DNA of 46,688 bases from Candidatus Wolfebacteria bacterium RIFOXYB1_FULL_54_12 (GCA_001793895.1 MGIT01000003.1:10600-57287), one strand, 5' to 3'. Numbered from the stretch's first letter, positions 1-46,688 are shown. The notes: generated by a model from the sequence alone, not told the origin. Numbers and translations: made by a program.

Positions 1-639
1 CGACAAAAATCCTTGGCCGGCAGACGCCTTTTGGCGCTGTTGGTCTTCATTGAATGTGGTTCTTGCGTTGATTTCATCGTCGAACATGACCAACTGCATG
101 TACAGATTGTTTTGCGGCTTGATCGATTCGCCATAGGCAAGCCAACCTCCATTTTGGAAGTTATCGTAAAAACCCTGCACGTTTGCCACGATGTCGGAAA
201 TGCTGCAATTGACACGCTCCCTTCTAAACCGTCCTTCGGGAATCAACGCGACGCGCAGCTGCCATGCAAATGGGTCGCAGATGTCGGACAGGTCCGCCTC
301 TTTGATGACCGAGTCAAACGCCAGTTCCCCCGCCTTTTTCATGAATCCATCCCAATCGGAGATGAACCTCGGCTCGCCGCCCCCTTGGACCCACTGCACG
401 GTCATATCGACCGTGTAGTCGATAATGCGCTTCGCTATGACATCGCGCATGATCCTTTCCCAATTATCCCTTATCCACTTCACCGCCTTTGTTATTCTCG
501 CTTCAATTCTTTGACCAGCCGCAGTAGGATCAAATACCACAACACCGGCGTAGGCACGATTAGGGACGGCAAATGTCGATACCGTAACCGTCAATACCAC
601 AAACAGGATTGCGATTCTTTTTTTGAAATACATGTTCAT
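1..639 (-). CDS. Secreted/membrane protein, partial (Patescibacteria conserved hypothetical)
   Basis: The reading frame stays open to the window edge, so only the first 213 residues are visible and the C-terminus is missing. The N-terminus (MNMYFKKRIAILFVVL) is a typical signal peptide or signal anchor, ending near an AYA motif at about residues 29-31. The body is mostly helical and carries the string WVQGGGEPRFISDW followed by a CDPFAW motif. I recall similar proteins in Parcubacteria located next to VirB6/TrbL-like membrane genes, so a part in an envelope or type IV secretion-like machine is possible but inferred. It lies 34 nt downstream of another signal-anchored protein and in line with rsmA, suggesting one transcript. 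No clear Shine-Dalgarno; ATG at 639 or 633. Confidence 0.7.
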   Translation of the reverse strand, partial: MNMYFKKRIAILFVVLTVTVSTFAVPNRAYAGVVVFDPTAAGQRIEARITKAVKWIRDNWERIMRDVIAKRIIDYTVDMTVQWVQGGGEPRFISDWDGFMKKAGELAFDSVIKEADLSDICDPFAWQLRVALIPEGRFRRERVNCSISDIVANVQGFYDNFQNGGWLAYGESIKPQNNLYMQLVMFDDEINARTTFNEDQQRQKASAGQGFLS

Positions 640-673
640 GATCGTGTAGTCGTTGCTTTATTATAACCGATTG

Positions 674-1510
674 TTAACGCAAACCCAATTCGGTCGCTTT
701 TTCATTCAGCATATTTTGTATGGTTGGCGCCTTTGCGTATACCACGGTCAGCCTATCGATGCCGACATAAGCGCGTATCGGGTCTTCTTTGCATTGGCCG
801 AACGCCCCGTAGATGTCGCTCAACTCGCGGAAGTATCCGAGTATCAGCTTATGTAATGCAATGTACGAAGAAGGCACGGTCATGTTTTCATATGTTCCGT
901 ATACTTCTTCGTATGCCTTGCTTATTTCGGCATTCTTTTCCGACGTACCTTCTCCGAAGCAATCTTTTTCCACATTGTCGATCAGCTCCTGCGCAGTATC
1001 GACCGTGAACCGATCGATGTCGGACCCGGAAAAATATTTTTCCGTAGCCTGCCGTATGCCTTCGAGATAGCGTACTTTTGCGGTTTGTGAATTATCGGAC
1101 GCTATCTTCAGGTCTTTCGTATCTATTGCCGTACTGAAGATCGTACTCGGCACGCTGTGTATGGTATCTTCGATCATGGCGCGCGTTTCCGGATCACTCG
1201 TATCCAATTCCCCGAACGGGTTTGATCCGTTTTGGTCCATTTGCCGCATTTTCAAAAACATAGATTGCGCGACCATGCGCGTTACGTTGCCCTGCGCATC
1301 CGTAGGGACATACGCCGAACCGCTTCCTTGAAAAAAAGTATCGTCACCCGCTTCGTTTGCGCGCAACGGATCATTTAGCCCCAGTTTATTTTTTGTCGCT
1401 TGCCCGTTCAATGCATCGCCGGTTTCTTGCATGTTATTCGCAAAAAAATAACCGCCCATAACGATGCCCGATGCAGCCAAAAATGTAAGCACAAACTTCA
1501 CCTTATCCAT
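674..1510 (-). CDS. Signal-anchored protein of unknown function, 278 aa
   Basis: I do not recognise a named family. Residues 5-24 form one hydrophobic segment followed by a polar, acidic, helix-rich region, so the bulk should lie outside the membrane. Two cysteines (about residues 184 and 242) could pair in an exported domain. It sits 8 nt after rsmA and 34 nt before the next secreted protein, all on the minus strand, so the three are probably co-transcribed. The shared N-terminal export signal suggests this gene and its downstream neighbour act together at the envelope. Start chosen at MDKVKF, directly before the hydrophobic segment. Confidence 0.75.
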   Translation of the reverse strand: MDKVKFVLTFLAASGIVMGGYFFANNMQETGDALNGQATKNKLGLNDPLRANEAGDDTFFQGSGSAYVPTDAQGNVTRMVAQSMFLKMRQMDQNGSNPFGELDTSDPETRAMIEDTIHSVPSTIFSTAIDTKDLKIASDNSQTAKVRYLEGIRQATEKYFSGSDIDRFTVDTAQELIDNVEKDCFGEGTSEKNAEISKAYEEVYGTYENMTVPSSYIALHKLILGYFRELSDIYGAFGQCKEDPIRAYVGIDRLTVVYAKAPTIQNMLNEKATELGLR

Positions 1511-1518
1511 TATGTCTA

Positions 1519-2370
1519 TTATATCACACCCGGTGACGAAAACAATTTTGCCAACGCCACCAGCTGTTCCTTGTCCAGTGTCTGTGGACGCGCATCAGGC
1601 GAAATGCCGGCCGAGCGCAACAGGTCGCCAACCGCTTCTTTGTTTCCCTCCTTGCCGGCAAGATTATTTACTATGGTCTTGCGTGGCTGGGTAAATATTT
1701 TCTTTATGAACGCATAATATGCATCGCCCGTTACCTCTTCCGTTTGCCGAACATCCAGCCGTATCGTTGCGCTGTCAACTTTCGGAGGTGGGTTGAAATC
1801 TTTTTTCGAAACGATTTCGACAATGACCGGTTCGGCCCAAAACCGCACGCTTGCGGCGAGCAGGTTCATATGCGGCACGGTCGCGCATATGCGTTCGGCA
1901 ACCTCCTTTTGGATGGTCATGACCACCCGGGTCGGCTTATGATCCAAGCCCTCAATGACCCGTAATAAGTATCCTGTTATATAGTAGGGAATGTTGCCCG
2001 CGATCATATATGACCTTCCGGCCTGCTTAAGCTCCTCGACCACCATTGGCAACAGCTCCAACGCATTGCCCTCGATGACCTCGAATGCGGGTACACTCTG
2101 GATTCCCGCCTTCGCGGGAATGACAAGAGGGGTGGGCGGAATAACCTGCGAGGCAAACTTTTTATTCAGCGGATCTATAAGCGCCTTATCGCGCTCAAGC
2201 GCCGTTACGCGCGCACCTGCTTCCAATAGGTATTGCGTCAATTCGCCATGGCCCGGACCTACTTCTATCACAACATCGCCCTCGTTTATTTCGAGTGCGT
2301 CTGCCACCTTCTTCAGCTTCTCTTCGTTGATCAAAAAATGTTGCCCCAGCCGTTGGCCCATATACTCCAT
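1519..2370 (-). CDS. rsmA: 16S rRNA adenine dimethyltransferase RsmA/KsgA with in-frame repeat insertion
   Basis: Dimethylates the two adjacent adenines in the 3' hairpin of 16S rRNA using SAM. The N-terminal GQRLGQHFL signature, the SAM-binding EVGPGHGELT (residues 36-45) and the catalytic NIPYY (126-130) are all present, followed by the usual C-terminal helical domain. Length 283 aa is slightly above the family norm because residues about 78-95 (including VIPAKAGIQ) are translated from a REP-like palindrome at 2097-2124; the frame is kept and the region precedes the conserved VIEGNALEL strand. The start may be Met1 or Met4; the heptamer array at 2378-2413 lies directly upstream. First gene of a probable three-gene run. 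Confidence 0.95.
   Translation of the reverse strand: MEYMGQRLGQHFLINEEKLKKVADALEINEGDVVIEVGPGHGELTQYLLEAGARVTALERDKALIDPLNKKFASQVIPPTPLVIPAKAGIQSVPAFEVIEGNALELLPMVVEELKQAGRSYMIAGNIPYYITGYLLRVIEGLDHKPTRVVMTIQKEVAERICATVPHMNLLAASVRFWAEPVIVEIVSKKDFNPPPKVDSATIRLDVRQTEEVTGDAYYAFIKKIFTQPRKTIVNNLAGKEGNKEAVGDLLRSAGISPDARPQTLDKEQLVALAKLFSSPGVI
2097..2124. repeat. REP-like palindrome inside rsmA
   Basis: GATTCCCGCCTTCGCGGGAA followed by TGAC, preceded by TCTG. It is the short form of the dispersed family seen at 26687, 32289 and 32797. Here it is read through as protein without a stop. Confidence 0.9.
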
Positions 2371-2377
2371 AGTAGCA

Positions 2378-2413
2378 CCAACAACCTATAACCGACAACC
2401 TATAACAAAATAC
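2378..2413. repeat. 7-bp-unit array with ACAAAATAC tail upstream of rsmA
   Basis: Read in the rsmA sense the array is TTATAGG, TTGTCGG, TTATAGG, TTGTTGG and ends 7 nt before the start codon. The distal boundary is GTATTTTGT (ACAAAATAC on plus), a tail shared with the arrays near 8600, 18320 and 21060. Confidence 0.8.
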
Positions 2414-2452
2414 GGTAAGTATCGCTGTGAGACAAGGAAGTCATCTCTCCGA

Positions 2453-2547
2453 TGTCATCCTGAACTTGTTTCAGGATCTTATTGTATTATCATGAGATTC
2501 CGGCTCCCCGTATCGCGGTACGGGGCAGGCTCCGGGCCGGAATGACA
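2453..2547. repeat. Composite REP-like repeat block
   Basis: Two palindromic units: GTCATCCTGAAC/GTTTCAGGAT and ATTCCGGC...GCCGGAAT, the latter enclosing CCCCGTATCGCGGTACGGGG. The inner CCCCGTATCG palindrome recurs at 8078-8097. Confidence 0.8.
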
Positions 2548-2566
2548 GACCTTTTAATCATAATTC

Positions 2567-2609
2567 GGCAATAAAAATTCGGCATGCATATTGCCGAATT
2601 TTTATTGCC
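2567..2609. terminator. Perfect 18-bp hairpin downstream of pcrA
   Basis: Arms 2567-2584 and 2592-2609 (GGCAATAAAAATTCGGCA and its exact complement) with a 7-nt loop. It lies past the pcrA stop and before rsmA; AT-rich arms but no long T-run, so termination is likely rather than certain. Confidence 0.55.
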
Positions 2610-2624
2610 AAACTCTTATTGGTC

Positions 2625-2678
2625 TGGATTCCCGTCCCCGATCGAGTCGAGGACAGGCTCTCACCCGCGGGAATGACA
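2625..2678. repeat. REP-like repeat, long form
   Basis: Begins TGGATTCCCGTCCCCGATCG and ends CACCCGCGGGAATGACA. A near-identical copy is at 4814-4867, differing at two positions in the central loop. Confidence 0.85.
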
Positions 2679-2691
2679 TAGTGTGCGCATC

Positions 2692-4554
2692 TTAATCCAT
2701 CTCTATATACCGTTCTTCGTCGTCGAATCCCCTTCCTCCTTCAAACTCCATCAGGCCCGACGGGATTTCGCTCAAGAATCGGGATGGTAGGTGGTAGAAT
2801 GTCAGATACAATTCCCTGCGTGCGCGGGTCATCGCCACATACATCAAGCGCCGCTCTTCCTCTATTTCGCTTTCGTTGTGATATGACATTTGGTGCGGCA
2901 ACAGCCCATCGTTCACGCCCACCACAAACACCGCGTCGAACTCGAGCCCCTTTGACATGTGGATGGTCATTAAGTTCACAATGTTATCTTGCACCCTTTT
3001 CAGATCCTTTTTCTTTACCGTATCGGTCGCTTCAAGCAGCGAAATGCGTTCCAAAAAATCTTCCATCTTCTCAAAACCGCTCGCGAACTCGATAAGCTCC
3101 TTAATGTTCTCGATGCGTTCCACCGAATTGGTCTGCGTGCGCTCGATGTAGTTGAAATAATCGGTCACCATCAATATGTACCCGATCAATTCCACCGGCC
3201 GCAACATGGCGGCCTTTTGCGGAAGCTCTTCCTTGAGTTGCGTATACGGCTTTTTCAAAAAGCTTTTCTTTAGCCTATCCAAACTCACACTATCTTGCGG
3301 GTTTGACCCGTAACGCAACGCGGCCACGATGTCTTTGATCTCCTTGCGTTCATAGAACTTCAGCCCGCCAAATATGCGGTACGACATGCCCCGCTCGATG
3401 AGCGCCTGCTCCAATGCGCGCGATTGCGCGTTCGTGCGATATAAAATGGCCAACGATCCATAATCGGAAAATAGCCGGATCGCATCGAGATGCCCTGCAA
3501 CCCACTCCGCTTCGCCGTCGGCGCTGTATTGCTCGACAACCTTGACCTTGCCCCCTTCGGGGTTGTTCGTCCACAGCGTCTTCGACTTTTGCAAGTGGTT
3601 ATGCGAAATGACCGCCGATGCCGCCTTGATGATGTTTGCGGTCGAACGATAATTTTCTTCGAGCAACACCACCTTTGCATCGGGCCAATCCTTTTCGAAG
3701 TTCAAGAAGTTCCTAAAATCGGACCCGCGAAACTTAAAGATGGACTGCTGGTCATCGCCTACCACGCTCAAGTTCCTGTACTTGCTCGCTAACAGCTTGA
3801 TGAGCATATACTGGGCCGTATTGGTATCCTGATATTCGTCCACCAAAATATAGCGGAAACGCTCCTGATAGCCCGCCAATATTTCCGGATTGCCCAAAAA
3901 GAGCATGACCGGCTTTTGAATGAGATCGTCGAAATCGAACGCATTGTTGTTTTGCAATGCCTGCTCGTACAGCTTGAACAAGCGGTAGACCAGCTCGTCT
4001 TCCGCTTGCTCAGGATCCACCATTTCATCCTTGATCTTCGAAAACTCCCTGCGCAATACCAACGGGGTCAACCGCTTGGCGTCCCGTTCGGAAAGCCCTG
4101 CACCGGCCACCACCTTTTTGATCAGCGACTTGCTGTCGTCGGCATCAAAAATGGTGTAGTTCGCCGTACGGCCAAAGATGCGCGCCTCCTTCTTTAGTAT
4201 GCGCGCGCCGAACGAATGGAAGGTTCCGAGAAACAGCTCTTTAACCAGAGTTTTGTCATTCCCGTGAAAACTGGAATCTATTTTATTCGAAGCAGATTCC
4301 GGCTCGGGGGCCGGAATGACAGAAGGCGCATCTTCTATCATTTTCTGCACACGCTCGCGCACTTCGCCGGCGGCCTTGTTGGTAAATGTGATCGCGATGA
4401 TACTTTCGGGCTGTACACCCCGCTGCAACAGCGAAATAAGCCGGCTGGTCAGCGTTTTCGTCTTCCCCGAACCTGCACCGGCAACGATGAGCAACGGGCC
4501 TTCGCCATGCTCCACCGCCGTGCGTTGTTTGTCGTTCAATTCATCAAATGTCAT
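2692..4554 (-). CDS. pcrA: UvrD/PcrA-type superfamily 1 DNA helicase with in-frame repeat insertion
   Basis: 3'-5' ATP-dependent DNA helicase for repair and replication restart. Visible motifs: Q motif LNDKQRTAV; Walker A AGAGSGKT (25-32); Ia ITFTNKAA (54-61); Ib GTFHSFGARIL (110-120); Walker B/II VDEYQDT (238-244); III GDDQQSIFKFRG (266-277); IV ENYRST; V IHMSKGLEFD; VI RLMYVAMTRAR near residue 570. At 620 aa it is short for PcrA (usually about 700) because the C-terminal tail is minimal. Residues about 77-103, between Ia and Ib, are encoded by a REP-like element (4246-4326), giving the low-complexity VIPAPEPESASNKIDSS. Surrounding motifs are intact, so the protein is probably functional. 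Monocistronic by spacing. Confidence 0.95.
   Translation of the reverse strand: MTFDELNDKQRTAVEHGEGPLLIVAGAGSGKTKTLTSRLISLLQRGVQPESIIAITFTNKAAGEVRERVQKMIEDAPSVIPAPEPESASNKIDSSFHGNDKTLVKELFLGTFHSFGARILKKEARIFGRTANYTIFDADDSKSLIKKVVAGAGLSERDAKRLTPLVLRREFSKIKDEMVDPEQAEDELVYRLFKLYEQALQNNNAFDFDDLIQKPVMLFLGNPEILAGYQERFRYILVDEYQDTNTAQYMLIKLLASKYRNLSVVGDDQQSIFKFRGSDFRNFLNFEKDWPDAKVVLLEENYRSTANIIKAASAVISHNHLQKSKTLWTNNPEGGKVKVVEQYSADGEAEWVAGHLDAIRLFSDYGSLAILYRTNAQSRALEQALIERGMSYRIFGGLKFYERKEIKDIVAALRYGSNPQDSVSLDRLKKSFLKKPYTQLKEELPQKAAMLRPVELIGYILMVTDYFNYIERTQTNSVERIENIKELIEFASGFEKMEDFLERISLLEATDTVKKKDLKRVQDNIVNLMTIHMSKGLEFDAVFVVGVNDGLLPHQMSYHNESEIEEERRLMYVAMTRARRELYLTFYHLPSRFLSEIPSGLMEFEGGRGFDDEERYIEMD
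4246..4326. repeat. REP-like repeat translated inside pcrA
   Basis: Two palindromic halves, GTCATTCCCGTGAAAACTGG...AATCT and GATTCCGGC...GCCGGAATGAC, like the paired form at 32252-32312. The insertion is in frame and free of stops on the coding strand. Confidence 0.85.
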
Positions 4555-4694
4555 AGAGTAATCGCGAATAATGCGAATTTAAAATTTAATAATGCAAATA
4601 AAAATCCAAATACGATCTTCACGCTTCTTGCGTGCTTTACAGTTTACCCGACTCTGCGCGCATTGTCATCCTTATATGTCATTCCGAGCCGCAT

Positions 4695-4747
4695 TGTCAT
4701 CCCGTACCGGAGCCTGTCCCGTACCACGATACGGGGATACGGGATCC
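4695..4747. repeat. REP-like repeat
   Basis: GTCATCCCGTACCGG...ATACGGGATCC with an inner CCCGTACC/GATACGGG palindrome. Member of the dispersed family. Confidence 0.75.
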
Positions 4748-4813
4748 ATTTCAATTTTGTGCGGAACGCACAATAAAATTATTTCCATTGCGCGTGCCGC
4801 GCGAGCGTGGTGC

Positions 4814-4867
4814 TGGATTCCCGTCCCCGATCAAGCCGAGGACAGGCTCTCACCCGCGGGAATGACA
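4814..4867. repeat. REP-like repeat, long form
   Basis: Second copy of the element at 2625-2678 in the same orientation, with the same ends and the same GAGGACAGGCTCTCACCCGC core. Confidence 0.85.
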
Positions 4868-4983
4868 AAGAGAAAAGCCGGAATGACAATTCGATGCAAT
4901 TTGACATATCTACAAAAAACATGCTTTTATACGAACAGTAGTTTCCACAATTTCATATCACTCTCAAGAAAAGGAGGAGTATC

Positions 4984-5679
4984 ATGGCATTCGTCATTTG
5001 GGCTGTTTTATGTGTTGTTTGCGGTTGGGGTATCTTTGCAGACGCTTGCTGCTGGGGACGCGTAAAAAACATCAAGCAACCTATCCTCAGGAAAGCGACA
5101 AGGTTCGGGCTTGACCTTCTGCTCCTCGCCATCGTCGCGTCGCCCCTGTATTACGAATTTCCCAATTACGGGGCTTCCGAGGTGGTTACGTTCGAGGGCG
5201 ACCAAGTAACGGAACGTCCATTTGGCGCATTTGCATGGGAGTTTGGTGGAGCGTTTTCGAACATCCCCAACAACGTCGTGATAACGAGCGGTGTAACACT
5301 TTCCGTTGACGACCCGAAAGTTCGCACATTGCGGTACACTATCGGCGCCCGGATTACCGACCCGACATTGTTCTTCGCGAAAAAAGAACGGCGGCATATG
5401 TTCGCACTTGACGGCCAAGTCGATCCAGTAGACACGAAGCAACTCGTTGCTTCCAGCGCCGGCAATACGAATAAAACGGTAAAGGGCGAAATCGCGGATC
5501 TGGTCGCCTACCGAATGCTCGAGTTCAACAACATTTTCTCAAACGGGCTTGCGATGCTTAATAATCCGCTCAATCCGGTGCAGCAGGATGCGTTCAGACT
5601 CCTGATCGAATGCTTCATCAATGCCAACCTTAAACAGGACGGTATCGCGGTAAAGACCAGTCCCTTTACGATCGAGTGA
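4984..5679 (+). CDS. Membrane protein of unknown function, 231 aa
   Basis: Not recognised. Two hydrophobic segments (about residues 3-22 and 40-57) separated by a short basic loop suggest a hairpin anchor; the remaining 170 residues are polar, with beta-type sequence, and should lie on one side of the membrane. The start is set by an unusually strong Shine-Dalgarno, AAGGAGGAG at 4971-4979, close to the ATG. Most genes in this window lack such a site, so high translation is plausible. It stands alone: repeats upstream and an intrinsic terminator 22 nt downstream. Confidence 0.8.
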   Translation: MAFVIWAVLCVVCGWGIFADACCWGRVKNIKQPILRKATRFGLDLLLLAIVASPLYYEFPNYGASEVVTFEGDQVTERPFGAFAWEFGGAFSNIPNNVVITSGVTLSVDDPKVRTLRYTIGARITDPTLFFAKKERRHMFALDGQVDPVDTKQLVASSAGNTNKTVKGEIADLVAYRMLEFNNIFSNGLAMLNNPLNPVQQDAFRLLIECFINANLKQDGIAVKTSPFTIE

Positions 5680-5701
5680 TCTTCAGTCATGCGCTTAGCG
5701 C

Positions 5702-5730
5702 AAAAGCCGGCCACCATGGCCGGTTTTTTT
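5702..5730 (+). terminator. Intrinsic terminator
   Basis: CCGGCC-ACCAT-GGCCGG followed by seven T, 27 nt after the stop of the 4984 gene. Confidence 0.85.
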
Positions 5731-5740
5731 ATTTCGCATT

Positions 5741-5797
5741 GTCATCCCTGCGCCTTTAGTCCGCTCCGCCAGCTGGCGGACGGAGGGCATCTCCGTC
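5741..5797. repeat. REP-like repeat with CCGCCAGCTGGCGG core
   Basis: Starts GTCATCCCTGCGCC and holds the palindrome GTCCGCTCCGCCAGCTGGCG plus GAC. Distant member of the family. Confidence 0.6.
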
Positions 5798-5804
5798 GAT
5801 ATAT

Positions 5805-5825
5805 GAGCGACATTGAATGTCGCTC
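5805..5825. other. Short perfect hairpin
   Basis: GAGCGACATT-G-AATGTCGCTC, 10-bp arms. Lies between the comM terminator and the repeat at 5741. Confidence 0.5.
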
Positions 5826-5844
5826 ATCTCCTTATCCCTATACA

Positions 5845-5875
5845 AAAATGTACGTCATTCGATGACGTACATTTT
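5845..5875 (-). terminator. Terminator of comM
   Basis: AAAATGTACGTCAT-TCG-ATGACGTACATTTT, perfect 14-bp arms, 2 nt beyond the comM stop. Confidence 0.75.
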
Positions 5876-5877
5876 GG

Positions 5878-7410
5878 TCAAACTCCCCGTATCCGATATT
5901 GGAATGCTTCACTTAGGTGCTCGTTCGTTACCGTTTCTGCGGCTTCGAGATCTGCGATGGTGCGGGCCGTCTTGAGCATGCGGTAATATCCGCGTGCGGA
6001 GATGAACGACTTGTCGAGCATTTGCTTTACGAACTTTTTTCCGTTGTCGTCCAACTGCACGACCGTGTCCACCAACTTTGATGGCATTTCTGCGTTGGTG
6101 TATATCTTTGGCGTTATGTCCGCGAATCTCCGCGACTGGATTAACCGTGCGCACAGCACCTGCTCACGCACGGTGTCGCTTTCGTCAGATGCTTTTTCTT
6201 TTGCCAAGTCCGCCACTTTTACGCGCGGGACCTTTATTTGAATGTCGATGCGATCGAGTAGCGGGCCCGACAGCTTGCGCTGATAGCGCGTTACCTCGTG
6301 CGCGCCACAATGGCATGCCTTTTCGTCATCGCCATAGTAACCACACGGGCAGGGGTTCATGGCCGCAACCAAGGTAAAGCGTGCGGGAAATTTCAATACG
6401 CTTTTTGCACGCGCTATGCATACATCTCCGTTTTCAAGCGGCTGGCGTAGCGACTCAAGCAGATCGCGACGGAACTCAGGCAACTCATCAAGAAACAGAA
6501 TGCCCCGATGCGCGAGACTGATCTCGCCCGGGCGCGGATTTGCACCGCCACCAATGACCGACGCCGGCGACGCGCTGTGATGCGGCGCACGAAACGGACG
6601 CGTCATCGAAAATACGTCGCCATTGGCAATGCCCGCCGCGCTATAGACCTGCATGACTTCTATTGCCTCATTCATGGCGAGCGGCGGCAATATAGATACG
6701 AGCGCCTGCGCCAACATCGTCTTGCCCGCTCCCGGCGAACCACTCATCAATAAGTTATGCCCGCCCGCCGCGGCGATCATCAGCGCACGCTTTGCATTTG
6801 CCTGCCCTTTTATTTCCGAAATATCCGTACTATAGCCACCCGTGTTCCATAGCAATTCCGTAGGCTCTTGCTCCTCTATCTGCTTGCGGCCTTCCAAATG
6901 GTCTATTAATCCAACCATATCAATAACGGGTATCACGACCACGTTTTTGATGATCGCCGCCTCGCGCGCATTTTCCGATGGTACGAATACATAGCGGATA
7001 CCCAACCCTTTGGCAAGTCGCGCTATGGCCAGCACTCCGTTGACCGAGCGCAGCTTCCCGTCGAGCGACAACTCGCCGACGAACATTTTGTCACCCGTTT
7101 CGAATTCCTTGATCTGTTTCGTCGCCAACAAATACCCCACCGCAATAGCGAGGTCATATTGCGAGCCCGCCTTTTTTATGTCGGCCGGGGCAAGATTTAT
7201 GGTAATGCGCCTATTTTCCCTGTTGGGCGGCTTAATGTGCGAATTTTTCAACGCCGCATTGACCCGCTCCTTTGCTTCGTTCAGTGCCTTGTCGGCAAGC
7301 CCGACTATCGTAAATGAATGAAGACCGACGTTTATGTCGGTCTCCACTTCGATCAATTTTGCCTCAATTCCCTCAAGCTCTGCGGAATATACCTTTGAGA
7401 AGTGCTCCAT
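5878..7410 (-). CDS. comM: ComM/YifB family AAA+ ATPase (Mg-chelatase-like)
   Basis: ComM is a hexameric helicase that drives branch migration during natural transformation. Order seen: N-terminal Lon-like fold domain (about 1-170, with TIVGLADKALNEAKERV), then the AAA+ core with Walker A GSPGAGKT (224-231), Walker B ILFLDELPEF (304-313), a cysteine knot CPCGYYGD...CHCG (354-368) and LSGPLLDRIDIQ (arginine-finger region), then the C-terminal helical domain ending in AFQYRIRG. Full length at 510 aa. Stands alone, followed by its own hairpin and preceded by 290 bp of repeats. Presence fits uptake of foreign DNA, common in these organisms. Confidence 0.95.
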   Translation of the reverse strand: MEHFSKVYSAELEGIEAKLIEVETDINVGLHSFTIVGLADKALNEAKERVNAALKNSHIKPPNRENRRITINLAPADIKKAGSQYDLAIAVGYLLATKQIKEFETGDKMFVGELSLDGKLRSVNGVLAIARLAKGLGIRYVFVPSENAREAAIIKNVVVIPVIDMVGLIDHLEGRKQIEEQEPTELLWNTGGYSTDISEIKGQANAKRALMIAAAGGHNLLMSGSPGAGKTMLAQALVSILPPLAMNEAIEVMQVYSAAGIANGDVFSMTRPFRAPHHSASPASVIGGGANPRPGEISLAHRGILFLDELPEFRRDLLESLRQPLENGDVCIARAKSVLKFPARFTLVAAMNPCPCGYYGDDEKACHCGAHEVTRYQRKLSGPLLDRIDIQIKVPRVKVADLAKEKASDESDTVREQVLCARLIQSRRFADITPKIYTNAEMPSKLVDTVVQLDDNGKKFVKQMLDKSFISARGYYRMLKTARTIADLEAAETVTNEHLSEAFQYRIRGV

Positions 7411-7700
7411 TATGGTTTTTATTGAAAAGTACGAATTTAAAGTTTTGTCATTCCGGCCCCCGAGCCGGAATCTTATTATAGTAAGTGCTATCCTTTACAC
7501 ACGAGATCCCGGATCACTTGAAGTGCGGAAACCTTATGCACTTCGAGTATCCCGGCACGTTGCACGCTCTCCGTCGGCTGACGGATCACTAGCAACGCCG
7601 AGGGTCAAGTTCGGGATGACAATGCCTTTGGATTCCGGCCCACGTAAAGAAAGTTACGACTTTCCACGTGGCATGCTCCGCCGGAATGACACAGAAACAC
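7411..7700. other. Repeat block between comM and the DksA-like gene
   Basis: Three nested units: a REP-like palindrome 7447-7472, the 117-bp covarying element 7504-7620 and a further ATTCCGGC...GCCGGAATGAC unit 7630-7691 whose loop carries its own CCACGTAAAG/CTTTCCACGTGG symmetry. Confidence 0.75.
7504..7620. repeat. 117-bp structured dispersed element, copy 1
   Basis: Aligns without gaps to 32927-33043 with 11 differences by hand. Foldable stems: outer ATCCCG/CGGGAT; ACTTGA/TCAAGT; GAAGTGC/GCACTTC; CGTTGC/GCAACG; hairpin TCCGTC-GGCT-GACGGA. Differences in the outer stem and in the GAAGTGC stem are paired, so pairing is kept. Confidence 0.85.
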
Positions 7701-8051
7701 TTAGATAGCTTCCCCTTCCCGTGCCAGCTTCTTGCACGGGCGACACAATCGGGACGTGCTGTTTATCTGTATCATCTCCGCGCCGAGGTCTTCTCCGCAC
7801 TCTTCGCATTTGCCATAGGTTTCCTTATCGATCTTTTCCAATGCAAGATCGATGTCTGCCAATCGCTGACGCAATTCCTGCGATGCCGAAGATTGGTTTT
7901 CCCATGCTTCGGATTCATCTGTTTCTTCTTCAAGCGAATCCACATCGCTCCCGAAATCCTCTCCCTTTTCCAATGTATCTATTTTTACTTCAAGCAACGC
8001 CTTTTCATCTTCAAGCTCGTTTTTTATGGCTTCCAGTTTTTCTTTGTTCAT
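7701..8051 (-). CDS. DksA/TraR-type C4 zinc-finger protein
   Basis: Family members bind in the secondary channel of RNA polymerase and adjust promoter response, often with ppGpp. The 116-aa protein has an N-terminal coiled coil (about 1-78) and a C-terminal four-cysteine zinc finger (C82, C85, C103, C106; CEECG and CRPC). The acidic tip expected in DksA (Asp-x-x-Asp) may correspond to the DVDSLEEE stretch, but I cannot assign it with confidence. Length is between TraR and full DksA. Start at MNKEKLEAIK. Lies alone between repeat blocks, same strand as comM. Confidence 0.85.
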   Translation of the reverse strand: MNKEKLEAIKNELEDEKALLEVKIDTLEKGEDFGSDVDSLEEETDESEAWENQSSASQELRQRLADIDLALEKIDKETYGKCEECGEDLGAEMIQINSTSRLCRPCKKLAREGEAI

Positions 8052-8059
8052 ATGTTTTT

Positions 8060-8155
8060 TGTCATTCCCGGCGCGGGCCCCGTATCGCTGTACGGGGTAA
8101 ACTCCGGCGAGAATCTATTTTAATGGTATTGGATTCCGGCCTCCGCCGGAATGAC
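8060..8155. repeat. Pair of REP-like repeats
   Basis: First unit GTCATTCCCGGCG...CCGGCGAGAATCT encloses CCCCGTATCGCTGTACGGGG, related to 2500-2524; second unit is GGATTCCGGCCTCCGCCGGA plus ATGAC. Confidence 0.8.
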
Positions 8156-8158
8156 GCG

Positions 8159-8545
8159 CTACTGAATGAATTTGAACAGGAACGGGAACAATACAAAATA
8201 TCCCAACAGTCCCAGCCCGATCGCGCCGACTACGATCCCTGCGATTATCATCAACGGCTTTACCGTTCCGGACGATTCCTGCGACTGACTTACGGGCACA
8301 GCGGGAGTCTCGAACATCGGTTTTTCCGGGCCGGTATATGCAGGTGCAATTCCGGGTCGCACATCTTCCTGCCGTTGCGATGCAAATGCTTCTTGCGCTC
8401 CCGCGGTCGGTACTTCTCCTCCCCCTTCCTTAAACGCCTTGATGTCCGATTCCATCGTGCGAATATCTATTTCGAGCGCCGGCGGTTCAGGAACTTTTCC
8501 TTCCTGCTTGTCCGGAGCTGTTGTCGGATTTGTTTGCGTGTCCAT
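8159..8545 (-). CDS. Small C-tail-anchored membrane protein with TMESDIKAF motif
   Basis: 128 aa. The first 100 residues are polar, Pro/Glu/Thr-rich and likely disordered, with the motif IRTMESDIKAFKEGGGE around residues 27-44; one strong transmembrane segment follows (about 98-125). I have seen the TMESDIK-type motif in many Parcubacteria proteins; its role is unknown to me. A longer frame begins at 8578, but those 11 residues are translated heptamer repeat, so the ATG at 8545 (MDTQTNP) is preferred. The heptamer array at 8559-8602 lies 13 nt upstream. Confidence 0.75.
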   Translation of the reverse strand: MDTQTNPTTAPDKQEGKVPEPPALEIDIRTMESDIKAFKEGGGEVPTAGAQEAFASQRQEDVRPGIAPAYTGPEKPMFETPAVPVSQSQESSGTVKPLMIIAGIVVGAIGLGLLGYFVLFPFLFKFIQ

Positions 8546-8558
8546 GCAGATAGTATAA

Positions 8559-8602
8559 ACCAACAACCAATAACCCACAACCGATAACCCATAACAAAAT
8601 AC
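8559..8602. repeat. 7-bp-unit array with ACAAAATAC tail
   Basis: Plus-strand units CCAACAA, CCAATAA, CCCACAA, CCGATAA, CCCATAA then CAAAATAC. Upstream of the start at 8545. Confidence 0.8.
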
Positions 8603-8669
8603 GATGCAGTGGCAGGCTCAATCAAACTGTGCCTTTCATCGCTCAATTAAGTCTCCGTGAGGCAAAAAA

Positions 8670-8693
8670 ATACCCGCCCGTTTGGGTGGATAT
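8670..8693 (-). terminator. Terminator of tRNA-Glu(TTC)
   Basis: ATACCCGCCC-GTTT-GGGTGGATAT; on the minus strand it is followed by seven T, 11 nt beyond the tRNA 3' end. Confidence 0.7.
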
Positions 8694-8704
8694 TTCTTTT
8701 TTTG

Positions 8705-8776
8705 TGCCCCCAAGGAGAATCGGACTCCTCTTTACAGGATGAAAACCTGTTGTCCTGACCACTAGACGATGGGGGC
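8705..8776 (-). tRNA. tRNA-Glu(TTC)
   Basis: 72 nt. Acceptor GCCCCCA/TGGGGGC, anticodon loop TTTTCAT (anticodon TTC), T-loop GTCCGATTC type, discriminator A. CCA not encoded. Confidence 0.95.
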
Positions 8777-8861
8777 TTTTTTATTTCTAAGCGATTTAAA
8801 TCATACCGTACCTTATTTAGAAAATCAACAGGATGCCTTTCTTTTTATACCGTTTTCACCC

Positions 8862-8867
8862 TATAAT
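8862..8867 (+). promoter_or_regulatory. -10 element 8 nt before the GT2 start
   Basis: TATAAT at 8862-8867 with the ATG at 8876, so transcription should begin at or next to the start codon. The -35 region is weak (TTTCTT at an 18-bp spacing). Confidence 0.55.
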
Positions 8868-8875
8868 TAGCCCAT

Positions 8876-10372
8876 ATGAAACGATTTTTTGAGATCATGC
8901 CCGGCGTCCTTTCGTGGACGACGCTCATTGGCGTGGCACTGCTTTCCTGGCTTACTCCCGTCGGCATGGCCATTTTTATCATATTTTTTGACGTCTACTG
9001 GTTCTTAAAAACCTTCTACCTTTCCATCCACCTCCGCATCAGCTACCGCAAGATGCGCAACAACATGGAAATCAATTGGCTCGAAAAACTCAAAACCGAT
9101 CCGGCTACGACGGCATGGCCCGACATCTACCACTTGATCGTGTTCCCATTTTTTGATGAACCTTATGAGGTCATCAAAGAGTCGTTCGAGGCCCTTGCAC
9201 GCATAAACTATCCGCTTGGTAGATTTATCGTCGCGATCGGCACCGAAGAAAAAGCCGGAGAAGCAGCCAAGCAAACACTTGATCGCATTACCGCGGAATA
9301 TGCAAACACATTCTTCAAATTGGTCGCCACCGTTCATCCGAGCAATCTACCGGGAGAAGCCCCCGGCAAGGGGTCTAACGAGGCGTGGATCGCGCAGCAG
9401 GTGAAGCAGGAAGTCATCGATCCGCTTCGTATTCCCTACGAGCGTATCGTCGTTTCTTCATTTGATATCGACACGCAGATCTTTCCCGATTATTTCGGCG
9501 TTTTAACGCATGCATTTTTGACGACCGAGGACAATCTGCACGCAAGCTACCTGCCTATTCCGTTCTTTTTAAATAACATCTTCCAAGCTCCCGCCATTGC
9601 GCGTGTCATTTCATTTTCCGCCTCCATTTACCATATGATGCAGCAGGCTCGTCCGCATCGTCTTACGACCTTCTCTTCACACTCGATGCCGTTTCAGGCC
9701 CTGGTTGATGTCGGCTTTTGGAAAAAGGACATCGTCAGTGAAGATTCCCAGATTTTTTGGCAATGCTATCTGCATTACAACGGCAACTATCGGGTCATCC
9801 CGCTTAATTACCCGATATCCATGGATTCCAATGTCGCGCCATCATTTTGGCGCACCATGCTGAACCAGTACAAACAGCAACGCCGCTGGGCATGGGGAGG
9901 GGTAGAAAACATCCCGTATCTCATGATGGGATTTATGCGGAACAAACAGATCCCGTTCAAAAAACGATTTTCATGGGCTTTCTTCTATATCGAAGGCTTT
10001 CACTCATGGGCGACCAATGCGTTGATCATCTTTACGCTTTCATGGCTTCCGATTTTGTTGGGCGGACCTGATTTTCGCTTTTCACTTATTTCTTATTCCC
10101 TACCAAAGGTCACCAATATGATCATGAACTTTGCCGCCATCGGCATCGTGACCTCCGCGTTCCTCGGCATCGTGCTTTTACCGCCAAAGCCCATTTGGTT
10201 CAAGAAGTATCACTATGTGTGGTTTGTCCTGCAATGGGCATTCCTTCCGCTTACCATGATCATCTTCGGATCCATCCCCGCACTGGATGCGCAGACCCGC
10301 GGCATGTTTGGCGGAAAGCTTCGCCTTGGCTTTTGGGTAACACCGAAGCATCGAGAAACAAAAAATCCCTAA
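8876..10372 (+). CDS. Membrane-bound family 2 glycosyltransferase
   Basis: Processive-type GT2 enzyme predicted to add sugars to a lipid- or polymer-linked acceptor at the inner membrane. Two N-terminal transmembrane segments (about 12-50) precede the catalytic domain, which starts with HLIVFPFFDEP and contains the metal-binding FDIDTQ (about 197-202), the acceptor-site EDSQIFW (about 294-300) and QQRRW (about 334-338), the QxxRW hallmark of cellulose-synthase-like enzymes. Several transmembrane segments follow (about 365-470). 498 aa. A -10 box ends 8 nt before the ATG, suggesting a leaderless mRNA, and the stop codon lies in the loop of a strong terminator. Sugar and acceptor cannot be told from sequence. 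Confidence 0.88.
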   Translation: MKRFFEIMPGVLSWTTLIGVALLSWLTPVGMAIFIIFFDVYWFLKTFYLSIHLRISYRKMRNNMEINWLEKLKTDPATTAWPDIYHLIVFPFFDEPYEVIKESFEALARINYPLGRFIVAIGTEEKAGEAAKQTLDRITAEYANTFFKLVATVHPSNLPGEAPGKGSNEAWIAQQVKQEVIDPLRIPYERIVVSSFDIDTQIFPDYFGVLTHAFLTTEDNLHASYLPIPFFLNNIFQAPAIARVISFSASIYHMMQQARPHRLTTFSSHSMPFQALVDVGFWKKDIVSEDSQIFWQCYLHYNGNYRVIPLNYPISMDSNVAPSFWRTMLNQYKQQRRWAWGGVENIPYLMMGFMRNKQIPFKKRFSWAFFYIEGFHSWATNALIIFTLSWLPILLGGPDFRFSLISYSLPKVTNMIMNFAAIGIVTSAFLGIVLLPPKPIWFKKYHYVWFVLQWAFLPLTMIIFGSIPALDAQTRGMFGGKLRLGFWVTPKHRETKNP

Positions 10373-10395
10373 TGGGATTTTTTGTTTCTCGATGC
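10348..10395 (+). terminator. Terminator whose loop contains the GT2 stop codon
   Basis: Perfect 22-bp arms (10348-10369 and 10374-10395) around the 4-nt loop TAAT, so the last seven codons form the left arm. The right arm has six consecutive T. Confidence 0.85.
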
Positions 10396-10425
10396 AATTT
10401 CAAATTTCAAATTTATAATTTTAAA

Positions 10426-12606
10426 TTACTCAAGGTGCACCTTGTCGTGAAATCGCGCAACGACGCCTTTTAACTGCGGGTGTTCCGTTAGGTCTGGGTC
10501 CTTTTTCAGCACACTCTCCGCAGCCTCACGCGCGCTCTTTACCAGCTTCATGTCTTGCAGCGAACGCATCGCCAGATCGGGCAATCCCGTTTGCGATTGG
10601 CCCATAAACTCACCGGGACCGCGCAAGGCAAGGTCTTTTTCCGCAAGCTCAAAACCGTTCTTCGCGTGCACCAGCGCCTCGAGCCTGTCCTTTGTCGGCT
10701 GTGCGGACGAATCGGTAAACAACAGACAGAACGATTGATGCTCTCCCCTTCCTACGCGCCCTTTAAACTGGTACAGCTGTGCGAGGCCGAACCGATCCGC
10801 ACCTTCGATCATCATGATCGTCGCATTGGGAATATCCACGCCGACCTCGATCACCGAGGTTGCCACCAGCACGTCGATCGTGCCTTTTTTCATTTTTTCC
10901 ATGACTTCCGCCTTTTCTTCCGCCTTGAGTTTTCCATGCAGCATCGCAACGCGCATATCGGGGAAAATCTTTTTAGACAGTTTGTCATATTCTTCCTTTA
11001 CCGTCTTCGTATCCACCGCGAACCAACTCTTTCCTTTCGTTTCATCATCTTCGGTTTTTTCTATCCGCGGGCAAATGACAAATACCTGCCTCCCTTTCTT
11101 TACCTGCCCACGTATGAACGCATACGCATCCGTGCGGCTTGCGGGCGGCACTATTTTGGCAATGATCTCTTTACGCCCTTTGGGTAATTCACCAATGATC
11201 GATACATCGAGATCGCCGAACAACGTCAGAGAAAGCGTGCGCGGAATGGGCGTGGCGGACATGGACAAAAAGTGCGGCAACAGTTCCCCGCTTCCTTTAG
11301 TATGCCCCGCGAGTGCTTGACGCTGCTTTACGCCAAATCGATGTTGCTCATCTATGACCACCAATGCAAGTTCATTGAACGCGACTCCTTTCTGTATCAG
11401 CGCGTGGGTACCTATGGCTATTTTTATTTCTCCGGTCGCAAGTTTTTTTATCGCGTCCGCTTTTTTCATATTGCTCTCCAACCCGTCCCCAAAAAATACC
11501 TTTGCACCCGAGGCGGTCAACAGCACCACTCCCTTTTCGAAATTGCCAAATATCTTTTTAAACGTATGGTAATGTTGCGTGGCCAATATTTCCGTCGGCG
11601 CCATAAACGATGCCTGCATGCCCGCCTCCGCTGCAATGATCGCCGACAATACCGCGACGATGGTCTTTCCTGAGCCTACATCGCCCTGCAACAAACGATT
11701 CATCGGATGCGGACGCGCAAGGTCGCCAATAACCTCCCGCATGACCTCCTGTTGCGCATCGGTCAATTCGAACGGCAACTGCGCAAGCAATTCCGCGAAT
11801 CTCGATTCTTCCGCAACGCACGCATATGCGTTTTCCTTCGCGAGCCGCGATCGCTCAAGTATGTTTACCAACTGCAAATAAAAAATATCCTCAAACGCAA
11901 ACCTGCGGCGGGCACGCAACACATCCTTCATGGTTTCCGGATAGTGGATCAAACGCAATGCATCGTTCAGCTCCGTAACATCGGCGCGTTTCAACATTTC
12001 CGCGGGCAATGTTTCGGGGATATATTCCAACCCATCCAAAAGCGGCTTGATCAGAAACCGCAAACCTTTCGAAGTTACACCTTTTGTTTCCGGATAGATC
12101 GGAACCAGCCGACCCGTGTGCTTACATGATTCAATCTCTTCCCGATATTCCGCCATGTCTTCCGCAAACTGCTCCTCGTCCTCGGAAAATCCGACGATCT
12201 CGTAGGATGGGTGCGCGAAGCCCACTCCATTCTTCCCTGCGCTTACCTTACCGGCAAGATTGATTACCATGCCTTTTTTTAACATGGCCATGAGGAACTT
12301 TTGATTGAACCATGTTGCCCGGATGCTTCCGGTCGCATCGGTCACGGTAGCCTGAATGATGAACATCTTCCTTCTGAACGATCGCAATATCTTGATGTCT
12401 TGGATCACCCCTTGGATCGTCGCCGCTTCCCCGGGGATCAGCTCGGCGATATTTGAAATGTTTGAAAAATCTTCGTATCGGGACGGGAAATGCCACAACA
12501 GGTCCCGGACCGTTTTCAGCCCCAGCTTTTCCAATCGAGCTGCAAATGCCGGCCCCACGCCTTTTACATAGCGCAATTCAGTTTCCAGCCGAATATCAGT
12601 GGTCAT
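10426..12606 (-). CDS. recG: ATP-dependent DNA helicase RecG
   Basis: Regresses stalled replication forks and processes branched DNA. N-terminal helix-hairpin motif VKGVGPAFAARLEKLG (14-29), OB-fold wedge domain (about 60-140), then the helicase core with LTDAQQEVM, Walker A GDVGSGKT (308-315), DEQHRFG (419-425), the SATPIPRT motif, and in the second RecA domain VGVDIPNATIM and QLYQFKGRVGRG; the TRG-type C-terminal region follows. Length 726 aa, slightly over the usual 690 owing to acidic inserts near 140-160. A TACAAT box at 12615-12620 and AGGA just before the ATG suggest its own promoter. Confidence 0.97.
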   Translation of the reverse strand: MTTDIRLETELRYVKGVGPAFAARLEKLGLKTVRDLLWHFPSRYEDFSNISNIAELIPGEAATIQGVIQDIKILRSFRRKMFIIQATVTDATGSIRATWFNQKFLMAMLKKGMVINLAGKVSAGKNGVGFAHPSYEIVGFSEDEEQFAEDMAEYREEIESCKHTGRLVPIYPETKGVTSKGLRFLIKPLLDGLEYIPETLPAEMLKRADVTELNDALRLIHYPETMKDVLRARRRFAFEDIFYLQLVNILERSRLAKENAYACVAEESRFAELLAQLPFELTDAQQEVMREVIGDLARPHPMNRLLQGDVGSGKTIVAVLSAIIAAEAGMQASFMAPTEILATQHYHTFKKIFGNFEKGVVLLTASGAKVFFGDGLESNMKKADAIKKLATGEIKIAIGTHALIQKGVAFNELALVVIDEQHRFGVKQRQALAGHTKGSGELLPHFLSMSATPIPRTLSLTLFGDLDVSIIGELPKGRKEIIAKIVPPASRTDAYAFIRGQVKKGRQVFVICPRIEKTEDDETKGKSWFAVDTKTVKEEYDKLSKKIFPDMRVAMLHGKLKAEEKAEVMEKMKKGTIDVLVATSVIEVGVDIPNATIMMIEGADRFGLAQLYQFKGRVGRGEHQSFCLLFTDSSAQPTKDRLEALVHAKNGFELAEKDLALRGPGEFMGQSQTGLPDLAMRSLQDMKLVKSAREAAESVLKKDPDLTEHPQLKGVVARFHDKVHLE

Positions 12607-12684
12607 ATTTTCCTATTGTACGGGATATTGACATGGAGTGCTATCAGAGAAGCCGCTTCATACTACTTTAACCCAAAAAAAATA

Positions 12685-12719
12685 ACCCTCTCTGCGAAGC
12701 ATGGCTTCGCAGAGAGGGT
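12685..12719 (-). terminator. Intrinsic terminator of the 12745 gene
   Basis: 16-bp arms ACCCTCTCTGCGAAGC/GCTTCGCAGAGAGGGT around ATG; on minus it is followed by TATTTTTTTT. Confidence 0.85.
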
Positions 12720-12744
12720 CGAGATACGCGGCAAGCAGCCAACA

Positions 12745-13143
12745 TCATTCGTAATGGATCAATAATCCGGCAATGAAGTTTTGCTCGTACAGCTTTTTGT
12801 CACTGCCGGAGACAATGGATACCGAAACAATCCGCCTGCCCAGGGACTGCTTTTTCCATTGCTGCTTTTTTACCATGATCTCGGCGATGGCAGCATCGGG
12901 CCCCTTGGATAGCGCGTTACTTACCTTGATGTACGCGGTGCCTTGCCCGTCGTCATTGATGTCATCGGCCATTATCGCAGCAGAAGATGCAGCGACGCGA
13001 GTCTCAGACGCAGCCATCGCTTCCGGTAGTGTCTCCTGGGTGAATAGATAAACGTTGGCTGCTATCAAAGATGCAACAACACTCCACAAAACCACCGCTA
13101 TAGGACACGCTCTCTTTTTCGGTTCTCCCTTTTTTGAAGCCAC
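12745..13143 (-). CDS. Single-pass membrane protein of unknown function, 132 aa
   Basis: Not recognised. A basic N-terminus (KKGEPKKR) precedes one transmembrane segment (about 13-34), then an Ala-rich stalk and a compact C-terminal region (about 65-132) predicted outside. The start is GTG at 13143, decided by the Shine-Dalgarno AAGGAGGTG just upstream (plus strand CACCTCCTT, 13149-13157). It is one of the few genes here with a canonical ribosome site. Terminated by the hairpin at 12685. Confidence 0.7.
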   Translation of the reverse strand: MASKKGEPKKRACPIAVVLWSVVASLIAANVYLFTQETLPEAMAASETRVAASSAAIMADDINDDGQGTAYIKVSNALSKGPDAAIAEIMVKKQQWKKQSLGRRIVSVSIVSGSDKKLYEQNFIAGLLIHYE

Positions 13144-13270
13144 TTCGCCACCTCCTTAAAGTGCATTGTTTTGCGGCGTATTTGCCGCGGGTATTATCGC
13201 TATTTTTATATGATAGATAATACTTTTATATACCATAGAATATCCGGTGTGGCAAGTTTTCTATAAACAC

Positions 13271-13300
13271 AAAACCCCCGTCTTTAAAAACGGGGGTTTT
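13271..13300 (-). terminator. Terminator beyond the tRNA-like element
   Basis: AAAACCCCCGT-CTTTAAAA-ACGGGGGTTTT. Symmetric A/T ends allow use on both strands. Confidence 0.8.
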
Positions 13301-13309
13301 GCGAACTTG

Positions 13310-13414
13310 TGCCCCTGTGTGGTACCCGCTTCGCCCAACAGTACATCGGTACTGTTGGGCTCGGGGGCAGGCTCAATCGAACCTTGGCTTCGCCGGTTCG
13401 ATCCCACACAGGGC
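13310..13414 (-). ncRNA. tRNA-like structured element, possible small RNA or tRNA relic
   Basis: On the minus strand the ends pair as GCCCTGTGTGG/CCACACAGGGGC and the last 16 nt (CCACACAGGGGCACAA, reaching 13307) are identical to the 3' end of tRNA-Arg(GCG) at 13456-13471. Inside are two perfect hairpins, ATCGAACC/GGTTCGAT (13376-13402) and an 11-bp CCCAACAGTAC/GTACTGTTGGG (13334-13359). It lacks a normal anticodon arm. Both it and the tRNA are followed by intrinsic terminators, so the arrangement looks like a duplicated tRNA-plus-terminator unit that diverged. Confidence 0.45.
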
Positions 13415-13420
13415 AAAAAA

Positions 13421-13450
13421 GAATACCCGAGCCAACTGGCTCGGGTATTC
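13421..13450 (-). terminator. Terminator of tRNA-Arg(GCG)
   Basis: GAATACCCGAGCC-AACT-GGCTCGGGTATTC flanked by A and T runs; begins 8 nt past the tRNA 3' end. Confidence 0.85.
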
Positions 13451-13458
13451 TTTTTTTG

Positions 13459-13530
13459 TGCCCCTGTGTGGAATCGAACCACAATTTTAACTTCCGCAAA
13501 GTCATGTCCTATCCATTGAACGACAAGGGC
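13459..13530 (-). tRNA. tRNA-Arg(GCG)
   Basis: 72 nt. Acceptor GCCCTTG/CAGGGGC, D-stem GTTC/GGAC, anticodon stem TGACT/AGTTA with loop TTGCGGA (anticodon GCG, codon CGC), T-stem TGTGG/CCACA, discriminator A, no CCA. Most bacteria read CGN with ACG instead. Confidence 0.88.
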
Positions 13531-13573
13531 TTATTAACCAATAACTTACAACCAACAACCTACAACGGAATAC
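13531..13573. repeat. 7-bp-unit array
   Basis: Plus units AACCAAT, AACTTAC, AACCAAC, AACCTAC then AACGGAATAC, a variant of the usual tail. Immediately upstream of tRNA-Arg(GCG). Confidence 0.7.
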
Positions 13574-13642
13574 CCTTGAAATAGGACTGCTGACTGACGC
13601 CATTCAGTTATAGCAAATCCTATTTCATTTTACAATATTCCG

Positions 13643-14227
13643 TCAGATGCCGATCAAACGCTCGAGAAATTCGAAAAATGTTACCTCTATTTCTCCATGC
13701 GGGACCTTTTTGTTCAAGGCCTCCCGGATCTTTTGCTCGTCCTCCGCATGGATGAATATCTTTATGTAATGATGCACCTTTGATTTTGTCTGCAGTACCA
13801 ATTCGTGATATTCATCAGAAAATTGATGGATGTCGTAGAGCGTGATCGTTGAATATTTATAGGTCTTATGTCCTTCGATCGTAACCCCCTGTTCGTCGAT
13901 CGTAAAATCCCACATCTTTGGCTTTTCACCGGCGAACATAAATATAGCCAGCTCGGCTATGACAATAAATACGGCAAACAAAAAGTTCTTCTGCCACAGC
14001 GCAATGGCAATCAAAACAATGGCAACGGCCATGCTTGCCCAATACCATGTAGTGCTTTTTTCGATATGCTCCGCCTCGGGCGCCTCCCATGCGATCATCA
14101 CGCCCTCGGGCTCATCTTGCGCAACAACTGCGGTACCAGTCGGCTCATCCGCTATTTCTTCGATATATTCCTCCTCTGCAATATCTTCAGCGGATCGTTT
14201 AAGAAAAAATGCGTTTTCCTTTTCCAT
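13643..14227 (-). CDS. Two-pass membrane protein, Patescibacteria type
   Basis: About 194 aa from the second ATG (a longer frame starts at 14245). An acidic N-terminal 45 residues leads to a WEAPE motif, then two transmembrane segments (about 60-98) with a short turn, then a C-terminal cytoplasmic-type domain containing FTIDEQGVTIEGHKTY and a C-terminal helix. This WEAPE-TM-TM-beta layout is familiar from Parcubacteria hypothetical proteins resembling DUF5673; I cannot confirm the family. TATAAT lies 4-9 nt before the second ATG, which could be coincidental. Monocistronic. Confidence 0.7.
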   Translation of the reverse strand: MEKENAFFLKRSAEDIAEEEYIEEIADEPTGTAVVAQDEPEGVMIAWEAPEAEHIEKSTTWYWASMAVAIVLIAIALWQKNFLFAVFIVIAELAIFMFAGEKPKMWDFTIDEQGVTIEGHKTYKYSTITLYDIHQFSDEYHELVLQTKSKVHHYIKIFIHAEDEQKIREALNKKVPHGEIEVTFFEFLERLIGI

Positions 14228-14287
14228 GGTCTTATTATAAAACATAATACTTTAAAGCACCATAACCATACTATTCAATAAAAAAAT

Positions 14288-14307
14288 GGCGGGGAATATT
14301 CCCCGCC
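14288..14307 (-). terminator. Intrinsic terminator of the 14325 gene
   Basis: GGCGGGGAAT/ATTCCCCGCC, followed on the minus strand by ATTTTTTTATTG. Confidence 0.8.
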
Positions 14308-14324
14308 ACGCCCGCCCTTCAAGC

Positions 14325-14690
14325 CTATGTCTTACCGCACATATCCTCCGGTATGACGATCGTCGTCAGTGGCTTCAGCTCACTATTATATCTATGAAAT
14401 TCACCACGATCAGGGATAACCCGCACAACGGTCCCCTTGCTTAGCTTTTCGTAACCACCCCACCCTTCTTCGCTCAAACCACATATAATGCAAGTTCTCT
14501 TTGGAGGCAATGCATGCATAAATTTGCATTCCGCTACATAGGGCGTTTCAGTGATCGCCTCATGCGTACACTCATTTCGCAATCGACCGAGGAGCTCCTC
14601 CCTCTTTTTCTGCAGATCCTTTATCTGCGCCGTAATGAACATAACCCTATCCCGCAAATCGATGCCTTTCAGATCGTCGTCTCCGCTCAT
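14325..14690 (-). CDS. Small cysteine-containing protein of unknown function
   Basis: 121 aa, not recognised. The first 45 residues form a coiled coil (DLRDRVMFITAQIKDLQKK), followed by CTHE, a lone Cys, and CIICG, which together could bind a metal. The start is MSGDDDL at 14690 because GAGGTG lies 6 nt upstream; the longer frame to 14702 would begin inside that Shine-Dalgarno. Terminated by the hairpin at 14288. Coiled coil plus zinc knuckle is a common CPR small-protein design, role unknown. Confidence 0.65.
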   Translation of the reverse strand: MSGDDDLKGIDLRDRVMFITAQIKDLQKKREELLGRLRNECTHEAITETPYVAECKFMHALPPKRTCIICGLSEEGWGGYEKLSKGTVVRVIPDRGEFHRYNSELKPLTTIVIPEDMCGKT

Positions 14691-14882
14691 TTTGCACCTC
14701 ACTGTTGTTGTTAATGACTGTCAACAGGATATGAAATCAATGTCACCCTGTCAATCAAAATCCTCCTGATGCCTTTCGGTATGCTTGTTTTGCAGATACT
14801 CATTCTATATACTAAAAGACTCAATACCGTCGACTCCGCAAGGACAAGCACTCTGTCGACATTTCAATTTTCCTACACAAAG

Positions 14883-14969
14883 CGGTAGGGGCGAGATTCG
14901 AACTCGCGACACCCTTTCAGGTATAACAGTTTTCAAGACTGCCGCCTTAAACCGCTCGGCCACCCTACC
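14883..14969 (-). tRNA. tRNA-Ser(TGA)
   Basis: 87 nt with a long variable arm. Acceptor GGTAGGG/CCCTACC, anticodon loop CTTGAAA (TGA), T-stem GCGAG/CTCGC, discriminator G as expected for serine. Confidence 0.95.
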
Positions 14970-14989
14970 GCCTTATGCACGAAATAAAC

Positions 14990-16015
14990 TCACGATTTGA
15001 ATAAGATTCTATTAAACCTATTCCTGTGCTTCAGATTGCTTGTCCCTATTACCTCAAAATATCTGATTATATCTGCCCTGCTCTCTAATTGAACGCTTCT
15101 ATTATTGCGGATTTTAGGGGAAAAATCCAGCTCCCTTAGAATAGTGAATGTCGACTGCAACAAATACTCCGAAGCCGAAACGAATGCCCATCGCGGATAC
15201 TCATATGTCTTATTTTTTATCTTATGACGCTCGCCAAATATACACCCGTCCGTGTCAAATAATCCTCGTATACAATTCATCTTAAATGCATCATTTTTAT
15301 TGATCCATTTTGGAATATCCGACCCATTTTTTAATTTGCTCCCTACCTTTAGCCCGATAGATTCACAGAAAGCGACCAATTTTACTCTCGATACGATAAC
15401 ATCCGTTGTCGTGCGACTTTCCACAATCTGCAAGGATGGCTCGACATCAAAAAGGGTCTTGATCAAATTTTGAACAAATTTTACGTATTCCGCATCGGTC
15501 TTGGAATTAAGCGTTACCCTAACCTGCGTTTTTGTCATCCCGCCGTCCCCCAGCATAATTCCGATAAATTCCGCCAGTCGTTCATCCTCTTTTGGAATCT
15601 TGATTTCTTTAGGACAACAATTGCGCGGCGGATTAAATTTCCCCGTCTCATCCCACCATTTTGCCCATGCTTTCTTGCGTTTTTCCGGATCGCCGCCGAC
15701 CCTGCCATATTTCTTAAAATTCGATCTTCCGGCTATTTTCCCGCCAATAGATGTATACCAAAATGCGTCCCGAGTTGTTAGATCAAGCGGCCTTTTAATT
15801 TTTGCAATTTCGCAAATTTTATCCAATCCTGATTCAGATATTGTATACCGCTCCCGCCTCCAGTCACTTAATGTACGCCTATGTATTCCCACTCTTTCCG
15901 CAAGCTCTATCCATGATAACCCTGATACATCCTTTGCATGGATTACAAATTCATTTTGCTTTCCCTTGGCAAAAATTATTCTTTTTTGGATTTTAGTATT
16001 AAACACCTCTTGCAT
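14990..16015 (-). CDS. Free-standing LAGLIDADG homing endonuclease with N-terminal HTH
   Basis: Site-specific DNA endonuclease that spreads its own gene. An N-terminal HTH (about 34-75, LSWIELAERVGIHRRTLSDW) precedes a linker with GGKIAGRSNFKKYGRVGGDP, and the nuclease carries two LAGLIDADG motifs, AEFIGIMLGDG (148-158) and IRGLFDTDG (249-257), each with its catalytic acidic residue, so it is probably an active monomer. 341 aa. It is not inside an intron or intein: flanking tRNA genes are whole. It ends 21 nt before tRNA-Ser(TGA) on the same strand and lies between tRNA-Ser and the tRNA-Ala pair, which suggests a tRNA-rich locus as landing site. The target cannot be read from the sequence. 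Confidence 0.9.
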   Translation of the reverse strand: MQEVFNTKIQKRIIFAKGKQNEFVIHAKDVSGLSWIELAERVGIHRRTLSDWRRERYTISESGLDKICEIAKIKRPLDLTTRDAFWYTSIGGKIAGRSNFKKYGRVGGDPEKRKKAWAKWWDETGKFNPPRNCCPKEIKIPKEDERLAEFIGIMLGDGGMTKTQVRVTLNSKTDAEYVKFVQNLIKTLFDVEPSLQIVESRTTTDVIVSRVKLVAFCESIGLKVGSKLKNGSDIPKWINKNDAFKMNCIRGLFDTDGCIFGERHKIKNKTYEYPRWAFVSASEYLLQSTFTILRELDFSPKIRNNRSVQLESRADIIRYFEVIGTSNLKHRNRFNRILFKS

Positions 16016-16070
16016 TATTCCAGTTTACCAAAAAATTACTCTCGGGACAATAATTCCGCCTACACTATTT

Positions 16071-16109
16071 AACACAAAACCGCCGATCACAGATCGGCGG
16101 TTTTGTGTT
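16071..16109 (-). terminator. Terminator of the tRNA-Ala pair
   Basis: 18-bp arms AACACAAAACCGCCGATC and complement, loop ACA, just past the tRNA-Ala(TGC) 3' end. Confidence 0.8.
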
Positions 16110-16116
16110 AATTTTG

Positions 16117-16189
16117 TGGACCTTACCGGGCTCGAACCGGTCACCTCTACATTGCAAATGTAGCGCTCTACCAGATGAGCTAAAGGCCC
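16117..16189 (-). tRNA. tRNA-Ala(TGC)
   Basis: 73 nt. Acceptor GGGCCTT/AAGGTCC has the G3:U70 pair that marks alanine tRNAs; anticodon loop TTTGCAA; discriminator A; no CCA. Confidence 0.97.
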
Positions 16190-16228
16190 TGGTAGTATTT
16201 TTCGTTATTACCGTCCAAATCAACGGTG

Positions 16229-16301
16229 TGGACCATACCGGATTCGAACCGGTTGCCTCTTCCATGCCATGGAAGCGCTCTACCAAGTGAGCTAATGGCC
16301 C
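16229..16301 (-). tRNA. tRNA-Ala(GGC)
   Basis: 73 nt. Acceptor GGGCCAT/ATGGTCC with G3:U70; anticodon stem CTTCC/GGAAG, loop ATGGCAT (GGC); discriminator A. Probably co-transcribed with tRNA-Ala(TGC) 39 nt downstream. Confidence 0.96.
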
Positions 16302-16407
16302 TTGATAGTTTTCCCATTCTATAAAACTTTTATGGAACTTGCAACAGCAACCCAAACAATATAATCTATGTAGAAGCCCGCTGCAAGGGCATTTATATCG
16401 TCTATTT

Positions 16408-16479
16408 GCCTTCGTAGTTCAATGGATAGAACAAATCCGTCCTAAGGATAAAATGGGGGTTCGATTCCCTCCGAGGGCA
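16408..16479 (+). tRNA. tRNA-Arg(CCT)
   Basis: 72 nt. Acceptor GCCTTCG/CGAGGGC, D-stem GTTC/GAAC, anticodon loop GTCCTAA (CCT, codon AGG), T-stem GGGGG/CCCTC, discriminator A. The outer anticodon-stem pair (27-43) is A-A. Confidence 0.88.
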
Positions 16480-16485
16480 CAGAGC

Positions 16486-16514
16486 ATAAAATCCCGACAC
16501 GATCGGGATTTTAT
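16486..16514. terminator. Hairpin shared by tRNA-Arg(CCT) and hicA ends
   Basis: ATAAAATCCCGA-CACGA-TCGGGATTTTAT overlaps the hicA stop codon (16511-16513). Serves convergent transcripts. Confidence 0.75.
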
Positions 16515-16741
16515 AGTTGCCCCAGTATTGTCGCGAACTCATCAATGGTCATATTCAGTATTCGTAGATTATTCCTGATAATAAACAGTGGAAGCGGGTT
16601 GCAGCGAGGAATGACAATTGGCCGCTTCAGGTCATCGCGCCAATAGATCCGATGATCGCCCTTCTCGCGGTCAAATGTACAACCGACAAACAAAAGGAAC
16701 TTCTCGAATTTCTTCCACTCGATAGAACCTTTTTTAGACAT
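16511..16741 (-). CDS. hicA: HicA-like mRNA interferase toxin
   Basis: HicA toxins are small double-stranded-RNA-binding-fold ribonucleases that cleave mRNA unless held by HicB. The 76-aa protein has the N-terminal helix (WKKFEKFLLFVGCTFDR), the conserved GDHRIYW with the catalytic His, a beta strand RPIVIPRC and a C-terminal helix NNLRILNMTIDEF. Its start overlaps the upstream hicB end by 8 nt, so the two are translationally coupled. Order here is antitoxin then toxin. Confidence 0.85.
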   Translation of the reverse strand: MSKKGSIEWKKFEKFLLFVGCTFDREKGDHRIYWRDDLKRPIVIPRCNPLPLFIIRNNLRILNMTIDEFATILGQL

Positions 16742-17021
16742 AAGAAAGTTCTATTGTTTGTGATTGATGTGATACGACCACGGGCGGTGTCCATTTTGTT
16801 TTCACCTTCTGCCATCCGAGTTCTCCAAGAACCTCATCAACGGTCCCCCTCTTAATAATTTCTGCAAAAAAGATCTCTACAGCTTCTTGAAAGCGCTTTT
16901 GCGCCTCCGCATGGGTTTTTCCGGCAGTTGAAAGATCAAGCGCGGGCGTGTATGCGACAAACAGCTTCCCTTCACGAAGAATGGACACGGGTAATTGCAT
17001 TTGTAGATTGACCTTTTTCAT
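16734..17021 (-). CDS. hicB: HicB-like antitoxin
   Basis: 95 aa. The partial RNase H-like fold of HicB is visible: beta strand LQMQLPVSILREGKLFVAY, the TPALDLSTAGKTHAEA turn and the amphipathic helix AQKRFQEAVEIFFAEIIKRG. The C-terminus is short, with no clear DNA-binding domain, so autorepression may need another mode. It precedes hicA with an 8-nt overlap. A TTGACT-16-TACAAT promoter lies 8 nt upstream of the ATG, giving a nearly leaderless message. Confidence 0.85.
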   Translation of the reverse strand: MKKVNLQMQLPVSILREGKLFVAYTPALDLSTAGKTHAEAQKRFQEAVEIFFAEIIKRGTVDEVLGELGWQKVKTKWTPPVVVSHQSQTIELSYV

Positions 17022-17029
17022 ATGATTTT

Positions 17030-17057
17030 ATTGTATATCAGATAGTCAAGAAGTCAA
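17030..17057 (-). promoter_or_regulatory. hicBA promoter
   Basis: -35 TTGACT (17052-17057), 16-bp spacer, -10 TACAAT (17030-17035), then 8 nt to the hicB ATG. Confidence 0.65.
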
Positions 17058-17184
17058 ACAATCGCCACCCTCGCCCCCTCTCGACAAGAGATGGGGGGAG
17101 GTAGTCTCGCGCATGCTATCGACATGTAGCTTGAAATACACCACCTATTTTGCTATCGTCTATAGGTATCTTTGATGCGACACC

Positions 17185-17256
17185 GTCCTCGTCGTTCAAC
17201 GGATAGGACGCAAGGTTCCGAACTTTGTAATGGAGGTTCGATTCCTCCCGAGGGCA
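17185..17256 (+). tRNA. tRNA-Arg(CCG)
   Basis: 72 nt. Acceptor GTCCTCG/CGAGGGC (U2-G71 wobble), anticodon stem CAAGG/CTTTG with loop TTCCGAA (CCG), T-stem GGAGG/CCTCC, discriminator A. No CCA. Confidence 0.92.
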
Positions 17257-17348
17257 CACTCTGGTGAGACTGGCTGAAAGGCCTGTTTCATAAATTACTC
17301 GTGAATGCATATCATTCCAGTCCATTCGAAAGCATGCCAAAAAAAATT

Positions 17349-17373
17349 AAGCCCCTCGCACAGCGAGGGGCTT
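17349..17373 (-). terminator. Terminator of the 17429 gene
   Basis: AAGCCCCTCGC-ACA-GCGAGGGGCTT, followed on minus by AATTTTTTTTGGC. Confidence 0.8.
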
Positions 17374-17428
17374 TAAGGATTCCAAGGGTTCAAGTGCCCA
17401 ACAAGGCACAAAATCCCCAGATTCCAAT

Positions 17429-18013
17429 TTACTTGCGCACAACCGCGAACCGCCACCGCCGATCCCAACCGTCGCCGAAGTAGCGCAGACTCAGGTCGCG
17501 GCGCCTGTCATAGCAGTAGAGTACCAGCACGTCCAGGCTGCCGTTTGGGGACTGCCAAGGTTCGTGCAAGAACACGACCGGGGCTTTGCGCTGTTCCTCA
17601 GGGTGCTGTTCGCCAAAGAACAGAGCATCTTCGTACCGGGGACGCTCCAGCCCCTGCCTCTTCGCTTCCGCAAGTACTTCCTCGGAACTGGGGTTGTGGT
17701 CGAATTCGAGATAGACGATCTCACGGTGTCCTTCTGGCATGGGCCGCATAGGGAAATTCTCTCCGTTGACCAGGTCATTTGCCCAGCCGTAGCTGCCGGC
17801 AGCAATGACCTCGTCGGTCGTGCGGGTGCCTCCGGTCATGATACGGCATGCATTCTTGACCTGCCGGAGACACTGCATGAACGCATCGACGAAGATGCCA
17901 ACCGCCGACATTCCACCTTTGGTGCCGACCAGCTCAATATCCGCCTCGGTCACACCTTTTTTTGCCAGCTCAACAACTACCTGTTCGGCGATTGTTCCCT
18001 TGAGATCCATCAT
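17429..18013 (-). CDS. Soluble protein of unknown function, 194 aa
   Basis: Not recognised. No signal or membrane segment. Visible features: a Gly-rich turn GTKGGMSAVG near residue 32, MTGGTRTTDEV near 58, and a Trp/Arg-rich C-terminus (GDGWDRRWRFAVVRK). The start is decided by AAGGAGA upstream of ATGATG. A good promoter (TTGACA-17-TATAGT, 18084-18112) sits about 70 nt upstream, giving a proper leader, unlike many genes here, and an intrinsic terminator follows. Higher GC than nearby intergenic DNA, so transfer is possible but not shown. Confidence 0.65.
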   Translation of the reverse strand: MMDLKGTIAEQVVVELAKKGVTEADIELVGTKGGMSAVGIFVDAFMQCLRQVKNACRIMTGGTRTTDEVIAAGSYGWANDLVNGENFPMRPMPEGHREIVYLEFDHNPSSEEVLAEAKRQGLERPRYEDALFFGEQHPEEQRKAPVVFLHEPWQSPNGSLDVLVLYCYDRRRDLSLRYFGDGWDRRWRFAVVRK

Positions 18014-18083
18014 GACTTCCGTCTCCTTTTCGTAGCTAACTTCTGCAATACTCTATGGGATTTTTAAAGCAAATTCTGTATTT

Positions 18084-18112
18084 ACTATATACCTTTATAT
18101 TGGATGTGTCAA
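18084..18112 (-). promoter_or_regulatory. Promoter of the 17429 gene
   Basis: -35 TTGACA (18107-18112), 17-bp spacer, -10 TATAGT (18084-18089). Confidence 0.7.
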
Positions 18113-18285
18113 GTTTTTAAAAGCATCTTGCTTTTAAGTTGGCACACCCACATATGCCATTCCCCGTGTTTATGCGGGTTTTGAGCCTGACCGAGAGTGG
18201 TAAAATCAAATCTTGAAAGAGGCCTTAAAAACCCTTATACTGCTTGCACGCTCCAATTCCGAGACCGTGAGGGGGCATCTGAACT

Positions 18286-18363
18286 CCGTTATCGGTTTTT
18301 GGTTATCGGTCATAAGTTGTAAAAGTATTTTGTTATCAGTTATTGGTTATAGGTTATAGGTCA
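18286..18363. repeat. Double 7-bp-unit array with GTATTTTGT boundary
   Basis: First part GTTATCG, G(5T)-containing spacer, GTTATCG; then GTATTTTGTTATCAG, TTATTGG, TTATAGG, TTATAGG. Directly upstream of tRNA-Ser(CGA). Confidence 0.75.
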
Positions 18364-18367
18364 ACAG

Positions 18368-18456
18368 GGAGGCGTGCCAGAGCGGTTGAATGGGACGCAC
18401 TCGAAATGCGTTATGCTGGTCAAACAGCATCGGAGGTTCGAATCCTCTCGCCTCCT
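18368..18456 (+). tRNA. tRNA-Ser(CGA)
   Basis: 89 nt with long variable arm (ATGCTG/CAGCAT). Acceptor GGAGGCG/CGCCTCC, anticodon stem ACGCA/TGCGT, loop CTCGAAA. The discriminator reads T, not the G usual for serine. Confidence 0.9.
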
Positions 18457-18463
18457 CCTTAGT

Positions 18464-18481
18464 ACTATTTAAAAACACTGG
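18464..18481. repeat. Left arm of the palindrome split by the IS
   Basis: ACTATTTAAAAACACTGG; exact inverted match at 19926-19943. Before insertion the arms would have enclosed only GTTATT, a terminator-like hairpin over the toxin stop codon. Confidence 0.8.
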
Positions 18482-18532
18482 GTTATGAACTGACCCCCAT
18501 TTCGTAGACACGAAATAGAAAACGCCGAGCGG

Positions 18533-19399
18533 TCAGGAAGAGAGCAAATGATCCCTGTACTCCACAGGGGTCATTTTGTTTCTGTCCCACTGCTTCCGCT
18601 CCATATTGTATTGCATGATATGCGAATTGACACATTCCTGCAATTCTTGAAAGTGCATCCGCAGGGTCTCCGGCAGGTCGTCCTTGAAATGTCCGAAGAA
18701 GGATTCCATGGACGCATTGTCGATGCAGTTGCCCCTGCGGGACATGGATACCTGCAGGCCGCATTGACGCACGCGCTCCTGATACCGCTGTGCGGTATAT
18801 GTACATCCCTGGTCGGAATGCATGATTCCGCCCAAACGGTCTTCAAGCGAGATAGCGCAAGTGAACCGATCGAGCGTTGCAAGGACAAGGTCTGTATCAG
18901 GATGCATCGAAAGCGCGTGGGCGACGATCTCTCCGCTGCACAGGTCTTTGACCGTGGACAGATATGCCCAGCCCCTGCCGTCGGCAACCCGGATGTAGGT
19001 GATATCTGTGCCAAAGACCCGATGAGGCCAAAGAATCGTGTGGTCGAATGCGCGCTTGAGAATATTTGGGGCGATCGAATGTTCTCCGCCATCCCTATGT
19101 ATCTTCTTGTATGGATCCGCGCGCCTGATCTTTGCCTGCAGTCCGTGTTGCTTCATCACCCGGGCGATCTTTTTGTGGTTGTGAGTGCCTTTGAACCGCA
19201 TGGATACTTGCCGATACCCCTCTTTGCCGAGCTTCTTCCCGCACGATGTTTGGATCGTATCCGCAAGGATATGATCTTCTTCGTCCTTCTTTTTCCGTTT
19301 GGGCGCGTTCTTGCGCCATGCGTAGTAGCCACTCGGAAACACATGCGCGACCCGGCACAGCAGTCCGATCGGGTGCTTCGACCGAAGCATATCAATCAC
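18533..19399 (-). CDS. IS3-family transposase OrfB (DDE integrase domain)
   Basis: Catalytic part of the IS3 transposase. HTH_21-like N-terminus (residues 40-100), then the retroviral-type integrase core with D132 (FGTDITYI), D196 (MHSDQG) and E232 (NASMESFF), giving the D-D(35)E spacing. Ends with the usual KMTPVEYR. As an independent frame it begins at GTG 19399, overlapping the orfA stop by GTGA. The frame is open further upstream and reads RERYTVIDMLR, which resembles the true N-terminal region of OrfB, so it is more likely made as an OrfAB fusion by -1 frameshifting. Confidence 0.92.
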   Translation of the reverse strand: MIDMLRSKHPIGLLCRVAHVFPSGYYAWRKNAPKRKKKDEEDHILADTIQTSCGKKLGKEGYRQVSMRFKGTHNHKKIARVMKQHGLQAKIRRADPYKKIHRDGGEHSIAPNILKRAFDHTILWPHRVFGTDITYIRVADGRGWAYLSTVKDLCSGEIVAHALSMHPDTDLVLATLDRFTCAISLEDRLGGIMHSDQGCTYTAQRYQERVRQCGLQVSMSRRGNCIDNASMESFFGHFKDDLPETLRMHFQELQECVNSHIMQYNMERKQWDRNKMTPVEYRDHLLSS

Positions 19400-19836
19400 T
19401 GTGTATCGTTCCCGGGGCGGTATTTGAACGATGTTCTTGGTATGCCCCGGAGTTGCGCTAAAAAATCATTTTCAGCCTCAAGATATGCAATGCGCTCATC
19501 TTTGGTCATTTTGCTTTTGTCGACACGCTCAATGCGCTTCCTGCCTGTCTTGCCATGCCTGCCTCGGCCATCGGAGAGCAGGGCATCAATGCCCTGCTTG
19601 CGCTCAATGGCGAGCCATTCTTTGAGGCAGTTGCTCGGAGTCTTCCGCCCAATTAGTGAAAGCGGAAGCCCCATCGCCGAAAAGATCTCTTGTGGCGACA
19701 CGCCCTCCTTGTATTCCCGTATCGCCCTTTGTTTGAACGCGGGCGCAAATGAAATCGACTTTGCGCTGCAGGAAGCGACATTGTGGTTGTGGCGGAGGGT
19801 CTCCTGCTCCTCCTGGGTAAGTATGCGTTTACTCAT
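19396..19836 (-). CDS. IS3-family OrfA (helix-turn-helix DNA-binding protein)
   Basis: 146 aa. HTH region about residues 27-75 (FKQRAIREYKEGVSPQEIF) binds the IS ends; a basic linker (GRGRHGKTGRKRI) and a leucine-zipper-like helix (KDERIAYLEAENDFLAQL) follow, typical of IS3 OrfA. Near the 3' end a T-TTT-TTA heptamer (19459-19465) is correctly phased for a -1 shift into orfB. The start codon lies 48 nt inside the right inverted repeat. Confidence 0.88.
   Translation of the reverse strand: MSKRILTQEEQETLRHNHNVASCSAKSISFAPAFKQRAIREYKEGVSPQEIFSAMGLPLSLIGRKTPSNCLKEWLAIERKQGIDALLSDGRGRHGKTGRKRIERVDKSKMTKDERIAYLEAENDFLAQLRGIPRTSFKYRPGNDTQ
19459..19465 (-). promoter_or_regulatory. Candidate -1 frameshift site for OrfAB
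   Basis: TTTTTTA on the minus strand, in zero-frame phase T TTT TTA within codons GAT-TTT-TTA. The -1 frame from here to orfB contains no stop. Confidence 0.65.
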
Positions 19837-19920
19837 TGTGTGGTTGGATTAGTGAATAGTATAACAAAAAAATGGACACGAGGGTTTTTATTTCGTGTCC
19901 ACTTTATAGGGGTCAGTTCA

Positions 19921-20304
19921 TTATTCCAGTGTTTTTAAATAGTCTTTCAATCCACGAATATATTCATTGTAGCGATCTTTCTTTCGGTGCCCCTCGTCTC
20001 TAAACCCTAATTCATTGCGCTCCGCAATGAAATCAAGATTTATTGCTCCTTCGACAAGATCTATAAAATAAACAATTCTATACCCACCGCTTTTCCCTTT
20101 ATTGCTGTCGGGGTTCGGGATCCCCGCAGCCCACGCTTCATAGCGATTATTAGGAGATCTATAAACCAACTTTTGACGCGAAGTTTCAAACTTATTTGTC
20201 ACCGTAGGCGCCCATGCACAAATTGCCTCGCGCACCGCACAGGAAACTCCTACCTTTTCACATAAACGGACAAATTGTTCGCGCTCAATATAAACCCATG
20301 CCAT
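19921..20304 (-). CDS. RelE/HigB-like toxin of a Panacea-associated module
   Basis: 127 aa from MAWVYIEREQ; the longer frame to 20445 overlaps the antitoxin and is rejected. The C-terminal half has the RelE/ParE-superfamily pattern GYRIVYFIDL...INLDFIAERNE with flanking basic residues and a final helix KDRYNEYIRGLKDYLKTLE. The N-terminal half is longer than in standard RelE, so the family call is moderate. It begins 10 nt after the Panacea gene, the usual antitoxin-toxin order. Its TAA stop coincides with the target duplication of the IS; the last codons form the right arm of a split hairpin. Coding sequence itself is intact. Confidence 0.65.
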   Translation of the reverse strand: MAWVYIEREQFVRLCEKVGVSCAVREAICAWAPTVTNKFETSRQKLVYRSPNNRYEAWAAGIPNPDSNKGKSGGYRIVYFIDLVEGAINLDFIAERNELGFRDEGHRKKDRYNEYIRGLKDYLKTLE

Positions 20305-20314
20305 ACTCAAAAAA

Positions 20315-20818
20315 TTACTCCTTAAAAAAATCAATGTCACGCGCATAGGCGTAATCGACGACTTCATAAGGCTTTGAATAGAACCATGGGGCCTCAAGAT
20401 GTGTTTGAGCAACAATCTTTTCCGTTGGCCAATTGCCAAATTCATCGCAAATATTCTTTAAAAGATCTTTTTGGTCATTCAAAAATACTGACTCATCGAG
20501 TTTGTTTATATTGGTTAACACAAAATTTATACATTCTCCGTCCCTATATGAGTCAATTGAAGCGTCAATCACTCCTTCATTTTTTAACTCCGCAAGAACT
20601 TCGTCAATATGAGCCGGAACCGGCCCGTACCCCTGATGAATATATACATCGCCCGTTACTGATTTTTTATTATCCCGATAATAGATGAAGTCAAGATAGT
20701 ATAGGAGCTTATTCAATTTTGTTGCATGCAAATACTGATTATTACAGTATTTAATGAAATACAAAACAGCATTCTTATAAATGCGCTCGTCTATCTGCGG
20801 ATGGGCCATTTCAACCAT
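20315..20818 (-). CDS. Panacea (DUF4065/SocA-like) antitoxin
   Basis: 167 aa. DUF4065 hallmark regions are visible: the N-terminal helix with ATKLNKLLYYLDFIYYRD (about 32-49), then GYGPVPAHIDEVLAEL (about 63-78) with the family's typical GP-P turn, and a C-terminal helical part. Panacea proteins are known as promiscuous antitoxins paired with many unrelated toxins. Translation may start at Met1 or Met4; a TTGTTG-17-TATAAT promoter ends 6 nt before Met1, pointing to a leaderless message and to Met1. Confidence 0.8.
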   Translation of the reverse strand: MVEMAHPQIDERIYKNAVLYFIKYCNNQYLHATKLNKLLYYLDFIYYRDNKKSVTGDVYIHQGYGPVPAHIDEVLAELKNEGVIDASIDSYRDGECINFVLTNINKLDESVFLNDQKDLLKNICDEFGNWPTEKIVAQTHLEAPWFYSKPYEVVDYAYARDIDFFKE

Positions 20819-20824
20819 ATTATT

Positions 20825-20853
20825 ATTATACTACACGAGCCAACAAACAACAA
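20825..20853 (-). promoter_or_regulatory. Leaderless promoter of the Panacea-toxin module
   Basis: -35 TTGTTG (20848-20853), 17-bp spacer, -10 TATAAT (20825-20830), then AATAAT and the ATG. Confidence 0.65.
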
Positions 20854-20901
20854 GACAAACGCCAACTCTATATACGTTATATTACCTTAATTTCTTTGTT
20901 G

Positions 20902-20973
20902 TGCCCCCAAGGAGAATCGGACTCCTCTTTACAGGATGAGAACCTGTTGTCCTAACCACTAGACGATGGGGGC
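20902..20973 (-). tRNA. tRNA-Glu(CTC)
   Basis: 72 nt; differs from tRNA-Glu(TTC) at 8705 at few positions. Anticodon loop TTCTCAT (CTC), acceptor GCCCCCA/TGGGGGC, discriminator A. Confidence 0.95.
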
Positions 20974-21066
20974 AATTAACTAATGACTAATAACTCTTAA
21001 CTTATGACAAACTGAGTAATACAAAATACCAATGACTAACGACTTATAACTTATAACAAAATACTG
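20974..21066. repeat. Two direct copies of a 7-bp-unit array
   Basis: TAATGAC-TAATAAC-TCTTAAC-TTATGAC... ending TACAAAATAC at 21019-21028, then CAATGAC-TAACGAC-TTATAAC-TTATAAC ending AAAATAC at 21063. Lies 3' of the four-helix-bundle gene. Confidence 0.75.
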
Positions 21067-21073
21067 CACCCTG

Positions 21074-21436
21074 TCAATCGGCCGCTATTTTCTTTTTAAA
21101 CCCACCTAACTGTTTTGATATACTTACCAGCTTACCCAATAAATCGTTAAATTGATCTTCTAAAATCAAGCTATTATCTTTCGCTAAATCAAGTGCGGCA
21201 ACAGTTTCGTTGACCGATCCGAGCGATATATTAAAGTATCTATTCAGCTCGTGATCTGAATATTTTCCACTTCCTTCGGCAATATTCAATACTATCGAGA
21301 TCGAGGATCGGCTTATTTGATCCCCCAAGCTATATTTGAACTTTTGCGGAAAATGTTCGATTATGCCATGTATTTCTTTAACGACCAATTTAGCATCCCT
21401 ATAAACGCTCCATTCTAAAAATCTAAACTCGTTCAT
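21074..21436 (-). CDS. Four-helix-bundle protein (23S rRNA intervening-sequence family)
   Basis: 120 aa. Matches the S23/IVP pattern: FLEWSVYRDAKLVVKEI, a central SLGDQISRSSISIVLNIAEGSG motif and a paired C-terminal helical region with FNISLGSVNETVAALDLA. Members occur inside 23S rRNA insertions in some bacteria and as free genes in many CPR genomes, with an unclear role, perhaps RNA binding. Here it is free-standing and bounded on both sides by heptamer arrays (20974-21066 and 21437-21473) in opposite orientation. Confidence 0.85.
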   Translation of the reverse strand: MNEFRFLEWSVYRDAKLVVKEIHGIIEHFPQKFKYSLGDQISRSSISIVLNIAEGSGKYSDHELNRYFNISLGSVNETVAALDLAKDNSLILEDQFNDLLGKLVSISKQLGGFKKKIAAD

Positions 21437-21473
21437 TTGTTATCTGTTAAAAGTTATTGGTTATTAGTTATTT
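21437..21473. repeat. 7-bp-unit array
   Basis: GTTATCT, GTTAAAA, GTTATTG, GTTATTA, GTTATTT on plus, between the four-helix-bundle start and the murF stop. Confidence 0.75.
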
Positions 21474-22782
21474 ATGCCATATTGCGGATCTCTTCGACCA
21501 CCTGATCAAGTCCCATCGCCCGCGATGCCTTTACCAACACCAAGTCTCCTTTCCGTATCGTATCCTGAACCTGTAACAGCACCTCGCCTACCGTATCGAC
21601 CGCATGCACATTCGTTTTTGCCATGCCGTTTTTTATCGCCGATTCGGCAATAAACTTTCCGCGCGGGCCCACCGTGAACAGCTCGTCTACCACGCCCACC
21701 ACCATCTTCCCGATGCTTTCGTGTGCTTCGACGCTCAACCGTCCCAATTCGAGCATATCGCCCAATACCGCGATTCTTCGCGTTGCCGCAAGTTCGTTCA
21801 TGGTCGTCAATGCCTCGCGCACGGAAAGCGGCGCGGCATTATAACTGTCGTCAATGATCCATGAGTCTTTTATCCCCTCCACCAAATTCATTCTTCTTTT
21901 TGCGGGAATATAATACCGCTCCACGAGCTCGGCTATTTCCACCAAGTTCAATCCGAACGCAACCCCTACGGCAAACGCGACGGCGATGCTATATGCCTGC
22001 GCACGGCCAAAGACACCCTTAAGCGTAACCGGTACAAAACTGCCTTCGTGTTCTATTTTAAATGCAATCCCTTCGGGGCGACCGGCCTCCGATATATTTT
22101 CAAAATTCGATATGCGTATATCGGCTGTTTCGGCAAATCCAAATGTCTTGATTCTTGCACGCGTCTTTTCCCGCATCGCGAGCACAAGGTCATCGTCATG
22201 ATTCAATATGGCCCATCCTCCTACAGGGAGCGATTCGACAAGCCGTGCCTTTTCCCGGGCGACCGCCTCAACATCGGAATACTGTTCCATGTGCGATGGG
22301 ATCTCGCCGATTGCCGTTACTACGCCGATCTTTGGTCGAGCAAGCGAAAGAAGATATTTTATATCCCCCGGCCTATCTGCGCCAAATTCAAGCACCAAGA
22401 CCTGCGGGTACTTCTTTCTGCGTGGCACCATGGCGACCGCGATCATGGTCAACAATGCACGCGCCCAAAAAAATGCCTTTTGCAACCGCCTCGTACCGGC
22501 GGGCGTGTCGAGACTAATCAGCTTCAGGTCCTCATCGCTCCATTCGCCAATGATATTCAACGGGGTGCCTATTTCATTATTAAAATTTCCCTTAGACCGA
22601 CGCACGCGCCAACGCTCTTTTTCGCTTAAGCCCGATATTCCCTTTTTTGAAAGCACCGCAAAAATGGCGTCTTTTGCCGATGTTTTTCCAACGCTCCCCG
22701 TGATCGCAATAACCTCAGGGCGGTACACTCGCATGATCATGCGGGCACCTATCTTTATTATGTTTTTCAATATGCTTACCAT
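21472..22782 (-). CDS. murF: UDP-MurNAc-tripeptide--D-Ala-D-Ala ligase (MurF-type Mur ligase)
   Basis: Adds the D-Ala-D-Ala dipeptide to the peptidoglycan precursor. Mur ligase ATP-binding loop ITGSVGKTSAKD (27-38), the central FGADRPGDI region, the substrate-site DDSYNAAPLSV (about 310-320), and the C-terminal LVKASRAMGLDQVVEEI typical of MurF. At 436 aa it lacks most of the N-terminal UDP-binding domain and instead starts with a membrane-like helix. Reads 16 nt after ftsI in the division cluster. Because murE is absent here, a MurE/MurT-type role cannot be fully excluded, though the C-terminal motif favours MurF. Confidence 0.88.
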   Translation of the reverse strand: MVSILKNIIKIGARMIMRVYRPEVIAITGSVGKTSAKDAIFAVLSKKGISGLSEKERWRVRRSKGNFNNEIGTPLNIIGEWSDEDLKLISLDTPAGTRRLQKAFFWARALLTMIAVAMVPRRKKYPQVLVLEFGADRPGDIKYLLSLARPKIGVVTAIGEIPSHMEQYSDVEAVAREKARLVESLPVGGWAILNHDDDLVLAMREKTRARIKTFGFAETADIRISNFENISEAGRPEGIAFKIEHEGSFVPVTLKGVFGRAQAYSIAVAFAVGVAFGLNLVEIAELVERYYIPAKRRMNLVEGIKDSWIIDDSYNAAPLSVREALTTMNELAATRRIAVLGDMLELGRLSVEAHESIGKMVVGVVDELFTVGPRGKFIAESAIKNGMAKTNVHAVDTVGEVLLQVQDTIRKGDLVLVKASRAMGLDQVVEEIRNMA

Positions 22783-22798
22783 GGTTTCGACGCGTCGT

Positions 22799-24445
22799 TT
22801 ATGGCTTGTCCGGTGCTATATTATAGTAGTTCAGTATGAATTGTGCGAGTTCACGGAATGCAGGGACGACCGTTTGGCCGGCAAGCGGAGCTCCCTTTGG
22901 GCGCTCGAGCTTGATCAAAATCACGAATTTCGGGTCGTACGCAGGTGCAAAACCCTCATAGGTATTGACCACATCATCGCTGTACCCCCTTCCCCCGAAG
23001 TTCGGCACATATGCCGTACCCGTCTTTCCGGCTACTTGATAATTTTGTATCTCTGCCAGCTTATTGACATATACAGCACTTACCATCATTTCCGCAACCT
23101 GCCTCGCCGCATCGGCGGAAATAACCCGTCGCACTTCCTGCGGCTGTTCATCGGCCGTAATGATCGGCTTCATCAACATGCCGTGGTTTGCCACGGCCGA
23201 GATCGCGCTCAGCATCTTCAATGGCGTTATGGCTATGCCCTGCCCAAACGCCGCCGTTGCATAGTTTACGTCCTTCCCTTCGCGTATCGCCGTCAAATCG
23301 CCATTACGCTCCCCGGGCAATGCAATGCCCGTAGGCTCGCCAAATGCAAAACGATCGATGAAATAATTTTTGAATATTTCATTTCCCATCGTGCGCTGCG
23401 CAAACACCGTCCCCACATTCAAGGAATGCTCGATGACTCCCGTCATGGTCGTGCGGCCGTATGCCTTCAGATCCCAGTTCTTTATCGTTCGCTTGTTCAA
23501 CGTTACCGAACCGGTATCGTTATATGCCGTATCGGGCGTGATCTTGCCCGAATCAATGCCTGCCGACATGGTGATCGGCTTCATGACCGATCCCGGTTCA
23601 TAGACCGATTGCACCGCCTGATTGATGAACGTTTTCATTTCCGCGTCCCAATAGTTGTTCGGGTCGAATGTCGGGTAATTGCCCATCGCAAGGATCTTGC
23701 CGGTCTGCGGCTCCTGCACTATGACCGTGCCGCTTTCCGCATGCCAATCCTCCACCAATTTTTTAAGGATCTCTTCGCCTTGTGCCTGAATATTTCTGTC
23801 TATCGTCAGTGTGATATCCCTTCCATCGCGCGACGCTTCGATGTGATCACCCTTGATCGTACCGCGAATACCCGCCAATTCGTCGTTGAATTGTTTCTCT
23901 ATACCATATCGCCCCTTTTCCGCGTACCCTGTCTCCTTTTTCTCTTCTTCATCTACAGGGCTTACATATCCGAGCACATGACTCGCAAGCGAGCCCAACG
24001 GATAAAAGCGCCCTATCTCTTTTTTTATATAAATACCCCGGATGGCAAGCTTTTTGACCGCGTCCACCTCTTCCTGCGATGCCTTCACTTTAAGTACTTC
24101 GTAGAGGTCGTTGTTCTTTGCCAGCTGTTTTTTAACCTCCGGCTCGGACAAATCGAGTACCTTGCTGATGTTCAACGCAACAACATCGGGATCGGACACC
24201 TCCTTCGGAACCGCATAGATCACATTGAACTCCTTATTTAAAATAACCGGAGTGCGATTGCCGTTCTTGTCGATCATGTAGACCGTTCCCCGGTTCGCAT
24301 TCAGCACTCCCGATGCGATCTGTTGCGCTTCCGCCTTTCTTTCATAAAATGCATTTTTGTTGAGTTGCAAATTATACAGCTGAGATATCAGCAGCATGTA
24401 TGAAACTCCGAAAGATAGGATCAATAGTCGTATGCGCCACTTCAT
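22799..24445 (-). CDS. ftsI: Penicillin-binding protein 2/3, FtsI-type transpeptidase
   Basis: Septal peptidoglycan transpeptidase. One N-terminal transmembrane segment (about 5-23), a dimerisation/pedestal domain with RGTVYMID and RFYPLGSLASHVLGYV (about 146-161), and the transpeptidase domain with SVMK (286-289), SLN (341-343) and KTGT (474-477), all catalytic motifs intact. 548 aa, no PASTA domains. Follows ftsL and precedes murF on the same strand, the normal dcw order. A long antisense frame over it is a shadow. Confidence 0.95.
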   Translation of the reverse strand: MKWRIRLLILSFGVSYMLLISQLYNLQLNKNAFYERKAEAQQIASGVLNANRGTVYMIDKNGNRTPVILNKEFNVIYAVPKEVSDPDVVALNISKVLDLSEPEVKKQLAKNNDLYEVLKVKASQEEVDAVKKLAIRGIYIKKEIGRFYPLGSLASHVLGYVSPVDEEEKKETGYAEKGRYGIEKQFNDELAGIRGTIKGDHIEASRDGRDITLTIDRNIQAQGEEILKKLVEDWHAESGTVIVQEPQTGKILAMGNYPTFDPNNYWDAEMKTFINQAVQSVYEPGSVMKPITMSAGIDSGKITPDTAYNDTGSVTLNKRTIKNWDLKAYGRTTMTGVIEHSLNVGTVFAQRTMGNEIFKNYFIDRFAFGEPTGIALPGERNGDLTAIREGKDVNYATAAFGQGIAITPLKMLSAISAVANHGMLMKPIITADEQPQEVRRVISADAARQVAEMMVSAVYVNKLAEIQNYQVAGKTGTAYVPNFGGRGYSDDVVNTYEGFAPAYDPKFVILIKLERPKGAPLAGQTVVPAFRELAQFILNYYNIAPDKP

Positions 24446-24529
24446 GTCGTCACAGAATTATATTTATTTCCACAATAATTTTTCTATTATAACCGATTGC
24501 GCACAAAACCCAAAATTATTCTTCATTCA

Positions 24530-24841
24530 TCAGTGCACATTGATGCTCAATCCTTGCCGCCTCACATATTTTGGATTTTTTTCGATCACCAGTCCGTTGT
24601 TTGCCGCAAACTCCTGCATCTTTTGCGTATCGGTCAACGCATACAATTCGCTCTTTAACTCGGCATTTCGCACTTCCATGTCACGCAGGCCGCCCCTGCG
24701 CTGTGTTATTTCGTGGCTGTTATTTACCACTTGATTATAAAAAATGATTCCTCCTATCGCAGCGCATGCAGCGCCCACGGTGAGCCCCACAAGGAGTCTT
24801 TTTATCGGATTATATTCCTTTTTTTGTCGAATTATGGTCAT
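24530..24841 (-). CDS. ftsL: FtsL-like cell-division protein
   Basis: 103 aa. Short basic cytoplasmic N-terminus (RQKKEYNPIKR), one transmembrane segment (about 16-36), then a heptad-patterned coiled coil (ITQRRGGLRDMEVRNAEL) and a short tail. Sequence is weakly conserved in this family, so the call rests on topology and position between rsmH and ftsI, where ftsL normally sits. A DivIC-like protein would look similar. Confidence 0.75.
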   Translation of the reverse strand: MTIIRQKKEYNPIKRLLVGLTVGAACAAIGGIIFYNQVVNNSHEITQRRGGLRDMEVRNAELKSELYALTDTQKMQEFAANNGLVIEKNPKYVRRQGLSINVH

Positions 24842-24894
24842 GTTCGTGATTAAGCGTTGTTAATTGATGATTGTAATCTTAATTTGAAACCACG

Positions 24895-24921
24895 GTGGAT
24901 CCCCGCCTTCGCGGGGACGAC
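24895..24921. repeat. REP-like palindrome, short form
   Basis: GTGGATCCCCGCCTTCGCGGGGACGAC, between ftsL and rsmH; stem has CCCC/GGGG in place of TCCC/GGGA. Confidence 0.75.
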
Positions 24922-24955
24922 ACTGCGTGTCGATTATTATAGGTTTGCTTTCTGA

Positions 24956-25846
24956 TTAGTGGGGTGCCATTTCGAAAGCGCGGAGTTTTGCGGAGCGGGA
25001 GCGGGGGTTTTGTCGTATTTCTTCTTCCGTTGCCGTGACCGGTTTTTTTGTCAGGATGCGTCCCTTTCCCGCCTTTTCCATTTCCCTGAAACGGGTCTTA
25101 ACTATGCGATCTTCCAATGAATGAAACGAAATGATCGCAATGCGACCCTCCGCCTTTACGATGTCGCCGCACTCCGCAAGTATTTTTTCAAGATTTTCCA
25201 GTTCACGATTTACATAGATCCGCAATGCCTGGAACACGCGCGTTGCCGGATGGATGCGGCCCTTTTCGTATCCCTTTCCTACTGCCGCGGCAACGATATC
25301 GGCGAGGTCTTTTGTCGTGAGTATCTTTTTCCTTTTTCGCTCTTCAACGATGCGCTTTGCTATCCGCCGGGACATTCGCTCTTCGCCATATTGATAGATC
25401 ATATCGGCAAGTTCCTGCTCGGGAAGACCGTTCACCACATTCGCCGCCGTTGGCGTATCGCCGGTCAGATCGTAGCGCATGTCCAAGGGCTCATCTTTTT
25501 GAAAGCTCATTCCGCGCTCATCTTCCAATTGCACCGAAGAAAATCCGAGGTCAAGCAACAGCCCATCTGCCTTCGGAAGTTTGTGCCGTTGCAACACATC
25601 CCTTACATCGGCGTAGTTCGCATGCTCCACCATGACCGTTCCCTTTACTGTCTTAAACTTTTCCTTAAGCCTCTCTACCATTCCCTTGTCCCAGTCCAAC
25701 CCAAGGAACATGCCCGCCGATCCGATACGCTCGATGACCGCAGCCGCATGGCCTCCCCCATCGGTCGTTCCATCGATGAAAAATTGCCCCGGCTTTGGGT
25801 CAAGTAGTTGCAATACTTCATTTAAGAGAACCGAGATGTGTGACAT
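24956..25846 (-). CDS. rsmH: 16S rRNA (cytosine1402-N4)-methyltransferase RsmH (MraW)
   Basis: Methylates C1402 of 16S rRNA at the P site. N-terminal HISVLLNEVL, the SAM loop DGTTDGGGHA (25-34; usually DGTLGxGGH), GLDWDKG, DGLLLDLGFSSVQL, and the C-terminal ISFHSLEDRIVK and RSAKLRAFE are all present; 296 aa is normal. Second gene of the division cluster. A GAGAGAT-type heptamer array (25847-25903) starts immediately before its ATG, replacing the usual short mraZ-rsmH spacer. Confidence 0.97.
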   Translation of the reverse strand: MSHISVLLNEVLQLLDPKPGQFFIDGTTDGGGHAAAVIERIGSAGMFLGLDWDKGMVERLKEKFKTVKGTVMVEHANYADVRDVLQRHKLPKADGLLLDLGFSSVQLEDERGMSFQKDEPLDMRYDLTGDTPTAANVVNGLPEQELADMIYQYGEERMSRRIAKRIVEERKRKKILTTKDLADIVAAAVGKGYEKGRIHPATRVFQALRIYVNRELENLEKILAECGDIVKAEGRIAIISFHSLEDRIVKTRFREMEKAGKGRILTKKPVTATEEEIRQNPRSRSAKLRAFEMAPH

Positions 25847-25903
25847 GAGAGGGATGAGAGATGGGGGGGTGAGAGATGAGAGATTAGAGATGGGAGATGG
25901 AAA
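25847..25903. repeat. 7-bp-unit GAGAGAT array upstream of rsmH
   Basis: GAGAGGGATGAGAGATGGGG, then GAGAGAT, GAGAGAT, TAGAGAT, GGGAGAT on plus. Imperfect but heptameric. Confidence 0.7.
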
Positions 25904-25924
25904 TTCGGCTATAGTCCCATTTGT

Positions 25925-25956
25925 TTTCTGTTATCGGTTATTGGTTATTGGTTATC
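25925..25956. repeat. 7-bp-unit array after mraZ
   Basis: GTTATCG, GTTATTG, GTTATTG, GTTATCC on plus, ending at the mraZ stop. Confidence 0.75.
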
Positions 25957-26388
25957 CTATATGCCAAGGTCGGAAAGTTTTTCCGCTATTTCATCGGAAG
26001 ATGCTTCCGTCTTTGCCTTATATTCCTTCCACTGTTCGCTATCCCATAATTCGATGCGATTATAGAGACCCGTCACCACCACTGCTTTTGTAAGTCCTGC
26101 GTACTCGCGCAAATAATCCGGGACCAGCACTCTGCCCTGCTTGTCTATTTCCACATCCATGGCGCCCGCCAGCATCAACCGGGTAAATGCCCGGGAGTTC
26201 GCCTGCGTGATGGGCAATGCCACTAATTTTTCCGCAAGCTTTTCCCATTCATCTGCGCTGAACACGAACAAACACTTATCGAGGCCACGTGTAATGACCG
26301 CTGCTCCCCGCAGTTTGGACCTAAACTTCGCCGGCAATGCCATGCGTCCTTTTTCATCCAGATTGTGTGAGTATTCGCCGATGAACAT
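25957..26388 (-). CDS. mraZ: Transcriptional regulator MraZ
   Basis: 143 aa with two tandem MraZ/SpoVT-AbrB-like repeats: first with EKGRMALPAKFRSKL (about 13-27), second with DKQGRVLVPDYLREYAGL (about 82-99). MraZ forms ring oligomers that bind repeats in its own promoter and control the dcw cluster. Here two TGGGG boxes 10 bp apart lie at the predicted transcription start (26532-26546), matching autoregulation. The leader between promoter and ATG is made almost wholly of a 14-unit heptamer array. Confidence 0.95.
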   Translation of the reverse strand: MFIGEYSHNLDEKGRMALPAKFRSKLRGAAVITRGLDKCLFVFSADEWEKLAEKLVALPITQANSRAFTRLMLAGAMDVEIDKQGRVLVPDYLREYAGLTKAVVVTGLYNRIELWDSEQWKEYKAKTEASSDEIAEKLSDLGI

Positions 26389-26398
26389 GTGGGGGGGT

Positions 26399-26496
26399 GG
26401 TATACGGTATAAAGTATAAGGTATAAGGTATAAGGTATAAGGTATAAGGTATAAGGTATAAGGTATAAGGTATGAGGTATGAGGTATGAGGTATGG
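26399..26496. repeat. 14-unit GGTATAA tandem array in the mraZ leader
   Basis: 14 consecutive 7-mers: GGTATAC, GGTATAA, AGTATAA, seven GGTATAA, three GGTATGA, GGTATGG. Ends 10 nt before the mraZ ATG. Longest and most uniform array in the window. Confidence 0.95.
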
Positions 26497-26531
26497 GGGC
26501 GGAGTGGGTCGCTCATAGCTTCGCTATTCGC

Positions 26532-26574
26532 TCCCCACTTTCCCCCATTTTACACCATTTACAATAACTATGCA
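26532..26574 (-). promoter_or_regulatory. mraZ promoter with MraZ-box-like repeats
   Basis: -35 TTGCAT (26569-26574), 17-bp spacer, -10 TAAAAT (26546-26551), followed by TGGGG at 26542-26546 and 26532-26536, a 10-bp period as in known MraZ operators (TGGG-N repeats). Confidence 0.7.
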
Positions 26575-26578
26575 ACAA

Positions 26579-26607
26579 AAAAGCCACCGACTTGCGCTCG
26601 GTGGCTT
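26579..26607 (-). terminator. Terminator of the receiver-ABC operon
   Basis: AAAGCCACCGA-CTTGCGC-TCGGTGGCTTT, followed on minus by TTTTGTTGC. Confidence 0.8.
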
Positions 26608-26686
26608 TGAAATCAAGTAGTATTTATCTGTGTTTTCTGTTTTTCTTTTTAGTTATCCACACTCAATCTTATTTTATTGTCTTTTT

Positions 26687-26710
26687 AGATTCCCGCCTCC
26701 GCGGGAATGA
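26687..26710. repeat. REP-like palindrome, short form
   Basis: GATTCCCGCCTCCGCGGGAA plus TGAC; identical core at 32797-32820. Confidence 0.85.
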
Positions 26711-26723
26711 CAAAAAAACGCGG

Positions 26724-27956
26724 TTATCTTGTTTTAAATGCTTCTTTCGGGGATAACGTCGTCGACCTATGCGCGGGCCAAAACCCGGCGATCAGTCCGA
26801 TCATCGAAGACAATATGAGCGTTGTGACCACAAACCAACCCGGGGTAATGAACAAGCGAATAGGACTACCACCGAGACGTTGCGCAAAAATACTCAACAC
26901 AAAGTTTACCGTTTCGCCCGCCGCGATCCCTATGGTTACCCCCCCGATGCCGCCCGACAGTCCCATCAACAGCGATTCCATAAGAAATAGGTTTTTTACG
27001 TCACGATCCGTCGCGCCGAGCGACTTCATAATACCCACTTCGTAGATACGCTCCAAGAAACCAACGATCATCGTATTGAACATACCGATCGCAGATACGA
27101 TAAGCGCCGCAATGCCGAATACGCCCAGGATCGTCGTGATGATGTTCATGACCTTCTTTGCCTGATTTACCAGGTCGAGCCGTGCCGAGATGATAAACCC
27201 TTGCTCGATCAATGCATCGCGCAATGTTTCCACATAATCGATATTGGTCGCCTTCAGTAATATTTCCTTGTAAAAGGGTGGCTTTTTATCGATTGCCGCT
27301 GCGGATACAAATGCGAACGGCGCCTGCGTATCGTCGATGATAATGCCCGTCAGCTTTATCGGATCGTTCAATACGATCTCTTCGCCTATCCCTCCTTGAT
27401 CACCCGCCCCCTGATAGGTCAGCTTCAAGCCGATGTCTTTGCCGACCGATGTCTGATCTGGCGCCATATTGAGCAGCTTTGCCGCCTGACTCGAGAGCAC
27501 TATCCCCTTTTCCCCTTCCTTAAACGCCTTCCCCACGTCCGGGATCAAGCCGGATAGCCGAAAATAGCTTGGTTCGATAATTCTTGCGATGATCAATCCC
27601 GTCGATCCTCCCACCTTGATCTCTCCGGGGAACTCTGCCATCGGACTTATTTCTCCGACATTCGGCATGTTCGCGATAGATTCCATGGTCTGCGGGTTGA
27701 TACTCAACTCACTTTCCGCCGGATAGCTCACGCCCAACGCCATCAGTGAATCTTCCGTGGTAACCAGCTTTCCAATCAAAATAAACTGGAGACCATACCC
27801 CATGGATATCAAGAACATGACCGTGCCGATACCGACCGACATACCCATGATGGTCAAAAATGTGCGGATCGGTTTCGTCTTGAATACGCGCAATGAAAGG
27901 CGCATCAGATCGATCGCTGATAAATGATTTCTTGATTCTTCCATGTGTTCATTCAT
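26724..27956 (-). CDS. MacB/LolCE-type ABC transporter permease
   Basis: 410 aa. N-terminal transmembrane segment (about 30-58), a large extracytoplasmic MacB-PCD-like domain (about 60-275), then three transmembrane segments forming the FtsX domain (about 280-405) with ERIYEVGIMKSLGATDRDV, the coupling helix of this family. Partner of the ATPase 4 nt upstream. MacB-type systems move substrates across the envelope by mechanotransmission rather than through the membrane; substrate unknown. Ends about 120 nt before the operon terminator. Confidence 0.9.
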   Translation of the reverse strand: MNEHMEESRNHLSAIDLMRLSLRVFKTKPIRTFLTIMGMSVGIGTVMFLISMGYGLQFILIGKLVTTEDSLMALGVSYPAESELSINPQTMESIANMPNVGEISPMAEFPGEIKVGGSTGLIIARIIEPSYFRLSGLIPDVGKAFKEGEKGIVLSSQAAKLLNMAPDQTSVGKDIGLKLTYQGAGDQGGIGEEIVLNDPIKLTGIIIDDTQAPFAFVSAAAIDKKPPFYKEILLKATNIDYVETLRDALIEQGFIISARLDLVNQAKKVMNIITTILGVFGIAALIVSAIGMFNTMIVGFLERIYEVGIMKSLGATDRDVKNLFLMESLLMGLSGGIGGVTIGIAAGETVNFVLSIFAQRLGGSPIRLFITPGWFVVTTLILSSMIGLIAGFWPAHRSTTLSPKEAFKTR

Positions 27957-27960
27957 AGTA

Positions 27961-29268
27961 TTACAACTTCATATCCCGTGACATATCTTCTCCTCCTCCC
28001 AATATCGACTCAAATTTTTCCGCGATGCGATTCGACGACCGCATCGACAGTCCGAGTCCGAATTGTTTTTTTGACAGATTCAAGACCTGCGCGAAGTTTT
28101 TAGGCGTAATGATATTTCTCAAACGCTCCGCAATCAATTCATCCAATCGCAACCTCTGCTGTTCGTCCACCTTGCCCGTATATTCCTCAAGAAGCCACTT
28201 GCGCATTTTTTGCACTTCCTCAACCAGCGGCGACTCCGGATTTTTCTCCAGCATCATATAGATCTCTTCAACCGTGTGGCGCTGGTCCATGATCCCATCC
28301 ACAAGGAATCCTATCTTCGCCGCCTTTCCTTTCCAAAGGCCGACACCTCCATTCCTGTATGACCGATCAAGCACTTCACGGAACACATCGCCTTCGATAT
28401 GGTCCGTCAGGCGCTGTAACAAAAAGAACTCGAACCGTTTTATTTCGTCGACCGAATAGCCGCGCAGCAGCATGTTTGAAAGGGTCTTTGCCATGATCTG
28501 AGGCTCGCCCATGTCGGGGTTCAGCTGCTGGTTCATGAGCTTCGACACCGCCTGCACCACATCGCCGCGCTCCTTTGGTTCTTCCACGCGAAGAATCTTG
28601 CCGTCCTTCATGTAAAATATCTTGCGCACGTCGCGCAAACTCCATGCTTCATGCGTAACCATAATGACGGTCCGGCCGTCCTTTACATTCAACTCCTTCA
28701 TAAACTCAAGCACCTTGTTCGCGTTTTCCGAATCGAGGTTTCCCAACGGTTCATCGCAGATGATGATCGGCGGGTTGTTTGCCAATGCACGCGCAATGCC
28801 CACGCGCTGCTGCTGCCCTCCGGAAAGTTCCGCCGGCAAGCGAGCTGCGTATGGCGCGATATTTAAACGCTCCAACAGCTTTTGTGCCTCAGCCCTGCGC
28901 CGTTCAAGGGAAATACCCAAAAACGCCATCGGCAATGCAACGTTGTCGAGCACAGAAATGGATGGGATTAGGTTGAATTGCTGAAACACGATACCGACGC
29001 CGATCTGCCGAAAAACTGCCAATTCACGTTTGGTAAACTTTGCAATGTCGCGGCCATTGATCAATACCTGCCCGCTCGAAACCCGCTCCGATTCCATGCC
29101 GCTCAATACGTACAAAATTGTCGTTTTACCGCAACCGGACGGCCCGAAAAACGCGCAGTACTCGCCTTTGTTGATCTCAAGGTCCACGTCTTTCAACGCC
29201 CAGACCTCGGTCGGCCTCCCCCGGTCATAATATAGATTTATCCCTTGCAGTTTAATGATCGGTTCCAT
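27961..29268 (-). CDS. ABC transporter ATPase (MacB/LolD type) with long C-terminal extension
   Basis: Residues 1-232 form a LolD/MacB-type ATPase: Walker A GPSGCGKT (42-49), Q-loop VFQQFN, signature LSGGQQQR (148-155), Walker B IIICDEP (168-174), switch His206 in VTHEAW. About 200 further residues (235-435) do not belong to the usual ATPase; they are helical, with RYFEFFLLQRL-like and LVDGIMDQRHTVEEIY segments, and I cannot assign them. The protein is about twice the length of typical LolD. It sits 6 nt after a receiver-only protein and 4 nt before the permease, so the extension may link transport to that regulator (inference). Confidence 0.9.
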   Translation of the reverse strand: MEPIIKLQGINLYYDRGRPTEVWALKDVDLEINKGEYCAFFGPSGCGKTTILYVLSGMESERVSSGQVLINGRDIAKFTKRELAVFRQIGVGIVFQQFNLIPSISVLDNVALPMAFLGISLERRRAEAQKLLERLNIAPYAARLPAELSGGQQQRVGIARALANNPPIIICDEPLGNLDSENANKVLEFMKELNVKDGRTVIMVTHEAWSLRDVRKIFYMKDGKILRVEEPKERGDVVQAVSKLMNQQLNPDMGEPQIMAKTLSNMLLRGYSVDEIKRFEFFLLQRLTDHIEGDVFREVLDRSYRNGGVGLWKGKAAKIGFLVDGIMDQRHTVEEIYMMLEKNPESPLVEEVQKMRKWLLEEYTGKVDEQQRLRLDELIAERLRNIITPKNFAQVLNLSKKQFGLGLSMRSSNRIAEKFESILGGGEDMSRDMKL

Positions 29269-29274
29269 ACGTTC

Positions 29275-29724
29275 TTATTTTGAAAACTGATACAACGAGT
29301 CGTCTTTCTTTGCCAAACCGTCAAAGATCCTAACCAAGTCCTGCGGCAAGTGTTCTTCTTTTGCCAAATACATATCGGCACCGCTCTTTTTCGCTTCTTC
29401 GATATCCTTTTTGTCGGTATACCCCGAAAATACAATTACCCTGATATGGCTCATCGTCGGATCGCTCTTTACCGTACGCAATACGCTCATACCGGCCTCT
29501 GATGTCGTAATGTCCTTACCGTCTTTTTTTATCGGCATTACGAGGTCCAAAAATATCACGTCAACCTTTTTTGTCGGGTCGTGCAAAATCGCCATGGCCT
29601 CATCAACTCCCGTCGCAATCTCCAAATGAAACTGCTCCTCGAGTCCATGCAACCAAAAAATATCCTTAAAAAAAATTCGAATCACCTCGTTATCGTCAAC
29701 GAGAAGAATGTTTATTTTGTCCAT
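29275..29724 (-). CDS. Stand-alone response-regulator receiver protein
   Basis: 149 aa, receiver domain only. Acid pocket D10-D11, phosphoacceptor D60 (FLDLVMP), S100 in place of the conserved Thr/Ser (VFSGYT) and K122 (LAKEEH) are all present. An insertion KKDGKDITTSEAG after the phosphorylation loop lengthens the family core. No output domain and no histidine kinase nearby. First gene of an operon with the ABC pair, so it may act by protein contact on the transporter ATPase. Confidence 0.9.
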   Translation of the reverse strand: MDKINILLVDDNEVIRIFFKDIFWLHGLEEQFHLEIATGVDEAMAILHDPTKKVDVIFLDLVMPIKKDGKDITTSEAGMSVLRTVKSDPTMSHIRVIVFSGYTDKKDIEEAKKSGADMYLAKEEHLPQDLVRIFDGLAKKDDSLYQFSK

Positions 29725-29843
29725 AAAAAATGTGCTCAGATCGCTGTTTCCTATAGTATACCCTAAAACGCCCTTTCTTCACAACAGATATATCCCGAAG
29801 TACCCCGTTGAAAAACCCTTTGAATCGTATATACTGGACAAAT

Positions 29844-29917
29844 GGTCGCTTAGCTCAGTTGGTTAGAGCACTGCATTCACATTGCAGGGGTCACCGGTTC
29901 GAATCCAGTAGCGACCA
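29844..29917 (+). tRNA. tRNA-Val(CAC)
   Basis: 74 nt. Acceptor GGTCGCT/AGCGACC, anticodon stem CTGCA/TGCAG, loop TTCACAT (CAC), discriminator A. T-stem ACCGG/CCAGT has one C-A mismatch. Confidence 0.9.
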
Positions 29918-29921
29918 CATT

Positions 29922-30332
29922 ATGAACATCTTCATCATTTGCAGCAAGCATTTTTACGACACGGTTCCCGCCATCAAAAATACGCTCGAAGCAAGCGGAC
30001 ACGCGATCACACTCCCCAACTGTTACGACGATCCCGCCACGGAAGATCGGCTACGCGCCGTCGGCACCGCGGCGCATGCGGAATGGAAAGCTACCATGCT
30101 TCGACACAGTACAGATGTTATGGAACAAACCGACGCCGTTCTCGTACTTAACTTTGATAAACATGGCACTGCCAACTACATAGGCGGCGCGACTTTTTTG
30201 GAAATGTACGATGCGTTTCGCTTGGGTAAGAAAATATTCCTTTACAACGGCATCCCCACCGGGATCCTTGCCGATGAGATCATTGGTTTTAACCCTGTGG
30301 TCATCGATGGCGATCTTAGTAGGGTTGTGTGA
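29922..30332 (+). CDS. Nucleoside 2-deoxyribosyltransferase-like / TIR-like fold small protein
   Basis: 136 aa. Begins with a beta strand MNIFIICSKHFYD, and later has the pattern DAVLVLNFDKHG, YIGGATFLEMYDAFRLGKKIFLYNGIP, resembling the strand-helix repeats of nucleoside deoxyribosyltransferase-like proteins common in CPR genomes. Enzyme activity is not established; the catalytic Glu could be that of TFLEM. The ATG is only 4 nt beyond the 3' end of tRNA-Val, so processing of the tRNA would leave a leaderless message. The longer upstream frame runs through the tRNA and is rejected. Confidence 0.75.
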   Translation: MNIFIICSKHFYDTVPAIKNTLEASGHAITLPNCYDDPATEDRLRAVGTAAHAEWKATMLRHSTDVMEQTDAVLVLNFDKHGTANYIGGATFLEMYDAFRLGKKIFLYNGIPTGILADEIIGFNPVVIDGDLSRVV

Positions 30333-30348
30333 TTTTATTGCAAACAAA

Positions 30349-30373
30349 AAAGGCGAGGGGTTTCCTCGCCTTT
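30349..30373. terminator. Bidirectional terminator
   Basis: AAAGGCGAGG-GGTTT-CCTCGCCTTT between the convergent genes at 29922 and 30416. A second hairpin GTAATGCCG/CGGCATTAC follows at 30375-30398. Confidence 0.8.
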
Positions 30374-30415
30374 CGTAATGCCGCAGTAACGGCATTACTT
30401 GAAGTATTGCGGCAT

Positions 30416-30718
30416 CTACAGCTCGACCACTTTTCCACACCTCTTTCCCGTCAAAACCCATACGAGAAATCCATATATTGGTGTCATGAAAAAGATGGGG
30501 GTGCCGATCATTAAACCGGCGCATAGCCTCGACGAGCAATACCCCGTCAACGCCCCGATAAAGCTCCCGAGAAAGCCGACTAGAAAAAGCCAATGGGGCA
30601 ATTTCTGGAATACCACATCACAACTGCGATGGGCGTACTTGGAGAAAGGGTAATCCACCCCAACTTTCACCTCTACCAAATCGCCGCCTTTCTCACAAAA
30701 ATAGCACATTCCCTCCAT
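30416..30718 (-). CDS. Small zinc-knuckle membrane protein
   Basis: 100 aa, family not recognised. CYFCEKGG (residues 5-12) with a later H-x2-C (about 30-33) forms a likely zinc site; two transmembrane segments follow (about 43-64 and 68-90). Start fixed by GAGGTG 5 nt before the ATG. Treble-clef-like head plus membrane hairpin suggests a small adaptor; function unknown. Confidence 0.7.
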   Translation of the reverse strand: MEGMCYFCEKGGDLVEVKVGVDYPFSKYAHRSCDVVFQKLPHWLFLVGFLGSFIGALTGYCSSRLCAGLMIGTPIFFMTPIYGFLVWVLTGKRCGKVVEL

Positions 30719-30873
30719 ACTTTCACCTCGCTATGTTTTTATTATCTTGTAAATCCATTGCTTTTAATAAACTAAACCACTTTTTATATTTTGTCAACTG
30801 CTACTCAACTAACGCACATTTCGGACAAAAAATAGATTTTGTGAGTAATGAACAAACGATAGCAGAGGGGGTT

Positions 30874-31016
30874 GTCATCCCGGCGGAGGCCGGGATCCAG
30901 GTTTTTGCAGTAGCGCCGCTTTGTGCTAAAGACTCTGGATACCGTCCGGAGCTTTACCCTGATCCGCCACCTGCCTGCCGGCAGGCAGGGCTGGTGGACG
31001 AACGGGCCGGTATGAC
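30874..31016. repeat. REP-like composite repeat
   Basis: Short unit GTCATCCCGGCGGAGGCCGGGATCC-type at 30874-30900; longer unit CTGGATACCGTCCGG...CGGGCCGGTATGAC to 31016. Enclosed by inverted repeats at 30812-30833 and 31069-31090. Confidence 0.7.
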
Positions 31017-31106
31017 AGCTCAAAGGGCGTATCCTTAATTTATTACTCCATCTGCTCGATAGAAGTTCTATTGTCCGAAATGTGCGTTAGTTATGCAAAC
31101 TACAAC

Positions 31107-31134
31107 AAAAAACAACCCTTGCGGGTTGTTTTTT
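31107..31134 (-). terminator. Terminator of rplJ-rplL
   Basis: AAAAAACAACCC-TTGC-GGGTTGTTTTTT, 10 nt beyond the rplL stop. Confidence 0.88.
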
Positions 31135-31143
31135 GCGTTGAGC

Positions 31144-31500
31144 TTATTTCAACTCCACAACTGCTCCTGCTGCTTCCAGCTGGGTCTTCAATGCTTCGGC
31201 ATCTTCTTTCTTCATGCCTTCCTTGATCGCTTTCGGTGCTCCGTCTACGAGGTCTTTCGCTTCCTTAAGACCCAATCCGGTGGCTTCCTTTACAACCTTG
31301 ATAACATTGATCTTCTGCTCGCCCGCCGCCTTCAGGATGACGTCAAATGCAGACTTTTCTTCCGCTTCGGCTGCTCCTGCGCCTGCTCCGGCTGCTGCCG
31401 GCATCGATGCTGAAACGCCAAACTTTTCTTCCAATGCGTGTACCAATTCCGCCAATTCAACGACAGTCATGGTCTCGATTTTTTCAATGATAGTTTTCAT
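31144..31500 (-). CDS. rplL: 50S ribosomal protein L7/L12
   Basis: 118 aa stalk protein that recruits translation GTPases. N-terminal dimerisation helices ([18 protein letters not shown]), an Ala/Gly-rich hinge (about 33-46), and the globular C-terminal domain with EKSAFDVIL and [20 protein letters not shown]. Normal length. Follows rplJ after a 113-nt spacer that contains inverted heptamer arrays. Confidence 0.98.
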
Positions 31501-31511
31501 GTGTGTATTAC

Positions 31512-31613
31512 TTACAACCCACCACCTACGACCTACAGTAGAACAATACGCTTTACCAAACGGTCTTTTGTATTCTTGTTGTTGGTTATCGGTTGTCGGT
31601 TATCGGTTAATTT
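31512..31613. repeat. Inverted pair of 7-bp-unit arrays between rplJ and rplL
   Basis: 31512-31539 has CCACCTACGACCTACAG-type units; 31577-31613 has GTTGGTTATCGGTTGTCGGT units in the opposite sense, with about 40 bp between. The pair could fold into a long hairpin in the mRNA. Confidence 0.75.
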
Positions 31614-32117
31614 TTATTTTGCTTCGACCATCTTACCTCTCTCCGTCAAGATATAGAGGAACATGCTGATCGGTGCTGCAAGCACACCAACGACCTGCGA
31701 AAGAAGCACTTCACGCGACGGCAACTGTCCGACCGCCTTAGTCATGACCGCGTCCATGAACATCTGTCCCTTCATGTCGTATGCTCCGTAAATATCAAAC
31801 CCTTTCTTTTCCTTCGATTTGAAGAACTTGTAGACCGGACCTGCAATATCGGAGATATCGGCAGTAGAGAAGATGGTTGCGAGCTGTGTTTCGAACTGTT
31901 CCGGGTTGAAATCAACTCCACTTTTTTCGAGCGACACGCGCAACAGCTTTTTATTCACCACCCGCACCGTCGATCCGAGGGGACGCAAGGTCTTTTTCAA
32001 TTCCTTGATATCTTCCACGCCGGTTCCGGTGAAGTTGACGAACATCATATTCTTGCTGTTCTTGATCATATCCTGCGTTTCCGCAATGATCACTTTCTTT
32101 TGATCTCTTGTTTTCAT
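31614..32117 (-). CDS. rplJ: 50S ribosomal protein L10
   Basis: 167 aa. Base of the L7/L12 stalk; binds 23S rRNA and carries L12 dimers on its C-terminal helix. N-terminal KKVIIAETQDMI, the central KNSKNMMFVNFTG and LRPLGSTVRVVNKKLLRVSL are typical. The leader upstream holds an L10-leader-like RNA and a heptamer array, so expression is probably autoregulated by the L10-L12 complex. Confidence 0.97.
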   Translation of the reverse strand: MKTRDQKKVIIAETQDMIKNSKNMMFVNFTGTGVEDIKELKKTLRPLGSTVRVVNKKLLRVSLEKSGVDFNPEQFETQLATIFSTADISDIAGPVYKFFKSKEKKGFDIYGAYDMKGQMFMDAVMTKAVGQLPSREVLLSQVVGVLAAPISMFLYILTERGKMVEAK

Positions 32118-32125
32118 TATATTGA

Positions 32126-32224
32126 CCTACAACCTACAACCTACAACCTACAACGGGGATGCGGATACCTTGCGGCATTTTGCATTTTTGTTGTTGGTTA
32201 TTGGTCATTGGTTGTCGGTTATTT
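32126..32224. repeat. Inverted pair of 7-bp-unit arrays in the rplJ leader
   Basis: 32126-32154 is CCTACAA repeated four times (sense GTTGTAG), beginning 8 nt before the ATG; 32190-32224 is GTTGGTTATTGGTCATTGGT and on, opposite sense. Same layout as between rplJ and rplL. Confidence 0.8.
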
Positions 32225-32251
32225 ATCCGACCTTTCGTGTCGTTTTTATTT

Positions 32252-32312
32252 TGTCATTCCCGTGAAAACGGGAATCTATATAGTACTGGATTCCCGCCTT
32301 CGCGGGAATGAC
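32252..32312. repeat. Paired REP-like palindromes
   Basis: GTCATTCCCGTGAAAACGGG plus AATCT, then TGGATTCCCGCCTTCGCGGG plus AATGAC. Model for the inserts in pcrA and rsmA. Confidence 0.88.
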
Positions 32313-32327
32313 AATACCTAACAAATA

Positions 32328-32410
32328 AAAAACGGCATACCGCCGCAGAATCGTCTCCATTCGGAGAGTTTCCTCGGTAGGTCTTACAAATGCCTACTGT
32401 CTACGGTATT
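32328..32410 (-). ncRNA. Ribosomal protein L10 leader
   Basis: The transcript carries CCGTAGACAGTAGG (32393-32406) and CCTACCGAGG (32372-32381), which pair CAGTAGG/CCTAC as in the L10 leader that mimics the L10-L12 binding site of 23S rRNA. A CTCC-GAAT-GGAG hairpin and a CGGC-GGTAT-GCCG hairpin followed by six T (a likely attenuator) come next. Recognised from the known CCGUAGACAGCAGG...CCUGCCGAGG consensus. Confidence 0.8.
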
Positions 32411-32416
32411 GGACCT

Positions 32417-32444
32417 ATAGTAACAAATTGGGCGTATTTGTCAA
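32417..32444 (-). promoter_or_regulatory. rplJ promoter
   Basis: -35 TTGACA (32439-32444), 16-bp spacer, -10 TACTAT (32417-32422); start near 32410, just before the L10 leader core. It overlaps the 3' end of the upstream gene. Confidence 0.75.
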
Positions 32445-32782
32445 TGCGAAATCGTTCTCATTTCCTGCAGTATCTCGGCCGGCAACGGCTCGCCTACTTT
32501 TGTCTTTCCCGGGTAGCGCCATGCGGAAATAACCCGCCGTTCGCTCGGGGTTTCCACGATCATGACCCATATCTCCTGATTCCAGTCTTCCGCCCCTTTA
32601 GTCGTTTTGGTCATCGACACCGGCTGCATCATGGCTATCGTATCTTCTGCTATACCCTCCTCTATGCGGCGAGGCGAATGCAAAACACGCCGCACCCGCC
32701 CCTCCGAAAGGCGGTAGAAGTTCATTTTCATCTTTGCGTGGCTCGTCCACTTGAGTGGTTTTATTTTTCCGAAGATTTCCAT
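32441..32782 (-). CDS. Small basic protein, Patescibacteria conserved, with rebuilt 5' end
   Basis: 113 aa. Pattern WTSHAKMKMNFYRLSE and RVRRVLHSPRRIEEG near the N-terminus, then MMQPVSM and RRVISAWRYPG toward the end, resembles CPR proteins with an HAxxKM-type start that recall DUF4258/BrnT-like folds; function unproven. The ATG at 32782 is chosen because the frame upstream is repeat-derived. A second copy of its first codons lies upstream (32828-32860, starting at an ATG at 32874) and is cut off by a REP-like element, so the N-terminus (MEIFG) may be secondary to the original (MLGIQ). Confidence 0.7.
   Translation of the reverse strand: MEIFGKIKPLKWTSHAKMKMNFYRLSEGRVRRVLHSPRRIEEGIAEDTIAMMQPVSMTKTTKGAEDWNQEIWVMIVETPSERRVISAWRYPGKTKVGEPLPAEILQEMRTISH
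32736..32768. repeat. 33-bp direct repeat, copy within the gene
   Basis: Identical to 32828-32860; encodes KIKPLKWTSHA. The two copies flank 59 bp containing the palindrome 32797-32820. Confidence 0.92.
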
Positions 32783-32796
32783 ATTTACATCACACA

Positions 32797-32820
32797 GATT
32801 CCCGCCTCCGCGGGAATGAC
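32797..32820. repeat. REP-like palindrome, short form
   Basis: GATTCCCGCCTCCGCGGGAA plus TGAC, located between the two 33-bp direct repeats. Confidence 0.88.
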
Positions 32821-32827
32821 GGTGGAA

Positions 32828-32874
32828 GCGTGGCTCGTCCACTTGAGTGGTTTTATTTTTTGTATGCCGAGCAT
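32828..32874 (-). pseudogene. Truncated duplicate of the 5' end of the 32441 gene
   Basis: ATG at 32874 begins MLGIQKIKPLKWTSHA and then runs into the REP-like element and a stop after about 29 codons. 32828-32860 is an exact copy of 32736-32768. Confidence 0.75.
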
Positions 32875-32926
32875 AGATTTTATCTGTCATTCCGAATTTA
32901 TTTCGGAATCTCATTACTTAAGCACA

Positions 32927-33043
32927 AGATCCTGAATCACTTGAAGCGCGCAAACCTTATGCGCTTCAAGTATCCCGGCACGTTGCACACTATCCGTCGG
33001 CTGACGGATCGTTAGCAACGCCGAGGGTCAAGTTCAGGATGAC
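32927..33043. repeat. 117-bp structured dispersed element, copy 2
   Basis: Ungapped match to 7504-7620. Outer stem here is ATCCTG/CAGGAT and the arm GAAGCGC/GCGCTTC, both repaired relative to copy 1 by paired substitutions. Confidence 0.85.
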
Positions 33044-33081
33044 AGTGCTTTGAATTCCCTCCTTCGCGGGAAGGATAAACT

Positions 33082-33101
33082 TTTGCTATAATTATAGCAA
33101 A
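33082..33101. promoter_or_regulatory. 20-bp perfect palindrome containing TATAAT
   Basis: TTTGCTATAATTATAGCAAA, 60 nt upstream of the start at 33161. Contains a -10-like TATAAT on both strands, so it may be a promoter with an overlapping operator. Confidence 0.45.
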
Positions 33102-33160
33102 CATTGCCAATTTGTCGGCAACTCAACCAATTTATTATTCATTTATTCATTTTCCACCCC

Positions 33161-35083
33161 ATGCGAATTCCAAACATATTCACGTTCGTTAAATATGGCA
33201 TACTCGCCATCATTCTTATTTCATCGTTCGCGCTGATGCTTGATGCATCGCAACAGGAATCCGCGATCATGGACGAGCTCGCCCATGTGCCGGCAGGCTA
33301 CGGCTATGTTCATGAGCTTGATGCCCGACTTAACCCGGAACATCCGCCTTTGGTCAAAATAGTTTCGGCATTGCCGCTTCTGTTTCAAGACCTTGCCTTC
33401 CCTACGGATAGTCCGGCATGGAAGGACGACGTCAACGGCCAGTGGGTCGCGGGAACCCAATTTTTCTATGAATCCGGAAATGACGCCGATCGACTGATCC
33501 AGTGGGCCCGTTTTGGACCGATCGTCCTTACGGTTCTGCTTTCCTTCTTGATCTTCATATGGTCGCAATCGCTTATGGGCTCATGGTGGGCGCTTATTCC
33601 AACGGCATTGACCGCCTATTCCCCGTCCATTCTTGCCCATGGACATTATGTTACCACCGACATCGGCGCATCGCTCGGATTTATTTTGGCTATCTTCTTC
33701 TTTAGCCGGTTCATGATGCATAATTCGCGAAAGAACCTTGTGTATGCCGGCCTCGCATACGGCATCGCCCAGTTGCTTAAGTTTTCCTCGATTCTCCTTA
33801 TTCCGCTCTTCCTGTTTTTGATTGCCGTATTCGTGTTCGTAAAGGCGTTCAACCATCGCGTTTCGCTTTTTGCCAAACTCAAACATTTTGTGCAGTACGG
33901 ATTCCGTTATCTTGCCTATCTTGCCGGTATTTTTGTCATCGGGTATCTGCTGGTCTACCTTGTATATGTTCCGATCATGATTAACTACCCGATGGAAAAG
34001 CAAACTGCCGATACCACCGCTATTTTGACCTCTTTCGGCATGCAAGACGACGCCATTCCTCCTTGCACGCTTGCGCAACCTAATGCGCGCTGCTTGGCAG
34101 ACCTCGACATCGCCATGACGACCAACGCGATCACACGCCCGTTTGCCCAATATATGCTCGGCGTATTGATGGTCATACAGCGTGCTACGGGTGGCAATAC
34201 GGGGTACTTTATGAACGAAGTTTCCGCCGCGGGTTGGTGGTGCTACTTCCCGGTCGTGTTCTTCTACAAAGAGCCACTGCCGTCGCTTATTCTTCTTGGT
34301 TTTGCACTATTACTCGGCATCGGTTCATTCCTTAAAAATTTCCGCGGACCATCCAGTCTCAAAGATCGCTTCTTTACCTATGTCAATCTGAACTTCGCCG
34401 AGTTTTCCATGCTTTCGTTCATCGTTCTTTATTGGGCCTACAGCATGAACAGCTCTCTTAACATCGGTATCAGGCACGTATTGCCGACCATCCCACTCAT
34501 GTACATCATTGCCGCCGGACGCATCAAACGGTGGACGCGACAGGATTTCGATTTTACTCAAGGGTTGTTCCGCAACCTCATGACCGCCATCGTTGGTATG
34601 GTCAAATCGTCCTTTAAAACGGCTGCCGTCATTTTCTTTGTCGTGTGGTACATCGCCGAATCGCTTTTGACCGGTCCCTACTTCATATCGTACTTCAATA
34701 CGCTTGCCGATGGTACGCCGAACGGCTACCGCATCGTAACCGATTCGAATTACGACTGGGGTCAAGACCTTAAGCGGCTCGCCCAATTTACCGAAGAACA
34801 TAATATCGACAAGATCGCCGTCAATTACTTCGGCGGTGGCAGTGTGCATTACTATTTGGGAGACAAGGCGGTCGATTGGAACTCTGCCATGGGCAACCCC
34901 AAACAGGAGAGCATCGAATGGCTCGCCATTTCGATCAACAATCTGCAAAACGCCATCGCACCAACCGCACCCGGGTTTTATCGCAAGCCGGAAGATGAAT
35001 ACCCGTGGCTCGTAAAAGAACGGGCACCCTACGACCCCGATGCCCGTGCCGGCACATCGATCTTTATCTATCATCTTCAGTAA
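33161..35083 (+). CDS. PMT/ArnT-like membrane glycosyltransferase
   Basis: 640 aa polytopic protein of the GT-C type, expected to move a sugar from a polyprenyl carrier to protein or lipid on the outer face. First transmembrane segment at about 10-28, then the catalytic loop with MDELAHVPAGYGY and DARLNPEHPPLVKIV, whose acidic residues are typical of the family, then about eight or more further segments. The C-terminal soluble part has DSNYDWGQDLKRLAQF and NYFGGGSVHYYLG. The ATG at 33161 is preferred over an upstream one at 33104 because membrane topology begins there. Confidence 0.85.
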   Translation: MRIPNIFTFVKYGILAIILISSFALMLDASQQESAIMDELAHVPAGYGYVHELDARLNPEHPPLVKIVSALPLLFQDLAFPTDSPAWKDDVNGQWVAGTQFFYESGNDADRLIQWARFGPIVLTVLLSFLIFIWSQSLMGSWWALIPTALTAYSPSILAHGHYVTTDIGASLGFILAIFFFSRFMMHNSRKNLVYAGLAYGIAQLLKFSSILLIPLFLFLIAVFVFVKAFNHRVSLFAKLKHFVQYGFRYLAYLAGIFVIGYLLVYLVYVPIMINYPMEKQTADTTAILTSFGMQDDAIPPCTLAQPNARCLADLDIAMTTNAITRPFAQYMLGVLMVIQRATGGNTGYFMNEVSAAGWWCYFPVVFFYKEPLPSLILLGFALLLGIGSFLKNFRGPSSLKDRFFTYVNLNFAEFSMLSFIVLYWAYSMNSSLNIGIRHVLPTIPLMYIIAAGRIKRWTRQDFDFTQGLFRNLMTAIVGMVKSSFKTAAVIFFVVWYIAESLLTGPYFISYFNTLADGTPNGYRIVTDSNYDWGQDLKRLAQFTEEHNIDKIAVNYFGGGSVHYYLGDKAVDWNSAMGNPKQESIEWLAISINNLQNAIAPTAPGFYRKPEDEYPWLVKERAPYDPDARAGTSIFIYHLQ

Positions 35084-35216
35084 CTTTGCATTACGAAACT
35101 CGCTTTGTCATTCTGAACTTGTTTCAGAATCTGATTGATATCACTAAGCGATCCTGAAATAAATTCAGGATGACAGTGCTATTGTAAAGCAGCAAATGGA
35201 GTTTCGTAATTCAAAG
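35084..35216. repeat. REP-like repeat inserted between arms of an inverted repeat
   Basis: Outer arms CTTTGCATTACGAAACTC (35084-35101) and GAGTTTCGTAATTCAAAG (35199-35216) pair over 18 nt with one mismatch; inside are GTCATTCTGAAC/GTTTCAGAAT and GATCCTGAAAT/ATTCAGGATGAC units (35105-35175). The left arm starts directly after the stop codon. Confidence 0.8.
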
Positions 35217-35225
35217 TCAGTAATG

Positions 35226-35252
35226 AAAAGCGCGCCAATATGGCGCGCTTTT
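35226..35252 (+). terminator. Intrinsic terminator
   Basis: AAAAGCGCGCC-AATAT-GGCGCGCTTTT plus further T; downstream of the PMT-like gene. Confidence 0.85.
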
Positions 35253-35341
35253 TTTAGTTTCGTTTACAAATGTTTAGCCGTATGGTATCAAGAAGTCAGT
35301 ACCCATCCAAGCCAACAACTCTTACATTTGGAGGACATCCC

Positions 35342-35851
35342 ATGCTTACCCCTGAGCAGATATGCACCATGGAAGAAATGACTGGCATCCCCATCGATCT
35401 TATCGTCAGCGGCTTAGGGCTTTTGCCTCCATCCCCCGTTAAACCGGTCGGTACGTTCGAAGAAGCACTGGAAAAATACCGGCACGTGCCCCACGGGAGT
35501 CGGGAAGAGGCTGATCTGATTCTTACTTGGCTCGCTCTCTGCACTACCGCCAAACAGGCACGCATGGTATTCCACTACGCCCCCAATAAAAGCGTCATTC
35601 AGGCGGAAGCGTTGCACGCGTGGCGAAAGCTCTCGGCGACCGAGATAGAACGGGCAACCGATCTTGCGGAGGCCTGTGAAGCACAGGTGAACGCGCCACT
35701 CAAGAGCCCCGAAAGCCTTGCAGCCATGCGCAAGCGTCTGTCCTTCTGCACTACACTTGCGGAAATGCTCGAGGCATACAGGTCTGTGCCGCATGGCAGC
35801 AGGGAAAAAGCAGAGGCGATCAAGGCGATTGCCACGCTCTTTACATCGTAG
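35342..35851 (+). CDS. Short helical-repeat protein (CTT...PxGS repeats)
   Basis: 169 aa made of about four degenerate units of 30-35 residues: FEEALEKYRHVPHGSREEA (39-57), CTTAKQARMVFHYAPNKS (67-84), a divergent one around 106-135, and CTTLAEMLEAYRSVPHGSRE (136-155). The shared pattern CTTxxExxExYxxxPxGSxExA is one I associate with CPR small proteins; each unit is probably a helical pair, as in TPR/HEAT-like scaffolds. GGAGG 9 nt upstream fixes the start at 35342. Function unknown, likely protein binding. Confidence 0.75.
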   Translation: MLTPEQICTMEEMTGIPIDLIVSGLGLLPPSPVKPVGTFEEALEKYRHVPHGSREEADLILTWLALCTTAKQARMVFHYAPNKSVIQAEALHAWRKLSATEIERATDLAEACEAQVNAPLKSPESLAAMRKRLSFCTTLAEMLEAYRSVPHGSREKAEAIKAIATLFTS

Positions 35852-35878
35852 TGCAATGGACTTATGCCCCGCGCACAC

Positions 35879-35900
35879 AAAAGCCCCTTTCGGGGCTTTT
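35879..35900. terminator. Bidirectional terminator
   Basis: AAAAGCCCC-TTTC-GGGGCTTTT between the 35342 gene and ftsX, convergent. Confidence 0.88.
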
Positions 35901-35903
35901 TTA

Positions 35904-36812
35904 TTATATCTTCAAATATTTTCTCACTGCAATGTAACTTGATACCACGCCCAGCCCGACGCCAAAGAATATTTGCGCGGACATGAACATGAAAAAGTTC
36001 GAAAGGTAATACGTCCACCCGTTGATATCCGGTACGAATATCTTTACGTATGGCGCTGCATAGAATACGCCTATCGTGACCATTATCACGCTCATAATAC
36101 TTCCCACGATGCCATAAATAATCCCTTCGATCATATAGGGCCCACGAATGAAGAAGTTTGAAGCTCCTACCAATCGCATAACCGCAAGCTCTTCGCGGTT
36201 CGAATAGATCGCAAGGCGAATGGTATTGAAGATAATCAGCGCAGCGACAAGACTGATAAATATGATGAGCAACAATCCCCCCTGCTCTACTGTGCTTTTG
36301 ATGCTCTTTAACCGATCTATGACGCCGATATTTTGCGCATAGGATATTTTGTCGGTAATGTCCTTGTATGATTCCTTATCAAGATATCCGGCGATTGCTT
36401 CGTAATCTTTCAGCTCACGCGCCTTGATATTGATGGCTGCGGCAAGCGGATTTTCATCAAGCGCTTCCAACGCCTGCGAAACCGTCGGGTCATCCTTGTG
36501 CTGTTCCCGGAATGTTTCCAATGCCGTATCGCGGGAAACATATTCCACTTCCTTCACTTCGGGCAGGCTTTCAAGCGCGCGCTGCACTTCCAATATGCGA
36601 TCCTCGGGCGCGTCTACCTTGAAATAGATACTGATGTCTATTTTATCCTGTATGTCCGCCAATACGATATTTGCCAACGAGTTAAACATCAGCAATCCAC
36701 CAAAACCGACCAGCACCAAAAAGACTATGGCGATCGTTGCGGTAGACAACCAGCCATTTCTCCAAAAACCAACCAGTCCATATTTGATAACGCGTGAGAG
36801 TGTAGTTAACAT
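35904..36812 (-). CDS. ftsX: Cell-division ABC permease FtsX
   Basis: 302 aa. N-terminal transmembrane segment (about 20-45), an extracytoplasmic domain (about 50-170) with YFKVDAPEDRILEVQRAL, then three transmembrane segments with RLAIYSNREELAVMRLVGAS, the FtsX coupling region. With FtsE it controls peptidoglycan hydrolases at the septum. Starts 94 nt after ftsE; the spacer holds four GGTATAC heptamers that begin 7 nt before the ATG. Confidence 0.93.
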   Translation of the reverse strand: MLTTLSRVIKYGLVGFWRNGWLSTATIAIVFLVLVGFGGLLMFNSLANIVLADIQDKIDISIYFKVDAPEDRILEVQRALESLPEVKEVEYVSRDTALETFREQHKDDPTVSQALEALDENPLAAAINIKARELKDYEAIAGYLDKESYKDITDKISYAQNIGVIDRLKSIKSTVEQGGLLLIIFISLVAALIIFNTIRLAIYSNREELAVMRLVGASNFFIRGPYMIEGIIYGIVGSIMSVIMVTIGVFYAAPYVKIFVPDINGWTYYLSNFFMFMSAQIFFGVGLGVVSSYIAVRKYLKI

Positions 36813-36818
36813 GCAAAT

Positions 36819-36848
36819 GGTATACGGTATACGGTATACGGTATACGG
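36819..36848. repeat. 4-unit GGTATAC array upstream of ftsX
   Basis: Four exact GGTATAC units (36819-36846) plus GG, starting 7 nt from the ftsX start codon. Confidence 0.9.
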
Positions 36849-36906
36849 ATCGTGTCCAACTCATCCTGCCGTTGCACATCGCCCGAAACTCGTCGACCGC
36901 CACCCA

Positions 36907-37599
36907 TTAAACTAATATATATTTTCCTTCTTCTTCGTCCCGGATGATCCGACCATCTTCCACGCTGATCACCCGTTTGTTGATGCTATTCACAATGTCC
37001 TTGTTATGCGTCGTCAAAATGACGGTCGTTCCCAGCTCGTTGATCTTCAACAAAAGCTTGAGAATTTCCCATGTGTTGACCGGATCAAGATTCCCGGTAG
37101 GCTCGTCGGCAATGATCACATCGGGGTGATTGATCATGGCGCGGGCAATGGCCACGCGCTGTTTTTCTCCGCCCGACAATTCGCGCGGGAAGTTGCGCAT
37201 TTTGTCCTTTAACCCCACCATTTCAAGCGCCTGCGGTACGAACTCCATGATCTCTTGCTGGGTCCTGCCGGCAACCTCCAATGCAAATGCTACATTTTCA
37301 TATGCATTTTTGTTCGGCAACAATCGGAAGTCCTGAAAAATAACCCCCATCTTGCGACGCAAAAAAGGCAATTCGTTCGGCTTCAGCTTGTTTACATTGT
37401 ATGAACCAAAACTCACTTTCCCCTTGGTCGGTTTTTCTTCGCCGGTAAGCAGTTTGATTAGCGTAGACTTTCCCGCTCCCGACTTTCCTACCATGGAAAC
37501 GAATTCTTTTTGATGAATGTGCAGATTGATGTCTTCGACGGCGACCGTTTCATGGTCGTCCATCTTGTAGATCTTGGTAACGTTTTGAAAAATAATCAT
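36907..37599 (-). CDS. ftsE: Cell-division ATP-binding protein FtsE
   Basis: 230 aa ABC ATPase partner of FtsX. Walker A GKSGAGKS (38-45), Q-loop IFQDFRLLP, signature LSGGEKQR (141-148), Walker B VIIADEP and switch TTHNKD. Length and motifs are standard. A GTTGTAG-type heptamer array lies 7 nt upstream of its ATG; ftsX follows. Confidence 0.95.
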   Translation of the reverse strand: MIIFQNVTKIYKMDDHETVAVEDINLHIHQKEFVSMVGKSGAGKSTLIKLLTGEEKPTKGKVSFGSYNVNKLKPNELPFLRRKMGVIFQDFRLLPNKNAYENVAFALEVAGRTQQEIMEFVPQALEMVGLKDKMRNFPRELSGGEKQRVAIARAMINHPDVIIADEPTGNLDPVNTWEILKLLLKINELGTTVILTTHNKDIVNSINKRVISVEDGRIIRDEEEGKYILV

Positions 37600-37605
37600 G
37601 ACAAT

Positions 37606-37643
37606 TAACCGACAACCTACAACCTACAACCTACAACGAGGAA
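37606..37643. repeat. 7-bp-unit array upstream of ftsE
   Basis: In the ftsE sense: GTTGTAG three times, GTTGTCG, GTTAATT, with GTATTCCTC at the distal boundary (plus GAGGAATAC), a variant of the ACAAAATAC tail. Confidence 0.85.
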
Positions 37644-37722
37644 TACAGGGGGCTGTTGTCGAATGCTAAATCTTCCCTTAACTAAAACTTAGTATACCAA
37701 ATCTGACTCCGCCGTGTCCAAC

Positions 37723-37758
37723 GACAAAAAACGGCTATATGTTTAGCCGTTTTTTGTC
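37723..37758 (-). terminator. Terminator of prfB
   Basis: GACAAAAAACGGCTA/TAGCCGTTTTTTGTC, 15-bp arms; overlaps the last base pair of the prfB stop. Confidence 0.85.
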
Positions 37759-38842
37759 ATCCCAATTCCGCATCGATGAATTCGTCCAGCTCTCCACCCA
37801 ATACCCGCTCCGCCTGGGATGTTTCAACTCCCGTGCGATGATCCTTGACCATCTTGTACGGGTTCAGCACATAGGAACGAATCTGACTTCCCCATTCTAC
37901 CTTCGTTCGCGTCTTCAGGTCCCCCACTTCCTTTGCCTGCTGTTCTTCCATCAGTTTCACCAAGCGTGCACGCAAAAGGTTCATGGCCAATTGGCGGTTC
38001 GCCATTTGCGAACGCTCTACGCGCGATGATGACACGAGCCCTGTCGGAACGTGCGTAATGCGCACCGCGGTTTCTACCTTGTTCACATTCTGTCCGCCGG
38101 GACCTCCGGCACGCGAGAACTCGACCTTCAGGTCGTCTTCGGGAATCACAAACCCTTCAAGATCTACCGAAGGCAGGTCGGGCATGACCTCGACCAAACA
38201 GAACGACGTATGCCGCTTGTCTTCCGCGGAAAACGGCGAAATGCGCACCAACCGATGCACGCCGTATTCCTTTTTCAAGTAGCCGTAGGCGTATTTTCCC
38301 TTCATTTCAAAAGTCACCCCTTTGTACGCATGGCGCGCCGTCTTTGATTGCTCCCCTTCGCTTTCATCGATAATCGTAAACTTCCAACCGCGGCGCCGGG
38401 CATAGCCTTCGTACATCTCGCACAACATACCCGCCCAATCTTCGGACTCGTTTCCTCCGGCACCCGCCTGAATCGTTACGATTGCCGATTGCATATCGTA
38501 TTTTCCGCTGAACAGTTTTTCTATCTCGATCTTCTGCAACTTCTTTTTCAATGCAGCCAACGCGGCGGCGATTTCTTCGTCTTCTTTCTTATCTCCCGCC
38601 AACAGTTCGATCATCTCAATCTCTTCGCCTATTTCCTTAAACTTTTTTACCATTTCATTTACCTCTCCCAATTCCTTAATCTTCGCATCTGCATTTTCGC
38701 GGTCGTTCCAAAAATCAGGATCGCCCATTTCATATTCCAACTCCTTTACGCGGTTCGCTTTCGTATCAATATCAAAAGAAGCGCGCAAGTGGGCGGCTTC
38801 TGTTTTGATGTCTTCGAGTTGTCGTTTTGATTCTTCTGTCAT
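37757..38842 (-). CDS. prfB: Peptide chain release factor 2
   Basis: 361 aa. Reads UAA/UGA and triggers hydrolysis. SPF tripeptide (202-204) for stop recognition and GGQ (249-251) are intact. The frame is continuous: there is no in-frame UGA near codon 26, so the usual programmed +1 frameshift that controls RF2 is absent. Its presence agrees with UGA being a stop here. Starts 5 nt after the nudix gene. Confidence 0.96.
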
Positions 38843-38847
38843 GATTT

Positions 38848-39216
38848 TTATTTCAACGCATTAACTATTTTTTGTGTAATGTCGCTTAATGCGTATTCTT
38901 CCATTTTCTCTCTTTTTACCCACTGCGCCGAATTGATTTCGGCATTCGGTTTAATTTCCCCTTTCACGTCTCCCCAATATACTTTCGCGCGTAGCATGTC
39001 CCCCTTATGCGGCGTAATACCGACAAAATCATTAAAGTATCTAATGTTTGATACTTCCACTAAGGGCAATTCTTCCTTTATCTCTCTTTGTAGGCAATCC
39101 ATTTCGGATTCCCCTTCCATGGGCTTTCCTCCCGGCAAAATCCAAGTTTCATTCTTTTTTACAAGAAGAATCTCATTATCTCTAATTGCCAATACATTTA
39201 TTGCTATCCTCTCCAT
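38848..39216 (-). CDS. NUDIX hydrolase
   Basis: 122 aa. Nudix box runs from G29/G30 ([14 protein letters not shown]) to REIKEEL (44-50): the catalytic RE-x2-EE glutamates are kept, but the Gly after EE is Leu. Substrate unknown; MutT-like or nucleotide-sugar hydrolysis are possible. The ATG is 2 nt from the 3' end of tRNA-Thr on the same strand and prfB follows after 5 nt, so tRNA-nudix-prfB is probably one transcript. Confidence 0.88.
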
Positions 39217-39217
39217 G

Positions 39218-39290
39218 AGCCAGTGGCCGGAATCGAACCGGCGACCTACGCGTTACGAGTGCGTTGCTCTACCAACTGAGCTACACTGGC
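39218..39290 (-). tRNA. tRNA-Thr(CGT)
   Basis: 73 nt. Acceptor GCCAGTG/CACTGGC, anticodon loop CTCGTAA (CGT), T-stem GCCGG/CCGGC, discriminator T (allowed for Thr). The pair closing the anticodon loop is A-C. No CCA. Confidence 0.93.
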
Positions 39291-39297
39291 AAACGAA

Positions 39298-39320
39298 TGG
39301 CTTCCCCTCACAGGAAGCCA
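39298..39320 (-). terminator. Hairpin between serS and tRNA-Thr
   Basis: TGGCTTCC-CCTCACA-GGAAGCCA; no T-run, so a processing or weak termination role. Confidence 0.45.
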
Positions 39321-39370
39321 CCCGAATCGCAAGATTAATTTTCAGAACAATCAAATTTGACCGTCTGACC

Positions 39371-40690
39371 TCACTTACGTCTTTCAATTTTTGCAAATCC
39401 CGTGTACTTTTGCAACACCTCGGGAATTAGCACACTTCCATCGGCTTGCTGGTAATTCTCCAGTACCGCTATGAAACTACGCGGGCTCGGCAACGCCGTG
39501 TTGTTTAACATATACACATATTTCCGCTCGCCGTTTGCGTCGACATATTTCACGTTCAGGCGACGCGCCTGCCAATCGACAAAATTACTCGCCGATCCCG
39601 TCTCACCCCAGCGGTTCAGGCCCGGCATCCACGCCTCTATGTCGAATGCGCGAAACTTGCCTGCGCTCATGTCGCCGGCGCAGATCTGTATCTGCCGATA
39701 CGGCAGGCCGAGCTCCTCGTGCATCTCGCGCGAGATATCCATCATCTCCTGCTGAAGCTTGTTCGCTTCTTCTACATCTGCTTTGGCGATGACCACCTGC
39801 TCTACCTTCATGAACTCGTGCACGCGGTACATGCCTTTTGTATCCTTGCCGTAGCTTCCTATTTCACTGCGATAGCACTGACTATATCCTGCCAAACGGA
39901 TCGGCAGCTGCTCTTCCTTTAACACTTCGTCCGAATAATATGCAAGCAATGACGGCTCGGCGGTTCCGACCAAAAACTTCTTATCTTTTGCGGCCGCACC
40001 TTCTGCGTCCTTATCGGTTGTCGCTATTTGATAGATTTCATCCACTTCCGGATCGTAATCCATTCCTTTGAAATATCCACTCCCAAACAACGAGAATCCC
40101 TTAACCAGTGTCGGCGGGATCATGGCCGTATATCCTTTTTGCGCCATCTTGTTGACGGCATACATCATCAACGCCATCACCAACTGCGTGCCTTCGTTCT
40201 TCAAATAATACCCGCGATAGCCGCTTACCTTGGCGCCTTTTTCAAAATCGATAATGTCGAGCTCCTGTGCCAACTGCACATGATCCTTCGGTTCGAAATC
40301 GAACTTTTTCGGCTCGCCCCAGCGATAGACTTCCACATTGTCCGCATCGCTCGCTCCGAGCGGCGTATCGCTCGACGGTACGGTCGGCACGCGGACCATC
40401 AATTCATCAAATTTCTGCTTTGCTTCGCGGTAGGCCGGCTCGGCAACAAAAAGATCTTCCTTCACCTTTTTCCCTTCTTCGATGATCACTCCCCGCTCGT
40501 CTGCCGATGCCGTTTTCATGCGCTCGTTCAGTTCGTTCTTTAGCGCGCTCAACCGCTCAACCTTCTGCTGCAAATCGACGCGGACCTTGTCCACCTCCAA
40601 TAATTCGTCCAAATTAAGGTCAACGTGCTTGTTTTTAATGGCACCTTTGACCGCTTCTGCGTTATCTCTAATGTATTTGATGTCTACCAT
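39371..40690 (-). CDS. serS: Seryl-tRNA synthetase
   Basis: 439 aa from MVDIKYIRDN; a frame seven codons longer (to 40711) exists, but family members start at this point and a TATGAT box lies 9 nt upstream. N-terminal antiparallel coiled-coil arm (about 30-105) that grips the long variable arm of tRNA-Ser; class II core with motif 2 (CYRSEIGSYGKDTKGMYRVH) and motif 3 (about residues 380-430). Two serine tRNAs are in the same window, one with an unusual discriminator base. Confidence 0.95.
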   Translation of the reverse strand: MVDIKYIRDNAEAVKGAIKNKHVDLNLDELLEVDKVRVDLQQKVERLSALKNELNERMKTASADERGVIIEEGKKVKEDLFVAEPAYREAKQKFDELMVRVPTVPSSDTPLGASDADNVEVYRWGEPKKFDFEPKDHVQLAQELDIIDFEKGAKVSGYRGYYLKNEGTQLVMALMMYAVNKMAQKGYTAMIPPTLVKGFSLFGSGYFKGMDYDPEVDEIYQIATTDKDAEGAAAKDKKFLVGTAEPSLLAYYSDEVLKEEQLPIRLAGYSQCYRSEIGSYGKDTKGMYRVHEFMKVEQVVIAKADVEEANKLQQEMMDISREMHEELGLPYRQIQICAGDMSAGKFRAFDIEAWMPGLNRWGETGSASNFVDWQARRLNVKYVDANGERKYVYMLNNTALPSPRSFIAVLENYQQADGSVLIPEVLQKYTGFAKIERRK

Positions 40691-40725
40691 ATTGGTAAAA
40701 TCATACGCCAAAAAAGCCCAAAAAT

Positions 40726-40751
40726 AAAGGACCTACCGTGGTAGGTCCTTT
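40726..40751 (-). terminator. Terminator of the 40783 gene
   Basis: AAAGGACCTACC/GGTAGGTCCTTT around GT, then TATTTTT on minus. Confidence 0.8.
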
Positions 40752-40782
40752 CTTGCTGCCGGCGTATTCACGCCCTGCCATC

Positions 40783-41382
40783 CTAATCTTCTTCCCAGCC
40801 GTCATCTTCGTCGTGCCGGCTTTCCTTGTTTTCAAAATACAATACGACCGCGATGATGCCTGCCCAGTACAGGCAAGAAACCCAAAACTCCACTGCGGCT
40901 GCCGCAAACAAGCCGTAATCCAGCGCCACACTTGCCGTCATGCCGATGATCGCGCCCATTTCCAAAGACAATATCCCCGATGCGGGGAACGTGCGCGCCT
41001 TTTCCGCAATATATGCAGTCGCTATCCCCATTGCCAGAGCCACGGGCAGCCAGATGATCAATGACGAACCGGCAAGACCGGTAGCCAGCAGGCTAAACCC
41101 GATAGCAAACCCACCAATGCCGAGCACGACATCCTTTTTATCCATAATGTATTTTATGGTGCAATACGTGATGCCAACAACCGCTGCCGACCCCACATAA
41201 TTCAGCATCCAGCCCGACAGGGTATTGATCTGCGGAACCGGAAACTCGAGTACACCGTTGACCGCAGCGAATGTTTTCGGCTGTGTCACGCCTCGTATCA
41301 GTACCAGCACTTCGCGAACCATCAGTACTAACGTCATCGTAAGAATAAATCTGCTCCAAAAAACATTTTTTGATAGTGCCAT
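40783..41382 (-). CDS. Polytopic membrane protein of unknown function, 199 aa
   Basis: Not recognised. About five transmembrane segments (roughly 10-30, 55-75, 85-107, 110-126, 150-180) and a charged C-terminus KESRHDEDDGWEED. GGGAGG is placed before the ATG. It stands alone with its own terminator. No motif points to a substrate. Confidence 0.75.
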   Translation of the reverse strand: MALSKNVFWSRFILTMTLVLMVREVLVLIRGVTQPKTFAAVNGVLEFPVPQINTLSGWMLNYVGSAAVVGITYCTIKYIMDKKDVVLGIGGFAIGFSLLATGLAGSSLIIWLPVALAMGIATAYIAEKARTFPASGILSLEMGAIIGMTASVALDYGLFAAAAVEFWVSCLYWAGIIAVVLYFENKESRHDEDDGWEED

Positions 41383-41479
41383 GACAGCCGCCCTCCCGTA
41401 CTATGTGTTATTGTTAACGTCGTGCATTTCTGCACAGTCTATCCATATGCTACATATTTTCTTTTATTTTGTAAAGGCG

Positions 41480-41509
41480 TTGGCAAATACCCCTGCCATA
41501 GCGTACAAT
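41480..41509 (+). promoter_or_regulatory. dnaX promoter
   Basis: -35 TTGGCA (41480-41485), 18-bp spacer, -10 TACAAT (41504-41509), 13 nt before the ATG. Confidence 0.6.
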
Positions 41510-41522
41510 TATTCCATATATC

Positions 41523-42626
41523 ATGCTTGCACTCTATCGCAAATACCGCCCCAAGCGGTTCGAGGATGTTCTGGGGCAGGAATCCATCATCCGGATCATC
41601 AGAAATGCCGCGAAAACGGATCGGCTTAGCCATGCCTATCTTTTTTACGGTGCCCGCGGAAGCGGCAAGACGACCACCGCGCGCCTGATCGCAAAAATCG
41701 CAAACTGCCAAAAACGGCTCACCGATGCCGATTTTAAGAAACTCGGAGAGCCCTGCAACGCCTGCCATGCCTGCATCGAAATCGACAGCGGCAACGCCAT
41801 GGACATCATCGAGATCGACGCCGCCTCGACCCGCGGTATCGATGACATTCGCAGTCTCAAAGAAGGCGCGCTCCTCTCCCCGTCTTCCTATGCCTACAAG
41901 GTATTTATCATTGACGAGGTACATCAGCTCAGCAAAGATGCATTCAACGCACTCCTTAAGATACTCGAAGAACCGCCCCGACACGCGATTTTTATTTTGG
42001 CGACCACAGAATACGATAAAGTTCCTCCGACCGTCGCCTCGCGCGCGCAGCGGTTTCATTTCAAAAAGGTTCCCCTCAAAGAGCTTGTAGACAAGTTGAA
42101 AAAGATCGTATCCGAAGAAAAGATAGCCTTCGACGAAGAGGCGCTTGAATTGATCGCGGCCGGAGCGGATGGCAGCTTCCGCGACGCTGAATCCCTCCTC
42201 GACCAAATAGCCACCATGGAAGAAACGATCAGCGTTGAGAGTGTCGAGCGCATCCTCGGACGCGTCGCATTTTCCCGCGTCAGCGATCTTGTCGATCTAA
42301 TCATTACGAAAGATCTCGCCGGGGCGCTGGCAAACATCAATAGCATACACGAAGACGGGCACAACATCGTACAGTTCGCAAAGGACCTTATCCACTACTA
42401 TCGACGCGTACTGGCTATCCGCTTCAGCCCCAAGCTTGAACACGATTTCCGCCAACTCTACACTTCCCGCGAAGTGGACACCATCCTGCGACACGGTAAA
42501 GCCGTCGACGAGCGCTCGACCATCGCACTGGTAAAGGCATTGATCGTTGCCTATACGGAAATGCGCTATAGCCCATTTGCAATCGTTCCACTTGAGTTGG
42601 CGCTTATTGAGCATCTCAAAACATAA
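41523..42626 (+). CDS. dnaX: DNA polymerase III subunit gamma (short DnaX)
   Basis: Clamp-loader motor. Walker A GARGSGKT (43-50), zinc module C61, C77, C80, C83, Walker B DEVH (130-133), SRC-like sensor ATTEYDKVPPTVASRAQRF, then the collar domain. At 367 aa it ends right after domain III, so the tau-specific domains that bind DnaB and polymerase are absent and no programmed frameshift is needed. An antisense frame over its first part is a shadow. Confidence 0.95.
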   Translation: MLALYRKYRPKRFEDVLGQESIIRIIRNAAKTDRLSHAYLFYGARGSGKTTTARLIAKIANCQKRLTDADFKKLGEPCNACHACIEIDSGNAMDIIEIDAASTRGIDDIRSLKEGALLSPSSYAYKVFIIDEVHQLSKDAFNALLKILEEPPRHAIFILATTEYDKVPPTVASRAQRFHFKKVPLKELVDKLKKIVSEEKIAFDEEALELIAAGADGSFRDAESLLDQIATMEETISVESVERILGRVAFSRVSDLVDLIITKDLAGALANINSIHEDGHNIVQFAKDLIHYYRRVLAIRFSPKLEHDFRQLYTSREVDTILRHGKAVDERSTIALVKALIVAYTEMRYSPFAIVPLELALIEHLKT

Positions 42627-42629
42627 ACT

Positions 42630-42663
42630 GTATTAAAACACCCCTTGCGGGGTGTTTTAATAC
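42630..42663. terminator. Bidirectional terminator
   Basis: GTATTAAAACACCCC-TTGC-GGGGTGTTTTAATAC between dnaX and the convergent 42671 gene. Confidence 0.88.
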
Positions 42664-42670
42664 TTACTCC

Positions 42671-42892
42671 TTAAAGCCCTTTGATTACTTCGTCAACATC
42701 GGCAAATTCGGCATCAAGCTCGCCGATGTCAATGCCGTCCAGTTCCGCCTGAATGGCGTCGGTCGTATCGGCCGGCGCTATTGTTTCAGGAATCTGCTCC
42801 GCTCGTCTGCCGCTCCACCATATGAATCCAGCCATAATAGCAACGAGGATTATCGCAATGATCGTGTAGTTCTTTTTTGTCATGGTTCGCAT
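42671..42892 (-). CDS. Small signal-anchored acidic protein
   Basis: 73 aa. A basic N-terminus and one transmembrane segment (about 9-27), then an acidic tail with ADTTDAIQAELDGIDIGELD and DVDEVIKGL. I recognise the pattern of a dipeptide-rich IDIG-LDAEF tail from many Parcubacteria proteins; role unknown. Its ATG shares a base with the stop of the upstream gene (TAATG), so translation is coupled and the two proteins probably work together. Confidence 0.75.
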   Translation of the reverse strand: MRTMTKKNYTIIAIILVAIMAGFIWWSGRRAEQIPETIAPADTTDAIQAELDGIDIGELDAEFADVDEVIKGL

Positions 42893-43863
42893 TATTGGTT
42901 AGTTGAAGTTGCGGTTGACGTTGCCGGAGCGTCGACCGTGTTCACGCCGGGGATTTTTGCCAGGTCGGTGGCTGCCTTACGAATAGCCTCTTGTACCGCG
43001 CGCACCGCATCCTGCACAACCTTCAGATCCGCTTGCAACGCCTGTCGCGTTTCACCCACATCGGCGCGCAACTCGCTTTCCTGGTCGATCGTCGGTACAT
43101 ATGTCTTTGTCGACTGCGCTACGATAGCCGCACGTGCCGCCGCAATGACCGTTTCCGCCGATGCAATATCCTCCTTTACGCCTACGGCATCTTTTCCTGC
43201 CTCCTCCGCCTTTGCGGCCCGCGATTCGACGCTTTGCAATACTTTCTCCAACCGATCCACCGCGTTGGAAAAATGCTCGAGCCTATTTGCATTGATCTCT
43301 TCAAACTGCTTGTCGATCTTTTCTACTGCAGTACGCTTTCTTTCATCGCGGATCGCTTCGAGCTTCGTTTTCAGTTCTTCGCGTCGCGCTTCAATCGTAT
43401 GCCTTACTTCTTCGCGTCGTTCTTCCATTGTGCGCTTAAACTCCTCACGACGCACTTCCACTTCTTTTTTCACCTGCTCCATCTTTTGCTTTACCGTTTC
43501 GCGCTGTTCTTCCATGGTCTTGCGCAACTCTTCACGCGATGACGTCGCAACACCACCGCGGATATCTTCGCGCTTTTGCTGCAACTCCAGCCGGATGCCC
43601 TCCTGCACCGTGCGCGCTCCTTCGCGGGTCGCTTCATTTGTTTCGCGAAGCTCATTTCTTATTTCTTCCGCCTTGCGAACCGTACCCTGCCTCAATGTCC
43701 TACCTGCATCCAGCGTATCCCGGATCAACGTTCTTCGTACCGGCGGAACGGGAGCAGCCGTCGTCGTTTCGACAGCAGCGGCCGGCGTAGTGGTCGCTTC
43801 TTGTGCCGATGCATTTGCCGCAAACAGCATCGTCGCCATGATTACAATGATATATTTATTCAT
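42892..43863 (-). CDS. Secreted coiled-coil protein
   Basis: 323 aa. Signal peptide of about 21 residues (MNKYIIVIMATMLFAANASA). A Thr/Ala/Pro-rich linker leads to a long Arg/Glu-rich helix (about 55-225), with repeats such as KTMEEQRETVKQK and RTMEERREEVRHT, an uninterrupted coiled coil. The C-terminus is Thr/Ser/Ala-rich. The start at 43863 is chosen for the signal peptide; the longer frame to 44004 is untranslated AT repeat. Similar DUF-less coiled-coil proteins are frequent in CPR genomes. TAATG overlap with the next gene. Confidence 0.78.
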   Translation of the reverse strand: MNKYIIVIMATMLFAANASAQEATTTPAAAVETTTAAPVPPVRRTLIRDTLDAGRTLRQGTVRKAEEIRNELRETNEATREGARTVQEGIRLELQQKREDIRGGVATSSREELRKTMEEQRETVKQKMEQVKKEVEVRREEFKRTMEERREEVRHTIEARREELKTKLEAIRDERKRTAVEKIDKQFEEINANRLEHFSNAVDRLEKVLQSVESRAAKAEEAGKDAVGVKEDIASAETVIAAARAAIVAQSTKTYVPTIDQESELRADVGETRQALQADLKVVQDAVRAVQEAIRKAATDLAKIPGVNTVDAPATSTATSTNQ

Positions 43864-43917
43864 GCATTTATTATACCACCTTTCGCGCCTTTTACTGCAA
43901 TGCCCTTTATCCACATG

Positions 43918-43955
43918 GATAAATTTTAAATTTATAATTTGAAATTTTAAATTAT
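43918..43955. repeat. AT-only low-complexity repeat
   Basis: AAATTTTAAATTTATAATTT followed by GAAATTTTAAATT; related patches at 10396-10430 and 4575-4594. A third, simple repeat type between genes. Confidence 0.55.
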
Positions 43956-44012
43956 TCGTACTATTTGCAGGATGGACCATTGGCATGGTAGAATGGGCTG
44001 GCAAGTAAATTT

Positions 44013-44083
44013 TGGGGGATCGTCTAAGGGTAGGACTGCAGATTTTGGATCTGCCTATCGGGGTTCGAATCCCTGTCCCCCAG
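44013..44083 (+). tRNA. tRNA-Gln(TTG)
   Basis: 71 nt. Acceptor TGGGGGA/TCCCCCA with the weak U1-A72 pair and discriminator G typical of glutamine; anticodon stem GCAGA/TCTGC, loop TTTTGGA (TTG). Its 3' end recurs at 46065. Confidence 0.94.
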
Positions 44084-44094
44084 CCCCGTAAAAT
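44064..44094. repeat. Putative left attachment-like repeat (tRNA-Gln 3' end)
   Basis: Runs from the T-loop to 11 nt past the tRNA. Matches 46065-46095 in the same orientation at 27 of 31 positions by hand. Confidence 0.65.
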
Positions 44095-44134
44095 AACACA
44101 AATAAACCGCCTTTGGGCGGTTTATTTGTGTTAT
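44093..44134 (+). terminator. Terminator of tRNA-Gln
   Basis: ATAACACAAATAAACCGCC and its complement, 19-bp arms, loop TTTG. Confidence 0.85.
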
Positions 44135-44155
44135 CACAGGGCAAGCCATGAGGAT

Positions 44156-44208
44156 TGTCACGTGGATATTTTACGAGGGCCACGTGACAAATTTTTTCAC
44201 AAATTTGT
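44156..44208. other. Two adjacent hairpins at the islet edge
   Basis: TGTCACGTGG/CCACGTGACA (44156-44189) and ACAAATTT/AAATTTGT (44187-44208). Confidence 0.5.
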
Positions 44209-44265
44209 TTTACGTGGCGTGTTTATAAATTAAAGGTACCTGACCCCATTAAGACCATTAAGACA

Positions 44266-44442
44266 TTAATACACCTTAGTGCCCATTAAAAAATGCGATG
44301 CGCCATCCGCGAATGCTAACGTTGCTGCCTTTATATTCAGACCATCATCCCCTTTAAAAATAAATGGACACTCAAAGTAATCTACTTCCCATACTATAAG
44401 ATTTTCGAATTCTTTTTTTCTTATTTCTTTTTTATTTGCCAT
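44266..44442 (-). CDS. 58-aa protein of unknown function
   Basis: MANKKEIRKKEFENLIVWEV is the basic N-terminus; it continues with DYFECPFIFKGDDG and ends HFLMGTKVY. No recognised family; a strand-rich core is likely. It starts 8 nt after the zinc-ribbon gene on the same strand, so it is the last gene of a three-gene run. Codon use is AT-rich like its two neighbours and unlike the rest of the window, which supports common transfer. Confidence 0.6.
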   Translation of the reverse strand: MANKKEIRKKEFENLIVWEVDYFECPFIFKGDDGLNIKAATLAFADGASHFLMGTKVY

Positions 44443-44450
44443 ATCATATA

Positions 44451-44648
44451 TTATTTGTGAATCAATTTGTAATCCCCTTCGTTCCCACCAACCCGTACAT
44501 AATAATCACACCCATCAACATAAATCGCCTTACATTTACATGCAGTAAGTTTCTTTTGGGTATTCCAATAAATCTCATCTCCACAATGAGCACATTTGTA
44601 GTGCGCCTCCTTTTTAGTTTTAGTGCTGTGTTCTTTTGGCATAACCAT
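44451..44648 (-). CDS. Small zinc-ribbon protein
   Basis: 65 aa (or 63 from Met3). CAHC (19-22) and CKC (37-39) separated by 14 residues form a zinc ribbon; the C-terminus VDGCDYYVRVGGNEGDYKL is a beta-rich tail. Starts 2 nt after the ATPase stop. Possible nucleic-acid binding or a redox role; a regulator of the islet is one option. Confidence 0.7.
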   Translation of the reverse strand: MVMPKEHSTKTKKEAHYKCAHCGDEIYWNTQKKLTACKCKAIYVDGCDYYVRVGGNEGDYKLIHK

Positions 44649-44650
44649 AC

Positions 44651-45934
44651 TTATTCTCTATTTGATTCAATAAGCCATTCCCATAGTGGTTTTATCCGTA
44701 TAATCATCCCGTCCTTCTCAACTTCACGTTTCTCATCCCACGTCAGTATCGTTAGCTTTTTAGTATTCAATTCGTGACCCGCCTCAACCAATGCCTTCAC
44801 TTCGCGATCTTCCGTATCCTTATTTCTTGTTCCGTAACATGCCTGTATCAGTTCTTTTACCTCAATACCCTCCTTAACAACAAAATCGACTTCGCGATCA
44901 TTTCGCGTCTTATAATAAAACAGTTCATGATTAGGCTTGACTCCACGCTTCACAAGCTCGGTAAAGACCAAATTCTCCATAAGTTTGCCCTTATCCGGAG
45001 AATGCTGAATTGCTTTTGCGCTTATAAATCCATTGTCGATGGCATATACTTTTTTGGGAGATTTTATTCTTTGTACTGCCTTTGTGGAATAGCGAAGCAA
45101 CGAAAATATCAAGTACGCCTCTTCTAAATATTTTGTATATTTCTCCGTTGTTGAAATGCTTTTTAGTCCGAGTATATCCTGCACTTTTCGCAAGCTATAC
45201 AAACCTGCAAAATTATTTACCATATACAACCCCAAATTCCCTATTTGCGTTGAAAATTTGACCCTATGTCTTTTTACTACATCTTTAAAAATAAGCGAGT
45301 CAAAAAGTATCCCCAGGTAATCGCGATGATCAAGGCCACTAACCACTACTTCCGGGAATCCTCCACTTATCAGGTATTCTTCCATGAGACTTAGGAGTTC
45401 GCCGTGTTTCTCCGGCAAAGAACCATATTCGGAGTCTATATTAAATTTTTTAGCCTTCAAAAACTCGTTGAAATCAAACGGCAATATTTCTATGGGGATA
45501 TGCCTACCCGTAAGCGCAGTCGCAAGCTCCTTTGAGAGCATGTGAGCATTCGATCCGGTCAATATTAAGTTATAACCTTCTCTATGTAGTCGATTCGCAA
45601 AAAGTTCCCAATTCGGCAAATTTTGAATTTCATCAAATAAAATATTTTTCACATCACCATACACGGAATGCAATTTCCCCATAAGCTCATCTGTTACTAT
45701 CCCGCCAACGCTCGAGAGTACTTCATCATCAAAGTTGAAGTACATAAATGGGCGCCCTTTTAAAAGCATGAGGGCGAATATTGATTTCCCTGCCCGCCTT
45801 GGCCCCAAAATTACTTTGATTAAATTGGAGTCCAACCATTTCTTCCCGAAATCATCCTTTGTCCGCGGGATATATTCGAGTGCCAGAAATCGCTCTTTTT
45901 CTAATTTTTGCTTTAATATTACGTCTTTAAGCAT
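44651..45934 (-). CDS. AAA ATPase with DUF4143 domain
   Basis: 427 aa. Walker A GPRRAGKS (44-51), Walker B ILFDEIQNL (98-106), sensor-like TGSNAHML (125-132), GRHIPIEILPFDFNEFL, then a winged-helix-like middle (about 225-275) and a DUF4143-like C-terminus with YYKTRNDREVDFVVKEG...VKELIQ (about 345-372), reminiscent of PD-(D/E)xK nucleases. Proteins of this class are common, often mobile, with roles suggested in defence or gene transfer but not settled. First gene of an AT-rich operon, with three TTGACCAGTA sites upstream. Confidence 0.88.
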   Translation of the reverse strand: MLKDVILKQKLEKERFLALEYIPRTKDDFGKKWLDSNLIKVILGPRRAGKSIFALMLLKGRPFMYFNFDDEVLSSVGGIVTDELMGKLHSVYGDVKNILFDEIQNLPNWELFANRLHREGYNLILTGSNAHMLSKELATALTGRHIPIEILPFDFNEFLKAKKFNIDSEYGSLPEKHGELLSLMEEYLISGGFPEVVVSGLDHRDYLGILFDSLIFKDVVKRHRVKFSTQIGNLGLYMVNNFAGLYSLRKVQDILGLKSISTTEKYTKYLEEAYLIFSLLRYSTKAVQRIKSPKKVYAIDNGFISAKAIQHSPDKGKLMENLVFTELVKRGVKPNHELFYYKTRNDREVDFVVKEGIEVKELIQACYGTRNKDTEDREVKALVEAGHELNTKKLTILTWDEKREVEKDGMIIRIKPLWEWLIESNRE

Positions 45935-45947
45935 ATATTCTTATATC

Positions 45948-45998
45948 TACTGGTCAAATTAATCATATTTTGACCAGTACAGTTAGTATACTGGTCAA
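45948..45998 (-). promoter_or_regulatory. Triple TTGACCAGTA operator-like site
   Basis: TTGACCAGTA copies at 45948-45957 and 45989-45998 (minus strand) and 45970-45979 (plus strand). The last two form an inverted repeat with a 9-bp spacer. First copy lies 13 nt before the ATPase ATG. Confidence 0.65.
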
Positions 45999-46064
45999 GA
46001 TAAGCAAAAGCAAGCAATTTGGACGTAGTTCCATTATCAAAGATAGGTACTAGGCCGGGATGAG

Positions 46065-46095
46065 TTCAAATCCCTACCCCCCTGCCCCGTAAAAT
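46065..46095. repeat. Putative right attachment-like repeat (degenerate tRNA-Gln 3' end)
   Basis: TTCAAATCCCTACCCCCCTG followed by CCCCGTAAAAT; four differences from 44064-44094. Marks the right edge of the islet. Confidence 0.65.
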
Positions 46096-46163
46096 TCGCT
46101 CGCGAGCTCGCTCATCGCATAACGAGCATTTTTGCGCATTTTATTTCGTCGCCGCTTTTATGC

Positions 46164-46169
46164 TATTAT
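46164..46169 (+). promoter_or_regulatory. -10 element of the PNPOx-like gene
   Basis: TATTAT, 7 nt before the ATG at 46177. Confidence 0.45.
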
Positions 46170-46176
46170 CATAACA

Positions 46177-46647
46177 ATGGCAAACAAGGAATCTCTTCTC
46201 GCATACCTGAAGTCGCAAAATCTCATGTCGCTTGCCACCTATGGCGAGGCCCCTGCAAACTGCGCCGTCTACTTTGCCGTTGACGGGGATTTTAGTTTTT
46301 ATTTTATCAGCGAACCCGATAGCGAACACTGCACCAATATCGCAAAAAATCCCCGCGTTGCCTGCGTCATCGCCGATTCGCATCAGGTCGTAAGCACAAA
46401 AAAGATCGGCGCACAAATAAAAGGGACTGTGGAGGACGTCACCATGCTTGAACAATTCGATGCGATCATTAATTTGTGGAACTCTACGAATCCGGGTATG
46501 GAGGCGATCATCAGCATTAATAACTTCCGCAATAAGATCCTTAAATCACGCGCGTACAAGATACGCCCCACGACGATCAAGTTCTTTAACGAAGAGCTGT
46601 ATGGCGAAGAAGGGTTTGAACTATTCCCATTCGAGCAACCCAAATAG
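46177..46647 (+). CDS. Pyridoxamine 5'-phosphate oxidase-like flavin-binding protein
   Basis: 156 aa. The split-barrel FMN-binding fold is visible: LMSLATYGEAPANCAVYFAV (first strands), FYFISEPDSEHCTNIAKNPRVACVI and the AQIKGTVEDV strand. Lacks the C-terminal PNPOx dimerisation part, as in the wide family of small split-barrel proteins that bind FMN, F420 or haem; exact activity open. The ATG at 46177 is preferred over 46132 because the -10 box lies between them. Terminator follows. Confidence 0.85.
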   Translation: MANKESLLAYLKSQNLMSLATYGEAPANCAVYFAVDGDFSFYFISEPDSEHCTNIAKNPRVACVIADSHQVVSTKKIGAQIKGTVEDVTMLEQFDAIINLWNSTNPGMEAIISINNFRNKILKSRAYKIRPTTIKFFNEELYGEEGFELFPFEQPK

Positions 46648-46652
46648 TCCAC

Positions 46653-46682
46653 AAAAAACAGCCACGCAAGGGGCTGTTTTTT
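46653..46682 (+). terminator. Terminator of the PNPOx-like gene
   Basis: AAAAAACAGCC/GGCTGTTTTTT, 6 nt past the stop. Confidence 0.85.
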
Positions 46683-46688
46683 GTTCTT

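What the first reader, a model, noticed from the sequence alone, without database searches (positions are those of the whole stretch)
44013..46095. tRNA-Gln islet: three AT-rich genes between a tRNA and a copy of its 3' end
A direct repeat of the tRNA-Gln 3' end plus 11 nt (44064-44094 and 46065-46095, four differences) bounds about 2 kb holding an AAA/DUF4143 ATPase, a zinc ribbon and a 58-aa unknown protein in one operon. This is the geometry of tRNA-targeted integration, but no integrase is present, so either it was lost, works in trans, or the islet is a satellite. The fixed three-gene set next to an operator-like array could be a small defence or maintenance module.
Basis: partly seen in the sequence, partly recalled or inferred. 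Interest (0 to 1): 0.72.

Follow-up and report, generated by a model that had tools for sequence, protein, structure and literature searches.

The report
Self-regulated defence-candidate gene beside tRNA-Gln
A small foreign DNA block beside a tRNA gene carries a widespread but untested 'defence' ATPase, and comparing its relatives shows that this ATPase probably switches off its own gene through a three-part DNA switch whose sequence changes together with two amino acids of the protein, so an unstudied gene family becomes testable.

Summary
A 31-nt repeat (27/31 identical) of the tRNA-Gln 3' end brackets an AT-rich (38% versus 48% GC) three-gene operon. The block is foreign to the locus. A congener (G003) lacks it between the same neighbours. 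A second congener (G002) has a Fic (PADLOC SoFic) gene there, ended by a related tRNA-3'-end copy. No integrase accompanies it, and the junctions are not those of one clean integration. The 'fixed three-gene set' is wrong: the 58-aa gene occurs in 1 of 380 genomes and the zinc ribbon beside 7-8 of 80 ATPase relatives.

The ATPase (AAA_14/DUF4143) is a PADLOC PDC-S01 defence candidate. Its 'operator-like array' is a family trait. Close homologues from CPR to an archaeon carry three 10-nt half-sites at fixed spacing (10-9-10-12-10) over a promoter. Half-site sequences differ between loci but match within each locus. The variable bases track residues 260/261 at the start of the predicted recognition helix, with parallel switches on a tree built without that region. 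I conclude that the ATPase is an autoregulated AAA+/winged-helix/restriction-endonuclease-fold protein, horizontally acquired into a tRNA-Gln hot spot. Autoregulation is strongly supported; defence function and the route of insertion are inferred.

The parts
44012..44086 (+). tRNA-Gln (TTG); anticodon arm and T-loop differ from the tRNA-Gln(TTG) of congeners G002 and G003
   Evidence: ARAGORN, Rfam, comparison
44064..44094 (+). left copy of the 31-nt repeat (tRNA 3' end + CCCCGTAAAAT)
44094..44133 (+). perfect hairpin 3' of the tRNA (TAACACAAATAAACCGCC TTTG GGCGGTTTATTTGTGTTA), part of a post-tRNA-Gln module also seen in congeners
   Evidence: sequence; comparison
44235..44247 (+). GGTACCTGACCCC dispersed short repeat; also present between tRNA-Gln and PNPOx in G003 and G002
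44266..44442 (-). 58-aa orphan ORF, third gene of the operon
   Evidence: no relative in 379 other genomes of the phylum
44451..44648 (-). 65-aa zinc ribbon, DUF7695 (cysteine-rich), second gene of the operon
   Evidence: Pfam PF24749 E=1.8e-9; beside ATPase homologues in 7-8 of 80 loci
44651..45934 (-). 427-aa AAA_14-DUF4143 ATPase (PADLOC PDC-S01): AAA+ domain, winged helix, restriction-endonuclease-fold C-terminus
45119..45157 (-). codons of predicted recognition helix (residues 260-272); residues 260/261 co-vary with operator bases
45948..45957 (-). operator half-site C (TTGACCAGTA)
45970..45979 (-). operator half-site B (TACTGGTCAA)
45989..45998 (-). operator half-site A (TTGACCAGTA), overlaps the -10 box
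45985..45990 (-). -10 box TATACT of the operon promoter
   Evidence: position conserved in 60 of 67 homologues
46008..46013 (-). -35 box TTGCTT, 17-nt spacer (weak in the window; TTG at this position in 50 of 67 homologues)
   Evidence: not picked by the generic scan
46046..46095 (+). right junction: GGTACTAG plus degenerate copy of tRNA-Gln T-arm/acceptor plus CCCCGTAAAAT; a homologous junction ends the Fic cassette in G002
46177..46647 (+). PNPOx-family flanking gene, syntenic in all four genus genomes

Best explanation
The islet is a horizontally acquired cassette whose working part is a PDC-S01 ATPase gene with its own switch. SHOWN: the block is absent from a congener with the same flanks; tRNA-Gln to PNPOx is a variable site with exchangeable single-gene 'defence candidate' cargo (PDC-S01 here, SoFic in G002); and close homologues of the ATPase carry a promoter overlapped by three half-sites at fixed spacing that co-vary with one another and with residues 260/261 of the protein. 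INFERRED: the ATPase binds its own operator through the winged helix. A sits on the -10 box and B-C on the transcription start and leader, so binding shuts off the operon and keeps the protein scarce. When repression is relieved (for example by nucleotide- or phage-triggered remodelling of the AAA+ part), the STAND/ORC-like ATPase with its endonuclease-fold domain acts, most likely in anti-phage defence. The zinc ribbon is an occasional accessory and the 58-aa ORF a passenger. The cassette entered by recombination at the tRNA-Gln 3' end without an integrase of its own.
For: Empty site: G003 runs coil gene - tRNA-Gln - about 225 bp - PNPOx at 82-91% DNA identity to the window, without the block. 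Foreign: 38% versus 48% GC; closest ATPases at 71-79% identity lie in unrelated CPR groups, while 50 of 61 related genomes have no match to it at all. Site reuse: G002 has a Fic gene (SoFic, E=1.9e-46) ended by a tRNA-3'-end copy with the same GGTACTAG motif, alignment above 2000 of 2000 shuffles; no other genome of 244 in the order has this junction at a T-arm. Operator: with the register set only by invariant positions, B and C agree at 109 of 136 variable positions against 53.7 +/- 5.8 shuffled, and A-B at 78 against 50.5 +/- 5.4; 0 of 5000 shuffles reach either. Promoter: -10 at fixed offset in 60 of 67, controls 4-8 of 67. Code: S261 and I260 lead the weighted, blind scan of columns against operator bases 4 and 3 and sit at the N-terminus of the predicted recognition helix H260-272 (model pLDDT 88.6). 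On a tree built without residues 235-280, KSVHT goes with TGTGCA in two separate clades, and KSATT to KSTTT goes with TGTCC to TGACC twice. Defence setting: PADLOC PDC-S01 E=8.1e-99; homologues beside HsdM, between hsdR and a DNA methyltransferase gene on a Treponema plasmid, and between cas3 and cas4 on an Arcobacter plasmid.
Against: No binding, repression or anti-phage experiment was found; [quoted passage not shown] The endonuclease-fold domain lacks the usual lysine (invariant D350 and Q364, then Q-x-C/S/T), so cleavage is doubtful. In several homologues half-site A does not match B/C. Operator classes follow the protein tree, so much of the raw residue association is shared ancestry; in the unweighted one-per-cluster test 260/261 are high but not always first. 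The window's own -35 (TTGCTT) is weak. The left junction does not fit one clean tRNA integration.
Confidence: 0.72

Rival explanations
1. A tRNA-Gln-targeted non-autonomous integrative element or satellite: a helper tyrosine recombinase acting in trans integrates circular cassettes at the tRNA 3' end, and the repeats are attL and attR.
For: tRNA-3'-end copies end two different cargos at the same site, with shared GGTACTAG sequence on the cargo side; empty site in G003; in G002 the order tRNA - cargo - displaced 3' end - native hairpin and GGTACCTGACCCC repeat is what tRNA integration gives.
Against: No integrase in the block; only one Xer-type recombinase in G000, G001 and G003, and the extra one in G002 is not at a tRNA. 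In the window the native tRNA-downstream module stays left of the cargo. Repeats already differ at 4 of 31. No viral-contig relative.
Confidence: 0.3
2. The tRNA-3'-end copy has nothing to do with mobility: CPR tRNAs often carry a copy of their own 3' end about 100-200 nt downstream, and the cargo entered that module by transformation and homologous or illegitimate recombination between dispersed repeats.
For: 7-8 of 77 tRNAs in held loci have a copy of their own last 20 nt 96-202 nt downstream, 0 upstream, without cargo. GCCCCGTAAAAT and GGTACCTGACCCC are dispersed repeats at this locus. The window tRNA-Gln has a replaced anticodon arm relative to congeners, suggesting recombination through the tRNA.
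Against: The G000 and G002 junctions share sequence beyond the tRNA part although their cargos are unrelated; none of the short modules listed shows GGTACTAG.
Confidence: 0.4
3. A maintenance module: the ATPase is an ORC/partition-like protein and the half-site array is a replication or segregation site.
For: The AAA+ and winged-helix part resembles archaeal Orc2 and SSO1545 (Z 11.9 and 16.1) and the array lies next to the gene; distant homologues occur on plasmids.
Against: The array sits on a promoter in 60 of 67 homologues; there are only three half-sites and only one further perfect half-site elsewhere in the genome; the gene lies on a 160-kb contig among core genes (dnaX, tRNAs), with no partner ParA/Rep seen beside it.
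Confidence: 0.1
4. Ordinary vertically inherited genes that happen to lie beside a tRNA-like fragment.
For: Flanking genes are syntenic in the genus.
Against: None of the three congeners has the genes at this site; composition and relatives are foreign.
Confidence: 0.02

Closest known systems
PDC-S01 (PADLOC phage defence candidate; AAA_14-DUF4143 ATPases)
   Same: Whole-length match E=8.1e-99; ATPase plus PD-(D/E)XK-superfamily domain as described for PDC-S01 (PMC12988326); homologues embedded in type I RM and CRISPR loci.
   Different: I found no published description of the co-varying three-half-site operator or of the recognition-helix code; this subfamily lacks the usual catalytic lysine.
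STAND/ORC-like archaeal ATPases (SSO1545 2fna, PABY2304 2qen, Orc2 1w5t) and NLR/CED-4
   Same: AAA+ plus winged-helix architecture, Z 16.4-11.9 over 254-268 residues.
   Different: 10-20% identity; here an endonuclease-fold domain follows the winged helix.
Can2/Card1, McrC and other restriction-endonuclease-fold nucleases
   Same: C-terminal domain fold, Can2 Z 10.2 over 124 residues, McrC Z 7.8, EcoT38I 7.3.
   Different: No CARF sensor, no separate McrB; the ExK lysine is missing.
Non-autonomous tRNA-associated cargo islands such as tycheposons (from memory; the term is used in PMC10872708)
   Same: Cargo between a tRNA and a copy of its 3' end, variable between close relatives.
   Different: About 2 kb, no integrase or replication gene, and an untidy left junction.

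Membership tests
PDC-S01 single-gene defence candidate | Full-length match to a PDC-S01 model (AAA_14 + DUF4143) | tested here: met
   PDLC04787 E=8.1e-99, residues 20-424 of 427; Pfam AAA_14 and DUF4143 above cut-off
PDC-S01 single-gene defence candidate | PD-(D/E)XK-superfamily fold after the ATPase | tested here: met
   C-terminal model pLDDT 87.4; best matches are endonuclease-fold nucleases, Z up to 10.2
PDC-S01 single-gene defence candidate | Anti-phage activity | not testable with these tools
   Literature: validation pending for most PDCs (PMC12988326)
Active PD-(D/E)XK nuclease | D and (E/Q)-x-K catalytic residues | tested here: not met
   Invariant E320, D350 and Q364, but Q-x-C/S/T and the like in place of Q-x-K in the aligned homologues
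tRNA-targeted integrative element | Direct repeat of the tRNA 3' end at both ends | tested here: met
   27 of 31 identical
tRNA-targeted integrative element | Site-specific integrase in the element | tested here: not met
   None in the block; one chromosomal Xer-type tyrosine recombinase only; serine recombinases were not searched genome-wide
tRNA-targeted integrative element | Precise empty site in a relative | tested here: inconclusive
   G003 lacks the block between the same flanks, but the junctions are not clean
Phage satellite | Phage-related genes or relatives in viral sequence | tested here: not met
   No viral-contig relative of any of the three proteins; ATPase in phage records only below 60% identity
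Autoregulated repressor-type operon | Operator over own promoter that co-varies with the protein's recognition helix | tested here: met
   binding itself not tested

The most novel reading that the evidence does not exclude
PDC-S01 ATPases form a large family of self-recognising switches: each carries a private three-half-site operator read by residues 260/261, and these addresses diversify so that co-resident or incoming family members do not cross-repress. New alleles arrive partly by recombination inside the operator, leaving chimeric operators whose A half-site belongs to another class. This would be an allelic-exclusion or superinfection-like layer in one of the commonest prokaryotic 'defence' families.
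Probability: 0.3. Interest if true: 0.75.

Novelty: new member of a known kind. Interest (0 to 1): 0.52.

Why it matters
PDC-S01 is counted as the fourth most common defence system of prokaryotes (9,986 archaeal and 29,494 bacterial instances, PMC12988326), yet most such candidates are unvalidated and I found only one paper in the held library that names DUF4143. The operator and the 260/261 code give this family a molecular handle: a predicted DNA ligand, a reporter and a specificity swap. They also suggest that the gene is normally kept off, so over-expression or induction, rather than simple cloning under its own promoter, may be needed to see its effect. The tRNA-Gln site shows how reduced CPR genomes swap single-gene defence candidates.

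Tried and rejected
Three-gene module: no other locus has all three genes. Phage or satellite origin: viral-contig searches with all three proteins and with the operator pattern found nothing. The idea that the right copy is a whole degenerate tRNA with D-arm: the upstream half does not align better than shuffles. tRNA-end copies flanking other ATPase homologues: only one free T-arm within 1.5 kb of 80 loci; same-strand tRNA genes are, however, over-represented just upstream (8 of 80 loci within about 700 bp), but in the window the tRNA lies at the other end of the operon. Weak XerC/integrase matches of the ATPase fall on its HTH (residues 247-271) and are not taken as homology. Generic promoter scan: 7 found against 7.3 expected, so uninformative; the promoter claim rests on conservation. 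The operator is not shared by a regulon: four perfect TACTGGTCAA in the genome, three of them in this array. For more distant DUF4143 proteins, upstream palindromes beat shuffles in only some cases, so I limit the strict A-9-B-12-C claim to this subfamily.

Full report
WHAT IS THERE. The window belongs to an 825-kb genome in six contigs, apparently a CPR bacterium because its closest ATPase relatives are CPR MAGs and its relatives have genomes of 0.4-1.4 Mb (inference). tRNA-Gln(TTG) at 44012-44086 is followed on the plus strand by CCCCGTAAAAT, a perfect hairpin, and the short dispersed repeat GGTACCTGACCCC. Then comes a minus-strand operon: ATPase 45934-44651, zinc ribbon 44648-44451 and a 58-aa ORF 44442-44266. 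Beyond the ATPase start are three half-sites and, at 46046-46095, GGTACTAG plus a degenerate tRNA-Gln T-arm/acceptor plus CCCCGTAAAAT. The repeat is not chance (E = 7.5e-5 genome-wide; 0 of 2000 shuffles).

THE BLOCK IS AN ACQUISITION. All three congeners keep dnaX - p73 - coiled-coil gene - tRNA-Gln(TTG) - PNPOx. In G003 the tRNA and PNPOx are about 225 bp apart and DNA identity on the two sides is 82% and 91%. In G002 a Fic gene (SoFic) fills the site and ends in CAATGGGTACTAGTCCAAGACGGGTCCGGATTCCTGCCCCCCCAGC. This aligns with the window junction far above shuffles, including GGTACTAG outside the tRNA part. Among 244 genomes of the order only G000 and G002 have that motif followed by a T-arm. 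In G002 the native hairpin and GGTACCTGACCCC follow the displaced tRNA end, as tRNA integration would give. In the window they stay on the tRNA side and the cargo lies beyond them, and the window's tRNA-Gln has a different anticodon arm from that of G002 and G003. The history is therefore recombination at this tRNA, but not a single clean integration, and no integrase is on hand.

THE ATPASE. It is AAA_14 + DUF4143, PADLOC PDC-S01. A model from 34 homologues (pLDDT 88.6, pTM 0.89) shows an AAA+ domain, a helix-turn-helix (H248-255, H260-272) with wing, and a C-terminal domain. The first two match archaeal STAND/ORC-type ATPases and CED-4/NLR proteins. The last, folded alone, matches restriction-endonuclease-fold nucleases, Can2 best. 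Invariant E320, D350 and Q364 are in place, but the usual lysine is not.

THE OPERATOR. One scan of 84,980 species genomes returned the 80 best loci, from many CPR groups, Elusimicrobia, Spirochaetota, Planctomycetota, Nitrospirota, Myxococcota and a Thermoplasmata archaeon. Aligned at the start codon, almost all show A(10)-9-B(10)-12-C(10) with B inverted. The half-site is TTGnnnAnTA; the inner bases differ between loci but agree within a locus: B-C 109/136 against 53.7 +/- 5.8, A-B 78/136 against 50.5 +/- 5.4, none of 5000 shuffles as high, one locus per 80%-identity protein cluster, register set only by invariant positions. A caveat: 13% of shuffled upstream regions reach the lowest score admitted there, but most real loci score well above it. 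A -10 box lies at a fixed place on the edge of A in 60 of 67 loci (controls 4-8) and TTG stands at -35 in 50 of 67. This is the layout of self-repression.

THE CODE. In a blind scan of alignment columns with down-weighting of close relatives, S261 and I260 lead for operator bases 4 and 3; both are the first residues of the predicted recognition helix. KS-VH-T goes with TGTGCA, KS-DV/QV-T with TGCAT or close variants, KS-AS/AT-T with TGTCCA, KS-IS/VA/IT/TT-T with TGACCA, SS-VA-T with TGTTCA. On a maximum-likelihood tree made without residues 235-280 the 10 operator classes need 17 changes. TGC with H261 appears in two separate supported clades, and ACC with T260 arises at two places inside the TCC clade (L100/L101 and L136/L139). 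In the unweighted one-per-cluster test 260/261 rank high but not always first, so the parallel switches are the stronger evidence. Some loci have A of one class and B/C of another (L080, L085, L106, L112), as if alleles had been joined inside the operator.

NEIGHBOURS. The zinc ribbon is beside 7-8 of 80 ATPase homologues. An unassigned, possibly exonuclease-like protein is beside 7, another DUF4143-type ATPase near 9, and type I RM genes in several. On plasmids, distant relatives lie between hsdR and a DNA methyltransferase gene and between cas3 and cas4. The 58-aa protein was found only in this genome.

MECHANISM, with status. Acquisition: shown. Autoregulation through the winged helix: strongly supported by covariation and promoter overlap, binding not shown. 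Defence: inferred from PADLOC assignment and neighbourhood; literature calls most such candidates unvalidated (PMC12988326). Mode of entry: undecided between helper-driven tRNA integration and repeat-mediated recombination.

VERDICT. The islet is a member of a known kind, a swapped-in single-gene defence candidate at a tRNA. The surprise is the readable, co-evolving operator of its ATPase family.

Noticed in passing
L120 2358-2620, L120 minus-strand tRNA-Glu and tRNA-Val, L030 1501-1760, L051, L107 tRNA-Gly, L079 tRNA-His: CPR tRNA genes are often followed 96-202 nt downstream by a copy of their own 3' end, mostly with an inverted T-arm in between (7-8 of 77 tRNAs, 0 upstream). No Rfam family other than tRNA matches. 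The copy is of the local tRNA even when the spacer is the same repeat.
   Followed up: partly
L109 4560-5000: tRNA-His followed by three tandem units of about 60-80 nt, each ending in a copy of the tRNA acceptor end (ACACCCCA).
   Followed up: no
L058 5279-6690 (G002): Fic (SoFic) cassette at the same tRNA-Gln, with a further T-arm-like fragment about 100 nt after the tRNA.
   Followed up: partly
window 44235-44247; G000 contig C1 near 84456, 200590, 204710, 205438: GGTACCTGACCCC is a dispersed short repeat (5 in G000, none when read backwards), resembling the GGGGTCAGGTACC-type REP sequences I recall from RAYT transposases.
   Followed up: no
window 44012-44086: tRNA-Gln(TTG) has a different anticodon arm and T-loop from the same-locus tRNA of congeners G002 and G003, which share theirs; suggests replacement of much of the 3' part of the gene.
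   Followed up: partly
L106, L112, L080, L085, L095 upstream of the ATPase: Chimeric operators: half-site A of one class, B and C of another.
   Followed up: partly
L061 2301-2780 and further loci: A conserved 152-160 aa protein (IFVDCEGHGPAP..., possibly DEDD-exonuclease-like, no Pfam hit) directly downstream of the ATPase in 7 loci.
   Followed up: no
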